A model generated the notes under the pieces. It was not told where the DNA came from. It was given only the letters and a program-made list of their open reading frames with translations, and did no database searches. Source: Persicimonas caeni (GTDB lineage: Bacteria; Myxococcota_A; Bradymonadia; Bradymonadales; Bradymonadaceae). From it: DNA of 64,000 nucleotides. Of the stretch, positions 1 to 64,000 are shown piece after piece (within the stretch, counting starts at the first letter, position 1; each line of letters begins with the position of its first letter). The stretch covers positions 6,537,074 to 6,601,073 of the forward strand of contig NZ_CP041186.1 of NCBI RefSeq assembly GCF_006517175.1. Direction: 5' to 3'. Made by a program: the position numbers and the translations under genes.

Positions 1-410
1 ACTACCTGTCGTTCCACCCCGAGGCGACCGCCCACACCCACGGTGTGATCCAGCAGATCCACGAAGCCGGCGGCAAGGCCTCGCTGGCCATCAACCCGGG
101 CACGCCGCTCGACGTGGTCGAGTACGTCGTCGAGGACCTCGACATGGTGCTCATCATGAGCGTCAACCCGGGCTTCGGCGGCCAGTCGTTCATCCCGCAG
201 TCCTTGCGAAAGCTGCGCGACCTGCAGGAGCTCTTGGAGCGCCACGGGCGCACCGACATGCGCGTTCAGGTCGACGGCGGGGTCAAGGTCGACAATATCG
301 CCGAGATTTACGAGGCCGGCGCCAACGTATTGGTGTCGGGCAGCGGCATCTTCAAGAGCGAGTCGTACGCCGATACGATCGCCGAGATGAAACGCCGCGT
401 GGGGGCGTAA
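1..410 (+). CDS. rpe: ribulose-phosphate 3-epimerase, C-terminal part
   Basis: The reading frame is open from base 3 to the TAA at 408-410 and lacks its N-terminus, which lies outside the window. About 135 codons of an expected roughly 220 are present. The enzyme interconverts ribulose 5-phosphate and xylulose 5-phosphate in the cytoplasmic pentose phosphate pathway. Recognition rests on the family loop MSVNPGFGGQSF, the later VDGGV segment carrying a catalytic Asp, and the C-terminal phosphate-binding stretch VLVSGSGIF. The early HPEAT segment is also typical. Nothing in the visible part looks damaged. The downstream gene is convergent, and a repeat-rich gap of about 650 bp separates them. 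Confidence 0.95.
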   Translation, partial: YLSFHPEATAHTHGVIQQIHEAGGKASLAINPGTPLDVVEYVVEDLDMVLIMSVNPGFGGQSFIPQSLRKLRDLQELLERHGRTDMRVQVDGGVKVDNIAEIYEAGANVLVSGSGIFKSESYADTIAEMKRRVGA

Positions 411-438
411 CGGGGGCGAGGGCATCTTGCCCTATTTG

Positions 439-686
439 TTCGGTGCGAGGGCATCTTGCCCTCGCCAGCGAGAGCTGGAAGCACTCGCACCGAAAAGAGG
501 TTCGGTGCGTGGGCATCTTGCCCTCGTAAGCGAGAGCTGGAAGCACTCGCACCGAAAAGAGGCTCGGTGCGAGGGCATCTTGCCCTCGCCAGCGAGAGCT
601 GGAAGCACTCGCACCGAAAAGAGGTTCGGTGCGTGGGCATCTTGCCCTCGTAAGCGAGAGCTGGAAGCACTCGCACCGAAAGACGA
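439..686. repeat. 62-bp tandem repeat, four copies, locus 1
   Basis: Four head-to-tail units start at 439, 501, 563 and 625, an exact 62-bp period. Each unit opens with TTCGGTGCGAG (or ...GTG; the third starts CTCGG) and closes with CTCGCACCGAA, so it has terminal inverted repeats and can fold back. Inside is a small hairpin GAGGGCA-tct-TGCCCTC. Units alternate between two variants (CGCCAG versus CGTAAG), which suggests a duplicated dimer. A partial unit covers about 416-432. The same repeat with the same period recurs near 31.4-31.6 kb. It lies between rpe and a convergent gene. Function is unknown. Confidence 0.9.
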
Positions 687-690
687 AAGT

Positions 691-1055
691 CCTCCGTGAT
701 TGCACCTGGTTTCCGGTCACGCCCTACGCGAGTCGACCGGGCCGATGTCTGATACTGGGGCAGAACAAGGGGGGGATGGGGCCATGTGACTTCTGCCCCC
801 AGACCGCGATTTTTGGGGTTCGACCCCAAAAATTTCTGGTCCGGGGGCAAAATTTTTTTGAGTCGACCTCAAAAATTTTCGGTCCCCGAGCAGAAATGAG
901 GGGGGTAGGGGTCCCCAGAGTTCTGGTCCCCGAGCAGAAATGAGGGGGGTAGGGGTCCCCAAAGTTCTGGTCCCCGAGCAGAAATAGGGGGGGTAGGGAG
1001 GGGGGGGCGTCTGCCCCCCGAGCAAAACTGACGGGGGTCGAACCCCCCTCCACTG
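691..1055. repeat. convergent intergenic region: AT hairpins and 44-bp G-rich repeats
   Basis: No gene is seen. A perfect 10-bp-arm hairpin lies at 809-833 (arms ATTTTTGGGG and CCCCAAAAAT). A second AT-rich inverted repeat lies at 849-879 around GAG-tcgac-CTC. Both have A/T runs on both strands and could terminate transcription from rpe and from the convergent hydrolase gene. They are followed by G-rich repeats starting at 881, 925 and 969, a 44-bp period, each beginning GGTCCCCGAGCAGAAAT. Translated open frames here are low-complexity and have no supporting start signal. Confidence 0.7.
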
Positions 1056-1988
1056 TTACTCGAGGTGCTTGTCGAAAAACGCCGTCGTCAGCTCCCAGGC
1101 CTTCTGGGCGGCCTCTTTGTCGTAGTTTTTGCCCGACGGGTTGGCGAAGGCGTGGCCGGCGTCCTCGAAGATCTGGATGGTCGCATTCTTGTCGAGCTTC
1201 TCGAGGGTCTTGTCGAACTCGCGCACGTTCTCGACCGGAATGCCCTGGTCTTCGGCGCCGAAGATGCCCAGGAGCGGGGCCTTCAGGTCGGCGAGCTGCG
1301 ACTCGTCGGTGTTGACCTCCCCGTAGTACATGACCACCGCGTCGACGTTCTCCTTCATGTTGAGCGCGCCGCGCAGCGACCACCCTCCACCGAAACACCA
1401 CCCGATGATGCCCATCGCGCTGGGGCTGTACTCGTCTTCCATCCAGCGTCTGGCCGCCGACAGGTTCACGAGCGCGGCCTTGTCGTTGTTCATCGTCTTG
1501 TTCATCAGCCGGCGCGCCTTCTCGGGCGTGTCGGCGGTCTCGCCGTTATACAGGTCGACGGCCAGCGCCCGGTAGCCCTCGCCGGCCAGCCGGCGGGTCA
1601 TCGCGCGGATATTGTCGTTGAGTCCCCACCACTCGTGGATGACGATGATCGCGGGCAGGTCTTCTGCGGCGTCTTTGGGCTCGGCCAGGTAGCCCGTGAT
1701 GGGCTCGCCGGCGCGCGAGAAGTACTCGACCTCTTTGCCGACGACCTCGGTGGCGGGCGCCTGCTTGGCCCCGTCACTCGCCGTAGGCTCGTCACCGGCG
1801 TGCTCCTTGGCCATGCGGTCGGTGATGGTCTCGTTGGCCTGTTCGTTGGCCTGTTCGTTGGCCTGCTCGTTGGCCGTGTCGGCCTTCACCGGCTCCTGCT
1901 CGGCGGGCTGCGGGTCCGGCTTGGGCTCGGAGGGGGAGCAGGCGGCGAGGGTGGCGAGGGCGATGCAGAAGAGCAGCAAGTTGCGCAT
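1056..1988 (-). CDS. dienelactone hydrolase family lipoprotein
   Basis: An alpha/beta hydrolase of the dienelactone hydrolase family, predicted to be lipid-anchored. The start at 1988 is chosen over the ATG at 1994 because GGAG sits 7 nt before it but only 1 nt before the other. The protein (310 aa) opens with a lipoprotein signal ending LAAC (Cys17), then a linker with three ANEQ repeats. The hydrolase domain covers about residues 85-310. It has HEWWG (family Glu, residue 119), the nucleophile elbow GWCFGG (Cys198), the acid in GAEDQG and the catalytic His in DAGHAF. The Cys nucleophile is typical of true DLH enzymes. Substrate is unknown. It lies downstream of uppP on the same strand, separated by a repeat element. 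Confidence 0.88.
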   Translation of the reverse strand: MRNLLLFCIALATLAACSPSEPKPDPQPAEQEPVKADTANEQANEQANEQANETITDRMAKEHAGDEPTASDGAKQAPATEVVGKEVEYFSRAGEPITGYLAEPKDAAEDLPAIIVIHEWWGLNDNIRAMTRRLAGEGYRALAVDLYNGETADTPEKARRLMNKTMNNDKAALVNLSAARRWMEDEYSPSAMGIIGWCFGGGWSLRGALNMKENVDAVVMYYGEVNTDESQLADLKAPLLGIFGAEDQGIPVENVREFDKTLEKLDKNATIQIFEDAGHAFANPSGKNYDKEAAQKAWELTTAFFDKHLE

Positions 1989-2071
1989 GGTCATTCTCCG
2001 CGTGTTGAGGTTGTTGGGAGAATGCGCACGAGGTGGGGGATGTCGAGTGTGCGTGAGCGTAGCTTTATGCG

Positions 2072-2228
2072 GCCCCCCATCCGAGCCGCGCTGTACTGCG
2101 CGCTCGGCACCTTCCCCCAGGGGAAGGGCTGCTGTTGCGAGAAGCGTCGTGATTCAGAGGAGCTAAGGCATCCCTTCCCCTCGGGGAAGGTGGGACGCGC
2201 GCAGTACAGCGCGGCTCGGATGGGGGGC
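2072..2228. repeat. 157-bp element with 31-nt perfect terminal inverted repeats
   Basis: Bases 2072-2102 are the exact reverse complement of 2198-2228 (31 nt, starting GCCCCCCATCCGAGCC). Pairing continues inward with few mismatches through ACCTTCCCC, giving arms of more than 50 nt around a short centre. A related element of nearly identical length lies at 21507-21664. No open reading frame fits, so this looks like a non-autonomous mobile or fold-back intergenic repeat. It separates uppP from the hydrolase gene and could fold in a read-through transcript. Confidence 0.85.
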
Positions 2229-2274
2229 GTCGAAAAGCGTAGCGTCGCTAAAAGGGGGCGCCAAAAAGCAACGC

Positions 2275-3135
2275 CTACAACAGCGCAACGCCCAAAATAC
2301 CCACCACCCAGCAATACCACGAAAAGTGGTGGAATCTGGCCTTCTTGAGCATTTCAACCAAGAGCAAAATACTCGCATACCCCACCGCCGCCGCAGTCAA
2401 CGCCCCTGCGCCGAAGGCGATGAGCTCGGTCGTCGTCGCCTCGGTGAACATCGTCAGGTCGAACTTGAGAACGAGCGCGCCCAAAATTGCCGGGATGGAG
2501 ATGAGAAACGAGAAGCGTGCTGCCTGCACGCGCATGATCCCGAGCGCCAGGGCGATGGTGATCGTCAGCCCGGCGCGCGAGAAGCCTGGCGTAACTGCGA
2601 TGCCCTGGGCGATCCCGATGCCGATGGCGACCATCGGGGTGATATTCCACAGGCTCCAGGTCGACTCGCGCTCCTCGGGCTTGGTCTTTCCCAAGAAGCG
2701 GTTCGCGAACAGGATGAAGCCGTTGATGATGAGCAGGCCTGCGACCACCTTGGCGGTGATAAAGGGCTCGGTGCCCTCGGGCGGGTCGATCAGCTTTTCA
2801 ATACCCAGCCCGATGATGCCGGTGGGGATGGTCGCCAAGATCGTCAGCCACGCCAGGCGCACGCCCTGCGGCTCGGCGAGCCGCTCGACCGAACGCGTCT
2901 TGAAGAAGTCTCGCAGGCCCGTAAACAAGCCCGAGACGACCTCGCGGATGTCCGACCAGTAGTAGGCGACGACGGCGACCAGGGTGCCGACGTGCAAGAT
3001 GATGTCGAAGAGCAGCTCGGGCTCTTTGACCCCAAGCAGGTGCTGGCTGATAACCAGGTGGCCCGAGGAGCTGATGGGCAAAAACTCGGTGATGCCCTGG
3101 ATGAGGCCCAGCAGGAGTGCTTCGAGGATGGACAT
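2275..3135 (-). CDS. uppP: undecaprenyl-diphosphatase (UppP/BacA)
   Basis: An integral membrane phosphatase that recycles undecaprenyl diphosphate to the monophosphate for peptidoglycan and other envelope polymers. At 286 aa it is the usual family length. The N-terminal signature QGITEFLPISSSGHL (from about residue 13, with the functional Glu) and the second signature PGFSRAG, carrying the conserved Ser-Arg, are both visible, among many hydrophobic membrane segments. The second motif has Ala where PG-SRSG is more usual. No strong Shine-Dalgarno precedes the ATG. The gene follows the RdgC-like pair on the same strand by 68 bp. Confidence 0.95.
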   Translation of the reverse strand: MSILEALLLGLIQGITEFLPISSSGHLVISQHLLGVKEPELLFDIILHVGTLVAVVAYYWSDIREVVSGLFTGLRDFFKTRSVERLAEPQGVRLAWLTILATIPTGIIGLGIEKLIDPPEGTEPFITAKVVAGLLIINGFILFANRFLGKTKPEERESTWSLWNITPMVAIGIGIAQGIAVTPGFSRAGLTITIALALGIMRVQAARFSFLISIPAILGALVLKFDLTMFTEATTTELIAFGAGALTAAAVGYASILLLVEMLKKARFHHFSWYCWVVGILGVALL

Positions 3136-3203
3136 GGGGTGCTTTACAACGGTGGCGAAGGCGGTGGAGGAGGGCGCACGCGGCGCCCTCCGACAGGTGA
3201 TGC

Positions 3204-3824
3204 CTACTCGGCCGGGGCCGTCTCGGCTTCACGTTTGACTGGCGCACCGGGGATGTCCAGCGGCTGGTCGAGCTCCTGCTCGCTCGGATAGTGATCCGGG
3301 TTGAGCAGCTCCTCGGTGTGCACCCATTTCTGAATCGCAGGAAGCATCACACTATTCCATGCCTGCGACAGGCGAATCCCGAGGAACTCTTTGTAGAGCT
3401 CGTCGAGGATCTCTTCGAGCTCTTCGACGAGGTACATGCGCTCGTAGAACTGCTCCTCTTCTTCCTTGCTCAGAAGCGACGGGATCTTGACGCTGGTCAG
3501 CCCCAGGGTCTCCGCCTTGATCTTGAAGGTCCACTCGCGGCCCTCCTTGACGACGCGCAGCTTCGCAGCCTGCACGCGCTTTCCTTCCTGCAGCGCGGTC
3601 TTCGCCTCCGGCGAATACGCCGGCGCGCCGCCGCGGAACATGTTGCGCTCGGTCTCGGCCAGGTAGGCCTCCAGCGTGAGCTGGTCGTCGAAGGAGACCT
3701 CGACGCGGTCGTGGTTCGGGATGTCGAACAGCCCGTCGAGGCACTCGGCTTTGAACCAAAGCCACATCAAAAATTCGCTGCCGAGAAACGTCCGGCTATT
3801 AATCAGATCGATCAGGTCCATGCT
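3204..3824 (-). CDS. conserved protein, partner of RdgC-like protein
   Basis: About 206 aa, starting MDLIDLINSRTFLG. A longer in-frame start at 3878 would put codons inside the palindrome at 3853-3932, so the start at 3824 is preferred. The N-terminus has an aromatic FLMWLWFKAE segment, the middle is basic and beta-like, and residues about 130-160 form a Glu-rich helical stretch. I recall genes with this kind of N-terminus next to rdgC-like genes in deltaproteobacteria, but I cannot confirm that here and no enzymatic motif is visible. It lies 126 bp downstream of the RdgC-like gene on the same strand. A joint role in DNA binding or recombination is inference. Confidence 0.6.
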   Translation of the reverse strand, partial: SMDLIDLINSRTFLGSEFLMWLWFKAECLDGLFDIPNHDRVEVSFDDQLTLEAYLAETERNMFRGGAPAYSPEAKTALQEGKRVQAAKLRVVKEGREWTFKIKAETLGLTSVKIPSLLSKEEEEQFYERMYLVEELEEILDELYKEFLGIRLSQAWNSVMLPAIQKWVHTEELLNPDHYPSEQELDQPLDIPGAPVKREAETAPAE

Positions 3825-3852
3825 GTATCCACTTGGGTCTCGAGTCGGGGAG

Positions 3853-3932
3853 TTCACCACGGGGAGCACAGGGGGCACGGAGAAAGGCGTTCGAGAGGCT
3901 GTTCCCCGTGGCCCCCGTGTGTCCTGTGGTGA
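3853..3932. repeat. 80-bp imperfect palindrome
   Basis: The left arm begins TTCACCACGGGGAGCACAGG. The right arm ends with its approximate reverse complement, GTGTGTCCTGTGGTGA, with GGGGGCACGG pairing to CCGTGGCCCCC. It lies between the RdgC-like gene and its partner. Similar caccacgg/ccgtggtg fold-back repeats occur in many bacterial genomes. No coding capacity is evident. Confidence 0.7.
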
Positions 3933-3950
3933 TTCCGTCGTTTTCCTTAG

Positions 3951-4577
3951 TTACTGAGGCTTGCGGCCGACGAAATTCGACGGCTCGACGGCCTGCAGGA
4001 CTTCGACTTCTTCGGGCTCGAGGCCCAGCTCGACGGCGTTGATGTACGGGTTGGCCGGCAAGAGCTTGAGGCCGAAGGTGTCTTCGAAGAAGCCCTGGAA
4101 CAGTTCGCACATCTTGTTCGAGTGGCTCCAAAAGCGCACCCGACCGGCGTTGATGTCCCAGCTCATGTCGACGATGCGCATGCGCGGGAGTTGCTGTTCC
4201 TTGAGACGGCGTTTGACCATCTCCTTGAGGTCGTTCTTCTCGAATTTGGACAGCTTCTTCTTTTCATTCTCGCGCATGTACTCGCGCGTGGCTTCGGCGA
4301 GGTGCGCGTTGAGCATCGCCCCGGGGACCACGTAGCGGTCCTGGCGCAGGCTCAAGTTGATGAAATGGTTGAAGAGCATGCTGTACAGGTCGAAGTTGGT
4401 GTGCAGCGGCCGGTCGATGATGACCCAGCCCATCGACTCCTCATCCTCGTCTTCGGGCTTGAGCGGCTCGAAAGCGTGGTGCTGGACGTTCTGGACAAAG
4501 CGGTCTTTCCAATCCGAGGGAAGCTCGCCTTGAACGTAAAATAGCTTGTAGGTCAATGTGCCTGAAATCGCGCCCAA
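3951..4577 (-). CDS. RdgC-like recombination-associated protein (putative)
   Basis: 208 aa, starting at a TTG (4575-4577) with AAGGAG six bases upstream. The C-terminal half resembles the RdgC family: a Lys-rich helical region (EKKKLSKFEKNDLKEMVKRR), then LPRMRIVDMSWDINAGRVRF, then a segment ending TFGLKLLPANPY. RdgC proteins bind duplex DNA non-specifically and modulate RecA. This protein is about 100 residues shorter than E. coli RdgC, as in the short deltaproteobacterial forms I recall. The family call is by pattern memory and not certain. It is immediately upstream of the conserved partner gene at 3204-3824. Confidence 0.6.
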   Translation of the reverse strand: MGAISGTLTYKLFYVQGELPSDWKDRFVQNVQHHAFEPLKPEDEDEESMGWVIIDRPLHTNFDLYSMLFNHFINLSLRQDRYVVPGAMLNAHLAEATREYMRENEKKKLSKFEKNDLKEMVKRRLKEQQLPRMRIVDMSWDINAGRVRFWSHSNKMCELFQGFFEDTFGLKLLPANPYINAVELGLEPEEVEVLQAVEPSNFVGRKPQ

Positions 4578-4668
4578 TTCTTACTCCTTCCGTGGTTTGT
4601 AGTTCGATGAAAAGGGCGAAAGCGTACAGGCGGGAGTGTTAACACGTTTCGCGAGGCGTGTCAGGTTT

Positions 4669-5748
4669 TTAGAGTTCACCCCGAATCAACGCCTCCAGCG
4701 TCTCGATATCGTCGACCAGCGTGAGCACGATGAGCTTGGTGCCGGTGGTGATTTCGTAGTCGGGGCCGGGGTTGAAGATGTACTCGCCGTCTTGCTCGCG
4801 GTACACGGCGATGACCAGCGCGTCGGTGTGCTGGCGGATGCGGGTGTCGCGGATGGTCAGGCCGATGAGCGGGCTGTTGTTGGGCACGGGCAGCTCTTCG
4901 ACGCGCCGGTAGTGCTCGTGGTCCTGCATCATCAGGTCGAGGAAGGTGGTGACCTCGGGGCGGATCGCCTCGGCGGCCATGCGAAGTCCGCCGAGCACGT
5001 TGGTGTAGATGACGCTGGTGGCCCCGGCCATCTTGAACTTCTGCTCGGCCTCGGGGTGTTCGCCGCGGGAGACGATGCGCACCTTCTCGTTGAGGCTGCG
5101 GGCGGTGATGGTCACGAAGAGGTTGTCGCGGTCGTTGCCCAACGAGGCGATGAGGCCGGTGGCGCGCTCGATGCCGGCGTGCTGGAGCACGTTGTCGTGG
5201 GTGGCGTCGCCGACGATATACAAAAACTCCTCGCCGAGCTCCTCGAGCTCTTCGTCGATGCGCCCGCGGCTCCTCTCGATGACCACGCACGGCTGGTTGC
5301 TCTGCAGCACCTCGCGCAACACGTGTACGCCGGTCTTGCCGATGCCGCAGATGATCAGGTGATTTTCGAGCTTGTCGATTTCGCGGTCCATTCTCCTCAT
5401 CCGAATCAGGTCGCGCAGCTCGCCCTCGATGATGAAGGCGGTGAGCGAGGAGACGAAGTACAACATGATGCCCATGCCGGCGATGATCAGCCCGATGGTA
5501 AACGCCTCGAGGGACGAATTGCCCTCGACGGGGATCACCTCGCCGTAGCCCACCGTCGTCAGCGTGATGGTGGTCATGTAGGCGCAGTCGAGCAGGGTGT
5601 ACTCGGGCGGGGCGGCCGACCAGTAGCCGAGCGTGCCCACCACAAAGATGCCGATCAGCAGCCCGCCGGCGCGCAGCAAGCGCGGAAACCCGGTCTTGTC
5701 GTATTCGCGAGCCCCAAGGTCGCGCAGGTTTTCGAGAACATCAGACAT
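4669..5748 (-). CDS. two-TM potassium channel with RCK (TrkA-N/TrkA-C) domains
   Basis: 359 aa. The order is a membrane helix (about residues 25-45), pore loop with K+ selectivity filter TTVGYGE, second helix, then a cytoplasmic RCK region starting at IICGIGKTG (nucleotide-binding GxGxxG), and a C-terminal TrkA-C-like segment from about residue 275. This is the MthK-type layout of a ligand-gated K+ channel. The acid after the first strand (VVIER) is Glu, which would favour NAD-like or nucleotide ligands (inference). The gene is divergent from the acyl-CoA dehydrogenase, with 189 bp between the starts. No Shine-Dalgarno is obvious before the ATG. Confidence 0.9.
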   Translation of the reverse strand: MSDVLENLRDLGAREYDKTGFPRLLRAGGLLIGIFVVGTLGYWSAAPPEYTLLDCAYMTTITLTTVGYGEVIPVEGNSSLEAFTIGLIIAGMGIMLYFVSSLTAFIIEGELRDLIRMRRMDREIDKLENHLIICGIGKTGVHVLREVLQSNQPCVVIERSRGRIDEELEELGEEFLYIVGDATHDNVLQHAGIERATGLIASLGNDRDNLFVTITARSLNEKVRIVSRGEHPEAEQKFKMAGATSVIYTNVLGGLRMAAEAIRPEVTTFLDLMMQDHEHYRRVEELPVPNNSPLIGLTIRDTRIRQHTDALVIAVYREQDGEYIFNPGPDYEITTGTKLIVLTLVDDIETLEALIRGEL

Positions 5749-5937
5749 GGGACGGGCCCAAACAAACTACTTGGAGTGGGCGAAGGTGATTGTGCGTATA
5801 TCCCAACGGGTTGCCGAATTCAATCGCGGCGGCGTCGGCCGAGACGCTGTGGCGGTTGCCAAGGCACCTCATCTTGTTTAGAATCCCGGGTGGTTAGTGA
5901 ATACTTACTTAATCGTTCATCCTCAGAGGACGCCGCC

Positions 5938-7095
5938 ATGAGTGACCAGAAGAGATATCCGCAGTTCACCGAAGAGCACGAAATGTTTCGCAAGCAGGTG
6001 CGAAACTTCGCCGAGAAGGAACTCGCCCCGCATGCCGACGAGTGGGAAGAGCAGCGCTCGTTTCCGCGCGAGCTCTTCAAGACGATGGGCGACTTGGGCT
6101 TCTTGGGCGCCCGGTATCCCGTCGAAGTCGGCGGCGTCGGCGGCGATATCTGGCACACGGCGGTCTTCTGCGAGGAGATGCCGCGCTGCGAGATGGCCGG
6201 CCTGACCCTGGCGATGCTCGTCCAGAGCAATATGGCCACTCCGATCATCAACGAGATCGGCACCGACGAGCAAAAAGAGGAGTTTTTGACCCCGGCCATC
6301 AAGGGCGAAAAGATCGCCGCGCTCGGCGTCTCGGAGCCGGGCGCGGGCAGCGACGTCGCCGGCATGACCACGGTGGCCAAGAAGGACGGCGACGACTACG
6401 TCATCAGCGGCCAAAAGACCTGGATCACCAACGGCACCCAGGCCGACTTCATCACCCTGGCCGCGCGCACCGACCGCGACAACCGCTACGGCGGCATCAG
6501 CCTCTTCTTGTTCCCCACCGACACCCCCGGCTTCGAGGTCGGCAAGAAGCTCAAAAAGATCGGCAACCGCACCTCGGACACCGCCGAGCTCTTCTTCGAC
6601 GAGTGTCGCATCCCCAGCCGCTACCTATTGGGCAACGAGGGCCATGGCTTCTACTACATCATGCAGAACTTCCAGGGCGAGCGCCTCGTGGGCGCCCTGA
6701 CTGCGGTCGCCGGCGCGCAACTCATGCTCGACAAGACCAAGGAGTACCTCAAGGAGCGCAACGCCTTCGGCAAGAGCTTGATGGGCTTCCAGGTGCTTCG
6801 CCACCGCGTGGTCGACTGTGAGACCGAGCTCGAGGCCACCCGTCAACTCACCTACCACGCCGCCGACCTGTTCGAGCGCGGGATTCCCTGTCAGCGCGAG
6901 ATCTCGATGGCCAAGCTCAAGGGCGGCGACGTGGCGATGGACGTCATCGACAAGTGCCTGCAGATGCACGGCGGTATGGGCTACGTCGAAGAGGGCCCGG
7001 TCGCCCGCGCCTGGCGCGACACCCGCCTGATCAGCATCGGCGGCGGCACCTCCGAGATCATGAAGGAGATCATTACGAAGGCTATCGGGCTTTAG
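5938..7095 (+). CDS. acyl-CoA dehydrogenase
   Basis: 385 aa FAD-dependent flavoprotein catalysing the first step of beta-oxidation or a related branched-chain step. The start is the ATG at 5938 with AGAGGA 7 nt upstream. The frame stays open far upstream, but that part has no ACAD character. Visible motifs are GVSEPGAGSDVAG (flavin/substrate binding), WITNG, ERNAFGK, QMHGGMGYVEEG and the C-terminal GGGTSEIMKE. The position used as catalytic Glu in medium-chain enzymes is Gly here (GGGTSEI). A Glu in QGERL (E248) aligns with the long-chain/isovaleryl type base instead. No electron-transfer flavoprotein genes are nearby. Confidence 0.93.
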   Translation: MSDQKRYPQFTEEHEMFRKQVRNFAEKELAPHADEWEEQRSFPRELFKTMGDLGFLGARYPVEVGGVGGDIWHTAVFCEEMPRCEMAGLTLAMLVQSNMATPIINEIGTDEQKEEFLTPAIKGEKIAALGVSEPGAGSDVAGMTTVAKKDGDDYVISGQKTWITNGTQADFITLAARTDRDNRYGGISLFLFPTDTPGFEVGKKLKKIGNRTSDTAELFFDECRIPSRYLLGNEGHGFYYIMQNFQGERLVGALTAVAGAQLMLDKTKEYLKERNAFGKSLMGFQVLRHRVVDCETELEATRQLTYHAADLFERGIPCQREISMAKLKGGDVAMDVIDKCLQMHGGMGYVEEGPVARAWRDTRLISIGGGTSEIMKEIITKAIGL

Positions 7096-7260
7096 TACGA
7101 CTTGGTCACTTTCGGTGAACCCGCCCTGGAGCGGCCCAGAACCACGATCGCTTCGGCGTCATTCTTCCATGATGCGCACCGGCATCGCTGTCAGAATGCC
7201 TTCTCGCGCTCGTGGCCCTGGTCTCGCTCAGGTGCGGGCCACGAAATTGACCAAGTAGTA
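7096..7260. repeat. 165-bp imperfect fold-back element
   Basis: The left end TACGACTTGGTCACTTTCG pairs with the right end, whose reverse complement reads TACTACTTGGTCAATTTCG (17 of 19 match). Interior blocks (GAGCG, CCACGA, CATTCT) also recur in inverted order, so almost the whole element could form one long hairpin. It starts directly after the stop codon of the acyl-CoA dehydrogenase. It has no coding capacity and may be a MITE-like element or an unusually large transcript-end structure. Confidence 0.6.
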
Positions 7261-7586
7261 TTAGGCGCGATAGGGGTATAGGAGTTTAGGGGTTTAGGGG
7301 TTTCGGGTTGGTTTGGCGCAGGCTTTTGCTTCGAGCAAGGCCTGCGCCATCTGCACTTCTTGGCAGTTTGCACCGAAAACGAGGCGTGGTTGATCATGCG
7401 AGGCCAACGGAAGGCAAGCTCGTAGAGCGTAACCCGATTTGATAGCCCCCTGCAAAGCGCTTTTCGCGTAGCTGGGGGATGGCGCCACATTCCTGCAAGG
7501 CGCCACATATTGGCAGCACCAAGGAAAAGCTGCTAGAACCTAGGGCATCGCAACGTTTGTCTTCATGATGTCCCAAAGGTGCCAAT
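7261..7586. repeat. intergenic repeats: GGGTTTA run, hairpins, TTTGATAGCCCC element
   Basis: No gene is supported. Short GGGGTTTA-type repeats occupy about 7280-7310. A hairpin with perfect 10-nt arms TGGCGCAGGC/GCCTGCGCCA spans 7314-7349. From about 7413 to 7490 lies a copy of a dispersed element (GCAAGCTCG, GAGCGTAACCCG, TTTGATAGCCCC, GCTGGGGG) that also occurs at 22.1-22.4 kb. The 105-codon minus-strand frame here is composed of repeat sequence. Confidence 0.6.
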
Positions 7587-9731
7587 TTGTACGCACGACG
7601 CCTCCCCCTCGCCGCACTTGTTGCCGCGCTTGTCGCAACCTTCGCTGTCGCCTGCTCGGACGACGACTCTCAGACCAACAACCAGACGCTCGGCGACGTC
7701 GGGCCTGACTCGCAGACGGACGCCGCAGATACATCGGACGACGCCGATGCGGCCGTCGACTTGGGCACGCGAGTGCGCTTCGACCCGACGTCCGACGACT
7801 TCTTCTCGGTGCCGTTTCCGAGCGACACGCGCCGCAAAGAAGACGGCTCGTTCGGGTTCAGCGATTGGGATGGAGCGTATGACAACGGGTTGTTGAAGCT
7901 GTGGTTCGACGCCGCTGACGACCTGATGGACGGCTGGGGCCTGGTGAGCGGGGTGTTTGTGCACTTCAGCGAGCCCATCGACCCGTCGACGTTGCCGCAG
8001 ACGATCGAGGCGTCGACGAGCACCGACGAGGGCTTTCCGAGCGTCTTCTTGATGGACGTCGACCCCGATTCTCCCCAGCAGGGCGAGATGCTGCCCATCG
8101 ACTGCAAATTCACCGAAGGCGAGGGGACCATCCACGACGCCAACCTGCTCGGCTGCATCTCGCCGTTCGGCGTGGTGCGCCGGCCCAATACGCGCTACGC
8201 GTTCGTGGTGACCACCCAGGTGACCGACACCGACGGCGAGCCGCTCGTTCCCGATGCGGCGATGGCCGAGCTGTTGGCTGGTGAGGACGTCGAAGGTGTC
8301 AACGGCACCGTGGCGGCTCAGCCGTACATCGACGCTAAGGAGCTTCTGACCGATGCCGGCTTGAGCGACGGTGCGATCGCCTCGATCACGCTCTTCACCA
8401 CCGGCGACCCGGCCTCTCGACTGGTGCGCATCAACGAGTACTACCGCAACCTGCCCGACCCGCAGTTCGACCCGAGCACGCTCACCTTCGTCGAGGAGCT
8501 CGACGACTACGTGGTGCTTCGCGGCACCTACGAAGTGCCCATCATCCAGGCCGGCGAGCGCCCGTATTCGTCGCCGCCCGACGGCAAGATCGTGTTCGAT
8601 GACTCGGGCGTGCCCGTCGAGCAGGCCAAGGACAGCGTGCCGTTTCTGGTGACCATCCCCAAGACTCCGATGCCCGAGGGCGGCTTTCCGGTGCTCATGT
8701 ATATGCACGGCTCGGGTGGTGAGATGCAGGAGCTCATCGACCGCGGCGCCAGACCCGACCTCGACACGCCGGCGCCGCACGGCACGGGTCCCGGAGGCGT
8801 GGTCGCCCCGTACGGCATCGCCGGCTTTGCGGCCGAGTTCCCGTTCCACGGCACGCGCTTCAGTCCGCCGGACACCACCGGCCTGAAGCTTTACGACCTG
8901 TTGAACAACCCGCGCGCGACCGTCGACAACTTCATTGTGTCGGCCAACGAGGTCACCCTGCATGCGCGCCTTCTGGCCAACGTCGAGATCGACCCGTCGG
9001 TCGCCAACGACCTGGTCGACACGGGCGACGCCGCCGACGGCAAGATCCGCTTCAACGCCGACTCGTTCACCGCCATGGGTCAGTCGATGGGCTCGACCAT
9101 CGGCCTGCCGGCGCTGACCGTCAGCGAAGAGATCGACGCCGGCATCCTGTCGGGCTCGGGCGGCACGCTCATCGAGACGGCGCTCGAGTCGATCAAGCCG
9201 TTCCGGCTCAAGCCCATCCTCAAGCGCGCGCTCGGCTACCGCAACGACGAGGTCCTCGACCGCTACGACATCGCGCTGAGCGCGGTGCAGCAGACGTGGG
9301 ACTTCGTCGACCCGGTGGTCCACGCTCGCCACGCCATTCACGAGCCGCATCCGAATACCCCGGCCAAGCATATCCTGCAGCACTCGGGCATCGACGACGG
9401 CTACTTCAGCGTCGAGAGCCGCACCGCCTTGTCGGGCGCGCTGGGCATCGACTTCGCCGAGCCGGTCGCCGAGACCGAAGCGCTCGACTTGATGACCCTC
9501 ATCGCGCCCGACCACGCCCAACCCTTGGCCACACCGGTCAGCGCCAACATCGACGGCACGATGACGGGCGTGGTCGGCATGTACGAGCCGAGCGTGATGG
9601 ACGGGCACAACGTGGCCTACCAGCGTGACGACGCGAAGGCGCAATATGCGTGCTTTGTGAAGACGGTGGGCGCGGATGGTGCGCCGGAGTTTCGGGCTGT
9701 GCAGGACGCACAGCCCGAGACGTGTGAGTAG
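7587..9731 (+). CDS. large secreted lipoprotein with alpha/beta-hydrolase-like motif
   Basis: 714 aa, TTG start with AAAGG 8 nt upstream. A lipoprotein signal ends VACS, followed by an Asp/Thr/Gln-rich linker to about residue 60. Segments resembling a bacterial Ig/big-type domain (HFSEPIDPSTLPQTIE...) precede an esterase-like region. That region has YMHGSGG, which could form an oxyanion loop, and AMGQSMGST, a GxSxG-type nucleophile elbow with Ser in GQSMG. A distal HSGIDDGYFS and a late DGHNVAY could supply acid and His. A serine hydrolase anchored in the outer envelope is inferred, and the substrate is unknown. It is flanked by repeats on both sides and convergent with gcvPB. Confidence 0.75.
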   Translation: MYARRLPLAALVAALVATFAVACSDDDSQTNNQTLGDVGPDSQTDAADTSDDADAAVDLGTRVRFDPTSDDFFSVPFPSDTRRKEDGSFGFSDWDGAYDNGLLKLWFDAADDLMDGWGLVSGVFVHFSEPIDPSTLPQTIEASTSTDEGFPSVFLMDVDPDSPQQGEMLPIDCKFTEGEGTIHDANLLGCISPFGVVRRPNTRYAFVVTTQVTDTDGEPLVPDAAMAELLAGEDVEGVNGTVAAQPYIDAKELLTDAGLSDGAIASITLFTTGDPASRLVRINEYYRNLPDPQFDPSTLTFVEELDDYVVLRGTYEVPIIQAGERPYSSPPDGKIVFDDSGVPVEQAKDSVPFLVTIPKTPMPEGGFPVLMYMHGSGGEMQELIDRGARPDLDTPAPHGTGPGGVVAPYGIAGFAAEFPFHGTRFSPPDTTGLKLYDLLNNPRATVDNFIVSANEVTLHARLLANVEIDPSVANDLVDTGDAADGKIRFNADSFTAMGQSMGSTIGLPALTVSEEIDAGILSGSGGTLIETALESIKPFRLKPILKRALGYRNDEVLDRYDIALSAVQQTWDFVDPVVHARHAIHEPHPNTPAKHILQHSGIDDGYFSVESRTALSGALGIDFAEPVAETEALDLMTLIAPDHAQPLATPVSANIDGTMTGVVGMYEPSVMDGHNVAYQRDDAKAQYACFVKTVGADGAPEFRAVQDAQPETCE

Positions 9732-9766
9732 GACGAAGTGGTCGGACGATCGCCAAGCCGACATCT

Positions 9767-9953
9767 TCCTCCCCGCTTTGCAGTTAAAAAGTGGGGAGGA
9801 TCGAGGAGGAGGAAAAAAGGCTTGCGAAAAGCAAAAAGGCCTCTCCCTCGGTCCCTCTCCCTCCCTTCGCTTCGCTACGGGCGGAGAGGGCTGCCTCTCC
9901 TCGGTCCTCTCCATCCCTCGGCTACGCCTCGGGCGGAGAGGATGCAGTTGCTC
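9767..9953. repeat. convergent intergenic hairpin and paired CTCTCC repeats
   Basis: A stem with arms TCCTCCCC (9767-9774) and GGGGAGGA (9793-9800), extended inward by CTTT/AAAG, could terminate either flanking gene. Between about 9840 and 9950 two related fold-back units follow one another. Each runs from CCTCTCC...CCCTC to GGGCGGAGAGG, with a ggctacgcctcggg-like centre. No gene is seen. The region separates the lipoprotein gene from the convergent gcvPB. Confidence 0.6.
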
Positions 9954-11573
9954 TTACGCACCTGCTTCTGAATCGTTCTGCTCCCTCGCCGCCACCAACT
10001 GTTTATAAGTCAGCACAGGCTGGCGCGCCGCGCGCGTCTCGTCGAGGCGCGTGCGGAAGGCGTTGTGCGGGGCGTGCTTGAGCAGTTCGGGGTTCTCGGC
10101 GGCCTCGTCGAGGATGGTGCGCACGGTCGTGGCGAACGCGTCGAGCGTGGCTCGAGACTCGGTCTCGGTGGGCTCGACCATCAGCGCGCCGTGGATATTC
10201 AGCGGGAAATAGACCGTGGGCGGGTGGAAGCCGTAGTCGATGAGGCGCTTGGCCACGTCGAGGGTCTCGACGCCGCGCTCCTGCAGGGTGTTGTCGTTGA
10301 AGACGACCTCGTGCATGCAGGTGCCCTCGAAGCCCACATCGAGCACGTCGTTGAGTTTGACGCGCAGGTAGTTTGCGTTGAGCACGGCGCGCTCGGTGAC
10401 CTCCTCGAGCTTGTGGCCGTACTCGGACAGGTAGGTGTAGCCGCGCACGTACACCAGGAAGTTGCCCCAGTAGGCCTTGAGCTTGCCGACCGACTGCGGG
10501 TGCTCCCAGCTCAGGTAGAATCGCTCGTTCTCGGCGGCGTCGGGATCGTCGTTCTTCGCCACGCGCGGCACGGGCAAAAACGGCTCGAGGTCGTCGCTCA
10601 CGCAGATGGGGCCGGCGCCCGGACCGCCGCCGCCGTGCGGCGTCGAGAAGGTCTTGTGCACGTTGTAGTGCATCACGTCGACGCCGAAGTCACCCGGGCG
10701 GGTCTTGCCTAGGATGGCGTTCATATTCGCGCCGTCCATGTAGACTTTGCCGCCGCCTTCGTGGACGATCTGGCAGATGTCGCCGATGTGGGTCTCGAAG
10801 AGCCCCATGGTGCTCGGGTTGGTGATCATCAGGCCGGCGACCGTCTCGTCCATCACCTCGGCGACCGCCTCGGGAAGGAGGCGTCCGTCCTCAGCGCACT
10901 TGACCTCGATGACATCGAAGCCGTTGAACGCCGCCGAAGCCGGGTTGGTGCCGTGGGCCGACTCGGGGACGATGATCTTTTTGCGCGCGGTGTCTCCGCG
11001 CGACTCGTGGAAGGCGCGGATGCACATCAGTCCGGCGAGCTCGCCCTGGGCGCCGGCGGCCGGCTGCAGCGAGCAGTGGGGCAGGCCGCTGACCTCGGTG
11101 AGGATGCCCTGCAGGTTGTAGAGCAACTCGAGCGCGCCCTGGCACCAGGTGTCGGGCATATACGGGTGCAGGCCGGCAAAGCCGGGCAGCCGCGCTACGC
11201 CCTCGTTGATCTTGGGGTTGTACTTCATCGTGCACGAGCCCAACGGGTAGAACCCGGTGTCGATGGAGTAGTTCCACTGGCTCATGCGGGTGTAGTGGCG
11301 AACGACCTCCGGCTCGCTGACCTCGGGGAGCTCGGCCTTCTCCGAGCGTACCAGCGCGTCGTCCCAGATGTCGGCGGGATCGAGTCGAGGTACGTCCCAG
11401 TCGTCGGCGTGGAGGCTAAAGCCGCGCCGCCCAGGTTGGCTGCGCTCGAAGATGAGCGGCTCTTCGAATTTGATGCCGCGCGAGACGTGCTCGCTGGGAG
11501 AGGTGGCCGCGTTCTCGACAAACGCAGCGGTTCCGTTGACGGGCTCCAGCTTACCTTGGCTTGCTTTGTTCAC
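9954..11573 (-). CDS. gcvPB: glycine dehydrogenase (decarboxylating) subunit 2
   Basis: P-protein beta subunit of the glycine cleavage system. It is PLP-dependent and decarboxylates glycine onto the H protein. The PLP lysine lies in HYNVHKTFSTPHGGGGPGAG, and LIFERSQPGRRG opens the conserved domain. I chose the GTG at 11573 because GAGGG sits five bases upstream. An in-frame ATG at 11606 without a Shine-Dalgarno would add 11 residues, and still earlier starts are unlikely. About 539 aa, slightly longer than usual because of an N-terminal tail of about 35 residues. gcvPA, gcvT and gcvH are not adjacent. It is divergent from parA. Confidence 0.93.
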   Translation of the reverse strand: MNKASQGKLEPVNGTAAFVENAATSPSEHVSRGIKFEEPLIFERSQPGRRGFSLHADDWDVPRLDPADIWDDALVRSEKAELPEVSEPEVVRHYTRMSQWNYSIDTGFYPLGSCTMKYNPKINEGVARLPGFAGLHPYMPDTWCQGALELLYNLQGILTEVSGLPHCSLQPAAGAQGELAGLMCIRAFHESRGDTARKKIIVPESAHGTNPASAAFNGFDVIEVKCAEDGRLLPEAVAEVMDETVAGLMITNPSTMGLFETHIGDICQIVHEGGGKVYMDGANMNAILGKTRPGDFGVDVMHYNVHKTFSTPHGGGGPGAGPICVSDDLEPFLPVPRVAKNDDPDAAENERFYLSWEHPQSVGKLKAYWGNFLVYVRGYTYLSEYGHKLEEVTERAVLNANYLRVKLNDVLDVGFEGTCMHEVVFNDNTLQERGVETLDVAKRLIDYGFHPPTVYFPLNIHGALMVEPTETESRATLDAFATTVRTILDEAAENPELLKHAPHNAFRTRLDETRAARQPVLTYKQLVAAREQNDSEAGA

Positions 11574-11824
11574 AGTCACCCTCGGGCCCTCAAAAGGGGC
11601 ATTCATCGATGGGGGTACAACGAAGTGGCTGGCGGCTATGTGGGTAACGCGCTTGTCGCGCGCGACACCTCTATATGGAGTTCGCGCCGACTTGGCAACC
11701 GTTGAAGGAGTCGAGCTCTTCCAAAGGCTTGGATGCGCCGTGCGGGTGACGCGTTGCGTCATCACGCCAAACACGCTAATTTGCACGTACCTCCCGAGAA
11801 TTCACGCAGTGCAGGAGCGACGGA

Positions 11825-12676
11825 ATGCGAAACCTGATCACCAACGGCCTCAAGAGACTCGTCAAGACTGAGGAGAAGTACCCGCGCGGCGATCGCCACG
11901 CCAAGATTCTGGCAGTGGCCACCGTCAAAGGTGGCGTCGGCAAGACGACCACGGCGGTCAACCTGGCGGCGGGGCTCGCCAAGTTCGAGGGGGCTAAGGT
12001 GCTGCTCATCGACTTGGACGCCCAGGGCCACTGCACCACGAGCCTTTCGGCGCGTCTGTCGACGTCCGTGCGCAAAAAGTCGGTCAGTGAGATTCTGTTG
12101 AGCGATGATCCTCTCGAGCTGCTCGACGCGCGCACCTCGGCGGGCATCGACAACCTCGACCTCACCCCGGCCGATCCCGGCTTGGCCGAGGCGGAAGGGC
12201 GCATCGCTCAAAAGATCGGCAAGGAGTCGTTGCTGCGCGACGCGCTCAAGATCACGCGCACCCACTACGACTACATCGTCATCGATTCGCCCCCCAACAA
12301 GGGCAACCTGACGCTCAACGCCCTGGTGGCTGCCGACAAGGTGCTCATCCCCACCGACCTGTCGGCGCTGTCGGTGCAGGGCGCCGACGAGCTCATCGGC
12401 ACGGTCGTCACCGTCAACGAGCGTCTCGGCCACAACTTGGGCGTCCTCGGCGTGGTGCTCACCCGGGTCGACGGACGCACCCAGTCGATCAACGATCAGA
12501 TCCTCGGCCAGATCGAAGAGGCTTGGAAGGACCTTCTGCTCGACACCCGCATCGGCATCAACACCGCACTGGCCAAGGCCCAGTTGGAGGGGCAGGCTAT
12601 TTATGAGTTCGCGCCAGATAGCCGTGGGGCGGAGCATTATGAGGCGTTGGTGCGGGAAGTGGCGCGGAAGTTCTGA
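11825..12676 (+). CDS. ParA/Soj-family ATPase (orphan)
   Basis: 283 aa, ATG with AGGAG 7 nt upstream. A deviant Walker A KGGVGKTT (residues 35-42) carries the signature Lys, followed by LIDLDAQGHCT (A') and YIVIDSPP (Walker B). Such ATPases segregate chromosomes or plasmids or position cargo such as chemoreceptor arrays, by cycling on nucleoid DNA. A basic N-terminal extension of about 25 residues precedes the core. No ParB or parS is next to it, so it could be a cargo-positioning MinD/ParA member instead of the chromosomal partitioner. It is divergent from gcvPB and followed by a separate promoter for the next gene. Confidence 0.9.
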   Translation: MRNLITNGLKRLVKTEEKYPRGDRHAKILAVATVKGGVGKTTTAVNLAAGLAKFEGAKVLLIDLDAQGHCTTSLSARLSTSVRKKSVSEILLSDDPLELLDARTSAGIDNLDLTPADPGLAEAEGRIAQKIGKESLLRDALKITRTHYDYIVIDSPPNKGNLTLNALVAADKVLIPTDLSALSVQGADELIGTVVTVNERLGHNLGVLGVVLTRVDGRTQSINDQILGQIEEAWKDLLLDTRIGINTALAKAQLEGQAIYEFAPDSRGAEHYEALVREVARKF

Positions 12677-12708
12677 ATGCGACCCTATCCCCCCAAAGCA
12701 ACAATTGT

Positions 12709-12737
12709 TTGAACTCCGGATGCCAATTCATTATAGT
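12709..12737 (+). promoter_or_regulatory. strong sigma-70-type promoter
   Basis: TTGAAC (12709-12714) and TATAGT (12732-12737) are separated by exactly 17 bp, close to the sigma-70 consensus. The predicted transcription start near 12744 leaves a leader of about 40-75 nt before the Cys-rich lipoprotein gene. It lies in the only AT-rich patch of the neighbourhood. Confidence 0.75.
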
Positions 12738-12819
12738 GGCTCGCGATATACCAAAACTTTCGTGAGTTTTTAGGCAAATACAGATGAACCAATCACCCAA
12801 AAATACCAAGAGGTCGCCT

Positions 12820-14238
12820 ATGGATGTGGGACGATGTAGGAAGGTTGCGCCAAAGATGCCACGTCTGTGGGTCGGACTGGCAGCCTTGTTTGTTTTGATG
12901 ATCGGCTTGGCCGGTTGTGGCGAGGACGACACCTCCGCGGTCGAGTCGTGCTCCTTCCATAGCGACTGCCCGGTCGGCACCTCGTGCAACTACGAGGGTA
13001 AATGCATCGAGGCTGCGTGCTCGAACTGCGAAAACGAGCCGAGCCTCGTCTGCCTGGTCACCGACGAGCACCCCGAGGGTGTTTGCTCGGTCCCCGAGTG
13101 CTCGAGCGACGGCGATTGCGCCGAAGGCGAATCCTGCCAGGAAGGCCTGTGCACCGACGGTAGCACGGTCGGCGACTGCCAGAGCGACGCTGACTGCGCT
13201 GACGGCGAAAAGTGCAACCTCGCCAACGAGTGCGTCCCCGACGACTCGACCGGCTGCACCACCAGCGACGACTGCGGCGATGGCGAGTACTGCGACCAAG
13301 ACGCCGGAAGCTGCGCTGTGGGCGACTGCTACGACTCGACCGACTGCGCCGACAGCGAGACCTGCGACACCAACAACACCTGCGTCCCCGACGGCACCGA
13401 CCCCTGTGGCGGCTGCCCGCAAGGCCAAACCTGCAACACCCAGACGAGCCAGTGTGAAGTCACCGGCACCGAGCCGTGCGGCGGAAGCTGCCCGTCCGGT
13501 CAGGTCTGCAACACCCAGACGGACCAGTGCGAGCCCGAGCAGAACTGCGACCCGGCCTGCACCGACGGCCAGATCTGTGACACGACCTCCGGCACCTGCA
13601 TCGATAATAACTGCCCTCCGGGCACCCCGGAGCCGAGCGATTGCGCGGCCGACCCGGTCTACAACAAGTTCGACGCCGATGGCTGCTTCTGCGCCCAGTG
13701 CCTGAGCGACAGCGACTGCGACACCGGCGCCGGCGAGACGTGCAACCCCAACGGTGAGTGCATCGTCTGCAACGAGAGCTGCGACCCGTCGCAGGGTGGC
13801 AACGCCTGTAGCGACCCCGGCTTCTACTGCGTGTCGAACTGCTGCATCGAGTGTGTCGGCAACAGCGACTGCCCGCAGGGCGAAGTCTGCGTCGACGGCT
13901 CGTGCGGCGCGCCGCCCGACTGCTCGGTCGATCCGTCGGCCTGCACCGGCGGCATGGTCTGCAACCAGTCCACCGGCCAGTGCGAGATGCCGCAGAGCGG
14001 AACGTCGTGCTCCTCGGACGCCGACTGCCAGCAAGGCCAGTTCTGCGACCCGAGCACTCAGACCTGCCAGAGCCTCATCGGCGACGGTAGCGGCATGACA
14101 TGCGACCCGCAGTGCCCCAGTGGCCCTGACGCCTGCATCTTCGGCATGATGTGCACCTGCCCGCAGGATGCGATGCCGTGGGAACAGGTTTGCCCGAGTG
14201 GCCAGGTTTGCCTCATCGGCGTGTGCATCGCGCTGTAA
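12820..14238 (+). CDS. Cys-rich repeat lipoprotein
   Basis: About 472 aa. The start at 12820 is preferred because AAGAGG lies 6 nt upstream. An ATG at 12784 would add 12 residues. A signal with a hydrophobic core ends LAGC. The mature protein is a long series of Cys-rich units of the form C-x-S-D-x-D-C-x-x-G-x-x-C and C-P-x-G-Q-x-C-N, like the Dickkopf/EGF-like cysteine-rich repeats common in myxobacterial-type surface lipoproteins. Extensive disulfides and surface exposure are inferred. It has its own strong promoter at 12709-12737 and ends at a perfect palindromic terminator. Function is unknown. Confidence 0.85.
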   Translation: MDVGRCRKVAPKMPRLWVGLAALFVLMIGLAGCGEDDTSAVESCSFHSDCPVGTSCNYEGKCIEAACSNCENEPSLVCLVTDEHPEGVCSVPECSSDGDCAEGESCQEGLCTDGSTVGDCQSDADCADGEKCNLANECVPDDSTGCTTSDDCGDGEYCDQDAGSCAVGDCYDSTDCADSETCDTNNTCVPDGTDPCGGCPQGQTCNTQTSQCEVTGTEPCGGSCPSGQVCNTQTDQCEPEQNCDPACTDGQICDTTSGTCIDNNCPPGTPEPSDCAADPVYNKFDADGCFCAQCLSDSDCDTGAGETCNPNGECIVCNESCDPSQGGNACSDPGFYCVSNCCIECVGNSDCPQGEVCVDGSCGAPPDCSVDPSACTGGMVCNQSTGQCEMPQSGTSCSSDADCQQGQFCDPSTQTCQSLIGDGSGMTCDPQCPSGPDACIFGMMCTCPQDAMPWEQVCPSGQVCLIGVCIAL

Positions 14239-14257
14239 GCAACAGGCATGGTGAATG

Positions 14258-14297
14258 AGAAAAGCCCCGGCTCGGTCGACCGAGCCGGGGCTTTTCT
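14258..14297. terminator. bidirectional Rho-independent terminator
   Basis: A perfect 40-nt palindrome centred between 14277 and 14278, with half-site AGAAAAGCCCCGGCTCGGTC. It has an A-run on the left and a T-run on the right. It serves both the Cys-rich lipoprotein gene (plus) and the convergent manA (minus). Confidence 0.9.
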
Positions 14298-14329
14298 GTG
14301 TGAGCTATCGAAAAACTACGAAGCTAAGT

Positions 14330-15316
14330 CTATAGCAAAGCTGCTCCGCCGAGGCCGGCGACGATGATGTCGGCGCCTCGAGTCCCCTGGAGGCTCACCT
14401 CGCCGACGCCCGCCGGAATCACCGCCGTCTCGCCGAACGAAAGCTCGACCGATGCGCCCGGGCCCTCGAGCACAACCGTGCCGCCGGCGGCAAAGACCAC
14501 CTGCGGTGTTCGTCCGTCGACCTTCCACGAAAGCTCGCGTACGCCGCTCACACGTTCGATGCGATAAGCGGGCACGTCGACGAGCACCGTGACGTCCTCG
14601 TTGCTCTCGCTCGTGTGACCGTCGAGCTTGGCGGGCGGGTGGGCGTCGAACTTCGAGACCCGCATCGCCTCCTCGAGATGCAACTCACGAGGCTCTCCGT
14701 CCATCCCGGGTCGGTTGTAGTCGTACACTCGGTAGGTGGTGTCGGAGGGTTGCTGGATTTCGAGCAGGGCGACGCCCTTGCAGATGGCGTGGATGGTGCC
14801 CGGTGAGACGCGAATGACGTCGCCGGGGGCGACCTCGACGCTACGAAGCACGTCGGCGGCCCGGTTCTCCTCGACCGCCATCCGAAAGTCGCTGGCGGTC
14901 GTCGGCTTGTCGAAGCCGTGCAGGATGCAGCCGCCGTCGTCGACGTCGAGGATGATCCAGCATTCGTCTTTGGAGTCGGCGTCGAGCCCGAGCCGCTCGA
15001 TATCGTCTTCGCCGGGGTGGACCTGCACGCTCAGGTCGTCCTGGGCGTCGAGCACCTTGACCAGAAGGGGAAAGGCGTCACCGACGCCGGCGGTCAGCGC
15101 GTCGCCCCAGAGCTCGATGAGCTCGGGCAGCGACTTGCCGGCCAGCGCACCGTTGGTCGCGAACGATTGGCCCTCGGGTAGGTCGGAGACCTCCCACGCC
15201 TCGCCGTACGGCGAGGCGTCGGGGAGCTCTTTGCCAAATACATCGGCCAACTTACGACCGCCCCACACCTTCTTTCGAAGGTAGGGGCGCATCTTCACAA
15301 TATACGGCTCGGTCAT
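14330..15316 (-). CDS. manA: mannose-6-phosphate isomerase, class I
   Basis: 328 aa, the short bacterial type I form. A zinc enzyme that interconverts fructose 6-phosphate and mannose 6-phosphate, feeding GDP-mannose for glycans. Metal-binding and active-site segments are visible: VQVHPGED (His), KDECW (Glu) and VSPGTIHAI (His), plus the N-terminal KKVWGG and GEAWEVS. The ATG overlaps the stop codon of the upstream TPR lipoprotein gene by one base (TAATG), so translation is probably coupled. No other sugar-nucleotide genes are adjacent. Confidence 0.93.
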   Translation of the reverse strand: MTEPYIVKMRPYLRKKVWGGRKLADVFGKELPDASPYGEAWEVSDLPEGQSFATNGALAGKSLPELIELWGDALTAGVGDAFPLLVKVLDAQDDLSVQVHPGEDDIERLGLDADSKDECWIILDVDDGGCILHGFDKPTTASDFRMAVEENRAADVLRSVEVAPGDVIRVSPGTIHAICKGVALLEIQQPSDTTYRVYDYNRPGMDGEPRELHLEEAMRVSKFDAHPPAKLDGHTSESNEDVTVLVDVPAYRIERVSGVRELSWKVDGRTPQVVFAAGGTVVLEGPGASVELSFGETAVIPAGVGEVSLQGTRGADIIVAGLGGAALL

Positions 15317-17682
15317 TACAGCAGTTGTGTAGGGACTTCTTTATCCTCTTTGGGATTCAGCACGTCCTCGACGGCTTGTTTGATCGCCGGGTCGTCGGAA
15401 AGCTCGGCCATCAGCTTCGCTTTCTGAATCTCGTCACGGAATTCTGCCATCTGACCCTCCTGTCGCGCAATGACGCCGAGGTACAAATGTGCCATGGCGG
15501 CCACGTCGAAGCGTTTGAAGGAGACGGCGTAGCCGACCGCTTCGGTCAAGACGTCCTTGGCGCGCTCGCCCTGGCCGATCTTGAGCATAAAGCTTCCGAG
15601 CGCCAGAAGGTTCTCGGAGGCGCCGCCGAAATCGCCCATGGCGATATTCGACTCCACCGCGCCGCTCAAAACCTGGCGGGCCGACCCGAGGTAGGGTCCC
15701 GGCTTTTTGAGGAAGTCGGGGTTGGTATAGAGCGAGGTCATGCGCTCGAAGATCTGGGCAGTCGACGCGAAGTCGTTGAGCTTCATCTCGAGCTGTTGCG
15801 CCTCTCGTGCCCGGTCGAAGGCGTCTTGCGGGTTGCCCATGCTCATGTCGGCGAGGAACGCAAAGTACTTCGAGCGCGCTTGGCCGCTGAGGTTATTGGC
15901 CTTCTTGTAGAGGCGCTCGGCCTCCAAAAAGGCGACCAGGCCCTGCGTGTAGTCCTCGTTTCGCATCGCCATGAGGCCTTGGTAGAGCCGAGTGGCCGCG
16001 ACTTGGCTGGCGTCGTCGAGGTCGACGTGGTCGACCAAGAATTCGAGGAGTTCGTCTTGGACCTCCTCGTTGCCCTGCGGGGTGGCCCAGAAGATGCCGG
16101 CCACATGCGAGTTCAGATCACCGTCGCAACCTTCGGGGCAGGCCTTCTCGAGCTGGTCGACCACCGCGAGCGCGTCTTCGACGCGGCCGTCAGCCATGAG
16201 CATCTCGCCGTACATCGCCACCGCCGCACGCCACGAGGGGCCGGGCTTGTCCTGCTCACGCGCGTCTAAATAGCGCTTGGCGCTGGAGACGGCGCTCGCC
16301 GGCAGTTCCAGAAAATCGTACAGGCGCACGCGGGTGCCCAAGGCGTTGAGCCACGCCTCGCGATCGTTTTTGGCTGCAGCGATGGTCTCGTCTTGCAGTA
16401 CCAGCCACAGTGCCTCGCGGTAGTTGTCCAATGCGCCCCAGCGCATGGCGTACTGGTCGCGGGCGTGCCAGCGAAGTGGGCCCTCGAGCGACGGATCGCG
16501 GAGCATCTGGTGCAGCTGGATGAGCGCCTCGCTCGTCTGGCCACGATAGACGAGCATCGCCGCCCACACCGTCGCTGCGAAATTCTGCAGACGGGCTTGG
16601 GAGATGTCGTCCACCGGACCCAGATCCACCCCGCCTTCGGGCGGCGCAGCCACCATGCCAGGGCCGCTCGCCGGGCCGACGCCGGTGTAGTTGGCAATCA
16701 GGTGCATCTTGCCGTCGATCTCCTTGACGGTGGTGCCGATGACGAGTTGGGGCTTTTCGAGGTGCTCGAGCTTCTCGGACTCGGCGTAAAAGTCGGCCAT
16801 CGTCGCGTCGAGGGTCTGCTCGACGGTCGCCACGCCCGTCTTCGCCTCGGTGATGCTCTGCAGGTAGTCGCGCATGGCGGCGGCGATCTTTTCCTGCATC
16901 GCCGAGTCACCGCCGTTGACCGACGCCACCTGAATGACGCCCTGACGCGGCGCCGCGCCGAAGGTGTGCTCCAAGAAGATCGCCTGCTGGCCCTTTTGAG
17001 GCGCGTCGAAGCGCGGGTGCAGCTTGCTGCCGGGCCACAGCGTACACTTGGACGTATCCTCGCCGGCCTTCTGGACCATGCAGACCCCGGTCAGCCGGCG
17101 GCTCAACTGCAACTTGGCTGGGTCGACTTTGCCTTTGGGGGCGTCGCCCAAGATCGCGTAGAAGTCGCCGTCACGTACGCCATGGCGCGTGCCGATGGAC
17201 AGTTCCACGGAGCGAGAGGGCTTTTTCTCCACCTTCGAGATGCGCGCCCGCCCCTTGCCCAGGTTATCGTCGATGGGCTTCGTCTCCCAATTGACTTCGA
17301 GACCGTTCGGGTCGGCGTCGGGGAGTTCGTACGACAGGTGAACCAGCCCCACGCCGCCGTCGTAAGTCTTGACCAGCCGTCCTGTGACGAGGGCAGGGCG
17401 GGCGAGGTCGCGAAGCGGCCACTCGCCGCTATAGCGCCCCAAAAAGGGCGTGCCCGGTTGGACGTCGTCGCTCATGCCGACCACGTAGACAAACCCGTCG
17501 CTTGCCGTGCGCAGCACCGCCGAGGGCGCTTCTTGGTTCAGATCCTTCGGTGGGCTCTCGGGCAGGGCGGTTTCGGCGGGCCAGACGTCGGCGCGCTGAT
17601 TGCCTCCGGTGCTACAAGCGCTCGAGACCAGGGCGGTGAGCAACAATACAAAGAAAATCGACAGCGTTGAGCGGTGCGTCAT
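15316..17682 (-). CDS. large TPR-containing lipoprotein
   Basis: 788 aa from the ATG at 17682. Earlier in-frame starts precede the signal peptide and lack support. A lipoprotein signal ends SSAC. Residues about 50-240 are beta-rich and include SIGTRHGVRDGD, similar to domains seen in surface or FlgT-like proteins. From about 360 to 760 the protein is helical with TPR-like repeats (for example LLVYRGQTSEAL, YTQGLVAFLEAERLY, AMAHLYLGVIARQEGQ). A scaffold in the outer envelope is inferred. It is the first gene of a two-gene operon with manA (TAATG overlap) and divergent from gshA across a 230-bp promoter region. Confidence 0.75.
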   Translation of the reverse strand: MTHRSTLSIFFVLLLTALVSSACSTGGNQRADVWPAETALPESPPKDLNQEAPSAVLRTASDGFVYVVGMSDDVQPGTPFLGRYSGEWPLRDLARPALVTGRLVKTYDGGVGLVHLSYELPDADPNGLEVNWETKPIDDNLGKGRARISKVEKKPSRSVELSIGTRHGVRDGDFYAILGDAPKGKVDPAKLQLSRRLTGVCMVQKAGEDTSKCTLWPGSKLHPRFDAPQKGQQAIFLEHTFGAAPRQGVIQVASVNGGDSAMQEKIAAAMRDYLQSITEAKTGVATVEQTLDATMADFYAESEKLEHLEKPQLVIGTTVKEIDGKMHLIANYTGVGPASGPGMVAAPPEGGVDLGPVDDISQARLQNFAATVWAAMLVYRGQTSEALIQLHQMLRDPSLEGPLRWHARDQYAMRWGALDNYREALWLVLQDETIAAAKNDREAWLNALGTRVRLYDFLELPASAVSSAKRYLDAREQDKPGPSWRAAVAMYGEMLMADGRVEDALAVVDQLEKACPEGCDGDLNSHVAGIFWATPQGNEEVQDELLEFLVDHVDLDDASQVAATRLYQGLMAMRNEDYTQGLVAFLEAERLYKKANNLSGQARSKYFAFLADMSMGNPQDAFDRAREAQQLEMKLNDFASTAQIFERMTSLYTNPDFLKKPGPYLGSARQVLSGAVESNIAMGDFGGASENLLALGSFMLKIGQGERAKDVLTEAVGYAVSFKRFDVAAMAHLYLGVIARQEGQMAEFRDEIQKAKLMAELSDDPAIKQAVEDVLNPKEDKEVPTQLL

Positions 17683-17912
17683 TGAGGCTCCGTGAATCGG
17701 GACGGAGGAAGAAGCTCGCGCGATGAGTGTAAACACGAGATGGCGCAGGCGAAAGTGTCCTCCCCCTTGTTGCGTTGGCAGTTGTGAATTCTGAAACGCT
17801 CGACTAGGTTCGCGCATCCTTGGAGTGCACTGTTTTCCCTCGCAGAACTCGCGCAACAACTGCTCGAAGCGATCTGATTGACCAACAAGCTTTACGAAAC
17901 AAGTGGGTCCCG

Positions 17913-19262
17913 ATGTCTCGTGATATGGATGAGAACCTGGCGCCGATCGAAAGCCGCGAACAACTCGTGGAGTATTTTCGCGGCGGCGAAAAGCCTTGCG
18001 CCCAGTGGGGCGTAGGTACCGAGCACGAAAAGTTCCTGTACCGGCGCAGCGATTACGAGATGGTCTCCTACGAGGAGCCCGGCGGCATCGGCGAAATGCT
18101 GGCGACCCTGGCGGACGAGCACGGCTGGGCGCCCTCTCTCGATCGCGGCAATATCGTCGCGCTCGAGAAGGACAGCGGCGCCATCACCCTCGAGCCGGGC
18201 GGCCAGCTCGAGCTGTCGGGGGCGGTCCGAAAGACAATCTTCGAGACGGCCGACGAGCTCGACGCCCACCTCGACCTCATCCGTGGACTCGTCGGCGACC
18301 GCCTGGCGATGGTCTGTTGGGGCCTCAATCCGTTCTTCGAGCCGCCCGACATCCCCTGGATGCCCAAGTCGCGCTACGCGGTCATGCGCGATTACCTGCC
18401 CACGCGCGGCGACTTGGCCCACTGGATGATGAAGCTCACCTGCACCGTGCAGGCCAACTTCGACTACGAGTCTGAAGAGGACGCCGCCGAGATGATGCGC
18501 ACCGCGCTGCTCATCTCGCCGATCGTCTCGGCGATCTTCGCCAACAGCCCCATCAAGGCGGGTGAAGAGAGCGGCCAGCAGACCTACCGCGGTTACCTGT
18601 GGACGCGCACCGACCCCGATCGCACCGGCTGGCCCGAGTTCATGTACCGCGACGACTGGGGCTACGCCGACTACCTCGATTATATCCTCGACGTCCCGAT
18701 GTTCTTCATCCGCCGCGAGGGCAAGTATATCGATAAATCGGGCGACTCGTTCCGCGAGTTCATCGAGCAGGGCCACGACGGTTACGACGCGACGATGGGC
18801 GACTTCGAGTTGCACCTGTCGACCGCCTTCCCCGAGATTCGCCTCAAGCGATTCATCGAGGTGCGCGGCGCCGACGCCGGCCCCCGCGACCACATGCTCG
18901 CCGTCTCGGCGCTCTGGAAGGGCATTTTGTACGACCACGCCTCACGCGCCAAAGCGCGCGATATCATCGGCGAGGTGACCCCCGAGCGCCACGCTCGACT
19001 CTTCATGGATGCCTACAAGGATGGCCTCGACGCCGAGGCGCCGCGTGGGCGCTTGCAGGAGCTCGCGCAGGAGTTGGTGAAGGTGGCTGGCGACGGACTC
19101 GACGCCATCGCCGAGGAGTGCGGGCACGACTCGGAGCGCGGCTTCTTGGCCCCGGCCGAGGAGATCGCCGAGACGGGCGTCACGCTCGCAGACAAGCTCC
19201 TCGCCGACTGGCGTGAGTTCGACGGTGATCGCAAGAAGCTCGTAGAGGAATGGGCGTTGTAG
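17913..19262 (+). CDS. gshA: glutamate-cysteine ligase, plant/alphaproteobacterial (GCS2) type
   Basis: 449 aa. ATP-dependent first step of glutathione synthesis, joining Glu and Cys by a gamma-peptide bond. Family segments are WGVGTEHEKFLY (residues about 30-42, ATP/Mg site), LEPGGQLELSG, CWGLNPFF and RYAVMRDYLPTRG, and later FIEVRGADAGP. The chosen ATG (17913) begins MSRDMDEN, because upstream in-frame codons are not family-like. The gene ends exactly one base before the end of the convergent transglycosylase gene, with no spacer or terminator between them. gshB is not in the window. Confidence 0.92.
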   Translation: MSRDMDENLAPIESREQLVEYFRGGEKPCAQWGVGTEHEKFLYRRSDYEMVSYEEPGGIGEMLATLADEHGWAPSLDRGNIVALEKDSGAITLEPGGQLELSGAVRKTIFETADELDAHLDLIRGLVGDRLAMVCWGLNPFFEPPDIPWMPKSRYAVMRDYLPTRGDLAHWMMKLTCTVQANFDYESEEDAAEMMRTALLISPIVSAIFANSPIKAGEESGQQTYRGYLWTRTDPDRTGWPEFMYRDDWGYADYLDYILDVPMFFIRREGKYIDKSGDSFREFIEQGHDGYDATMGDFELHLSTAFPEIRLKRFIEVRGADAGPRDHMLAVSALWKGILYDHASRAKARDIIGEVTPERHARLFMDAYKDGLDAEAPRGRLQELAQELVKVAGDGLDAIAEECGHDSERGFLAPAEEIAETGVTLADKLLADWREFDGDRKKLVEEWAL

Positions 19263-21428
19263 TCAATACCCCACCTCCTCCGGTATCTCGATATCCCGAG
19301 ATACCGGAAACAGCTTGTCCAGAATCTCGCCGCGCCGCTCGGCGTCGTCTTCGTACAGGTACAGATAACGCACCATGTGCTCGGCGACCTTGCGGCAGTA
19401 ATTTCGGCCCTCGTTGTAAGCAAACTCTTCGATGAGCCACGGGAACGAGGCGTCCGGGTTTTGCCGAAACCAATAGGCGACGATCTGCGGCCCGGAGTTG
19501 TAGGCCGCCGCCGTCGGCACGATGAGCCCGTCGAACGTGTCGAGCAGCTTCCTCAGATAGAACCCGCTGTAGCGGAAGCCGACCTCCGGGATGGGGAAGG
19601 TGCGAGGGTTGTAGGTCACGCCCAGCGCCTTGGCGACCTTGCGGGCGGTCTTCGGGATCATCTGCAGCGCGCCGACGGCGTCGGTGTACGAAATCTGGGC
19701 CGGGCGATACCGGCTCTCCTGACGCATCAACGACCACATCAGATCGGGCGGAAGGTCGAACTCTTCGGCGACCTCGGCGACCACCTTGGGATACGTGCGC
19801 GGATAAGCCATCGCCGCCTCGGGTGAATCCGGCTCGGGCGGAGCGGGCATCGCGGCAATGCTGCCTCCGGTGGAGACCTCCCACATGTGGTGGTAATTCT
19901 CGACGAAATGACCCAGGGCGTGAATCCAGGCGCGCCGCTGCTCGTCGGGCACCGCGCGCACGAGGTCGTCGTAAATCTCGTCGATCGCCCCGCGCGCCAT
20001 GTGGTGCTCACCGAGCGCGACGAGCGCCTGAACGCGCTTCCAGGTGCGCTTCTCGGACGTCGACAGTCCACGAAGCTCGAAGTCGGAGACCGACTTCTTG
20101 GGCGCGTCGTCGAGCTTGCCGCCGTCGTCGGGCCACCACACCTTCGAGGCGCGCGGATCCTTGCCCTCGATACGAGCGCGTAGCTGCTCGCCGAGCACCG
20201 CGTAGTAGGTCACCGCGTAGGTCTCGCGCAGCTCGTCGAGCTTGGCGAGTGCCTTTTTGGTCTGGCCCAACTCGTTGAACGCGTGCGCCTGCCAGTACAG
20301 CGCCTTTCCCCACACCAGCATATTGCCGAACGCGCGCATCTCCTCGTACGTGTCGATGGCGTTTTGCCACTCGCCGAGCCGCATGTAGGTCCACGCCAAA
20401 AAGCCGTGAATATACGACGAGCGCGCGCTTTTGCCGTACCGCTTGATGTAGTTCTTGAAGCCCTCGATGGCCTTTTTGTTCTCGCGGTGGTCGTACGGCA
20501 ACCAGCCCCGGTAGTAGTAGACCGACTCGGTATGTCGGCCACGCGGGTAGCGCTTGCGGTAGGTCGTCAGCGTCTCGAGCGCGTCGTCGTATCGCTCCTG
20601 GCGCATCTGGGCGCGGGCGACCTGGTAGAGCGACGCCTCGCGATAACGACCGTCTTTGGCGAGCTCTTTGAAGAGCCTCTCGGCCTCTTTGGGCTTGTCG
20701 CGCAGTTTGTTGAGCGCCAGGTGGGCCAGGTACCAGCGCGCGCTCTCTTCGTACTTCTCGTCGTCGAGCAGCGCCGTGAACTCTTCGCGGGCGTCGTGGT
20801 ACGCCCAACTGTCGTACAGCGCGCGGGCGTGCTCGAAGCGTTGCTCGGCGTCGAGCTCGGCCACGGACAGCGCCAGCCCTTCGCGTCGAGTGGCCGGCTC
20901 GGCTGGATAGTCGGTCAGAAGCTTGTGAGCCGCCTTGGCGGCGCGACGCAAGTCCTTGTCCTCGCCGCGGGCGAGCGCCAAGTCGTGTTCGAGCCGCCAA
21001 CGACGCGCCACGAAGAAGCGCTCCTCGGCCGACCGCCCGCCAAGGGCGCTGGCCGCCTCGTCGGCCTTCTCGATGGCGTCGGCACAGGCATCGAGCTTTC
21101 CCTGCAGCAACAAGAGCTCCCCGCGCTCGACGTGGGCGTACAGCCGGTCGAGCGCCCGCGGCGCAGTCTTCCCGAGCGCGCTCAAGGCTGCGATCGCCTC
21201 GTCGACCTCGCCCGCGTTGGCCGCCGCGTCGGCGAGCAGCGCGAGGCGCCGGTCGTCGGCGTGGGGGAGCTTTTCGAGCGTTTTCGCGAGTCTGTAGGCG
21301 TGCGCCGGGTCCTCGTCGACCAGCTTGCTGGCGGTCTTGTAGGTGTCCGCTTGGCTCTCGGGGAGGAGTTGGGCGTGGGCGGTGGTGGCCGTCAGGAGGA
21401 AGAGGGCGATGGTGGTGAATCTTAGCAC
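19263..21428 (-). CDS. soluble lytic murein transglycosylase (Slt-like)
   Basis: 721 aa, GTG start, with a cleavable signal peptide ending AHA. The N-terminal about 500 residues are helical with many TPR-like repeats, as in Slt70 superhelical U-domains. The C-terminal lysozyme-like SLT domain covers about residues 555-690. It has the catalytic Glu in MRQESRY, then GALQMIPKTA and AAYNSGP. It cleaves peptidoglycan glycan strands in the periplasm to anhydromuropeptides. The C-terminal tail has further aromatic residues. The last base of its stop codon abuts the gshA stop codon on the other strand. Confidence 0.92.
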   Translation of the reverse strand: MLRFTTIALFLLTATTAHAQLLPESQADTYKTASKLVDEDPAHAYRLAKTLEKLPHADDRRLALLADAAANAGEVDEAIAALSALGKTAPRALDRLYAHVERGELLLLQGKLDACADAIEKADEAASALGGRSAEERFFVARRWRLEHDLALARGEDKDLRRAAKAAHKLLTDYPAEPATRREGLALSVAELDAEQRFEHARALYDSWAYHDAREEFTALLDDEKYEESARWYLAHLALNKLRDKPKEAERLFKELAKDGRYREASLYQVARAQMRQERYDDALETLTTYRKRYPRGRHTESVYYYRGWLPYDHRENKKAIEGFKNYIKRYGKSARSSYIHGFLAWTYMRLGEWQNAIDTYEEMRAFGNMLVWGKALYWQAHAFNELGQTKKALAKLDELRETYAVTYYAVLGEQLRARIEGKDPRASKVWWPDDGGKLDDAPKKSVSDFELRGLSTSEKRTWKRVQALVALGEHHMARGAIDEIYDDLVRAVPDEQRRAWIHALGHFVENYHHMWEVSTGGSIAAMPAPPEPDSPEAAMAYPRTYPKVVAEVAEEFDLPPDLMWSLMRQESRYRPAQISYTDAVGALQMIPKTARKVAKALGVTYNPRTFPIPEVGFRYSGFYLRKLLDTFDGLIVPTAAAYNSGPQIVAYWFRQNPDASFPWLIEEFAYNEGRNYCRKVAEHMVRYLYLYEDDAERRGEILDKLFPVSRDIEIPEEVGY

Positions 21429-21506
21429 GGATCTTTGGCGGTGAGGGGGAACGGGCGTGGGTATGGTAACTGGGGGGATTCATTTCGGAAAGTCTGGGTT
21501 TTCGTC

Positions 21507-21664
21507 GCCCCCCATCCGCCTCGCGCTAAACCGCGCGCTCGGCACCTTCCCCCCAGGGGAAGGGCTGTCCTTGCGAAAAGCTACGCGCTCAAGCCGCGCA
21601 AGGGCATCCCTTCCCCTCGGGGAAGGTGGCCCGCGCGTAGTCCAGCGCGGGTCGGAAGGGGGGC
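21507..21664. repeat. second copy of the 157-bp inverted-repeat element
   Basis: It starts GCCCCCCATCCG and ends with the approximate complement GGTCGGAAGGGGGGC. The internal CGCTCGGCACCTTCCCC and TTCCCCTCGGGGAAGGTGG segments match the element at 2072-2228. Its length (158 bp) is almost the same, but its outer arms have diverged, with several mismatches. No gene is present. It sits between the transglycosylase and thioesterase genes. Confidence 0.8.
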
Positions 21665-21679
21665 CCCAGCAAGCTGGGC

Positions 21680-22111
21680 CTACTCCTCCCGCAACACCTC
21701 AGCCGGCTTCCCCTCCTCATCCACCGCCACGAACACCACCTCCGCATCGGTCACCTGAAACAACTCGTCCCTTCGATGCCCGCGATGCGCCACCACCAGC
21801 ACATGCACTGTTACGCTGGTGCGTCCGACACGCTCGGTGCGCGTATAAAAGCTCACCCAATCGCCCACCTCGACGGGGGCCACGAAATCGACCTCATTGA
21901 TCACCTTCGTGACAACGTTGCGTCCGGCCGCAATGCGCGCCTCCTCACTGGCGGCGAGGTCGAGCTGGCTCAAGATGACGCCCCCGAAAATGGAGCCCAG
22001 GGCGTTGGTGTCTTTGGGGAGCATCACGACCCGAATGGCCGGGTCGGGGCGATAGCGCTCGAGCTTTTGCTCGAGGGACTCGGGATGGTACGTGACGTTC
22101 TTGCTTTCCAT
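21680..22111 (-). CDS. acyl-CoA thioesterase, YciA-like hotdog fold
   Basis: 143 aa hotdog-fold thioesterase, hydrolysing acyl-CoA to free acid and CoA in the cytoplasm. Typical segments are MLPKDTNALGSIFGG near residue 30, then QLDLAASEEA with the catalytic Asp, and VDFVAPVEVGD. Length fits a single hotdog domain. Chain-length preference cannot be read from the sequence. It is flanked on both sides by repeat elements and not in an obvious operon. Confidence 0.88.
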   Translation of the reverse strand: MESKNVTYHPESLEQKLERYRPDPAIRVVMLPKDTNALGSIFGGVILSQLDLAASEEARIAAGRNVVTKVINEVDFVAPVEVGDWVSFYTRTERVGRTSVTVHVLVVAHRGHRRDELFQVTDAEVVFVAVDEEGKPAEVLREE

Positions 22112-22460
22112 ACGATTCGCAATGGCTTGGGTTGTTGGACCTCAATCCCCCCAGCTCCGCTACGCTACGCAGGGGGCTATCAAAGAGTGGATTCCGCCCT
22201 TCGGACTCCAGGTGGCGAGCGCCTCGGCCTACCCAACGCCTTCGTCACCTGAACATCTGGGCGATTCATCTCAAAAAGCAATCGTCTTGAGACGTGCAGG
22301 GCCCACAAATTGCAAGCTCGAAGAGCGTAACCCGCTTTGATAGCCCCATGCGTAGCGGCGCCTTTTGCCGCGGAGCTTGGGGAGGGCGTGCGAAAACCAC
22401 ATTCGCGCGCCTCGCAATTCATGGGCGTGCGCAAATCAAAAACTCGCGCAACAAAAAGAT
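22112..22460. repeat. 349-bp gap with inverted TTTGATAGCCCC elements
   Basis: No gene is seen. A minus-oriented copy of the element lies at about 22147-22185 (read on the complement as TTTGATAGCCCCCTGCGTAG). A plus-oriented copy lies at about 22312-22395 (GCAAGCTCGAAGAGCGTAAC, then TTTGATAGCCCC and TGCGTAGC). Together they make a widely spaced inverted repeat. The plus copy matches the element at 7413-7490. Confidence 0.65.
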
Positions 22461-23765
22461 TCAATCATCCCCAAGATTCTTGATCTTCTCGATACGCCTG
22501 CGCGGCCCGGCGACCTCGTCGACCGGCTCGGTCTTCTCGAGGTTCTCGGCGATGTCGGTCGGCGGGACCACCGAGTGCTTGACGTCCCATCCGAAATCTT
22601 CCTGGTCGTAGCGGCCGTCGAGGTCGTCGAAGCCGAGCTCTTCCTTTTTGTCGTCGCTCAAGTACTCGTCGAGGAACGCCTGGCGGAACTTCTCGAAGCT
22701 TCCCTCTTCGATGGCCATTCGGATGGCGCGCATCATGTCCTGATAGAAAGTCACGTTGTGCAGCGTCATCAGCGCCGAGCCCAAGATCTCGTTGGTGTTG
22801 ATGAGGTGGTTGAGATAGGCGCGGCTGAAGTTGCGGCAGCAATAGCAATTGCAGTTGGTGTCCAACGGAAACTTGTCGGATCGGTAGCGCGCGTTGGTCA
22901 CCCGGAAGCGTCCGCGACGGGTGAACGCCACACCCGAGCGCGCATAGCGGCTGGGGATGACGCAGTCGAACATGTCGATGCCGCGGGCGACCGCCTCGAC
23001 GATATCCTCGGGGTAGCCCACGCCCATCAGGTAGCGCGGCTTTTCTTTGATCATGCCCGGCTCGGTCTGGTCGATCGAGCTCATCATCAACTCGTGGCCT
23101 TCGCCCACGCTCAAGCCGCCGATGGCGTATCCTGGCAGGTCGATTTCGCGGGTCAGTTGCGTCGACAGCGCGCGCAGGTCGGCGTAGGTCGAGCCCTGGA
23201 TAATGCCAAAGAGCGCCTGGTCTTTGCGCGAGTGCGCCTCTTTGCAGCGCTCGAGCCATCGGATCGTGCGGTAGACCGCCTCACGCGCATCCTGGTATTC
23301 GCACGGATGCGGCACGCACACGTCGAACGCCATGATAATGTCGGCGCCCAGATCCTCTTGGATCTGCATGCTCTTTTCGGGCGTGAGGGTGATCTTCTTG
23401 CCCCCTTTCTGCTCGAACTTGAAGGTCACGCCCTCCTCATCGAGCTTCGCCTTGGGCAGGCTGAAGACCTGGTAGCCTCCCGAGTCGGTCAGGATCGGCG
23501 CGTCCCACCCCATGAAATGGTGCAGCCCGCCCATCTTTTTGACGATCTTGGGGCCGGGCGAAATGTTGAGGTGGTATGTATTCGAGAGGCAGATCTCGCT
23601 GCCTGTCTCGCGCAGATCGCGCGGCATCAATCCCTTGACCGTCGCGCGCGTGCCGACCGGCATGAACGCAGGCGTGTTGAACGACCCGTGGGGCACGGTG
23701 ACCTTGCCGCGTCGGGCGCGGCCGTCGGTGGTGTGGAGCTCGAATTGGAGGGGGCTATCGGTCAT
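22461..23765 (-). CDS. tgt: tRNA-guanine (queuine) transglycosylase
   Basis: 434 aa from the ATG at 23765. Exchanges guanine-34 for the queuosine precursor in tRNAs with GUN anticodons. Visible are LSNTYHL, LTDSGGYQVFSL with the catalytic Asp, IIQGSTY, AIGGLSVGEG, and the zinc site NCNCYCC followed by His in the next helix (LNHL). The C-terminus is extended by about 60 charged residues beyond the usual end, including a Lys/Arg-rich tail. It is divergent from the kinase gene. No other queuosine genes are adjacent. Confidence 0.96.
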   Translation of the reverse strand: MTDSPLQFELHTTDGRARRGKVTVPHGSFNTPAFMPVGTRATVKGLMPRDLRETGSEICLSNTYHLNISPGPKIVKKMGGLHHFMGWDAPILTDSGGYQVFSLPKAKLDEEGVTFKFEQKGGKKITLTPEKSMQIQEDLGADIIMAFDVCVPHPCEYQDAREAVYRTIRWLERCKEAHSRKDQALFGIIQGSTYADLRALSTQLTREIDLPGYAIGGLSVGEGHELMMSSIDQTEPGMIKEKPRYLMGVGYPEDIVEAVARGIDMFDCVIPSRYARSGVAFTRRGRFRVTNARYRSDKFPLDTNCNCYCCRNFSRAYLNHLINTNEILGSALMTLHNVTFYQDMMRAIRMAIEEGSFEKFRQAFLDEYLSDDKKEELGFDDLDGRYDQEDFGWDVKHSVVPPTDIAENLEKTEPVDEVAGPRRRIEKIKNLGDD

Positions 23766-23837
23766 AGTCTTGGTCTCTTTGGGTTGATGTGGGGGCCCCA
23801 CATCAGGCAAATCCGTTTATCTTGATTGAACGCAACT

Positions 23838-23875
23838 GGTTGCGCATGCGCAACCGGCCATGGTACTTATTGACA
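23838..23875. promoter_or_regulatory. 18-bp perfect palindrome next to a TTGACA box
   Basis: GGTTGCGCATGCGCAACC (23838-23855) is a perfect palindrome in the divergent gap between tgt and the kinase gene. A consensus TTGACA lies at 23870-23875, pointing toward the kinase. No convincing -10 box is seen at the right spacing. It could be an operator for either gene. Confidence 0.4.
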
Positions 23876-23955
23876 GTGTATGTGAATCATTGCAAACGCC
23901 GCCGGTTTCAATCCACGCGGGAGAGCGGTCGCGGCGTATTCGTCGAGCATCGATC

Positions 23956-26900
23956 ATGAGTTCGGAGACACCTTCGCTGCCACAACCGGGTGACCTGATC
24001 GGGGGCCGATTTCGGATCCTCGAGCATCTGGGCACCGGTGGTTTTGGCACCGTTTACAAAGCCCTGCAGGAGAATGTCGGGCGCGAAGTCGCGCTCAAAT
24101 TCCTGACGCCGGGCGTGGCCGAAGATCCGATCAACGTCGAGCGCTTCCGCCGCGAAGCTTATCACGTCAGCCAACTGCGCCACCCGCACACTATCACCCT
24201 TTATGACTATGGCCAGACCGAAGCTGGTTTGGTCTACATGGTCATGGAGATCCTCGACGGGGAGGCGCTCTCCGACATCATCCAGAATCACGGGGCGCTC
24301 GAGCCGCCGCGCGCCGCGCACGTCTTTATCCAGGTCCTCAAGAGCCTCTCCGAGGCCCACCGACGCGGGCTGGTCCACCGGGATCTGAAACCCGAAAATA
24401 TCTTTTTGTGCGAGATGTTCGGCGAGCACGACTACGTCAAGGTGCTCGACTTCGGCGTGGCCAAGATGACCCTGATGGACGCCGATGACGACGACGGCGA
24501 GGAGACGCTCACCAAAGCGGGGCGCATCTTCGGTACGCCCATGTACATGGCGCCCGAGCAGGCGTGTGCCGAGCCGATCACTCCGGCGACCGACGTCTAC
24601 GCGCTGGGCCTTCTGCTCTACGAAATTTGGACGGGCAAGCCGCCGGTGACCGGGCGCAACCGCATGGACGTGATCCACAAGCAGATCCGTGATCCGGTCC
24701 CGGAGCTGAGCGACGACTTCGAGAAGACGCCCGTCGGCCAGGTGATCCGCACCGCGTGCATGAAGGGCGTCGACCGGCGCTATCAGAACGCCGCCGAGTT
24801 GCTCGAGGCGTTCGTGAGCGCGTTGCGACAGATGAAAATCTTCCCGGCGCCCAAAGGCGGCACCTCGCCGGAGATCTCGGTGACCAGCTTGGTGCCCGAG
24901 GATGCGCCCGGCGACGATTCGACGCATCAGATGACGCCGCCCAGCGAGCTGACGACTCATCCGGCGCGGTCGGTCAACGAAAAAGCGCGTCCGGCCAAGC
25001 CCAAGGCGACGCCGCCGCCGGTGCCGCCCAGTCAGGCGAAGCCAGCCAATAATTCAACGCAAGCAAGCCCCAAGAAGTCCGCTCGCCCGCCGGCGCGCGG
25101 CCGATTGCGTCGGCGAAGCTCACAGGCAGGCTCGCGTACGAACTCGCAAGTCGGCGGCCGCGGCATGCGCCGCCAGCGCAGCCGCTCGCAGCCCGGAAGC
25201 CCGCGCTACCAGTTGCCGCTGTTGGGCCGAGAGGACGTCCTCGCCCAACTCACCGGCATCGTCGAGGACAGCGCAGCCGCCAAGAGCGGCCAAATTGTCC
25301 TCGTCGAAGGCGAGTCGGGCATCGGCAAATCGCGGGTGGTGCGCACCCTCGAAAAGCAGCTCACCCAGCAGGGCGTGGCCGTCTCCATCGGCCACTTTCG
25401 TCGCCGCTCACTCCCCATGGAGGCGCTGCGCGAAGCCCTGGCGGTCTCCTGGGGCGTGGCCCACAGCGAGCGCAAGGAGGTCGACCGCGTCATCCGCAAC
25501 GACCTGAACTCCATCGGAGGCTTCTCCGACGAGGAAATCGCGTTCGTGGTCGACTTCGTGCGCCCCCCGGCGCTCGACGCCTCCCAGATGCCCACCTCCA
25601 CCGAGGAGGCCGGAGCGCTGTTCGCGCGCCTCGAGCGTCTGCTGCTCAAGATCTCGGAGCAAAAGCCCTTCGTGCTCATGCTCGAGGATATCCAGTACGC
25701 CGACAGCGCCACGCTCAGCTTTCTGGAGTACCTGGCCGTCACGCTGCGCACCCAGGCGGCGCCCATCGTCGTCATGATGACGCTGCGCCCCGAGGAGCGC
25801 GGCTTCAACGGCGACGTCGAGCAGAGCCTGCGCACCATGAACGCCAATATCGGCGTGGGCTTCTCGCGCGTGCCCATCAAACGCTTGCGCGGACGCCATC
25901 TGGCCCGTCTCCTCGACGCCATCTTGCCGCTTCAGGCGCGCATCAAAGAGCGCATCGGCTGGCTCAGCCAGGGCGTGCCGCTGCACGCCATCCAGATTAT
26001 TCGCTACCTGCGCAACGAGGGGAAACTCGTGCGCCAGGGGCAGCGCTGGGGCCTCAAAGAGGGCTCGCCGCGTGATATCAACCTGCCGCCCGACCTGATG
26101 GACCTGATGCACCTTCGGTTGCAGCAGGCGATTTCGGCGCACGGCGGGTCGTCCGATCTGCGCGCGCTACTCGAGTGGATGGCCGTGTTGGGCATGCGCA
26201 CCCCGGTCGATCTCCTCGTGGGCGTGCTCGCCGCCACCGGCGACGTCGACGTCGAGCACCTCGACGACGCGCTCGGCGCGCTCGCCGACGAAGGCATCAT
26301 CCACCAGACGCTGCACCGCAACCTGATGTGCGTCGAGTTCGACAGCAGCTTGTTGCGCGAGGCGCTCCTGGGCGATCTCTCCGATCGCTGGTCGAACCGC
26401 CGGCTGCACCAGCAGGCCGCGCGCCACAAGGCCGACTTCTACCGAGACAAGAATCTCGAGCTCCCGCTCGTCGAGATCGCCGACCACTGGCGACAAGCCG
26501 GCGAGATGGAGCGCTACCAGGACACCCTCTACGAGGCCGCGCGCCGCTCCAAGGAGCGCTTCGACACCCGCGGCGCCCGCGAGCGCTTCCGCGAACTTCT
26601 GGGCGTGCTCGAAGAGCAGGGCGATCGCAGCGACAAGTGGGTCCACACCCACCTCGCGCTGGCCGAACTCGCGCGACGTTTCGGTGAGTTCGGGCTCGCC
26701 GAGGACCACTACCGGCGCATCATCGCCGCGGGCGTCAAAGAGCGCCCCGAGGGCGCCGAGGCGCTGCGCGGCTTCGCCCACCTGCTCTTCGTGCAGCGGC
26801 GCATGCAAGAGGCCCTCGACTTCTACAAGCGCGCGCTGCAGGCGAGCCAGAAGAAGAAGGATGTCGCTGGTGTCGCCAAGGCGCTCGTGGGGCTGTCGCG

Positions 26901-28152
26901 GGTCTACCTGATGCGCGGCGACGCCAAAGAGGGCGCCAAGGTACGCGATCGCCTCGAAGAGATGCTCCCGCACCTCCCGCAGGGCGAAATCGCCGGGCGC
27001 GTGTTGCTGCACCTGGCCGAAGTCTCCCAGCGCCAGGGCGACCTGAGCGGGCGCTACGACTACCTGGTGCGTGCCCGCAAAGAGCTCGAGGACTCACAGG
27101 ACCGCCAGGGCTTGAGCGACGTGCTCATCGCGCTGGGAAGCTCGTTGATGGACCCGGCGATGAACGCGCCCGACCGACTCCAGAAGGCCGGCGACGTGCT
27201 GCGCGAGGCGCTCGAGATCAAGCGCTCCATCGGCGACCGCCACGGCGTGGCCGAGACGTTCCGCTACCTGGGCCAGCTCGAGATGGAGCACGCCGATTTC
27301 CTGGCCGCCGAGAGCTTGCTGCAGCAGAGCCTCAACGTCCACGAGGCGCTGGGCGCTCCGTTCAATATCGGCGCCTCCCACAACGGCCTCGGCGTCGCCT
27401 ACTTGCTCAACGGCGAGTTCGACGCCGCCGAGCACCACTGGGACCAGGCCATCGAGCTGTTCAAGCGCGTCGGCGACCAGATCGCCATCTCGCACACGAT
27501 GCTCAACAAGGGCATCCTGGCCATCAACCGCGGCGACGTCACCCGCGCGCAGAGCCTGCTGCGGGAGTCGCGTCGCATCAAGGAATCCTTCGGCAGCAGC
27601 TGGGCGCTCTTCGACCTTCGCAACCACCTGGCCATCGCGGCGATGTGGCTCGGCGAGTTCGAAAACGCCGAGCAGATCCTCAACGAGACCCTCCAAGATG
27701 TCGACGAGCGCGGCACCGACGAAGACCGCACCGTCGCGCGCAGCCTGATCGGCCTGTTGCGCTGCTTCCAAAGCCGCCTGCAGCTCGCCGCCCTCGAACT
27801 GGGCCGGGCGCGTGCCGACGCCGAAGATCTGGGCATCAAGCGCGTGACCACCTTCTGCCAGGCCAACGCCGCCTTCTATTCGCGGCTGACCGAAGCGTCG
27901 CAGAATTTCGAGAACCTCATCGACGAAATCGGCGACGCCAAGCTCTTTCACACCCTGCATCGCGATATCTGGCTTTCCCTCATCGAGAATATGGCGCACC
28001 ATGCGCTCGAGCAGGAACGCGGCCGCCAAGCCGTGCGCCTGCTGCGAACTGTGGCCGCGTTCCACAGCCGCCTCGGCGACCCGAATCGCGCCGACGCGCT
28101 GGAGCGACGCGCCCAGGAGCTTGATGCAGAGTTAGAGGCGCTTAGAACTTGA
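23956..28152 (+). CDS. Ser/Thr protein kinase fused to AAA-type ATPase and TPR repeats
   Basis: About 1398 aa. Start MSSETPSLPQPGD is chosen because it gives the usual short lead into a Pkn-type kinase. The kinase domain (residues about 20-290) has GTGGFG, the Lys in VALKF, HRDLKPEN (from 141), DFGVAK (from about 165) and GTPMYMAPEQ, so it should be active. A Pro/Lys/Arg-rich linker (about 330-410) leads to an AAA_16/STAND-like ATPase starting LLGREDV (about 421). That has Walker A GESGIGKS (about 453) and a Walker-B-like VLMLEDIQYAD. From about 830 to the end are many TPR-like units (LGVAYLLNGEFDAAE). The architecture matches large sensory kinases of myxobacteria. The ligand is unknown. Confidence 0.9.
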   Translation: MSSETPSLPQPGDLIGGRFRILEHLGTGGFGTVYKALQENVGREVALKFLTPGVAEDPINVERFRREAYHVSQLRHPHTITLYDYGQTEAGLVYMVMEILDGEALSDIIQNHGALEPPRAAHVFIQVLKSLSEAHRRGLVHRDLKPENIFLCEMFGEHDYVKVLDFGVAKMTLMDADDDDGEETLTKAGRIFGTPMYMAPEQACAEPITPATDVYALGLLLYEIWTGKPPVTGRNRMDVIHKQIRDPVPELSDDFEKTPVGQVIRTACMKGVDRRYQNAAELLEAFVSALRQMKIFPAPKGGTSPEISVTSLVPEDAPGDDSTHQMTPPSELTTHPARSVNEKARPAKPKATPPPVPPSQAKPANNSTQASPKKSARPPARGRLRRRSSQAGSRTNSQVGGRGMRRQRSRSQPGSPRYQLPLLGREDVLAQLTGIVEDSAAAKSGQIVLVEGESGIGKSRVVRTLEKQLTQQGVAVSIGHFRRRSLPMEALREALAVSWGVAHSERKEVDRVIRNDLNSIGGFSDEEIAFVVDFVRPPALDASQMPTSTEEAGALFARLERLLLKISEQKPFVLMLEDIQYADSATLSFLEYLAVTLRTQAAPIVVMMTLRPEERGFNGDVEQSLRTMNANIGVGFSRVPIKRLRGRHLARLLDAILPLQARIKERIGWLSQGVPLHAIQIIRYLRNEGKLVRQGQRWGLKEGSPRDINLPPDLMDLMHLRLQQAISAHGGSSDLRALLEWMAVLGMRTPVDLLVGVLAATGDVDVEHLDDALGALADEGIIHQTLHRNLMCVEFDSSLLREALLGDLSDRWSNRRLHQQAARHKADFYRDKNLELPLVEIADHWRQAGEMERYQDTLYEAARRSKERFDTRGARERFRELLGVLEEQGDRSDKWVHTHLALAELARRFGEFGLAEDHYRRIIAAGVKERPEGAEALRGFAHLLFVQRRMQEALDFYKRALQASQKKKDVAGVAKALVGLSRVYLMRGDAKEGAKVRDRLEEMLPHLPQGEIAGRVLLHLAEVSQRQGDLSGRYDYLVRARKELEDSQDRQGLSDVLIALGSSLMDPAMNAPDRLQKAGDVLREALEIKRSIGDRHGVAETFRYLGQLEMEHADFLAAESLLQQSLNVHEALGAPFNIGASHNGLGVAYLLNGEFDAAEHHWDQAIELFKRVGDQIAISHTMLNKGILAINRGDVTRAQSLLRESRRIKESFGSSWALFDLRNHLAIAAMWLGEFENAEQILNETLQDVDERGTDEDRTVARSLIGLLRCFQSRLQLAALELGRARADAEDLGIKRVTTFCQANAAFYSRLTEASQNFENLIDEIGDAKLFHTLHRDIWLSLIENMAHHALEQERGRQAVRLLRTVAAFHSRLGDPNRADALERRAQELDAELEALRT

Positions 28153-28220
28153 GCCGCACCGGCTTATCCCCACGACAATTGAATCCGAATCACCACTGCT
28201 AACTGTTTAAGGTAAACAGC

Positions 28221-28505
28221 ATGGCCCCAGAACTACTGTCTGAAGAAGAGATCGAAGAGCGCCTCGAAGAAATCGAGGACTGGGAGTGGGTCGACGACTC
28301 CATCGAGCGGAGCATCGAATTCGAGAGCTTCATGGACGCCATCGACTTCATCAACCGTATCGCCAACCACGCCGAAGAAGCCGACCACCACCCGGAGATC
28401 TTCAACGTCTACAACACCGTCGAGTTATCGCTGACGACGCATGACTCGGGTGGGCTGACGCACAAGGATTTCGATCTGGCGGCGAAGATCGATCTCGAGG
28501 TGTGA
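28221..28505 (+). CDS. 4a-hydroxytetrahydrobiopterin (pterin-4a-carbinolamine) dehydratase
   Basis: 94 aa, normal family length. The enzyme dehydrates 4a-hydroxytetrahydropterin, recycling the cofactor of aromatic amino acid hydroxylases. It also occurs in bacteria without those enzymes. The signature HHPEIFNVYNTVELSLTTH contains the family His and Asn, followed by GGLTHKDFDLA. The N-terminus is Glu-rich. An AAGG box lies 8 nt before the ATG. It lies 68 bp after the kinase gene and is convergent with the E1 gene across a repeat-filled gap. Confidence 0.92.
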   Translation: MAPELLSEEEIEERLEEIEDWEWVDDSIERSIEFESFMDAIDFINRIANHAEEADHHPEIFNVYNTVELSLTTHDSGGLTHKDFDLAAKIDLEV

Positions 28506-28733
28506 GGGTTCTGCGGTTTCGCAATCCCTTGCTTCTCGCAGCGTCCCCTTCGCCTCGCAGACTGCGCGAGGCACTTCCCCAGGCGCAAAAAAACGCGCAG
28601 GGGAAGGGGATTGCAGGAAAGATGAGCTTTCCAGAGCTGCAATCCCCTCCCCAGCGCGTTTTCCAGCGAGAGGGGAGGTGGGGGCGAAGCGTAGCTGAGC
28701 CCCCGGAGGGGACCTCCCAGCAAGCAAGGGACC
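28506..28733. repeat. intergenic GGGGATTGCAGG-type fold-back element
   Basis: No gene is seen. CGCAGGGGAAGGGGATTGCAGG is followed by CTGCAATCCCCTCCCCAGCG in inverted order, forming a large hairpin near 28600-28660. The outer parts, GCAATCCCTTGCTT and AGCAAGCAAGGGA, also pair. The same sequence family appears twice near 31.2 and 31.6 kb. Confidence 0.65.
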
Positions 28734-30926
<2,193 letters not shown>

Positions 30927-31762
30927 TTTTTGCCTCTTCCCGCCTTATGATTGTGCGGCGCGCGAGGATGCTCCGTACCGCTGTGAGGGCCCAGTTTCGC
31001 AGGAATCTGACGCCCTTACGGATTCTCGACACACGCCTGAAATCGAGAAATTTGTCTTCCGGAAGGAAGTGTTAGCACAGGCGTTACGCGCGGGACAAGG
31101 GAGGGAAATAGGGTGTTGGCGTGCTTCTTGTATGACGCGCTGCGTTATCGGCGTTCCTTGCTTGTCGACGCGTCCCCTCCGCCTCGCAGAAGACGCTCGG
31201 CACCTCCCTCGCGCGAACGACGCGCGGGGGAGGGGGATTGCAGGAAAGGAATGTGATTCAGACGCGCAAAAAACACCCCGTGGCGTTGCGCACGGGAAGG
31301 AGCCCCTCGCCAAGCTGCCACATGTCAAACTTCGGACGCTGAGGGGCACTCGCAGCGAAAGAAGGTTCGGTGCGTGGGCATCTTGCCCTCTTAAGCGAGC
31401 GCTGGAAGCACTCGCACCGAAAGACGACAGCGCGATGTGTTCGGTGCGTGGGCATCTTGCCCTCGTAAGCGAGAGCTGGAAGCACTCGCCCCGAAAGAAG
31501 GTTCGGTGCGTGGGCATCTTGCCCTCGCCAGCGAGAGCTGAAAGCACTCGCCCCGAAAGAAGGTTCGGTGCGTGGGCATCTTGCCCTCGCCAGCGAGAGC
31601 TGAAAGCACTCGCACCGAAAGGGGATTGCAGGAAAGGAAACAGGTCCAGACGCGCAAAAACCTCCCCGGGCCGTCGTTCAGGCCTCGGGGAGGTGTCGGC
31701 GCGGCGTAGCCAAGCCGACGGAGGGGCCCCGCCAAAAAGCAAGGGACTGCAAACTCGAAGAG
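30927..31762. repeat. 836-bp gap with nested repeat families
   Basis: No gene is supported. Two direct copies of a sequence beginning GGGGATTGCAGGAAAGGAA and continuing to CAGACGCGCAAAAA lie at about 31233-31275 and 31621-31661. Between them sits the 62-bp tandem array. The flanks, about 31150-31230 and 31660-31745, contain CCTCCCC/GGGGAGG fold-back sequence like that at 28506-28733. Bases 30927-31150 hold the upstream region of the E1 gene without a clear promoter. Confidence 0.65.
31366..31619. repeat. 62-bp tandem repeat, four copies, locus 2
   Basis: Units start at 31366, 31440, 31502 and 31564. The last three keep the exact 62-bp period seen at 439-686, and the first is followed by an 18-nt insertion. 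Each unit opens TTCGGTGCGTGGGCATCTTG and closes ...CTCGCACCGAA or CTCGCCCCGAA. A shortened relic (TTCGGACGCTGAGGGGCAC, ending CGCAGCGAA) lies at 31331-31359. The array is bracketed by direct repeats. Confidence 0.9.
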
Positions 31763-34357
<2,595 letters not shown>

Positions 34358-34378
34358 GGTCTCTTCTGTATAGGTGGT

Positions 34379-34519
34379 TGGTTCTTGGTTCTTGGTTCTT
34401 GGTGTGGGCTATCCGCAGCGTGTCGAACAAGCCATCGGCAGTGGTTCTTGGGCGCCATCGACTCTCCAACTCGCGATGAGCATCGACGGGATGGAACCAA
34501 AAACCAAAAACCAAGAACC
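34379..34519. repeat. GGTTCTTGGTT fold-back repeat
   Basis: Tandem GGTTCTT units at 34379-34405 pair with AACCAAAAACCAAGAACC-type sequence at 34493-34519, about 90 bp apart. It lies just upstream of leuS and would be in or next to its leader. No coding capacity is seen. Confidence 0.65.
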
Positions 34520-34628
34520 GTGGCGAATCAGCGCCAAGTTTCGAACGGCGAGGGCTTTACATGAGCCACAAAACGTACGTTGACGTACTTAGAACAAGGT
34601 GCCCCGGGCTTCAAGTCTAGGCGCGCGT

Positions 34629-34857
34629 TCTCCCGGGACTCCCTCCGGTCGCCCCGGGCTACCGAGGCCTTCGTTTCGCTTCGCTTCACTCCGGCGCGGC
34701 GCCAAACTACGGCGCCTTGGTAGGTCCCGTGGACACGTGTCGGTGAGACCACCAAGGCGCCCGCCGTTGGGGCGCCGCGCCGAGCGCCGTTTGCGAGGCC
34801 TCGGTAGCCCCGGGGCGACCGCAGCGAAGCGGAGGGAGTCCGGGGAAAGAGCGCCCC
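34629..34857. repeat. about 230-bp imperfect palindrome
   Basis: The left arm carries GACTCCCTCCGGTCGCCCCG and CTACCGAGGCC. The right arm carries GGCCTCGGTAGCCCC, then GCGACCGC and GGAGGGAGTCCGGGG. An inner inverted repeat, GGCGCCTTGGT against ACCAAGGCGCC, continues the pairing toward the centre near 34740. It resembles the other long fold-back elements of the window but shares no close sequence with them. Confidence 0.65.
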
Positions 34858-34951
34858 AAGAATCTCGAGCGCCCGTCGCCCCATGATAAACCCCGCGCCG
34901 TCGCGGGGAAGACGCCGCGCGCGCTACGAGGACGTCGCGCGCGCCGCAAGG

Positions 34952-35233
34952 ACGGCGAGCACGCTACGGGGACGATGGACGTCGAGGGAAGGACGGCGAG
35001 CGCGCCGCAAGCGCGGCGAGTGTGCTGCAAAGACGATGGACGTCGCCGCAAGGACGGCGAGCGTGCTACGGGGACGATAGACGTCGAGGGAAGGGCGGCG
35101 AGCGCGCCGCAAGAACGGCGAGTGTGCTGCAAAGACGATAGACGTCGCGGGAAGGACGGCGAGCGCGCCGCAAGGACGATAGACGTCGCGGGAAGGACGG
35201 CGAGCGCGCTACAAGGACGCAGACTTCGCGGGG
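34952..35233. repeat. 102-bp higher-order tandem repeat
   Basis: Complete units start at 34952 and 35054, and a partial third starts at 35156. Each is built of related sub-units beginning ACGGCGAGCG and containing GACGATAGACGTCG. The two full units differ at only a few positions, so expansion looks recent. Short Arg/Ala-rich frames run through it in several frames with no start signals, and none is called coding. Confidence 0.85.
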
Positions 35234-35290
35234 ACCCCCTGCGAGTTTGCTGCGACCCCCTGCGAGCTTGCTACGACCCCCTGCGAGCCA
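35233..35290. repeat. 21-bp GACCCCCTGCGAG tandem repeat
   Basis: Three units start at 35233, 35254 and 35275 (exact 21-bp period), each beginning GACCCCCTGCGAG. They follow directly on the 102-bp array and end about 35 bp before the stop codon of the M23 peptidase gene. Confidence 0.8.
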
Positions 35291-35324
35291 CCCACCAAGA
35301 CCCAAGACCGCGCCGCAGGCGCGA

Positions 35325-36350
35325 TCACTCCCAGACCTGCACCTTGTAGCTCCACGCCCACCCGGGCGCCAAGCAATCCTTGTCGGCGCCGGTGATCATG
35401 AACCAGTAGGTGCCCGCCTCGAAGCGTTTGGTGGGCCATTTGATGCGCGCGGAGAACTCGCCGTCTTCGTCGACGGGGACGCATTCGTCGATCCAGCTGC
35501 CGCCGTCGATGAGCTTGCGGTGGATGGCGATGTTGGGGTGGTCGCCGTGGTAGGTGCCCTGGACGAGGTGCGACTGGTCGGGGTCGTCGATGACCGCGGG
35601 GAGCTCGCCGTCGAGGATGACTCCGTGGTGGGCGAAGGCCTCTTTGGGGATCTGCGAGAAGCCCCGGTCGCGGCATTGGGCGCGGATTTTGTTCTCGGAG
35701 GTGTACTCGGTCTCGGGGACCACGAAGCCGTAGCCGCGCTCGCGCGCCTCCCAGATGCGCACGGGCACGGTGTGGCGGGTGGAGTCGGTCAGCGCGAAGT
35801 GCAGGTGCGGGCCGCTCGAAAAGCCGGTGTTGCCGCACAGGCCGATGACCTGGCCGGCGCAGACCTGCTCGCCGGGCTCGACGAGCGCGCCCAGCTCGCG
35901 CAGGTGGTAGTACTCGGAGTAGGTGCCGTCGCCGTGGTCCAGGATGACGTAGTTGGCGTCCTCGACGCACGACGGATCGGGGCAGCCCTTGTCGCTGTCC
36001 TCGCGGATCGCCCACACCCGCCCGCTCTTCGAGGCGGTGATAGGGGTGCCCTCCTTGCAGCGGTAGTCGATGGAGAAGGCCAGGTCTTCTTTGTGGCTCA
36101 GGTAGCCGTGGAAGCCCTGCATGACCTTCGTCTTGAAACCCTCTCTAAATGGGATATGGTGCAGCGGCGCCCGCTGAGTCTGACATTTGCCGCGCGGCCC
36201 GAGCTTGGCGCCGGCCATGCACACCGGCGTGGAGCCGAAGCCCGTGCAGCCCGAGGCCGCCACCACGGCGGCGAGCACGCAGAGGGCGAGCGCATAGAGG
36301 GCCGGCAGCGGCGTCTTCGGGGCGATGTTGTCGGCGGAATGTGTACGCAT
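35325..36350 (-). CDS. M23 (LytM-type) peptidase lipoprotein
   Basis: 341 aa. A lipoprotein signal ends ASGC. The M23 zinc metallopeptidase domain covers about residues 75-185. Zinc ligands are visible as His and Asp in SHKEDLAFSIDY and the HLH of SGPHLHFAL, with DHGDGTYSEYYHL between. The family cuts peptide crosslinks of peptidoglycan, or acts as a non-catalytic activator, but all ligands appear present here. A C-terminal region of about 120 residues ending YKVQVWE is beta-rich and may be a separate sandwich domain. It is divergent from the membrane protein at 36418 with 67 bp between. Confidence 0.88.
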   Translation of the reverse strand: MRTHSADNIAPKTPLPALYALALCVLAAVVAASGCTGFGSTPVCMAGAKLGPRGKCQTQRAPLHHIPFREGFKTKVMQGFHGYLSHKEDLAFSIDYRCKEGTPITASKSGRVWAIREDSDKGCPDPSCVEDANYVILDHGDGTYSEYYHLRELGALVEPGEQVCAGQVIGLCGNTGFSSGPHLHFALTDSTRHTVPVRIWEARERGYGFVVPETEYTSENKIRAQCRDRGFSQIPKEAFAHHGVILDGELPAVIDDPDQSHLVQGTYHGDHPNIAIHRKLIDGGSWIDECVPVDEDGEFSARIKWPTKRFEAGTYWFMITGADKDCLAPGWAWSYKVQVWE

Positions 36351-36417
36351 CGAACGGCGTTGCGTGGGCGTGTTCTAGGTTTGTGGATCTTGCTCCCTCC
36401 GACCGACTGAGTCAACT

Positions 36418-37635
36418 GTGGATCCCATCATCGTCCTCATCATCACGCTGATCGCGCTGAGCGGCGGCGGCGCCGGAAGCGCGGCGGTGATGATCCAGCG
36501 CCGCAAGCGCCAGCTCGCCCTGCGCGAGGCGGTGCTCGAGAAGGTCGACCACGCCGGCCGGCCGCTCTCGCTGTTCGACGTCTTCTGGGACCTGGGCGTG
36601 AGCGACTACGCCCTCGCCCTGATGGACCACCACGGCATCTTGCCGCGGGCCCCGCAGGACTTCGAGAAGGCCCACAGCGTCCTGGACGACCTCATCGAGG
36701 CCCACGGCACTTACACCGATTTTCTGGAGGACAACCTGGCGGCCATCCAGGAGTTCTACCGCGACCACCGCCAGACCGGCCACCGCCGAAAGATCCCCAC
36801 GCTGACCGTGCGCGACCGAAAGCTCTTGCCCGGCGGGCGCCGCCAGAAGGGCGCCGGGCCCAAGGGCGACTCGACTGCACTTGTGCGCAAGGGCGAGGAG
36901 ATGCCCGCGGTGGTGGGCGAGGTGCTCGACGACGAGGAGCGCGAGCAGGCCGAGCGCGAGCTGGGGCTCGTGGTGCACGGCTCGGTCGACGACCGGCGCG
37001 TGTCGCGCGAGGACCTCGAGCCGCTTCTGATGACCGTGAGCGCCGACGAGCAGATGCCCATCGGGCGCGGCGTCGACGTCGACGAGGCCTCCAAGCAAGA
37101 TTGGCTGGCGACGGTCAAGAATATCTTCGACGGGCGCTTGACCGACGAACTCAAAAAATGGTGGGAGTTTCGCTCGCTGCGCGCCGCCAAGTCGCGCCTC
37201 GACGAGCAATTCGCCAAGTTCTACGACTTCTACGCCGACCTCGCCGGTGAGCGTCCCGACTTCTACGAGATGCTCTACGACACCACCAAGCGCTGGCGGG
37301 GCGAGGCCGACCGGATCGACGACCTGTTGTCCCAGAAGCCGTGGCGCCGCGAGCCGTTCGCCGACTGCGCCGAAGTGCTCGTCTTCGAGGCGCGCCGGCT
37401 GGCCAACCAGCTCGCCCACCGCGCCAAGCGCAACGTCGACGACACCGTCGAGCGCATCCACGAGCACGCCCGCGACGGCGACAAGGCGATGGCGGGCTAC
37501 CTATTGTATTTGAATCACCACGCATTCTTCGCCGGCCGCGCGCCCCAGTACGGCAAGTACGTCGAGCGCATCGAGCGGCAGGCCTATCGCGTCCAAGAAG
37601 AGCTACGAAAACTAAAAAAGGAAGGCCAACTGTGA
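36418..37635 (+). CDS. membrane-anchored protein of unknown function, coupled to hemF
   Basis: 405 aa, GTG start immediately before a single N-terminal membrane helix ([17 protein letters not shown]). The rest is cytoplasmic-looking, highly charged and mostly helical, with [17 protein letters not shown] near residue 60 and KKWWEFRSL near 245. I do not recognise a family. Its TGA overlaps the GTG of hemF (GTGA), so the two are translationally coupled and the protein may serve or organise haem synthesis. That role is inference. The start has no clear Shine-Dalgarno. Confidence 0.75.
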
Positions 37636-38561
37636 GCTTCGACGTCCGCAAAAAGATGACCGACCTCGTCTTCGGGGTCCAAGACGATATCACCACCGCG
37701 CTGGCCGAACTCGACGGCATGGAGTTTCGCGAGGACGAGTGGGAGCGCCCCGGCGGCGGAGGCGGCCGAAGCCGCGTGCTCCAGGAGGGCAATATCTTCG
37801 AAAAGGCCGGCGTCGGCGTCTCGGTCGTCGAGGGCGAGCTGAGCGAGCAGGCCGCCCGCCAGATGGGCGGCGGCGGCCACATCGAGGACCTGTCGTTCTG
37901 GGCCACAGGCGTCAGCCTCGTCATCCACCCGCACAACCCGATGGCGCCCACCGTGCACGCCAACTACCGCTACTTCGAGCGCGGCGACGGCTCCGAGCCC
38001 GGCTCCTGGTGGTTCGGCGGCGGCTCCGACCTGACCCCGGCGTACCTGTTCGAAGAGGACGCCGAGCATTTCCACCGCGTGCACAAAGAGGCCTGCGACA
38101 AGCACCACCCCGACTTCTACCCGCGCTACAAGAAATGGTGTGACGAGTATTTCTACATCGAGCACCGCGAGGAGGCGCGCGGCGTGGGCGGCATCTTCTT
38201 CGACAACCTGCACGAGCCCCTGGGCGACGAGGAGACGGCCACCGAAGACCTGTTCGGGTTCGTGAGCGACTGCGCCCACGCCTTCTTGCCCGCCTATATG
38301 CCGATTATCGAGCGCCGCCACGACATGGACTTCGACGAGGGGCACAGAGAGTGGCAGCAGATGCGCCGCGGCCGCTACGTCGAGTTCAACCTGGTCTACG
38401 ACCGGGGCACGAAGTTCGGCCTGCGCACCAAAGGGCGCATCGAGTCTATTCTGATGAGCCTGCCGCTGACCGCGCGCTGGGAGTATGCGCCCGAGCTCGA
38501 GGAGGGGTCGGAGGAGGCGCGCCTCGTTGATGTGTTGAAAAACCCGAAGGATTGGCTGTAG
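37632..38561 (+). CDS. hemF: oxygen-dependent coproporphyrinogen III oxidase
   Basis: 309 aa. Converts coproporphyrinogen III to protoporphyrinogen IX using O2, so the host has at least an aerobic haem route. Visible family segments are [15 protein letters not shown] (with the conserved His), [18 protein letters not shown]-equivalent spacing, and [20 protein letters not shown] near the C-terminus. The GTG at 37632 overlaps the upstream stop codon. A longer frame beginning 37341 overlaps the upstream gene and is not supported. Ends before a strong bidirectional terminator. Confidence 0.95.
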
Positions 38562-38602
38562 GCCGACCCGACCCGATGGCCTCATCGGTGAGTCTGCGAA
38601 AA

Positions 38603-38647
38603 AAGACGCCCCCGCAGGATTGAGTCACAATCCTGCGGGGGCGTCTT
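38603..38647. terminator. bidirectional Rho-independent terminator
   Basis: A perfect 19-bp stem with left arm AAGACGCCCCCGCAGGATT (38603-38621), 7-nt loop, and right arm 38629-38647, flanked by A and T residues on either side. It separates hemF from the convergent TSP3/VWA lipoprotein gene. Confidence 0.9.
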
Positions 38648-38679
38648 ATTAGGTGGGAAGCCGGGCTAGGCGTTACTAC

Positions 38680-41358
38680 TTACGGGCTGAGCGTATCGTA
38701 GATGATCACGACGCGCTCGCCGGCGACCCCGTTTGCCGGGTCTTCGAGCTGCGGGCGAGCCGGGCCGAAGAAGGCGACGCTGTTGGTCTCGGGGAAGTAG
38801 TCCCAGCCGTCGGTGCGGCTTCGGCTGACGGCCTGTCCACCCACGTACACTCGAAGCGAGGAGGCGATGGGCGAGCTCGGCAGCGTGTAGTTCGTCGCCC
38901 GCGCCGCGGCCAGGTCGAGCATGTGGTCCAAGATCGGCTCGAGGCTCTGGCACAGCGAGCCGTAGGCGCCTTGGATGGAGGCGGCCAACTGACGGTAGGA
39001 GGCGGCGTCGTAGTTGCCGCAGCTCTGACCGTCACCGACCAGCGAGACCGGGATGGTCTTGCCGCCGAAGTAGGAGACGAAGTCGCTCATGAGCTGGCTG
39101 CCGGTCGGGCTGGTGAGCGGGTCGTTCTGGAAGGTCTGAGCCTCCTCGTCGCTCAAGTAGATCGAGATGACCTCGGCGCCGGTTCGGATGGGCGTCGCCG
39201 ACTGGCTTCCCAGCATGTCGGTCAGCCCCTCTTTGGTCACCTTCAACCCGAATTCTTCGTAGCGGTTGCCCGTCCAGTTGACCACCTGTTGCACTTCGGC
39301 CTCGAAGTTGGTCTGCGAGCGGTGCCAGCCGCTGGAGTTGAGCAGCTGGCCGTTCTGGGCGTCGTCCATGGCGGTCACGCCCATGCGCCAGTCGAAGCCC
39401 ATCGTGGGCAGCCGCGAGAAGAAGCCGGCGTAGACGTTTTGGAGGCGCGAGTAGTCGTCGGACATCGAGCCCGACTGGTCGAGCACCCAGTAGAACTCGA
39501 CCGGGGCGCGGCCGGTGAAGGTGCCGAACGTCTCGCAGTGGTTGGTCGGGGTGGCCGACGCGGCGGTGAGCGCCGTGGTGTCGACCGCGTTTTTGGCGAG
39601 GGCGCGCAGCCCGGGGTTGGCGCCCAGGGTGGTCGCCTCGGTGACGGTGGCCAAGACGATCGCGCCCTGGGTGCGCTGGACGACGGTCAGATCGACGCGG
39701 AACTCGGTGCCGCTGGGTCCGTTGGGCGTCGGCAGGTTGGCGACGTCGGTGGCCACGAAGGGGCCCATTTCGGCGAGCAGCGTGTCTCGCAGTTGACCGG
39801 TCGTCATGGCGCTGGCGGTCTGGAGCATGTAGTGGCCGCGCGCGGCCAAGAACCCGTCGTGGGTGGTGAACTCTCCGAGCGACCAGTCTTGGGCGAGCGT
39901 GCCGTGGTTGGTGAGGCGCTGGCGACGCAGCTGCAACATTTCGTTGGCGTCGGCGCCGAGAGCTGCGGTGTCGGCGACCACGAAGCCGAGCACCTCGGAG
40001 TTGGCGTCGCCGAAGGCCGCAGCGCCCAGCGAGCTGCCGGAGGTGTCGTTCAATTCGACGAATTGGGTGTAGTCGACGTCGAGGGCGAGCGCCCAGTTGC
40101 CCGCGCTGCTCGATTGGGTCTGGTAGGCGCCGGTGATGGTGCCGCTGTTGTTCGTGCACTGGGTGACGAACCAGCGGTTGGCGTCTTGGACGCCGTCGTT
40201 GTAGGTCGACGCCTGGGTCGGGTCGAGGCCGTAGGCGACCTCCTCGGCGTCGTCGAGGCCGTCGCCGTCGGTGTCGGCCAGCAGCGGGTCGGAGGAGTGG
40301 ACCACGACCTCGTCATAATCGTTGAGCCCGTCGCCATCGGAGTCGGCCACGCTCGGGTCGGTGCCGGCCTGGGCCTCCTCGCCGTCGAGCAGGCCGTCGC
40401 CATCGCCGTCGGCGACCAGCGGGTCGGTGCCCGCGGCGATTTCGTCGGCGTCGGTGGCGAAGTCGTTGTCGGTGTCTTCGGAGAGCGGGTCGGTGCCGTG
40501 AGTGTTGACCTCGGCGCCATCTTCGAGGGTGTCCCCATCGGTGTCGACGGCCGCCGGGTTGGTGCCGTGAGTGTTGACCTCGGCCGCGTCGTCGAGGCCA
40601 TCACCGTCGGTGTCGGTCATGGTGGGATCGCTGGCGTGCGAGTTGATCTCGCTGCGATCGTCGAGGCCGTCGCCGTCGGTGTCGGTCATGGTGGGGTCGG
40701 AGCCGTGGTCGTTGACCTCGGCGCCGTCGTCGAGGCCGTCGCCGTCGGTGTCGGTCTGCAGCGGGTCGGAGCCGTAGGTGTCGACCTCGTCACCGTCGCT
40801 GACACCATCTTGATCGGTGTCGGCTTCGAACGGGTCGGTGTCGTGGACGTTCAACTCGTCGCCGTCGGAGAGGCCGTCGCCGTCCGAGTCGGGATCGAGC
40901 GGGTCGGTGCCCTCTCGAAAGATCTCGGTGTGGTCGTCGAGGCCATCGCCATCGGTGTCGGCCGCATTGGGGTCGGTCCCGCGGGCCACTTCGTCGCAAT
41001 CGTTGATGCGGTCGCCGTCGGAGTCGGCGGCGGGGTCACACTGCGGGTCATCGGAGGTGTCCGAGCCGGCGTCTTGCTGGCCGGTATCTTGCTGCCCAGT
41101 GTCCTGCTGGCCCGTATCTTCTTGCTGCCCTGCATCTTGTTGGCCGCCCGAATCCGTCTGATCGGTGTCTTCGCCACCGGCGTCCGGATTGTCGTTGTTG
41201 GGCGCCTCGAGGAACTCACAGGAGCCTTCGACGCAGATGCGGTCGAGCTTGCAGTCCGAGTCCTTGACGCAACCCTCCTCCGAGTTGTCCGACGTGCACG
41301 CGGCCGCCATTGGGACGACCAAAAGAAATATCGCTAATACGCTCTTCCACGTAGCCAT
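38680..41358 (-). CDS. lipoprotein with thrombospondin type-3 repeats and a VWA-like domain
   Basis: 892 aa from the ATG at 41358, which has GGAGG 8 nt upstream. The TTG at 41373 overlaps that box and is rejected. A lipoprotein signal ends AAAC, followed by a small Cys-rich segment and Gln/Asp/Thr-rich repeats (GQQDTGQQD). About ten Ca-binding TSP3-type repeats follow ([20 protein letters not shown]), around residues 125-375. A VWA-like domain follows with a MIDAS-type DQSGSMS near residue 620 and an [10 protein letters not shown] stretch. The Ca2+-rigidified stalk with an adhesion domain suggests a surface adhesin or sensor (inference). Confidence 0.88.
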
Positions 41359-41479
41359 GAGTACAACCTCCAAAAAATTACATGTATCCGCTGGAGGTCA
41401 CTGTAGCATGTGCAAGGTTGGAATCGAACGGTGGTGCGTGACATTTATGCAACCGGCTCGCAGACGCCGAGGCGCGCGC

Positions 41480-41941
41480 TCAGCGAATGGGATTGTCCCA
41501 GCGACCGGTCTCGGCAAAATCGAGCGCGAGCGGCCCCGCCGGCGACTGGAACTGCGCGGTGCCGTCGAGGTCCCAGTCGATCGAGCGCGCGTTGACCACG
41601 CGGCCGGCGATCGAGCCGACGTCCTCGAAGCGCACGCGGATGGGCATCTTGACGCGGGTGGTGCGCTGGGCGGGCAGGGTCTTGTCCATGCGGGTGGTGC
41701 CGGCGCCCACGCGCGTATTAAACAGGCGCAGGTTCCAGTCGACCTGCTCGAGGGGCAGGACGAAGGGGTTGGGGTTGTTGACGTCGAAGTAGACGTCGAC
41801 GGTCAGCCCGCTGAGCTTGACGCTGTCGAGGCGAGCCGAGCGAACGCTCACGCTCGGATAGGCGCAGCTCGACAGGGCGACCAGCGCGGTGAGCAGGAGC
41901 GTGCAGGCCCCGAGCAGGGCAGGGCGGCTGAGAGTGTTCAT
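41480..41941 (-). CDS. LEA type 2 (WHy-domain) lipoprotein
   Basis: 153 aa. The start at 41941 is taken because GGAG lies 6 nt upstream, whereas the TTG at 41956 has no such box. A lipoprotein signal ends LSSC. The mature part is a single LEA14/WHy-type beta domain, with the signature-like VDVYFDVNNPNPFVLPL. Such lipoproteins are linked to envelope stability and desiccation tolerance, but the function is not established. It lies 121 bp upstream of the TSP3 gene start on the same strand. Confidence 0.82.
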   Translation of the reverse strand: MNTLSRPALLGACTLLLTALVALSSCAYPSVSVRSARLDSVKLSGLTVDVYFDVNNPNPFVLPLEQVDWNLRLFNTRVGAGTTRMDKTLPAQRTTRVKMPIRVRFEDVGSIAGRVVNARSIDWDLDGTAQFQSPAGPLALDFAETGRWDNPIR

Positions 41942-42105
41942 CGACTTCTCCGGCAATCGTTTGGTCTGGGATTTCGCGGGGTTCGCCCCGCGGAATTTAC
42001 AATGTCCGCGACTGTTCGACTAGTACGGACGTCCGCGCGGGGCGTTTGATTCAGTTGCCCGATTCATTGGCTGGTTCGCCCACCTGGCCGCTCTGCGCAC
42101 TATGG

Positions 42106-42134
42106 TTGACAGAGCCGGGGGCCATCTGTAGGTT
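42106..42134 (+). promoter_or_regulatory. consensus sigma-70 promoter of the yceD-rpmF block
   Basis: TTGACA (42106-42111) and TAGGTT (42129-42134) have an exact 17-bp spacer. The expected start near 42141 leaves a leader of about 60 nt before the yceD-like gene. Confidence 0.7.
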
Positions 42135-42202
42135 TACGTGCTCATTGCGCCGCTCAAAAATTTTTGGGCTGCGCGAGCATCGAAGAGAGAGACGTAGGAC
42201 TT

Positions 42203-42811
42203 ATGTCTGCATTTCAGATTGAATTGCACGAGCTCGAGAACGGCGCCGTCGAAAAGGCGTTCCGACCGAGCCGCGAACAACTCGAGGAGCTCTTTGCCGG
42301 AGTGGAGGACGATTTTCGTATCCTCGACGCCGAAGGGTTCGCGGCCGATGTGCGCGCACAGATGGCCGACTCGACGGTCCACGTCTCCGGCCACGTCGAA
42401 GGCGGCTTCGTCTACGATTGTGGGCGTTGCCTCAGCGAGCGTCAGTTCCAGGTCGACACCGACGTCGATTTCGTCTTGATGTCTGAGAGCGAGTGGTCTA
42501 ACGCCTACGCTGGCGAAGAGGAAATCGCGCTGCGCGAAGACGAATTGGACGTCAGCTACTACGAGGGCGAGACGCTCGACCTCGGCCAGTTGATTCGCGA
42601 AGCGGTGTTGCTCGAGCTTCCGCCGTTTCCGAATTGTCCGGACACCTTGCGCGAAGAGTGCGATACCCTCTATGAAGAGCGCATCGGCGAAGAGACCGTC
42701 GAAGAGCTCGAAGAGCAGAAGGTCGATCTTCGGTGGGGCCCGCTCAAGAACCTGAAAGTCACCGACAGTGGCAAGGTCAAGCAGGTCGACGACAAGAAGA
42801 ATAAAGATTGA
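42203..42811 (+). CDS. YceD/DUF177 family protein
   Basis: 202 aa. AGGA lies 5 nt before the ATG at 42203. This conserved family is almost always directly upstream of rpmF, as here. In some bacteria and chloroplasts members are needed for 23S rRNA accumulation. The domain has the Cys pair C73-G-R-C76 in YDCGRCLSERQF, a putative metal-binding or structural pair, and a Glu-rich C-terminus ending in a Lys tail. It is separated from rpmF by 69 bp, so co-transcription is likely. Confidence 0.88.
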   Translation: MSAFQIELHELENGAVEKAFRPSREQLEELFAGVEDDFRILDAEGFAADVRAQMADSTVHVSGHVEGGFVYDCGRCLSERQFQVDTDVDFVLMSESEWSNAYAGEEEIALREDELDVSYYEGETLDLGQLIREAVLLELPPFPNCPDTLREECDTLYEERIGEETVEELEEQKVDLRWGPLKNLKVTDSGKVKQVDDKKNKD

Positions 42812-42880
42812 GGCGGCTCGTCCTCGGACGGGCCCATACACGTTGATTCAACAAAAGCTAGCTGTTTCAAGGAGAAAGAG

Positions 42881-43066
42881 ATGGCAGTCCCGAAAAAACG
42901 CAAGTCGCAGGCCAAAACGCGTTCGCGCCGTTCGGCCAACATGAAGATGAAGGCGCCGCGCTACCAGCGCTGCCCCGAGTGCTTCGCCCCCAAGCGCACC
43001 CACCGCGTCTGCGGCGAGTGTGGCTACTACAACGGCGAGCAGATCATCGAGGTCTGGGAGTACTGA
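42881..43066 (+). CDS. rpmF: 50S ribosomal protein L32
   Basis: 61 aa, complete, with the N-terminal MAVPKKRKSQ motif and four zinc-type cysteines (C31, C34, C44, C47) in CPEC and CGEC. An AGGAG box precedes the ATG. In most bacteria rpmF is followed by plsX-fabH and other fatty acid genes. Here the next gene, 10 bp downstream, is an ACP-RpiB fusion instead. Confidence 0.97.
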   Translation: MAVPKKRKSQAKTRSRRSANMKMKAPRYQRCPECFAPKRTHRVCGECGYYNGEQIIEVWEY

Positions 43067-43076
43067 GCTTTAAGCC

Positions 43077-43796
43077 ATGTCCACCGAGTCCAAAGTCATC
43101 CAGGTGGTCGCTCAAACGCTGGAATTGTCGCAAGACGAGGTCAGCACGAGCGACCGCTTCATCGAGGATCTCGGGGCGAACAGTCTCGATATCGTGAACT
43201 TGATCTGGCGTATCGAGGAAGCGTTTTCGCTCCCCGAGACGCCGGAGTCCGTGCTCGAGGAGATCGAGACGGTCGGGGATCTGGTCGGGCTGGTCGCCAA
43301 GACCCGCTCCGACGAGGCCTTTGAGGCTTCGGAGGTCGCCGATCTGGTGATCGCTTCCGACCACGCCGGCGTCGAGTTCAAGGCGATGCTGGCCGATTGG
43401 TTGCGCGAGCAGGGCAAGACGGTCGTCGACCTGGGGCCCGCCGAGGCCCAGTCGGTCGACTATCCCGATTTTGCCGAGCTGCTCGCCAACAAGGTCGCCG
43501 GCGGCCACGCCGACAAGGGCATCCTCATCTGCGGCTCGGGCATTGGCATGTCCATCGCGGCCAACAAAGTGCCCGACGTGCGCGCCGCCCTGGTCACCGA
43601 CCCGCTGATGGCGTCGCTGTCCCGGCAGCACAACAACGCCAATGTGCTGTGCCTCGGCGCGCGCATCATCGGCGAGGAGTTGGCCAAAGCCTGCGTCGAC
43701 GCGTTTCTGACGACGGATTTCGATCCCGGCGATGACGGCCGGCATCAACGTCGCGTCGGTCGCATCGCAGAGATTGCCCGTCAGTCCTGCAAGTAG
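43077..43796 (+). CDS. acyl carrier protein domain fused to ribose-5-phosphate isomerase B
   Basis: 239 aa, one uninterrupted frame. Residues about 1-78 read as an acyl carrier protein: helical, acidic, with DLGANSLDIV placing a phosphopantetheine-accepting Ser at 36 (Asn where Asp is usual). Residues about 88-239 read as RpiB, with the Asp-His of ASDHAGVEFK (95-96), ICGSGIGMSIAANK with the catalytic-type Cys152, SRQHNNANV with His185, and a GRHQRRV tail. RpiB interconverts ribose 5-phosphate and ribulose 5-phosphate. The ACP part may be a relic of the usual rpmF-fab-acpP neighbourhood or may still be functional. A linker of about 10 acidic residues joins the two. Confidence 0.88.
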   Translation: MSTESKVIQVVAQTLELSQDEVSTSDRFIEDLGANSLDIVNLIWRIEEAFSLPETPESVLEEIETVGDLVGLVAKTRSDEAFEASEVADLVIASDHAGVEFKAMLADWLREQGKTVVDLGPAEAQSVDYPDFAELLANKVAGGHADKGILICGSGIGMSIAANKVPDVRAALVTDPLMASLSRQHNNANVLCLGARIIGEELAKACVDAFLTTDFDPGDDGRHQRRVGRIAEIARQSCK

Positions 43797-43800
43797 CATG

Positions 43801-43830
43801 TCGAGCGCCGTCAGCCGGCGCTCGATTTTT
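43801..43830 (+). terminator. Rho-independent terminator after ACP-RpiB
   Basis: Ten-bp stem, TCGAGCGCCG (43801-43810) against CGGCGCTCGA (43816-43825), with a 5-nt loop and a run of T at 43826-43830. It lies between the fusion gene and nrdR and may separate the two transcripts. Confidence 0.75.
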
Positions 43831-43852
43831 CTTTCCAGTCCCGAGAAGCACC

Positions 43853-44398
43853 ATGCGTTGCCCGTTCTGCGGCCACCTCGAGGATAAGGTTGTCGACTCT
43901 CGCGTCTCCAAGGAGGGCGAGAAGATTCGGCGCCGCCGCGAGTGCCAGGCGTGTGAGCGTCGCTACACGACCTACGAACGGGTCGAAGAGGCGTTCCCCC
44001 AGATCGTCAAGAGCGACGGGGCTCGCGAAGAGTACGACCGCGCCAAGTTGCGCCACGGTATTCAGATCGCCTGCATCAAGCGCCCCATCTCCATCGAACA
44101 GATCGACCAGGTCGTCGACGCGGTCGAAAAGCGCATGCTCGACCAGTCGAGCCGCGAGGTCTCCAGCGACTGGATCGGCTCGACGGTCACCGCCGAGCTT
44201 CGAGATCTCGACCCCATCGCCTACATCCGATTTGCCAGCGTCTACCGCGCCTTTAGCGACATCCAGGCGTTTCTCGAGGAGCTTCGCGGCCTCGACGAAA
44301 ACCCCGGTGGCGAATCGACGCCGACTCACGGTCGACAACCCCGCCCCGACAGTGGTAGCACCGTCGCCAATGAGTCCGCCGAACCCGCGGCCGACTAG
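43853..44398 (+). CDS. nrdR: transcriptional repressor NrdR
   Basis: 181 aa. N-terminal zinc ribbon with C3-x-x-C6 and C31-x-x-C34, Arg-rich EKIRRRRECQACERRYTTYERVE, then an ATP-cone domain (about 50-140). NrdR represses ribonucleotide reductase operons in response to ATP/dATP. It is about 30 residues longer than typical, with a Pro/Ser/Glu-rich tail after about residue 145. The nrdR-ribD linkage is widespread in bacteria. It is followed by ribD after 9 bp. Confidence 0.95.
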   Translation: MRCPFCGHLEDKVVDSRVSKEGEKIRRRRECQACERRYTTYERVEEAFPQIVKSDGAREEYDRAKLRHGIQIACIKRPISIEQIDQVVDAVEKRMLDQSSREVSSDWIGSTVTAELRDLDPIAYIRFASVYRAFSDIQAFLEELRGLDENPGGESTPTHGRQPRPDSGSTVANESAEPAAD

Positions 44399-44407
44399 AG
44401 GATAACG

Positions 44408-45592
44408 ATGAGCTCCGAGTCGCACGCCAACCGCCACGAGCGCCTCATGGCCGAGGCGATTGCCGAGGCGAAGAAGGCCGAGGGTCGTACCCGGCCCAAT
44501 CCGCTTGTGGGTTGTGTGATCGTGCGAGACGGCGAGGTCGTCGCGCGCGGCTACCACGCCCGCGCCGGCGAAGCCCACGGCGAAGTCGCCGCGCTGCGCG
44601 CGCTCGACGGCTCCGCCGAAGGCTGCGAGGCCTACGTCAACCTCGAGCCGTGCTGCCACCACGGGCGCACGCCTCCCTGCACCGAAGCGCTGATCAACGC
44701 GGGCATCCGCCGCGTCTATGTCGGCACGCTCGACCCGTTTCCCGAGGTCAGCGGCAAGGGTATCGAGGCGCTTCGCCGCGCCGGGGTCGAGGTCGTCTCC
44801 GGCGTGCTCGAAGACGAGAGCCGACGGCTCAATCAGCCCTATTTCAAGCGCATCACCACCGGACTTCCGTGGGTCGCCGTCAAATACGCGATGACCCTCG
44901 ACGGCAAGATCGCCAGCAGCACGGGCGACTCGGCCTGGATTTCGAGTGAGGCGTCGCGACGACGCGTGCACGAGCTTCGCAACGTCCACGATGCGATCAT
45001 GGTCGGCACCGGCACGTTGTTGCACGACAACCCGCGGTTGACCTGTCGCATCGACGGCGGGCGCGACCCGGTGCGAGTAGTCCTCGACGCGACGCTGTCG
45101 GCCCCGCTCGACGCCAACGTCTTCGACCCGGCGCTCTCGGACGCGCGCACCATCGCCGTCGTCGGCCCACACGCCCCCGACGAGCGCCGACGCGCGCTCG
45201 CCGAGCGCGGCGTGACCTTTTTGGAGGTGGCCGTCGACGCCGCCGGCAAGCTCGACCTTCGCCAGGTGCTGCGAGGCCTCGCCGACCGCGAGTTGCCCAG
45301 CGTCTTCGTCGAGGGCGGCAGCCAACTGCTCGGCAGCCTGTTCGACCAAAAGCTCGTCGACCGCGTCTACGCGTTTGTCAGCCCCAAAGTCGTCGGTGGT
45401 CAAAACGCGCCGTCGGCGGTCGCAGGCGAGGGCGTCGAGGCGATGAAAGATGCGTTGGAACTCGAGCGCCTCTCCATCGAGGTGGTCGACGGGCGCGACG
45501 TGTTCATCACCGGCGACGTGCCGGCGAGCTTTCGCGCTGATATCGAGACGACCCCGGCGGCAAGCCGCCCGGTGACCGCCGAGGAGGCATAA
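44408..45592 (+). CDS. ribD: bifunctional riboflavin deaminase/reductase
   Basis: 394 aa. The N-terminal deaminase has His in HGEVAAL and the zinc cysteines in NLEPCCHHGRTPPCTEAL. The C-terminal reductase has GLPWVAVKYAMTLDGKIA and a later VFVEGGSQL. It carries out the second and third steps of riboflavin synthesis. Starts 9 bp after nrdR and ends 4 bp before ribE, so it is an operon member. No FMN riboswitch was seen upstream. Confidence 0.96.
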   Translation: MSSESHANRHERLMAEAIAEAKKAEGRTRPNPLVGCVIVRDGEVVARGYHARAGEAHGEVAALRALDGSAEGCEAYVNLEPCCHHGRTPPCTEALINAGIRRVYVGTLDPFPEVSGKGIEALRRAGVEVVSGVLEDESRRLNQPYFKRITTGLPWVAVKYAMTLDGKIASSTGDSAWISSEASRRRVHELRNVHDAIMVGTGTLLHDNPRLTCRIDGGRDPVRVVLDATLSAPLDANVFDPALSDARTIAVVGPHAPDERRRALAERGVTFLEVAVDAAGKLDLRQVLRGLADRELPSVFVEGGSQLLGSLFDQKLVDRVYAFVSPKVVGGQNAPSAVAGEGVEAMKDALELERLSIEVVDGRDVFITGDVPASFRADIETTPAASRPVTAEEA

Positions 45593-45596
45593 GACG

Positions 45597-46229
45597 ATGT
45601 TTACTGGACTCGTAGCGGACCTCGGCACCATCAAGGCGATTCGCCAGACCGGCGAGAACTGGACGCTGACCGTGCGCACCGCGTTCGATATGGCCAGCGT
45701 CGAGATGGGCGAGAGCATCGCCGTCAACGGCGCGTGCCTTACGGTCACGCAGATGGGCGACGACACGTTTAGTGTGGAGGCGAGCCCGGAGACGCTGCGG
45801 CGAACGACGTTGGGCGACCGCAAGGTGGGCGACAAGGTGCACTTGGAGCGCGCGCTGCGCATGGGCGACAGACTCGGCGGGCATATGGTGCTCGGCCACG
45901 TCGACGGCGTCGGCAAGCTCGTGGCTAAGCGCCGCGAGAAGAACGCCTGGCTGCTCGATTTCGACGCGCCCGAGCAGGTCGCACGCTACCTCATCGAGAA
46001 GGGATCGGTGGCCATCGACGGCGTGAGCCTGACGGTCAACACGGTCGATGCCAATCGCTTCGGTGTGGCGATCATCCCGCACACCTCCGAGCACACGAAT
46101 CTGACCGATTACGCGGTCGGGCGACGGGTCAACCTGGAGTCCGACGTCATCGGAAAATATGTCGAGAAGTTTGTCAGCCCGAAAGGCGAAGGCATCAGTC
46201 GTAAGATGCTCGAGGACTTTGGGTTTTAG
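45597..46229 (+). CDS. ribE: riboflavin synthase, alpha subunit
   Basis: 210 aa. Two tandem lumazine-binding halves start at MFTGLV and at about residue 98 (LGHVDGVGKL). It dismutates two lumazines to riboflavin plus a pyrimidine product. Visible are NGACLTV in the first half and DGVSLTVN in the second, matching duplicate substrate sites. Located between ribD and the RibBA-like gene with short spacers (4 and 18 bp). Confidence 0.95.
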   Translation: MFTGLVADLGTIKAIRQTGENWTLTVRTAFDMASVEMGESIAVNGACLTVTQMGDDTFSVEASPETLRRTTLGDRKVGDKVHLERALRMGDRLGGHMVLGHVDGVGKLVAKRREKNAWLLDFDAPEQVARYLIEKGSVAIDGVSLTVNTVDANRFGVAIIPHTSEHTNLTDYAVGRRVNLESDVIGKYVEKFVSPKGEGISRKMLEDFGF

Positions 46230-46247
46230 TATTCGAGGGCATGAGCC

Positions 46248-47405
46248 ATGAAACAAGAAGCACTCCAGCGAGTCGAACGGGCCGTCGAGGCCTTCCGCGC
46301 CGGCGAATTGGTCATCTTGGTCGATGACGAAGACCGGGAAAACGAAGGCGATCTGTGCATGGCCGCCGAGAAGGTGACGCCCGAGGCGATCAACTTCATG
46401 GCCACCCACGGGCGCGGCCTTATCTGCCTGACGATGACCGGCAAACGGCTCGACGAGCTCGAGATCCCGATGATGGTCGAAGGGCGCTCGAACGACAGCC
46501 AGTTCGGCACCGCGTTCACCGTGAGCATCGAGGCCCGCGAGGGCATCTCGACGGGCATCTCGGCGGCCGACCGCGCGCGCACCGTGCAGGTGGCCGTGGC
46601 CGACGACGCCAAGCCGACCGACCTGGTCACCCCCGGCCACGTCTTCCCGCTGCGCGCTCGCGAGGGCGGGGTGCTCGTGCGCACCGGCCAGACCGAAGGC
46701 AGCGTCGACCTGGCCCGACTCGCCGGGCTCAAGCCGGCGGGCGTGATCTGCGAGATCATGAACCCGGACGGGACCATGGCGCGCATGCCCGATCTGGAGA
46801 AATTCGCCGAAGAGCACAAGGTGCCCATCGTCACGGTCGCCGACATCATCGACTACCGACTGCGCCGCGAGAGCCTGGTCGAGGTGGTCGCCGAGGCCGA
46901 GCTTCCCACGGACTACCCGGGCGAGTGGCGGGTCAAGGTGATGCGCAGCCTGCTCGACCGGTCCGAGCACTTCGCGTTCGTGTGCGGTGAGCCGACTCCC
47001 GAGGAGCCGACGCTGGTGCGCGTGCAGCACCGCTGCGACACCCTCGACATCTTCCTCGAGGAGCGCAGCGCCTGCCTCGACAAGTTGTCGGGCTCGATGA
47101 AGCGCATCGCCGAAGAGGGCAAGGGCGTCATCGTCTACTTGGACAAAGAGGGCCACAGCGCGCTCGACCTGATGCGTCGCCACGGTCTGCTCAGCCACGA
47201 CCCGCACGCCGAACAGGACGAGGACGACGTCAACCAGCCCGAGCAACTGTTGAAAGAGGTCGGCATCGGCGCCCAGATTCTGGCGGCGGTCGGCGTCGGG
47301 CAGATGCGGGTTTTGACGAATCGTCCCAAAAAGATTATCGGGCTCGACGGCTACGGCCTCGAGGTGGTCGACCAGGTGCCGATTCACCCCGACGCGGCCG
47401 AATAA
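46248..47405 (+). CDS. 3,4-dihydroxy-2-butanone-4-phosphate synthase with degenerate GTP cyclohydrolase II half (RibBX type)
   Basis: 385 aa. The N-terminal RibB half is intact, with DDEDRENEGDL, THGRGLICL and later HVFPLRAREGGVL. The C-terminal half is RibA-like but damaged. Aligning the zinc region by eye (HRCDTLDIFLEERSACLDKL) keeps the first Cys, replaces the second Cys by Ser and keeps the third. The EEGRGI-type motif is EEGKGVIVYL, and the catalytic D-x-R-D region is replaced by VNQPEQLL. RibBX proteins of this kind, with RibB activity and an inactive or altered RibA domain, are known. GTP cyclohydrolase II must then be encoded elsewhere. Operon member between ribE and ribH. Confidence 0.87.
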   Translation: MKQEALQRVERAVEAFRAGELVILVDDEDRENEGDLCMAAEKVTPEAINFMATHGRGLICLTMTGKRLDELEIPMMVEGRSNDSQFGTAFTVSIEAREGISTGISAADRARTVQVAVADDAKPTDLVTPGHVFPLRAREGGVLVRTGQTEGSVDLARLAGLKPAGVICEIMNPDGTMARMPDLEKFAEEHKVPIVTVADIIDYRLRRESLVEVVAEAELPTDYPGEWRVKVMRSLLDRSEHFAFVCGEPTPEEPTLVRVQHRCDTLDIFLEERSACLDKLSGSMKRIAEEGKGVIVYLDKEGHSALDLMRRHGLLSHDPHAEQDEDDVNQPEQLLKEVGIGAQILAAVGVGQMRVLTNRPKKIIGLDGYGLEVVDQVPIHPDAAE

Positions 47406-47443
47406 GCCCCTTTGGCGTTACAAATTTTTGAATGGAGTACGAC

Positions 47444-47920
47444 ATGCCGAATTACGTGGAAGGCAAACTGACCGCCGAGGGCAAGAAATTCGCCATCGTG
47501 GCGGCGCGCTGGAATGACATCTTCTCGGAGAAGCTCGTCGGCGGCGCCTGCGATACGCTGGTGCGCCACGGGGTCGACGACAACGATATCACCGTGTTTC
47601 GCTGCCCGGGGAGCTTCGAGCTGCCGCAGGTGGCCGCGCGTGTGGCCGAGTCGGGCGACTTCGACGGGATCATCTGTCTGGGCGTGCTGATCCGCGGCGC
47701 GACCCCGCACTTCGACTATATCGCCGCCGAGGCGACCAAGGGCATCGGGTCGGTCGGCCAGGACTACGCGCTGCCGGTGGCCTACGGGGTCATCACCTGC
47801 GACACCCTGGAACAAGCGATCGAGCGCAGCGGCTCGAAAGCGGGCAACAAAGGCGCCGAAGCGGCGCTGGCTGCCATCGAGATGGCCAATCTCTTCGCCG
47901 AAATGGAAGCTTCTGCATGA
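47444..47920 (+). CDS. ribH: 6,7-dimethyl-8-ribityllumazine synthase
   Basis: 158 aa, start at 47444 with GGAG 6 nt upstream. Condenses the RibD and RibB products to lumazine, probably as a capsid-like or pentameric assembly. Visible are VAARWND, FRCPGSFELP and CLGVLIRGATPHFDYIA, with His and catalytic residues. The stop codon overlaps the nusB start (ATGA). Confidence 0.95.
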   Translation: MPNYVEGKLTAEGKKFAIVAARWNDIFSEKLVGGACDTLVRHGVDDNDITVFRCPGSFELPQVAARVAESGDFDGIICLGVLIRGATPHFDYIAAEATKGIGSVGQDYALPVAYGVITCDTLEQAIERSGSKAGNKGAEAALAAIEMANLFAEMEASA

Positions 47921-48351
47921 GCGTTCAACAAAAGAAAGCGCGTGAAGCCGCCCTGTGGGCGCTTTACGGCATGGACGTCACCGGCCAATTGGTGCCGAAG
48001 GCGGCCGAAGGATTCTACCCGATCTCCAGTGACCTGGACGACGAGCTCACCGAGGTGTGGCACGACGTCGAGGCGCGCGTGCACGGGGTGGTCGAGGAGT
48101 TGCCGCGCATCGACGACGAGGTCCAGCGGGTCAGCCCGCGCTGGCGTCTCGAGCGCATGGCTGTCATCGACCGCAATATCCTGCGCCTGGGCGCCTGGGA
48201 GCTGTTCAACCGACAGACGCCCGCCATTGTCGTCATCAACGCGTGTGTCGAGCTTGCCAAGGAGTACGGCGAGCAGAATACTCCCGGCTTTGTCAACGGG
48301 CTGCTGGACCAAATATGCAAGGACCACGGCATTCAAATCTCGTCCGAGTGA
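47917..48351 (+). CDS. nusB: transcription antitermination protein NusB
   Basis: 144 aa, all-helical, with REAALWALYGMD at the start, then RMAVIDRNILRLGAWEL and NACVELAKEYGEQNTPGFVNG, typical of the family. NusB with NusE forms the boxA-binding complex in rRNA antitermination. The ribH-nusB linkage is common in bacteria. The start overlaps the ribH stop by 4 bp, and its own stop overlaps the GTG of the next gene, so all three should be co-translated. Confidence 0.95.
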   Translation: MSVQQKKAREAALWALYGMDVTGQLVPKAAEGFYPISSDLDDELTEVWHDVEARVHGVVEELPRIDDEVQRVSPRWRLERMAVIDRNILRLGAWELFNRQTPAIVVINACVELAKEYGEQNTPGFVNGLLDQICKDHGIQISSE

Positions 48352-48989
48352 CCCTCAAGCTGGGGCTGCTCCTTGTGATGGTGCTCGCCTTGGGCGCCTG
48401 CCGCGAGGATCCCAGCGCCGGCGAGTCGTCGGCGATGAAGTACCAGCGCACGCTCGACGCCAGCGGAAAGCGCGTGCTGGTCACCGACGCCAATGGCGAC
48501 ACCGTCGCCAAGCTTCGAAAGCGAAACACCAAGTTCAAAGTCTACGACGAGTCGCTGGCTCCGGTCGGCTTCGTGGAGTGGCAGAAAGCCGAAGGCGACA
48601 GCGGCGCGCGTGTTACCATGCGATCGTTAGACGGAAAGACGCGCAAGAGCGTCGAGCCGGTCTCCGAGGACTCCTTCGAGATCGAAGGACGGGTGCGCAT
48701 CGAGCGCACCGACCGTGGCTGGGCCGTCTTCGACAAAGACGCCGCCTTAGTCGGCATCTTCGAGCGTGGCTCCGACGAGGAGTGGGTGCTGCGTCCCGAC
48801 TACGAAGGCGAGCCGTTCGAGGCGACTCGCGACGGCGTGGATTGGAAGGTCAAGCAGGGCGAGGAGACGGTGCTGAAAGCCCGCGCCAACGCGCTGGCGC
48901 GCCCCGAAATCCTCGCGCTGAAACTCGACGGCTTGTCGGTGCTCGAACGGATGAGTGTGGGGGCGTGGATGGAGCGGGGGCGGCCGTAG
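48348..48989 (+). CDS. small lipoprotein coupled to nusB
   Basis: 213 aa. Start is the GTG at 48348 in the GTGA overlap with the nusB stop. The longer frame starting at 48057 overlaps nusB and is rejected. The signal ends LGAC. The mature region is beta-rich with repeated short strands (DASGKRVLVTDANGDTVAKL, DESLAPVGFVE, IERTDRGWAVFDKD), possibly a repeat-built beta sheet. I do not recognise a family. Its placement in a rib/nusB operon suggests co-regulation only. Confidence 0.8.
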   Translation: MTLKLGLLLVMVLALGACREDPSAGESSAMKYQRTLDASGKRVLVTDANGDTVAKLRKRNTKFKVYDESLAPVGFVEWQKAEGDSGARVTMRSLDGKTRKSVEPVSEDSFEIEGRVRIERTDRGWAVFDKDAALVGIFERGSDEEWVLRPDYEGEPFEATRDGVDWKVKQGEETVLKARANALARPEILALKLDGLSVLERMSVGAWMERGRP

Positions 48990-49065
48990 CCTTGGCGCTA
49001 GGCGTCGCCGTGCTTAAGTTTTGCGCTGGGAAAAGTTGTAGCTAGGCTCCAGAGAGGCAAACGCT

Positions 49066-50115
49066 GTGTCTGTAGAATTCGAGGATTACTACAAAGTTCT
49101 CGGTGTCGATCGAAATGCGTCCCAACAAGAGATCCAAAAGGCGTTTCGAAAGCTCGCCAAGAAATATCACCCCGATGTGAGCAAAGAGGCGGACGCTGAA
49201 GAGCAGTTCAAGAAGGTCAATGAGGCCTACGAGGTCCTCAAGGACCCCGAAACCCGCCAGAAATACGACCAGCTCGGCAAAAACTGGAAGAATTTCCAGG
49301 GGGCCGACGGTGGATTCCGCCCGCCTCCCGGCTGGGAGAATATGCGCGCCAACATGGGCGGCGCCTCGTTCGAGGACCTGTTCGGCGGGGCTGCACGTGG
49401 CGGCGGCGGTGGGTTTAGCGATTTCTTCAACATCTTCTTTGGCGGCGGCCGTGCCGGCGCGCAGGCCGGCGGCTTCGATTTCCAGAATATGGGTGGGTTT
49501 GCCCAAGGCGCCCCTGGCGGTGCCCGAGGCAGCACGCGTGCGCAGCAGCGCAAAGGACGCTCGCGCGAAGCCCAAGTGACCGTGTCGCTCGAAGACGTCG
49601 CTGGCGGCGCCGAGCGCAAGATCACCGTGCCGGTGCACGAGCGCACGCCGCAGGGCCACGTGGTCCAGAAGACCAAGCGCCTCAACGTCAAGATTCCGCC
49701 GGGCACCACCGACGGCACCGTCATCCGCCTGCAGGGGCAGGGGGAACCGGGAGTCGGCGGCGGGCCGGCCGGCGACTTGCGACTCGAGGTCAAGATTGCG
49801 CCTCATCCAGACTTCGAGGTCGACGGCCACGACCTCTACACCGACTTGTACGTCACCCCGTGGGAGGCCGCGTTGGGAGCGAAGGTGCCGGTCAAAACCC
49901 TCGACGGGGAAGTCACCTTGACGATCCCCGCCGGATCGCAGAGTGGCTCGAAGCTGAGGCTTCGCGGCAAAGGGCTGCCGAAGAAGGCAGGCAAGAAGAA
50001 GGGCAACCTGTACGCGCGTCTGCTCGTTCGGGTGCCCGACGAGCTCAGCGACCGGGAGCGCGAGCTGTTCGAAGCGCTCGCCGAGGCTTCGAACTTCGAT
50101 CCGCGCCAGGCATAA
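49066..50115 (+). CDS. DnaJ/CbpA-type J-domain co-chaperone
   Basis: 349 aa, GTG start with AGAGG 8 nt upstream. J domain at about residues 6-70 with the HPD motif in [12 protein letters not shown] Gly/Phe-rich region (about 90-160) follows, then a DnaJ C-terminal substrate-binding region with no CxxCxGxG zinc repeats, so CbpA-like and not classical DnaJ. Conserved [20 protein letters not shown] and [17 protein letters not shown] are visible. It stimulates Hsp70 ATPase and may bind DNA. dnaK and grpE are not in the window. Confidence 0.93.
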
Positions 50116-50173
50116 GCTTCGAACTCAGCATTGAGCGCTGGGATCGCGTCGGCGCTTCCGCTATACTATCCGT

Positions 50174-50827
50174 ATGGAAGCACGATTCCTCGGGCATGCG
50201 GCGGTACTGTTAACTTCACAAGACGGTACCGCGCTGCTTGTCGACCCGTATAACCCCGGGGGATTCGGCCAGAAGATGGGCTATGGTCCCATTCCCTATC
50301 GGGCCGACGCAGTCGTCTGCTCGCACGAGCATCTCGACCACTGCGGTCTGTCGTACCTTCCAAACCAACCCCACCACATCGAGGGCAATGGCGAGTTCGG
50401 GCCGTTTTCGGTGCGTCGCTATCGTGCGTTTCACGACGAGTACGGCGGCCGGCGCCGAGGCGGTGCGGTCGACGTGCTCGCCATCGAAGCCGACGGGATG
50501 ACGCTCGTCCACTTGAGCGACGTCGGCCACAGCCCCACCGACGCGCTCGTCGACGCGCTGGCTCGCCCCGACGTGCTGTTTGTCCCCGTGGGCGGGTTTT
50601 ACACCATCGGCGCCGCCCAGGCCCGAGAGTGGCACCGTCGCCTGGCCCCCAGCGTGGTCATTCCGTTGCACTACAAGACCGACCGGTGCGGTTTGCCGCT
50701 TCGGGGGCGGGCCGACTTCGAGGCCCAGGTGGGTGGACGCGGCGCCGAGCAAGGCTCGTGCGTTGAACTGAAATCCCGTATGATTACTTTCAAAGATAGC
50801 GTCGTCTTACTCAGGCCTGAGTGCTGA
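50174..50827 (+). CDS. MBL-fold metallohydrolase, UlaG-like
   Basis: 217 aa. Metal-binding motif SHEHLDHCG gives H51, H53, D55 and H56. Another His follows at about residue 118 (LSDVGHSP), and LHYKT occurs near the end. It begins with the family-typical ARFLGHAAVLLT strand and LLVDPYNP. The substrate is unknown. A TATACT box at 50162-50167 lies only 7 nt before the ATG, and no Shine-Dalgarno is visible, so the mRNA may be leaderless if that box is used. Confidence 0.9.
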   Translation: MEARFLGHAAVLLTSQDGTALLVDPYNPGGFGQKMGYGPIPYRADAVVCSHEHLDHCGLSYLPNQPHHIEGNGEFGPFSVRRYRAFHDEYGGRRRGGAVDVLAIEADGMTLVHLSDVGHSPTDALVDALARPDVLFVPVGGFYTIGAAQAREWHRRLAPSVVIPLHYKTDRCGLPLRGRADFEAQVGGRGAEQGSCVELKSRMITFKDSVVLLRPEC

Positions 50828-50984
50828 TGGGCGAGAGAGGCAAGCAGTGAGCGGCAAACCATCGAGGCCAATGAGCGGCAGACGCAAGTTCTCAGCACAA
50901 AGCGTGAATCTTCGAGCACGATACGCGCATCTAGCTAATACGGGGGCGATGGGGGCTGGGAACAAAATTTCGCGCCGTCGTGGT

Positions 50985-50990
50985 TATAAT
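50985..50990 (+). promoter_or_regulatory. TATAAT box upstream of the winged-helix/TM2 gene
   Basis: A perfect TATAAT at 50985-50990 in an otherwise GC-rich stretch, about 75 bp before the ATG at 51064. No good -35 hexamer is seen at 16-18 bp, so an activator or another sigma factor may be needed. Confidence 0.45.
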
Positions 50991-51063
50991 AACGTATTGC
51001 GGTAACGCGGCCGGCAGGGCGAGTCGAACAAGGGAGAGCTCGCGAACGAGAGGGTGACGTCAC

Positions 51064-52239
51064 ATGGATGTTCAGGAATTCGAACAGGCGATTCTGAAGT
51101 TGGCTTTCGAGACCGATGCGCGGATCACGACCGCGTCGGTCGCCTATTATCTGGGGATCCCCAGTAAAAAAGCCAACGAGCTTCTGAACGCGCTGCTCGA
51201 GGAGGGGGTCCTCGAGCTAGACAGCGACCAGGACGGCAACCTTTACTACCGCGTGCCCAACCAACCGGACGGCAACGACGGCTTGCTCCCCAGGCTGCGC
51301 CTGGAGCAGCAAAGCGAGGTCGACGCCAGCGCGAAGGGGCCGCAGCATGCGGCACGGCCGGAGTCGGCTCAGGCGCAACAGCAGAGCCGCCCCAAGCGGC
51401 TGCCGCCGTCGGTGGCGCTCGTGTCCGCCTCCGAGCAGGACGACACCGAGCCCGTCTCTCCGCGACAGTACGGTCGCCGCCAGTTGCCCGATGAAAGTGG
51501 TGCGGGCGACTTCGCGCGTCTGGCGGGCCGTCGGGAGGGCTTCGAGCGCCCCGGGGACCACGACGGCCAAGCCGGCGGCAGGGCCGATGTGAACGGCTGG
51601 AAACCCTCGGGCGGCGGCTCCAAGCCTATCCGCGTCGAACGCGGCCACCCCGAGCAAGGGGGCGGTCGCCGTGGCGGCCCCGACGGGTGGAACGAGCCAC
51701 GCAAGCCGCGCGTTCAGACCCGCACACGCAACAGCGGCGAGCTCTTCTCGGGCCTCACCCATCGTCAAGCCCGCCCCGACGCCAGCTTGGACCGCTGCGG
51801 GGCGAGTCCGGTGATCGTGTCCGACTCAGTGCGCTGCGATCCCAAGCCGCTTCCGAGCCGCAAGCCCGTGGTGGCGAGCTGCGTGGAGCCCAGCGCACGC
51901 AAGCACAACTGGACCTCGGGCGCTTTCGAGTCGTCCAACGGTCAACTCTTCGAGCGCGCTCAATCCCAGTCGACCATGCTCGCGCCGACCGCCGGCGGCG
52001 AGCTCGCCATGCGCGATGACGGTCTCGAGCGCCCCGAGCATCAGCCCGGCATGGCGCTTCTGTTGAGCCTGATCCTTTGCGGCACCGGCCAGATCTACAA
52101 CGGTGAAGTCTCCAAGGGCATCATGATGATGGTCCTGTGCTTCCTGCTGTGGTTCGTCCTGCTCGGCTGGGTCGTCCACATCTGGTCGATCGTCGATTCG
52201 GTGGTCGTCGCCGAGCGCCTCAACCGCAAGGCCGGCTAG
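51064..52239 (+). CDS. winged-helix-like and TM2-domain fusion protein
   Basis: 391 aa. Residues about 1-65 look like a winged-helix or marR-like domain (ITTASVAYYLGIPSKKANELLNAL, LYYRVP). A long disordered Pro/Arg/Gly/Gln-rich linker spans about 70-300. Residues about 320-385 form a TM2 domain: two hydrophobic helices around a short turn, with GTGQIYNGEVSKG and WSIVDS-type residues. Membrane-anchored DNA-binding or protein-binding is inferred, with no known target. It is preceded by a TATAAT box and followed by a terminator. Confidence 0.85.
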   Translation: MDVQEFEQAILKLAFETDARITTASVAYYLGIPSKKANELLNALLEEGVLELDSDQDGNLYYRVPNQPDGNDGLLPRLRLEQQSEVDASAKGPQHAARPESAQAQQQSRPKRLPPSVALVSASEQDDTEPVSPRQYGRRQLPDESGAGDFARLAGRREGFERPGDHDGQAGGRADVNGWKPSGGGSKPIRVERGHPEQGGGRRGGPDGWNEPRKPRVQTRTRNSGELFSGLTHRQARPDASLDRCGASPVIVSDSVRCDPKPLPSRKPVVASCVEPSARKHNWTSGAFESSNGQLFERAQSQSTMLAPTAGGELAMRDDGLERPEHQPGMALLLSLILCGTGQIYNGEVSKGIMMMVLCFLLWFVLLGWVVHIWSIVDSVVVAERLNRKAG

Positions 52240-52265
52240 GCCTTTCCGAATCTCGAATGTGCCCG

Positions 52266-52297
52266 AAAAGGCCCCTCCGGACGGTGTGGGGCCTTTT
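52266..52297 (+). terminator. Rho-independent terminator
   Basis: AAAAGGCCCC (52266-52275) pairs with GGGGCCTTTT (52288-52297) around a 12-nt loop, with T-run, directly after the winged-helix/TM2 gene. Confidence 0.85.
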
Positions 52298-52458
52298 CTG
52301 TGTTTCGAGGTGCGGCCGTCCCTTGCTCGAGGGAGCGCGAAGCAGTGGCGACAAGTCGCCGCGGTGAATTTCTCAACGCCGGGCCCGTCTTCCAAGAGCG
52401 GCGGCGCAGATGGACAAGGCCCCGCAAGTTCTCCGCTCTCGATACGCTGGAAATCCAA

Positions 52459-52978
52459 ATGGTCCCGACCTTGAAACTGCTCGCCGTCGTATGCGCCTTG
52501 GTTTGGACAGTTGGATGCGCTCCATCGAAATCACTGAAGGCCCCGTCGAAACAGCCGCCCGCGCAAACCGAAGTCATCCGCTCCGCCGAGTTGGTACTCC
52601 CGGATGCCGACAATGTTGCGATTCGCCAGGCCCGCTCCATGCCTCATGGTGGAGGGGGTCCGGAGTTTCGCGTGATTTGCCAACCGGAAGACATCGAGCC
52701 CTTCAATCGCTATCTCGACGAGCCTGTGGAGCCGGCGGCTCAGCAAGTGCTCATGGCCTCGATGGGCCCACGGCGAAAGGGGGGGATTTTCCATTCGCAT
52801 TGCCCGGGTGGTGGAGACCGAGGACGCACGCTGGGTAGAGGTCGTCCAGGTGGGGCCGGATGAGGCCTGTAATGTGACGATGGCGGGCACTGAGCCCTTG
52901 GCGCTCGCCGTCGTACCGCGATCGGACAAACCCGTGCACTTCGTCGTGCGCCCTCTCGAGTTGCGTCCATGCGACTGA
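52459..52978 (+). pseudogene. PrcB C-terminal-like lipoprotein, frameshifted in a G7 tract
   Basis: Starts MVPTLKLLAVV with a lipoprotein signal ending VGC. The frame runs to about 52785, then is out of phase. Removing one G from the seven Gs at 52779-52785 joins it to a second frame that continues as RKGGFSIRIARVVETED and ends at TGA 52976-52978, giving 172 aa. That C-terminal part (GGFSIRIARVV, then [15 protein letters not shown] and [12 protein letters not shown]) resembles the PrcB C-terminal domain of secreted protease complexes. As read, the +1 shift gives a truncated protein ending at TGA 52861-52863. It could be a real mutation, a phase-variable or slippery tract, or a sequencing error. 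A terminator follows at 53106-53138. Confidence 0.7.
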
Positions 52979-53105
52979 CGGGCTGGAAGGTGGGGGCTTC
53001 GGTCGCTGTGCCCCATGGCTCGCCCTCAGGGCAACCGTGCGAGCCCTGAACTGGGACCAGCATTCGATTCCCAGCGCCGCCGGCATCTCGATCGCACATA
53101 GAAGA

Positions 53106-53138
53106 GGGCCGCGCACCGCGCCGTGCGCGGCCCTTTTT
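53106..53138 (+). terminator. Rho-independent terminator
   Basis: GGGCCGCGCA (53106-53115) pairs with TGCGCGGCCC (53124-53133), followed by TTTTT at 53134-53138. It lies downstream of the PrcB-like gene and upstream of rpsB. Confidence 0.9.
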
Positions 53139-53191
53139 CGTTGGTTCTTGGAAGTCGCTGGGGCGGGTACACGTTTGGATGGGGCGCCGGC

Positions 53192-53372
53192 TTGCGCACA
53201 CCACATTGGTGTGTTAGACACGGCGCGCCAAAAAATTCGCAGGTGCATCGACGACGACGCACCACAATTACACACGTCTCTGGACCGCAGCCCCGTGTGC
53301 TTGGCACCGACCAGGTGGGGAGGGCGGGATGAAGGAGACGGAGGACTAACAAATCAACTCAGGAGAAAAACG
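53192..53372 (+). promoter_or_regulatory. rpsB promoter with spacer palindrome and structured leader
   Basis: TTGCGC (53192-53197) and TTAGAC (53214-53219) are spaced by 16 bp. Within the spacer lies a 7-bp-arm palindrome CACACCA-cat-TGGTGTG (53197-53213). Two hairpins follow in the leader, 53242-53263 (GGTGC/GCACC) and 53271-53299 (CACACG/CGTGTG), before AGGAG and the rpsB ATG at 53373. S2 autoregulation by leader structure is possible but not shown. Confidence 0.5.
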
Positions 53373-54188
53373 ATGGCAGAAGTTTCCATGAAAGACCTGC
53401 TGGAGGCCGGCGTACACTTCGGTCACCAGACCAATCGCTGGAACCCCAAGATGGGCCAATATATCTTTGGCGCCCGCAACGGGGTTCACATTGTCGACCT
53501 CAGCCAGACCGTGCGTCTGTTCGCCAAAGCCCAGGAGTTCGTCGGTCGCATGACCGCCGCCGGCGAGAGCATCATGTTCGTGGGCACCAAAAAGCAGGCG
53601 CAGGACGCCATTCGCGCCCAGGCCGAGCGCGCCAACCAGTTCTACGTGGTCAACCGTTGGCTCGGTGGCACGCTGACCAACTGGCGCACCATCCGCAAGT
53701 CGATCGAGAAGCTCGAAGAGCTCGACAAGATGTCGCGCGACGGCTCGTACGCCAAGTACACCAAGAAAGAAGTCTTGATGTTCGAGCGTGAGCGCGAGCG
53801 TCTGGAGAACAACGTCGGCGGTATCCGCGGCATGGAAGGTGTGCCCGGTGCGCTGTTCGTCATCGACCCGCACAAAGAAGAGATCGCCATCAAAGAGGCC
53901 AACAAGCTGGGTATTCCGGTCGTGGCCGTGTGCGATACCAACTGTGACCCCGATGGCATCGACTATGTCATCCCGGGCAACGACGACGCCATTCGCGCCA
54001 TCCGCCTGTTCGCCAACGCCATTGCCGATGCTTGCCTCGAGGGCGGCAAAGTCGCCAGCTCGCGTCGCGAGGAGAGCGCCCGTGAGGCCGCTCGCGCCGC
54101 GTCCGACTTCCACGTCGCCGAAGGCAAGAAGGGCCCCGAGGTCCAGAAGCTTGGTGAAGGCGGCGCTTCGCAGCAGGCCGAAGGCTAA
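53373..54188 (+). CDS. rpsB: 30S ribosomal protein S2
   Basis: 271 aa. AGGAG lies 7 nt before the [23 protein letters not shown] and [13 protein letters not shown] are diagnostic, then [15 protein letters not shown] and [12 protein letters not shown]. The C-terminus has a charged tail of about 40 residues ([10 protein letters not shown]...). First gene of the rpsB-tsf-pyrH-frr cluster. The longer frame starting at 53037 upstream is not supported. Confidence 0.97.
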
Positions 54189-54242
54189 GACGAGCCTTTC
54201 CAAGGTTTAGAGAACGAACCGACCGTATAAATTTTGAACCGA

Positions 54243-54274
54243 CGACGCGGCCCCGACATTCAGGGGCCGCGTCG
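54243..54274 (+). terminator. hairpin between rpsB and tsf, possible attenuator
   Basis: A perfect 12-bp GC stem (CGACGCGGCCCC at 54243-54254, complement at 54263-54274) with an 8-nt loop. It is not followed by a T-run, so full termination is unlikely. It may stabilise or partly attenuate the transcript into tsf. Confidence 0.5.
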
Positions 54275-54293
54275 CCAAAAGGAGCATCACACC

Positions 54294-55196
54294 ATGGGAA
54301 TCAGTGCGAAGGAAGTAAAAGCGCTTCGTGACCGCACGGGCGCCGGCATGATGGACTGCAAGAAGGCCCTCCAGGAAAATGACGGCGATATGGACGCCGC
54401 CATCGAATACCTCGAGAAGAAAGGTATCGCGGCTGCCAAGAAGAAGTCGGGCCGCGTCGCCGCCGAGGGCTTGGTGCGCGCCTGGACCAACGACGACGCC
54501 ACCGAGGCCGTCCTCGTCGAAGTCAACTCCGAGACCGACTTCGTTGCTCGCAACGACAAGTTCCAGGAGTTCGCCGATGAGGTGACCGCTGCCATCGGTC
54601 AGTCGGACATCCTGTCGGTCGACGATCTCGAGAAAGTCGAGGTCGACGGCAAGACCGTCACCGAGCACACGACCGAGACGATCGCCACCCTGGGCGAGAA
54701 CATTTCGGTGCGCCGCTTCGCCCGCTTCCAAGCCGACAACGGTCTGGTGGGCACCTACATCCACGCCGGTGACCAGATTGGCGTGCTCGTCAAGGTCGCC
54801 ATCGATGGCGACGCCGACCGCGGCGAAGTCGAAGACTTCTCGCGTGACGTGGCCATGCACATCGCGGCGATGAACCCGCCGTACCTGTCGCCCTCGCAGA
54901 TCCCGGACGCCGAGCGCTCCTCGCAAGAAGAGGTCTTCTCGGCGCAGATGGCCGAAGAGGGCAAGCCCGAGCACATCATCCCGAAGATCGTGACCGGCAA
55001 GATCAAGAAGTGGGAGTCCGAAGTCAGCCTTCTCGAGCAGCCGTTCGTCAAGGACACCGACAAGACGGTCTCCGAATACCAGGACACCTTCGGCGGTGTG
55101 AGCATCGAGGACTTCGTGCGTTTCGAAGTCGGCGAAGGCATCGAAAAGAAGGACGAAGACTTCCGCAAAGAAGTCGCCGAGCAGCTAAAAGGCTGA
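54294..55196 (+). CDS. tsf: translation elongation factor Ts
   Basis: 300 aa. GGAG lies 10 nt before the ATG at 54294. The N-terminal motif ISAKEVKALRDRTGAGMMDCKKAL and the NSETDFVARND segment that contacts EF-Tu are visible. It exchanges GDP on EF-Tu. The frame extending upstream to 54234 crosses the hairpin and is not supported. Confidence 0.97.
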   Translation: MGISAKEVKALRDRTGAGMMDCKKALQENDGDMDAAIEYLEKKGIAAAKKKSGRVAAEGLVRAWTNDDATEAVLVEVNSETDFVARNDKFQEFADEVTAAIGQSDILSVDDLEKVEVDGKTVTEHTTETIATLGENISVRRFARFQADNGLVGTYIHAGDQIGVLVKVAIDGDADRGEVEDFSRDVAMHIAAMNPPYLSPSQIPDAERSSQEEVFSAQMAEEGKPEHIIPKIVTGKIKKWESEVSLLEQPFVKDTDKTVSEYQDTFGGVSIEDFVRFEVGEGIEKKDEDFRKEVAEQLKG

Positions 55197-55211
55197 TCAT
55201 CGGCCATTGAC

Positions 55212-55238
55212 AAAGCGCCCTTCGGGGCGCTTTTTTTT
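55212..55238 (+). terminator. Rho-independent terminator after tsf
   Basis: GCGCCC (55215-55220) pairs with GGGCGC (55225-55230), flanked by AAA and eight T residues (55231-55238). It splits rpsB-tsf from pyrH-frr, so the latter must have its own promoter or rely on read-through. Confidence 0.88.
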
Positions 55239-55271
55239 GGAATCAACGGCGTCCCACTTACGGACCCCTAG

Positions 55272-56030
<759 letters not shown>

Positions 56031-56085
56031 CGGACTTTGCCATTTAGGGACAAGTATCGCTGCCGAATCTGCTCGAGGAGGAGCC

Positions 56086-56643
56086 ATGGAACAGTTGGTA
56101 TTGGATGAACTCAAAGAAGATTATCAGACCACCGTCAAGGATCTGAAGCGCTCGCTGGCCAAGATCCGCACCGGTCGGGCCAACCTGGGGATGCTCGACG
56201 GCATCAAGGTCGAGTACTACGGCCAGATGAGCCCGCTCAATCAGGTGGCCACGATGAAGGTCGCCGACCCGCGCCTGATCACCATTCAGCCATGGGAGAG
56301 CGACTTGATCCCCGAGATCGAGCGGTCGATTTCGTCGTCGGATCTCGGGTTGAACCCGTCGAATGACGGCAACATCATTCGCGTGCCGATTCCGGCCCTG
56401 ACCGGTGAGCGTCGCCAAGAGCTGACCAAGGTGGTCAAGCGTGAGGGTGAGGATCACAAGATCGCGCTGCGCAATCGTCGGCGCGAGGCGAACGACCAGA
56501 TCAAGGAACTCGAGAAGGAGTCCGAGATCACCGAAGACCAGATGCATCGTGCTTTCTCGAAGATCGACGCGATGACTGACCAGTTTACCTCGAAAATCGA
56601 CCAGATTGTCGAGGACAAAACGAACGAGATTCTGGAGGTCTGA
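56086..56643 (+). CDS. frr: ribosome recycling factor
   Basis: 185 aa, canonical length, with GGAGG-type box close to the ATG. Visible are IRTGRANLGMLDGIKVEYYG, LNQVATMKVADPR and the C-terminal VKREGEDHKIALRNRRREAND. It splits post-termination ribosomes with EF-G. It ends 3 bp from the convergent FHA gene, and its stop codon is inside a 15-bp palindrome. Confidence 0.97.
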   Translation: MEQLVLDELKEDYQTTVKDLKRSLAKIRTGRANLGMLDGIKVEYYGQMSPLNQVATMKVADPRLITIQPWESDLIPEIERSISSSDLGLNPSNDGNIIRVPIPALTGERRQELTKVVKREGEDHKIALRNRRREANDQIKELEKESEITEDQMHRAFSKIDAMTDQFTSKIDQIVEDKTNEILEV

Positions 56644-56646
56644 GCC

Positions 56647-57612
56647 TCAGACGACTCCGAAGATCGACAAGAGCAGATAGACGACGCCCGCAAGCGAAAT
56701 CACGCTGAGGGTGATCACCCCGACTTCCACAGGGCCGAGGCCCCGCGCAGTGGAGTCGGGGTTTTGTCGTTCTTCGTCCTCATCGAGTTCGGAGGTGGGC
56801 GACGCCTCGTTGTCTTCGGTCAACGTGTCGTAGCCTGGACGTGCCTTGTGCTTGGACGGAGCCTCCTCGTCGTGGGCGGGCCCGCCAGCGCCGTCGAGCT
56901 CCTCGAGGTAGGCTTCGAGAGGGTCGACAAAGCGTAACTCCACATCGCCGGCGACGATGGTCTCTCCGGACGCGAGGCGACGTGGACCGTCGAGGGGCAC
57001 GCCGGCGACGCTGGGCGATACGTTGGCGCTGGTCTCGGTGGGCTCGACGCCGAACCCGTCGCCGTCGCGAAAGAGCTTCAGGGCGCAGCCCAGCCCTTCG
57101 ACATGCAAGTCTGCATCGGCGGCATCGGCGAGCCGCCCGTGATCGAGGGTATCGGGCACGACGAGCTTTTCGCCGGCGCATGGTCCTCGCATCACCTCGA
57201 AGTAAGCCGACTCGTCGGTGCCCGTGTCTTGGGTGGCGAAGAGGGCGTCGCCGAGCAACTGGCGCGCCATTGTGCCTGTATGCTGCAGCGAGAAAGCGTC
57301 GCCGAGCGCGGGCACGAACTCGACATCGATGCGCAGGTCGAGGATTTCGAGTCTGCCGCCGCCGCTTAGCGCCTGGTCGGTGTCTGCAGGCAGCGGTTTG
57401 CCGTCGAGCAGGGTGCCGTTGGTGCTCTTCTCATCACGCACGACCAGGCCGGCGTCGGTGCGAAGGAGGGTCAGGTGATGGCCGGAGACGACGCGAAGGG
57501 GGATTCGAACGTCGCAACGAGAGCTGCGTCCGATGGTCACGCGGTCTTCGTCGAACTCGACGACCTGGGGTTTAGAGGTTCTGGGCGGGCGAATCGTCAG
57601 TCTTACGGGCAT
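56647..57612 (-). CDS. FHA-domain membrane protein
   Basis: 321 aa from the ATG at 57612, preceded by GGAG 5 nt upstream. An N-terminal FHA domain (about 15-105) has IGRSSRCDVRIP and STNGTLLDGK, motifs for phosphothreonine-peptide binding. The middle holds weaker FHA-like or beta segments (about 150-250). A C-terminal membrane helix follows (VGVITLSVISLAGVVYLLLS). With the Ser/Thr kinases elsewhere in the window it may take part in phospho-signalling (inference). Confidence 0.85.
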   Translation of the reverse strand: MPVRLTIRPPRTSKPQVVEFDEDRVTIGRSSRCDVRIPLRVVSGHHLTLLRTDAGLVVRDEKSTNGTLLDGKPLPADTDQALSGGGRLEILDLRIDVEFVPALGDAFSLQHTGTMARQLLGDALFATQDTGTDESAYFEVMRGPCAGEKLVVPDTLDHGRLADAADADLHVEGLGCALKLFRDGDGFGVEPTETSANVSPSVAGVPLDGPRRLASGETIVAGDVELRFVDPLEAYLEELDGAGGPAHDEEAPSKHKARPGYDTLTEDNEASPTSELDEDEERQNPDSTARGLGPVEVGVITLSVISLAGVVYLLLSIFGVV

Positions 57613-57714
57613 GAGCGCTCCCCGGAGTTGATACGGATAACGTCGAGTCGAGCCAAAGACGGCGTACGACATACAACTCACCAAGGGGGCTGACCGATCT
57701 GCAGGCTGTCGGGA

Positions 57715-58239
57715 CTAGATAATCCCGAGAAACGCCAGAACGACGATCAGGGTAAAGACTCCGATGGCCCCCCATAGGCCGATCGACATGAGTTCGTCCT
57801 TTTGGTTTTCTGCGCGACGCTCTTCCTCCTTGCGCAAATCACGCGGCTCGTCCGCGTCACCGCGTGCAAAGCGCTGTGCCGATCTGATCTCGCGGCTCCA
57901 GAAGGCCTGCTCGGCCTCGTTGAGCAGTTGACCGCTGGTGTCGACGGTATAACTCACGCGCATGAGTTCGTCGTGGCGCTCGATGACCACCGAGGTGTGC
58001 AACTCGGTCATATTCGAGGTCCACCAACCAGCGCCGGCGCGCCCACGTTCGACAGTCGCGCCGGTCAGCGGCGCGGTATCGTCTTCGGAGGATTGTGCGT
58101 CACTCGGTTCCTTTTGACGCTCGACGATTCGATAGCCATTGGCCAAGTAAAACTCGATCAGCCGAAACACAGGATCATCGGTGGGAAAGGGGCCCTCGAT
58201 TTCCCCGGTCTCTCGGTGGGTCGACATTGCGAATGCCAT
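57715..58239 (-). CDS. small tail-anchored protein of unknown function
   Basis: 174 aa (or 170 if the second Met at 58227 is used; neither start has a Shine-Dalgarno). The N-terminal about 130 residues are soluble and charged, with WWTSNMTELHTSVVIERHDE. The C-terminus has an acidic/basic run (DLRKEEERRAENQKDE) and one membrane helix (GLWGAIGVFTLIVVLAFLG). Possibly tail-anchored. The upstream promoter is at 58266-58293. I do not recognise a family. Confidence 0.65.
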   Translation of the reverse strand: MAFAMSTHRETGEIEGPFPTDDPVFRLIEFYLANGYRIVERQKEPSDAQSSEDDTAPLTGATVERGRAGAGWWTSNMTELHTSVVIERHDELMRVSYTVDTSGQLLNEAEQAFWSREIRSAQRFARGDADEPRDLRKEEERRAENQKDELMSIGLWGAIGVFTLIVVLAFLGII

Positions 58240-58265
58240 GCGCAGAAGGAACCAAGTATGCTACC

Positions 58266-58293
58266 ATTCTACGCTGTTCGACGACGCTGACAA
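58266..58293 (-). promoter_or_regulatory. sigma-70-type promoter for the tail-anchored protein
   Basis: On the minus strand TTGTCA (58288-58293) and TAGAAT (58266-58271) are 16 bp apart. The predicted start near 58259 leaves about 20-30 nt of leader. Confidence 0.5.
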
Positions 58294-58323
58294 CACCACG
58301 CGCGAGAAAACTCGCCGAGCGCG

Positions 58324-59064
58324 ATGAGCCGAGACAACACGACAGCCAAGGATGGGTGGAGCCGTCAGGAGTGGTTGGCGCTTGTGCTCGGCGTGGTCAT
58401 GGTCGGCTTGATGGGCCGCATGGCGTACAAGCTCTACCTCGAGGGCGACGAGATCTGCTCGGCGCTGCAGAAGAGCCTGGAGAGCGCGCCGGGTCGACGG
58501 ATGCCGTGCACACGGCTGTCCTATTATGCCGAGCCCGTTGATTGGCTGGCGCTCGTCGGCAGCGACGGCGCGATTCCGGCCCCTGTGTCCGCGGACTACA
58601 GCTTCGACAACCATGGCAGCCTAGTGCGCGTCGAGACGGACCACGGCGACGATGGGGACGTCGATATCGTCTACGAATGTACGCTGCTCGGTAAGATGCT
58701 GATGCCGTTTACGAACTATGACGCGTGGACATCCTACGGCGCGATCACCGAACTCTCCAAGGGGAGCCAACCGGCTGATGAGGCCCAGTTGGCGAGCGAG
58801 GGCGAAACTGGAGTCGGTGGGCTGCACACGGAGCTGCGAGTGCGCCGCCAAGAGCCCTTTTGGGTGCAGTACGAGGCAAAGACCCACGCCAACGGCGGAG
58901 AGTTGGTCCGGCGGGTGGTGCACGGTGAGGTGACTCGCACGCTCACCGACACCAGCTACGAGTACGATGGCGGAGGCGACTTGATCTCGATGCGTACCGT
59001 GCGGGTCTCGCATCCCAATACCTTCGTCCGCCAGACCGACTACACCTACGAGTGCTGGGACTAG
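58324..59064 (+). CDS. membrane-anchored protein of unknown function
   Basis: 246 aa. One N-terminal membrane helix (LALVLGVVMVGLMGRMAYKLY), then a periplasmic-looking region rich in DGGGDLISMRTV-like and HGEVTRTLTDTSYEYDG-type repeats reminiscent of YD/RHS strands. A few Cys residues are present. I do not recognise a family. It is divergent from the tail-anchored gene and convergent with the barrel-like gene at 59077. Confidence 0.65.
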   Translation: MSRDNTTAKDGWSRQEWLALVLGVVMVGLMGRMAYKLYLEGDEICSALQKSLESAPGRRMPCTRLSYYAEPVDWLALVGSDGAIPAPVSADYSFDNHGSLVRVETDHGDDGDVDIVYECTLLGKMLMPFTNYDAWTSYGAITELSKGSQPADEAQLASEGETGVGGLHTELRVRRQEPFWVQYEAKTHANGGELVRRVVHGEVTRTLTDTSYEYDGGGDLISMRTVRVSHPNTFVRQTDYTYECWD

Positions 59065-59076
59065 CAAGTGCTGGGA

Positions 59077-60252
59077 CTAGAACTCGTAGGTCGCGCCCAG
59101 TCCGCCCACGAAGCCGCCTTCGATACCTGCTGACCGCGAGGCATAGCCGGCGCGCGCATCCAGAGTCAGACCCTCGCTCGCCTCCACACCCACATCGTAG
59201 AGGAGTCGCGTGCCCGTCGGTCCGCCTTCGTCGGGACGCTTGGTCAACTCGATGGTCAGGGCCATGGGGACGTCGGGCACCGTGTCCCAGCGAAAGGCCA
59301 TCCAGCCACGGTTGCCGACTTCGTCTTGAATCTCCCCGCCCACCGCGAAATGCGTTCCGCTGATGCGTCCGATGCGCACGGTGGCTCCCGCTCCGGCGGC
59401 AAACCCCTGGTCGCTGGCGCCGAGGATGAGGCGTGTACCCACAGACAAGTTGTCGAGAAATGCCAGATTGGCTTCGCCATAACCGTAGTCGTAGCCAGGC
59501 TCCCCAAGAGGGGTGTCGCTGCCGTATCCGTCGTTGAGCCCACGACTCTCTCCGTCGACGGTGACCGTGGGTTGTGAGCCGCGCAGCCGACCGATACCGA
59601 AGCGGAAGTCGTGAAGCCACGTGAGCACCCTGTAGGTATACTCGAGCTCGGCGACCCAGTAGGCGTCGGAGTTGGCATCGGTGACGAGGTCCTCGCCGGA
59701 GGCGTCGATCGAGACTTCACCCGGGCCGACGTTGCGCCGGCCGTAGGCGGTATACTCGGCGCGCAGTCGAAACTGCGAGCGGTCGTTGTCGTAGCGCTCG
59801 AGACGGTGGCGCTCGGTTACCTCGGCCGCGGTCGGACGCACCATCAGTCGGTACGGCTCCTCTCGCGACGCAAAGTGCACCCGTTCGGTGTCATCTTGGG
59901 CACGAGAGGCGATGTAGTATTCGATGCCCGGCGGCACGGACATCTCTTTGGGCAAGATCGCTGCAAACTCGTCATCACCGGTACGCTTCAGCGCGAAGCG
60001 TCGATACTCGCCTTGGGAACCGAGCGGCCGCGCGTCCACCCAGGCCTGCTCGAGCTTCCAGTCACCCACGATTCGGGTCTCGATGAGCACTTGCTCATTC
60101 GAGCGTAATGTCGCGCTCGGCCGGTGGATGATGGCCGGCTCGACGGACGGCTCGGCAGCGGGCTCGTCCGATTGGGCGCTCACGGCCTGAGGTGCACCCA
60201 GCAAAGCGAGGGTCGAGAGCACCACACGTACATACAGTTGCGTCGAATTCAT
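59077..60252 (-). CDS. outer-membrane beta-barrel-like protein 1
   Basis: 391 aa. Signal peptide ending VSA. Residues about 40-135 form an Ig-like or CBM-like segment, with ERVHFASREEPYR near its end. The rest consists of alternating beta strands ending in Phe (ATYEF), the C-terminal signature of Omp barrels. It shares layout with the next gene upstream, so the two look like paralogues. The start lies 19 bp from that gene's end on the same strand. Function is unknown. Confidence 0.75.
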   Translation of the reverse strand: MNSTQLYVRVVLSTLALLGAPQAVSAQSDEPAAEPSVEPAIIHRPSATLRSNEQVLIETRIVGDWKLEQAWVDARPLGSQGEYRRFALKRTGDDEFAAILPKEMSVPPGIEYYIASRAQDDTERVHFASREEPYRLMVRPTAAEVTERHRLERYDNDRSQFRLRAEYTAYGRRNVGPGEVSIDASGEDLVTDANSDAYWVAELEYTYRVLTWLHDFRFGIGRLRGSQPTVTVDGESRGLNDGYGSDTPLGEPGYDYGYGEANLAFLDNLSVGTRLILGASDQGFAAGAGATVRIGRISGTHFAVGGEIQDEVGNRGWMAFRWDTVPDVPMALTIELTKRPDEGGPTGTRLLYDVGVEASEGLTLDARAGYASRSAGIEGGFVGGLGATYEF

Positions 60253-60271
60253 GATTCTGCTCCTTCGCTCT

Positions 60272-61945
60272 TTACCAGGTGAACACGGTGCCGAGGCCGG
60301 CGGTGGGCCCCTGATACTGAATCGTGCGTGCGTTCCATCCCACCCGCGCCATCAGCGTGAACCAGTCGTTGAACTGATAGCCGGTGCCGTAGTTGAGCAT
60401 GACGCCCAGGTCTTCGCCGACGGGGAGGTTGGTCACCACCACCTCGCCACTCATCGGGATATTCTCGAGCTCTTCGACGGCCAACTTGATCCAGACCTCG
60501 TTGCCGATGCCGTCGGTGTTCGCGAGCCCCAGCTCGAGGCGGGTGGCGTCTCGGCGGCCGATGCGCAGCTCCGTGCGAAGCCCGAAGGTGTCGTCGAGGC
60601 TCGACGAGGAGCTCGATTGGCGGTCTCCGACGAGCAGGCGGCCCGACAGTCCGACGAACTCGGAGAGCGTGAACTGCAGCTCGGCAAAGCCGTAGCTGAC
60701 GCTGATGTCGCTCGCATCGGCGCCGGCTTCGATCTCGTCGACCGGTCCACCGCGCCCCTCGAAGATACCTGCACCCACCTTCAGCGCTTCGAGCATTCCA
60801 AAGCCGACGTGGTAACGGTAATCGGACTCGAAGCGCAGGTATTCGTCATCACCTGGGCCGCTCTTGAAGTTGACGTATTCGACCACCCCGGTGGCCTTGG
60901 AGCGGTCGGCGCGGCGGATGGGATCGTTGGGCGGGACCTCGACGTGGAGGTCGTTGGGCTCCGAGGCGCTCCCGGCGATCAGTTGGAGTTCGCCGTCGTC
61001 GCGCACGGCTTCGACGAAGAACTCGAACTCCCCGGGCGCCTCGGCGTGCTCGTCTAGGCGAGTACGCCAGTTGCGGTCGCCGTCACGCTCGAGGTCGCGC
61101 TCTTGGAAGCTCGGCTCGTCCGGGTGGCGGTAGAGCACGCGTACCTTCTCGACTCGCTCGGGCTCTTCGAAGGTGGCGACCAACTCGACCGGGTCGCCAG
61201 GGTAAAGGGTCGGTGCGTAGGTGACCTTCGCCTCGAGCGGGTTTCGCTTGTCGTCTTCGCGCTGCATGATGAGCGCACGCTGCTCGAGCAAGCGCCCACG
61301 CAGCCACTTGAGCTCGGCCGCCACCTGTTCGGCAAACGGGCTGTCGGGATGCTCTTCCAAAAACGCCGTCCAGATGTCGACGCGTTCCGAAAGAGGGCGT
61401 CCGAGGGACTTCTGAAAGGCTTTGTCGACTGCCGCGACCTCTGGGCTTTGCGTGGGAGGGCACGGTTCGCTGCTCTTGGATGGGACGTCGCTGGTCAGAT
61501 CGACCGTCTTCGAATCTGAAGGGTCGGTCGTCTCTTTGGGCGAGGCGGCTGGCGGTTTTGCTTTCTGCGCCTGTGCCGGAGACTGCTTGGGCGGAAACCA
61601 GACGACATAATCGCCCACTGCGGGCAGCCGCTCGAGCGATTCGGCTTTGTTTGCGATGGAGAGTTGGTCGCCGACCTGACGCAGCGGCAGATCACCGATG
61701 GGAAAGCGGTCGACGATGGTCTTCTCGGTGACCGGGTGCGTCACCTCCACCCGACGATACACACGCACCGTGGCGTCGTCGGGCAGGCCGTCCGAGCCGC
61801 CCAGATCGACGATAATTTCACCGTCGCTCACCTTCAGAATGATCCCCTCCCGGGGCGTCTGGTCTGGCTCTGCGGCGATGGCCGTGGCGCTCACTGCGCA
61901 GGCTACGGCAAAACCCACCGATGCCAGGAGCTTTGATTGTCTCAT
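60272..61945 (-). CDS. outer-membrane beta-barrel-like protein 2
   Basis: 557 aa from the ATG at 61945, with GGAG 6 nt upstream. Signal peptide ending AIA. The N-terminus has a FlgT-like SDGEIIVDLGGSDGL segment. Then come a Pro/Lys-rich linker and a helical stretch, and an Ig-like segment (PGDPVELVATFEEP...FEFFVEAVRDDGE) that parallels its neighbour. A beta-rich region ends in Trp (GLGTVFTW), again an Omp-type end. The upstream region carries a TetR-type palindrome. Two-gene operon with the protein at 59077. Confidence 0.75.
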   Translation of the reverse strand: MRQSKLLASVGFAVACAVSATAIAAEPDQTPREGIILKVSDGEIIVDLGGSDGLPDDATVRVYRRVEVTHPVTEKTIVDRFPIGDLPLRQVGDQLSIANKAESLERLPAVGDYVVWFPPKQSPAQAQKAKPPAASPKETTDPSDSKTVDLTSDVPSKSSEPCPPTQSPEVAAVDKAFQKSLGRPLSERVDIWTAFLEEHPDSPFAEQVAAELKWLRGRLLEQRALIMQREDDKRNPLEAKVTYAPTLYPGDPVELVATFEEPERVEKVRVLYRHPDEPSFQERDLERDGDRNWRTRLDEHAEAPGEFEFFVEAVRDDGELQLIAGSASEPNDLHVEVPPNDPIRRADRSKATGVVEYVNFKSGPGDDEYLRFESDYRYHVGFGMLEALKVGAGIFEGRGGPVDEIEAGADASDISVSYGFAELQFTLSEFVGLSGRLLVGDRQSSSSSSLDDTFGLRTELRIGRRDATRLELGLANTDGIGNEVWIKLAVEELENIPMSGEVVVTNLPVGEDLGVMLNYGTGYQFNDWFTLMARVGWNARTIQYQGPTAGLGTVFTW

Positions 61946-62050
61946 CTGCTGCTCCGTCGTAATGACTAAACTACGAGTTGGTCTTTGCGTCAGGCAATGA
62001 CGAAGCAAAGGGCGTTCCAACGCTTGCAGAAGCGCGGGCAGGATGGGTCT

Positions 62051-62066
62051 GACTGACTGGTCAGTC
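62051..62066. promoter_or_regulatory. TetR-type operator palindrome
   Basis: GACTGAC-TG-GTCAGTC is a perfect 7-bp-arm palindrome with a 2-nt centre. It lies about 106-121 bp upstream of the barrel gene start and 107 bp from the kinase gene end. Such GACTGAC/GTCAGTC boxes are typical for TetR-family regulators (inference). No TetR gene is in the window. Confidence 0.55.
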
Positions 62067-62173
62067 GGTATTGGATGAAAAAGTGTCCAGAAGTGGAGCA
62101 AGCGCAACGCGGCGCCGGATGTGACGCCGCGGGCTATGAAAGACGCTCGAGAGCGTCGAAGAAGGGGGGAGAC

Positions 62174-64000
62174 TCAGGGCGCAATGAGCATGCGCGGACT
62201 GTTGTCTTCCTTTTTCTCTGCCTTTTTTGTCGTGGTCTTTTCGGTCGTCGACGGTGACGACTTCTCCTCGCGTTTTTCGGTGCGCTCTTTGCGGCGCGGG
62301 GGACGCTTGGAGGTTCGGCGCACGGTCTTCTTTCGGTCGAGATCGACGGTGAGCTCGGAGTCGCTGTCCGGGCTGACGGTGATCTCCTTGCTCTGGTAAC
62401 CGCGTCGGCGTAGTTCGACGTCGACCGGGTCCTCGTCACCGGGTTCGAAGGTCAGCGCGACTGGAGCGGTGCCGAGTTTCTCGGAGCCGCGATACACGGC
62501 CGCTCCCTCGGGCGACGAGTTGATGGTGATCTTGACCGGCTCGGGCTTGGTCGCAGCAGCGGGAGCCTCGTCACCTTCGGCGTTAGCGGCCTCGTCCGCC
62601 TCTTCGTCTGCTGCCGGATCGGCGGCCTCGTCTTTCTCGTCGGTTGCCGCGGCAGCCAACGCTCCGGGTTCGGCCGGTCCGGCTGCTTCGGCCCCTTTAT
62701 CCAACTCACCATCCAACTCACCGGCCTCAGCCGACGCGACCGCCGCGTCGTCGTTCTGATCCTCGGATAGCTTGGTCGTGAGCAGCCATGCGGCGACTCC
62801 TCCGAGCAACAGCACGGCCAATCCCAGGATGACCAGCGCTTTGACGCCCCGGTTGCCGATCCCCGCCTCTTGGATCGCCACTTCGGTCGAGCGGGCCATC
62901 TGGTTGGTGGGGCCCTGGGGGGAGCGGGCGCGCATCGATGGGTGAGTTCCTGACAGGTCGGCGCTCTGGTCGGCGGGCACGCCTCCCTGTTGCATTTGCG
63001 CGTACCCCTGTTGGGTGTTGCCGTACAGCTGACCCGTGGTCGGCTGATTCATCTGCCCGGTACGGCTGTTCATGATGCGCGAGTTGCTATCCAACGTGCC
63101 GGCTTCGGCCAACCGCGATGTGGGCATGTCGGCGCTGAGGACCGGAACCGACGCCGGGTCCACCTCGGCCAGCGCATCGGCAAACTCCTCGGCGTTGGCG
63201 AAGCGTTGGTTGTGGTCGATATGCAGCGCTCGGGCGATGACCGGCCCCAGGGGGCTGTCGAGCAGCGCGTTGGGCAGGTCGAGTTCGCCCATCGAGTGCG
63301 CTTTGACGCAGCGAAGCGGGTGCATCTCGTCGACAACGGCTTTGCCGGTGAGCGCCTCTACCAAGATCAAGCCCATCTGGTAGACGTCGAAGGCCGGCGA
63401 GACAATCTGCGCCTCGATATACTCCGGAGAGAGGTACTGGGGCGTTCCCAGAATCTCGCCGGTGGCGGTCAAGCGGCCTTCACGGGCGTCGCGGATGTGG
63501 GCGATGCCGAAGTCGACGATGCGCAGCGACTCGGTGCGCTCGCCGGGGTTGGCCAGAAAGAGGTTCGACGGCTTGAGGTCCTTGTGCACGATCCCGAGCT
63601 TGTGCGCCTCGCCGAGGGCCTCGAGACAGTCCACAAAGAGGGGAAGGGCACGCTTCGGATCCATCGAGCCTTTATCAAAGATCTGCTCTTCGAGGTCGTG
63701 ACCCGACAGCAGTTCCATCACGATGAACGGGATATCGCGCCGCTCGCCGATGAGCCCGAAGTCGAAGATGTTGACCACGTTCGAGTGCTGGATCTTGGCC
63801 GCCAGCTTCGCCTCGCGCTTGAAGCGCGCCAGGATATTCTGCTGGGCGTTCGGATCGGTGGTCGAAGCGTGCAGGTTCAGGAACTTGATCGCGACCGGAC
63901 GCTCGATATTGGTATCGAACGCCTCGAAAACCTGAGCGAAACCGCCGGCCCCCAGATGGCGCGTGATCTCGTAGCGGCCCTGGATAACCGTACCGCTCTT
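62174..64000 (-). CDS. Ser/Thr protein kinase with PEGA domain, N-terminus cut by window edge
   Basis: The frame is open to 64000 and starts outside the window. About 608 codons are visible. The kinase domain shows HLGAGGFAQVFEAF, VAIKFLN, VHKDLKPSN (Lys where Arg is usual in HRD), IVDFGIAHI and LGTPQYLSPEY. After a Gln/Thr-rich linker comes one membrane helix (LVILGLAVLLLGGVAAWLL). The outside part has a Glu/Ala/Asp-rich linker, a PEGA domain (INSSPEGAAVYRGSEKLG, about 70 residues) and a Lys-rich end. The non-RD-like HKD is tolerated in some bacterial kinases. A PEGA domain exposed to the envelope suggests a sensor role (inference). Confidence 0.9.
   Translation of the reverse strand, partial: KSGTVIQGRYEITRHLGAGGFAQVFEAFDTNIERPVAIKFLNLHASTTDPNAQQNILARFKREAKLAAKIQHSNVVNIFDFGLIGERRDIPFIVMELLSGHDLEEQIFDKGSMDPKRALPLFVDCLEALGEAHKLGIVHKDLKPSNLFLANPGERTESLRIVDFGIAHIRDAREGRLTATGEILGTPQYLSPEYIEAQIVSPAFDVYQMGLILVEALTGKAVVDEMHPLRCVKAHSMGELDLPNALLDSPLGPVIARALHIDHNQRFANAEEFADALAEVDPASVPVLSADMPTSRLAEAGTLDSNSRIMNSRTGQMNQPTTGQLYGNTQQGYAQMQQGGVPADQSADLSGTHPSMRARSPQGPTNQMARSTEVAIQEAGIGNRGVKALVILGLAVLLLGGVAAWLLTTKLSEDQNDDAAVASAEAGELDGELDKGAEAAGPAEPGALAAAATDEKDEAADPAADEEADEAANAEGDEAPAAATKPEPVKITINSSPEGAAVYRGSEKLGTAPVALTFEPGDEDPVDVELRRRGYQSKEITVSPDSDSELTVDLDRKKTVRRTSKRPPRRKERTEKREEKSSPSTTEKTTTKKAEKKEDNSPRMLIAP

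Follow-up and report, generated by a model that had tools for sequence, protein, structure and literature searches.

A conserved fusion of acyl carrier protein and ribose-5-phosphate isomerase B in Persicimonas caeni and 22 relatives, with a likely origin in operon collapse

The closest described systems are the acyl carrier protein (ACP) of type II fatty-acid synthesis, AcpP (TIGR00517), and ribose-5-phosphate isomerase B, RpiB (PF02502/TIGR01120). RpiB is an oligomer in known structures, and phosphopantetheinyl transferases of the Sfp type accept varied carriers. With B. subtilis AcpS, contact to Asp35/Asp38 helps position Ser36 (PMC3447402). In Bradymonabacteria, FabB/F and FabI have been reported missing, and almost all members except strain FA350 have been described as being without key steps of ribose-5-phosphate synthesis, in a text that does not name the missing enzymes of that route (PMC7460792). 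The papers searched contained no description of ACP fused to RpiB, in line with the first-pass annotation of this DNA, which knew of no precedent.

The fused gene lies within a 64,000-nucleotide stretch of the Persicimonas caeni genome (the window), where the relevant features are as follows.

42164..42811, + strand: yceD, upstream of rpmF; open reading frame, conserved neighbour
42881..43066, + strand: rpmF, directly upstream of the fused gene; open reading frame, conserved neighbour
43077..43796, + strand: ACP-RpiB fused gene, 239 aa; open frame with a counterpart in 22 other genomes
43077..43310, + strand: ACP domain, residues 1-78; PF00550, ACP fold
43182..43184, + strand: Ser36 codon AGT, predicted phosphopantetheine site, after Asn35; Ser invariant in 23 genomes
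43311..43343, + strand: linker, residues 79-89; pLDDT <50 at 80-85, fastest-evolving portion
43329..43337, + strand: TCGGAGGTC within the linker, possibly what is left of the former rpiB ribosome-binding site; compare TAAGAGGTCCCGATG at the acpP/rpiB border of genome G138; no conserved start codon behind it in relatives
43344..43793, + strand: RpiB domain, residues 90-239; PF02502, TIGR01120 above cut-off, aligned along its length with solved RpiB 3he8, 1o1x and 1nn4
43530-43532, + strand: Cys152 codon TGC, in the RpiB half
43853..44398, + strand: nrdR, downstream of the fused gene; open reading frame, conserved neighbour
44408..48351, + strand: ribD-ribE-ribBA-ribH-nusB, downstream block fixing synteny; open reading frames, order conserved

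The frame starts 10 bases past rpmF and runs unbroken from the ATG at 43077 to a TAG ending at 43796. Residues 6-73 match PP-binding (PF00550) with 41.7 bits against a Pfam gathering score of 20.8, and residues 91-230 match LacAB_rpiB (PF02502) with 188.9 bits against a Pfam cut-off of 24.7. At the equivalog level, the fused protein lies above the cut-off for RpiB (TIGR01120, 165.1 versus 138.65 bits) and below that for AcpP (TIGR00517, 63.4 versus 70.45 bits), a model on which a control AcpP from genome G038 scores 114.1 bits. An AlphaFold2 model built with 23 related sequences has two confident domains (mean pLDDT 87.8, pTM 0.64) joined by a flexible linker; by Foldseek, the ACP part resembles E. 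coli ACP 3eje (TMt 0.90) and the RpiB part solved RpiB 3he8 (TMt 0.94). Pfam domains and the full-length frame agree with the first-pass claim of a single open frame joining ACP to a complete RpiB, and the residues named there (Ser36, Asn35, Cys152, His185 and Arg222-His223) are all in place. An internal translation start at the TCGGAGGTC-like linker site, releasing free RpiB, was considered and rejected as a general mechanism: several relatives have no ATG, GTG or TTG near the RpiB start, so that no separate RpiB would arise there by internal initiation. Elsewhere in the window (38680-41373, − strand), an 897-aa frame carries many D-x-D-x-D-G repeats of calcium-binding type and a C-terminal von Willebrand-like part, as judged by eye from the translation.

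The search of related genomes proposed in the first-pass annotation returned the full-length fusion in 22 more. Within the class (57 genomes in the collection), the family of Persicimonas caeni (f1, Bradymonadales) has the fusion in 17 of 20 decidable genomes, Persicimonas caeni included; three have RpiB without ACP, and one more of the 21 is undecidable because its contig begins at the RpiB domain. All five genomes of the order's second family (f2) and the single genome of f6 carry it; it is absent from f3, f4, f5 and f7. No further fused frame was found among 331 genomes of the phylum at E 1e-42. When GTDB contigs were scanned with the fusion, most matches were plain RpiB; the one additional fused copy was that of Lujinxingia vulgaris (L036, identical to G018), a result that leaves room for fusions elsewhere. 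In all 23 fusion genomes the order yceD-rpmF-[ACP-RpiB]-nrdR-ribD is conserved. An artificial join of two genes in assembly or sequencing, which the first-pass annotation had wanted to exclude, has nothing in its favour except the oddity of the fusion. The identical join is shared by 23 separately sequenced genomes of at least 17 genera, with the frame conserved and the linker variable, and because the full-length frame recurs in 22 further genomes, chance and mis-assembly are excluded; we therefore reject an explanation whose probability is negligible. The ACP-RpiB gene is genuine and ancient, and 23 genomes have kept it.

ACP-like extensions before RpiB in two f5 genomes (G042, G046) and in a verrucomicrobial metagenome-assembled genome (L065) were rejected, since they proved to be a different fusion or the termini of other genes. 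The L065 case (L065:5174-7348) is a single 724-aa frame of low-molecular-weight protein phosphatase, RpiB and serine hydroxymethyltransferase (GlyA). It resembles ACP-RpiB in joining RpiB to the product of a neighbour, but its partner domains are unrelated and include no ACP.

The origin of the gene can be read from a synteny series of 30-odd loci. In f3 and f7 the interval is rpmF-plsX-(fabH)-acpP-fabF-rpiB-nrdR, with about 1.3 kb from acpP to rpiB and fabF between them. Fusion carriers (f1, f2, f6) have rpmF-[ACP-RpiB]-(nrdR)-ribD, and f4 and Bradymonas sediminis have rpmF-rpiB-nrdR. The AcpP cluster context is lost in all fused cases examined, since fabF, fabH and plsX are missing from the locus; of the genes between rpmF and rpiB, only acpP remains in Persicimonas caeni and its 22 relatives, in frame into rpiB. 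Compared with the Persicimonas caeni ACP, cluster AcpPs average 36% identity and the other single carriers tried reach 26% and 22%; the AcpPs of the rpmF-plsX-acpP-fabF cluster are the nearest relatives of the fused ACP. A genome of another class of the phylum (G138) has rpmF-acpP-TAA-rpiB, with plsX and fabF gone and acpP adjoining rpiB unfused (pair L169, G138:C36:33806-34483); the border reads TAA GAG GTC CCG ATG. This is an independent, unfused form of the step that must precede fusion.

We put at about two in three the probability that ACP-RpiB is a two-function protein formed by operon collapse, a working isomerase and a phosphopantetheine carrier joined without any needed metabolic meaning. 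The ancestral rpmF-plsX-(fabH)-acpP-fabF-rpiB-nrdR has lost everything between rpmF and rpiB except acpP, which now reads in frame into rpiB, and the linker would allow the two halves to work apart. Counting against this account are the missing Asp of the DSL motif and the score of the ACP half below the NCBI AcpP cut-off, as well as the genomes without the fusion: Bradymonas sediminis has lost the ACP half at the same locus and retained RpiB, and in two genomes of genus g4 the only RpiB is unfused and lies elsewhere. The fusion is thus dispensable under some conditions.

In a phylogeny of the rib genes downstream, the carriers group together (UFboot 61) and Bradymonas sediminis is sister to Persicimonas caeni (100), a position that marks its plain RpiB as secondary, the ACP half having been lost. 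The f6 genome (G031) joins the other carriers in that tree (UFboot 61) and f3/f5/f7 in the RpiB tree (86); on a single origin including f6, the trees disagree. Two f3 genomes, L136 (G029) and G051, are without RpiB and have RpiA, and at the same locus acpP-fabF leads directly into nrdR, an isomerase-type swap within the class.

The first-pass annotation suggested that the ACP part may be a leftover of the plsX-fabH-...-acpP cluster after a deletion. Synteny across the class supports this as an origin, but not as a description of what the domain is now, given its invariant Ser, its purifying selection and its retention where the RpiB half decays; the fused product is conserved, not debris. Ser36 is present in 23 of 23 fused proteins, with AGY codons in the first family and TCN codons in the second, and Asp31, Glu47 and Glu54 are likewise invariant. 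The ACP half is under purifying selection: in close pairs its dN lies well below dS, for example 0.018-0.043 against 0.15-0.22 within one genus. Like AcpP, the fused domain has the ACP fold, Ser36 and a place after rpmF. It differs in being fused, in its score on the AcpP model, in the loss of the fabF neighbour, and in two stretches of sequence. Before Ser36 stands Asn (4), Thr (11) or Ser (8) and in no fused protein Asp, which the cluster AcpPs have in 18 of 18 examined. In helix II most fused proteins have W-R-I-E (Trp44 in 20 of 23, Arg45 in 21 of 23), where cluster AcpPs have M-A-M-E.

These differences bear on whether the ACP half could be an unmodified relic, serving RpiB as a mere N-terminal extension for solubility or stability. 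The absence of Asp before Ser36, the AcpP score below cut-off, the loss of the half in Bradymonas sediminis and the reported lack of type II elongation genes (PMC7460792) would fit such a relic, yet we consider it very unlikely: the four invariant residues and a dN/dS well below 1 argue against it, the Asp35 contact is a feature of AcpS (PMC3447402) while Sfp-type transferases are present, and in three genomes with a dead RpiB half the ACP half diverges less than its partner (between species, pN 0.19-0.31 versus 0.31-0.41).

The RpiB half of Persicimonas caeni retains the catalytic and phosphate-binding residues Asp95, His96, Cys152, His185, Arg222, His223 and Arg226, in register with solved RpiB 3he8, 1o1x and 1nn4, and also has Ser154; active-site residues are kept in 20 of 23 fused proteins. 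RpiA (PF06026) was not found in any f1 genome, which leaves the fusion as the sole recognised ribose-5-phosphate isomerase of Persicimonas caeni and probably the cell's working one. The likeness to RpiB thus extends to a full domain, catalytic residues, an equivalog-level score and the operon place of relatives' rpiB; the fusion differs in its N-terminal ACP domain and in the loss of the active site in three relatives. These belong to f2, where RpiA is present in four of five genomes. Three of the four (G022, G023, G025) have Cys152 replaced by Gly and show further active-site losses, His185 to Arg among them; Leishmania RpiB is inactive once its equivalent Cys or His is lost (PMC4783025). RpiA presence and loss of the RpiB active site are associated (Fisher p 0.002, kinship ignored), and the three RpiB halves score 124.4, 96.1 and 115.3 bits, respectively, all below the TIGR01120 cut-off. 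Loss of the catalytic Cys in these RpiA-bearing relatives, with the ACP half intact, suggests that each half is retained for a reason of its own.

The same three genomes bear on a rival account, a functional coupling in which the fusion was selected as such. RpiB would be an oligomeric platform, non-catalytic in some species, holding several re-specialised ACPs with a new docking helix; or acyl loading would tune the isomerase, a sensor tying pentose-phosphate flux to lipid synthesis. The dead RpiB half is still attached and in frame in G022, G023 and G025, and a fold is predicted for it (mean pLDDT 89.8 in the model of G023); the fusion has been long retained in 23 genomes, and the clade signature Trp44/Arg45 points to a changed docking partner. 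However, the model does not place the two domains confidently relative to each other (pTM 0.64, flexible linker), Bradymonas sediminis shed the ACP half and kept RpiB, and the dead RpiB may be a slowly decaying domain that cannot easily be removed without damage to the ACP. We consider coupling of either kind unlikely, although it would account for the continued attachment of a dead RpiB half.

If, as we favour, the product is an isomerase and a carrier in one chain, the ACP half would be loaded with phosphopantetheine. In the Persicimonas caeni genome AcpS gave no match over cut-off except inside a megasynthase; the phosphopantetheinyl transferases are one of Sfp type at G000:C1:4908066 and one built into that megasynthase. 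The first-pass concern that Asn35 makes modification by AcpS uncertain is reasonable where AcpS is concerned but does not settle the matter, since none of the 23 fused proteins has Asp at this position and the transferases here are Sfp-type and megasynthase-embedded. Loading would presumably fall to the Sfp-type transferase.

Once loaded, the ACP half may carry the few remaining acyl-ACP reactions rather than type II elongation or lipid A synthesis. Should the reported absence of FabB/F and FabI hold (PMC7460792), the fused carrier would be unable to take part in the usual elongation cycle. Lipid A is an unlikely reason for ACP retention in f1, as LpxC is absent from all its genomes (G000-G020); it is mostly present in f3, f7 and f6. 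Canonical lipid A may thus be missing in these Gram-negative predators. The best candidate client is PlsX in phospholipid synthesis, found in 13 of 17 f1 fusion carriers and in none of the three f1 genomes without the ACP half (p 0.03, kinship ignored). As sole client it is insufficient, because four f1 carriers gave no PlsX match.

Two other sets of carrier genes occur in Persicimonas caeni. A megasynthase of 3,082-3,096 aa (G000:C1:729800-739100; L128, 4825-14073, + strand) comprises KS, AT, two ACP, KR, DH and a built-in phosphopantetheinyl transferase, and similar large KS and transferase frames occur across f1, Bradymonas sediminis included. It could have taken over from the lost type II fatty-acid synthesis, and the literature may have overlooked it. 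At G000:C1:6415100-6420600 (L131), two tandem single ACPs stand directly behind genes resembling AMP-ligase and branched-chain keto-acid dehydrogenase E1-alpha, E1-beta and E2. They may prime iso-fatty acids; iso-C17:0, at 54.8%, is reported for Persicimonas caeni.

One locus thus displays the ordinary cluster, its fused descendant, a fused form whose enzyme half is dead and a form from which the carrier has gone again. Together with the independent, unfused collapse in another class, it is a clear record of how a new protein can arise when a fatty-acid gene cluster is lost. The fusion may also explain why a ribose-5-phosphate step was scored missing in almost all Bradymonabacteria: FA350, the exception, is the cultured Bradymonas sediminis strain with a stand-alone RpiB at the locus, and in its relatives RpiB is present, hidden behind the ACP domain. 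If the fusion caused that score, one supposed dependence of these predators on their prey would be an annotation error.
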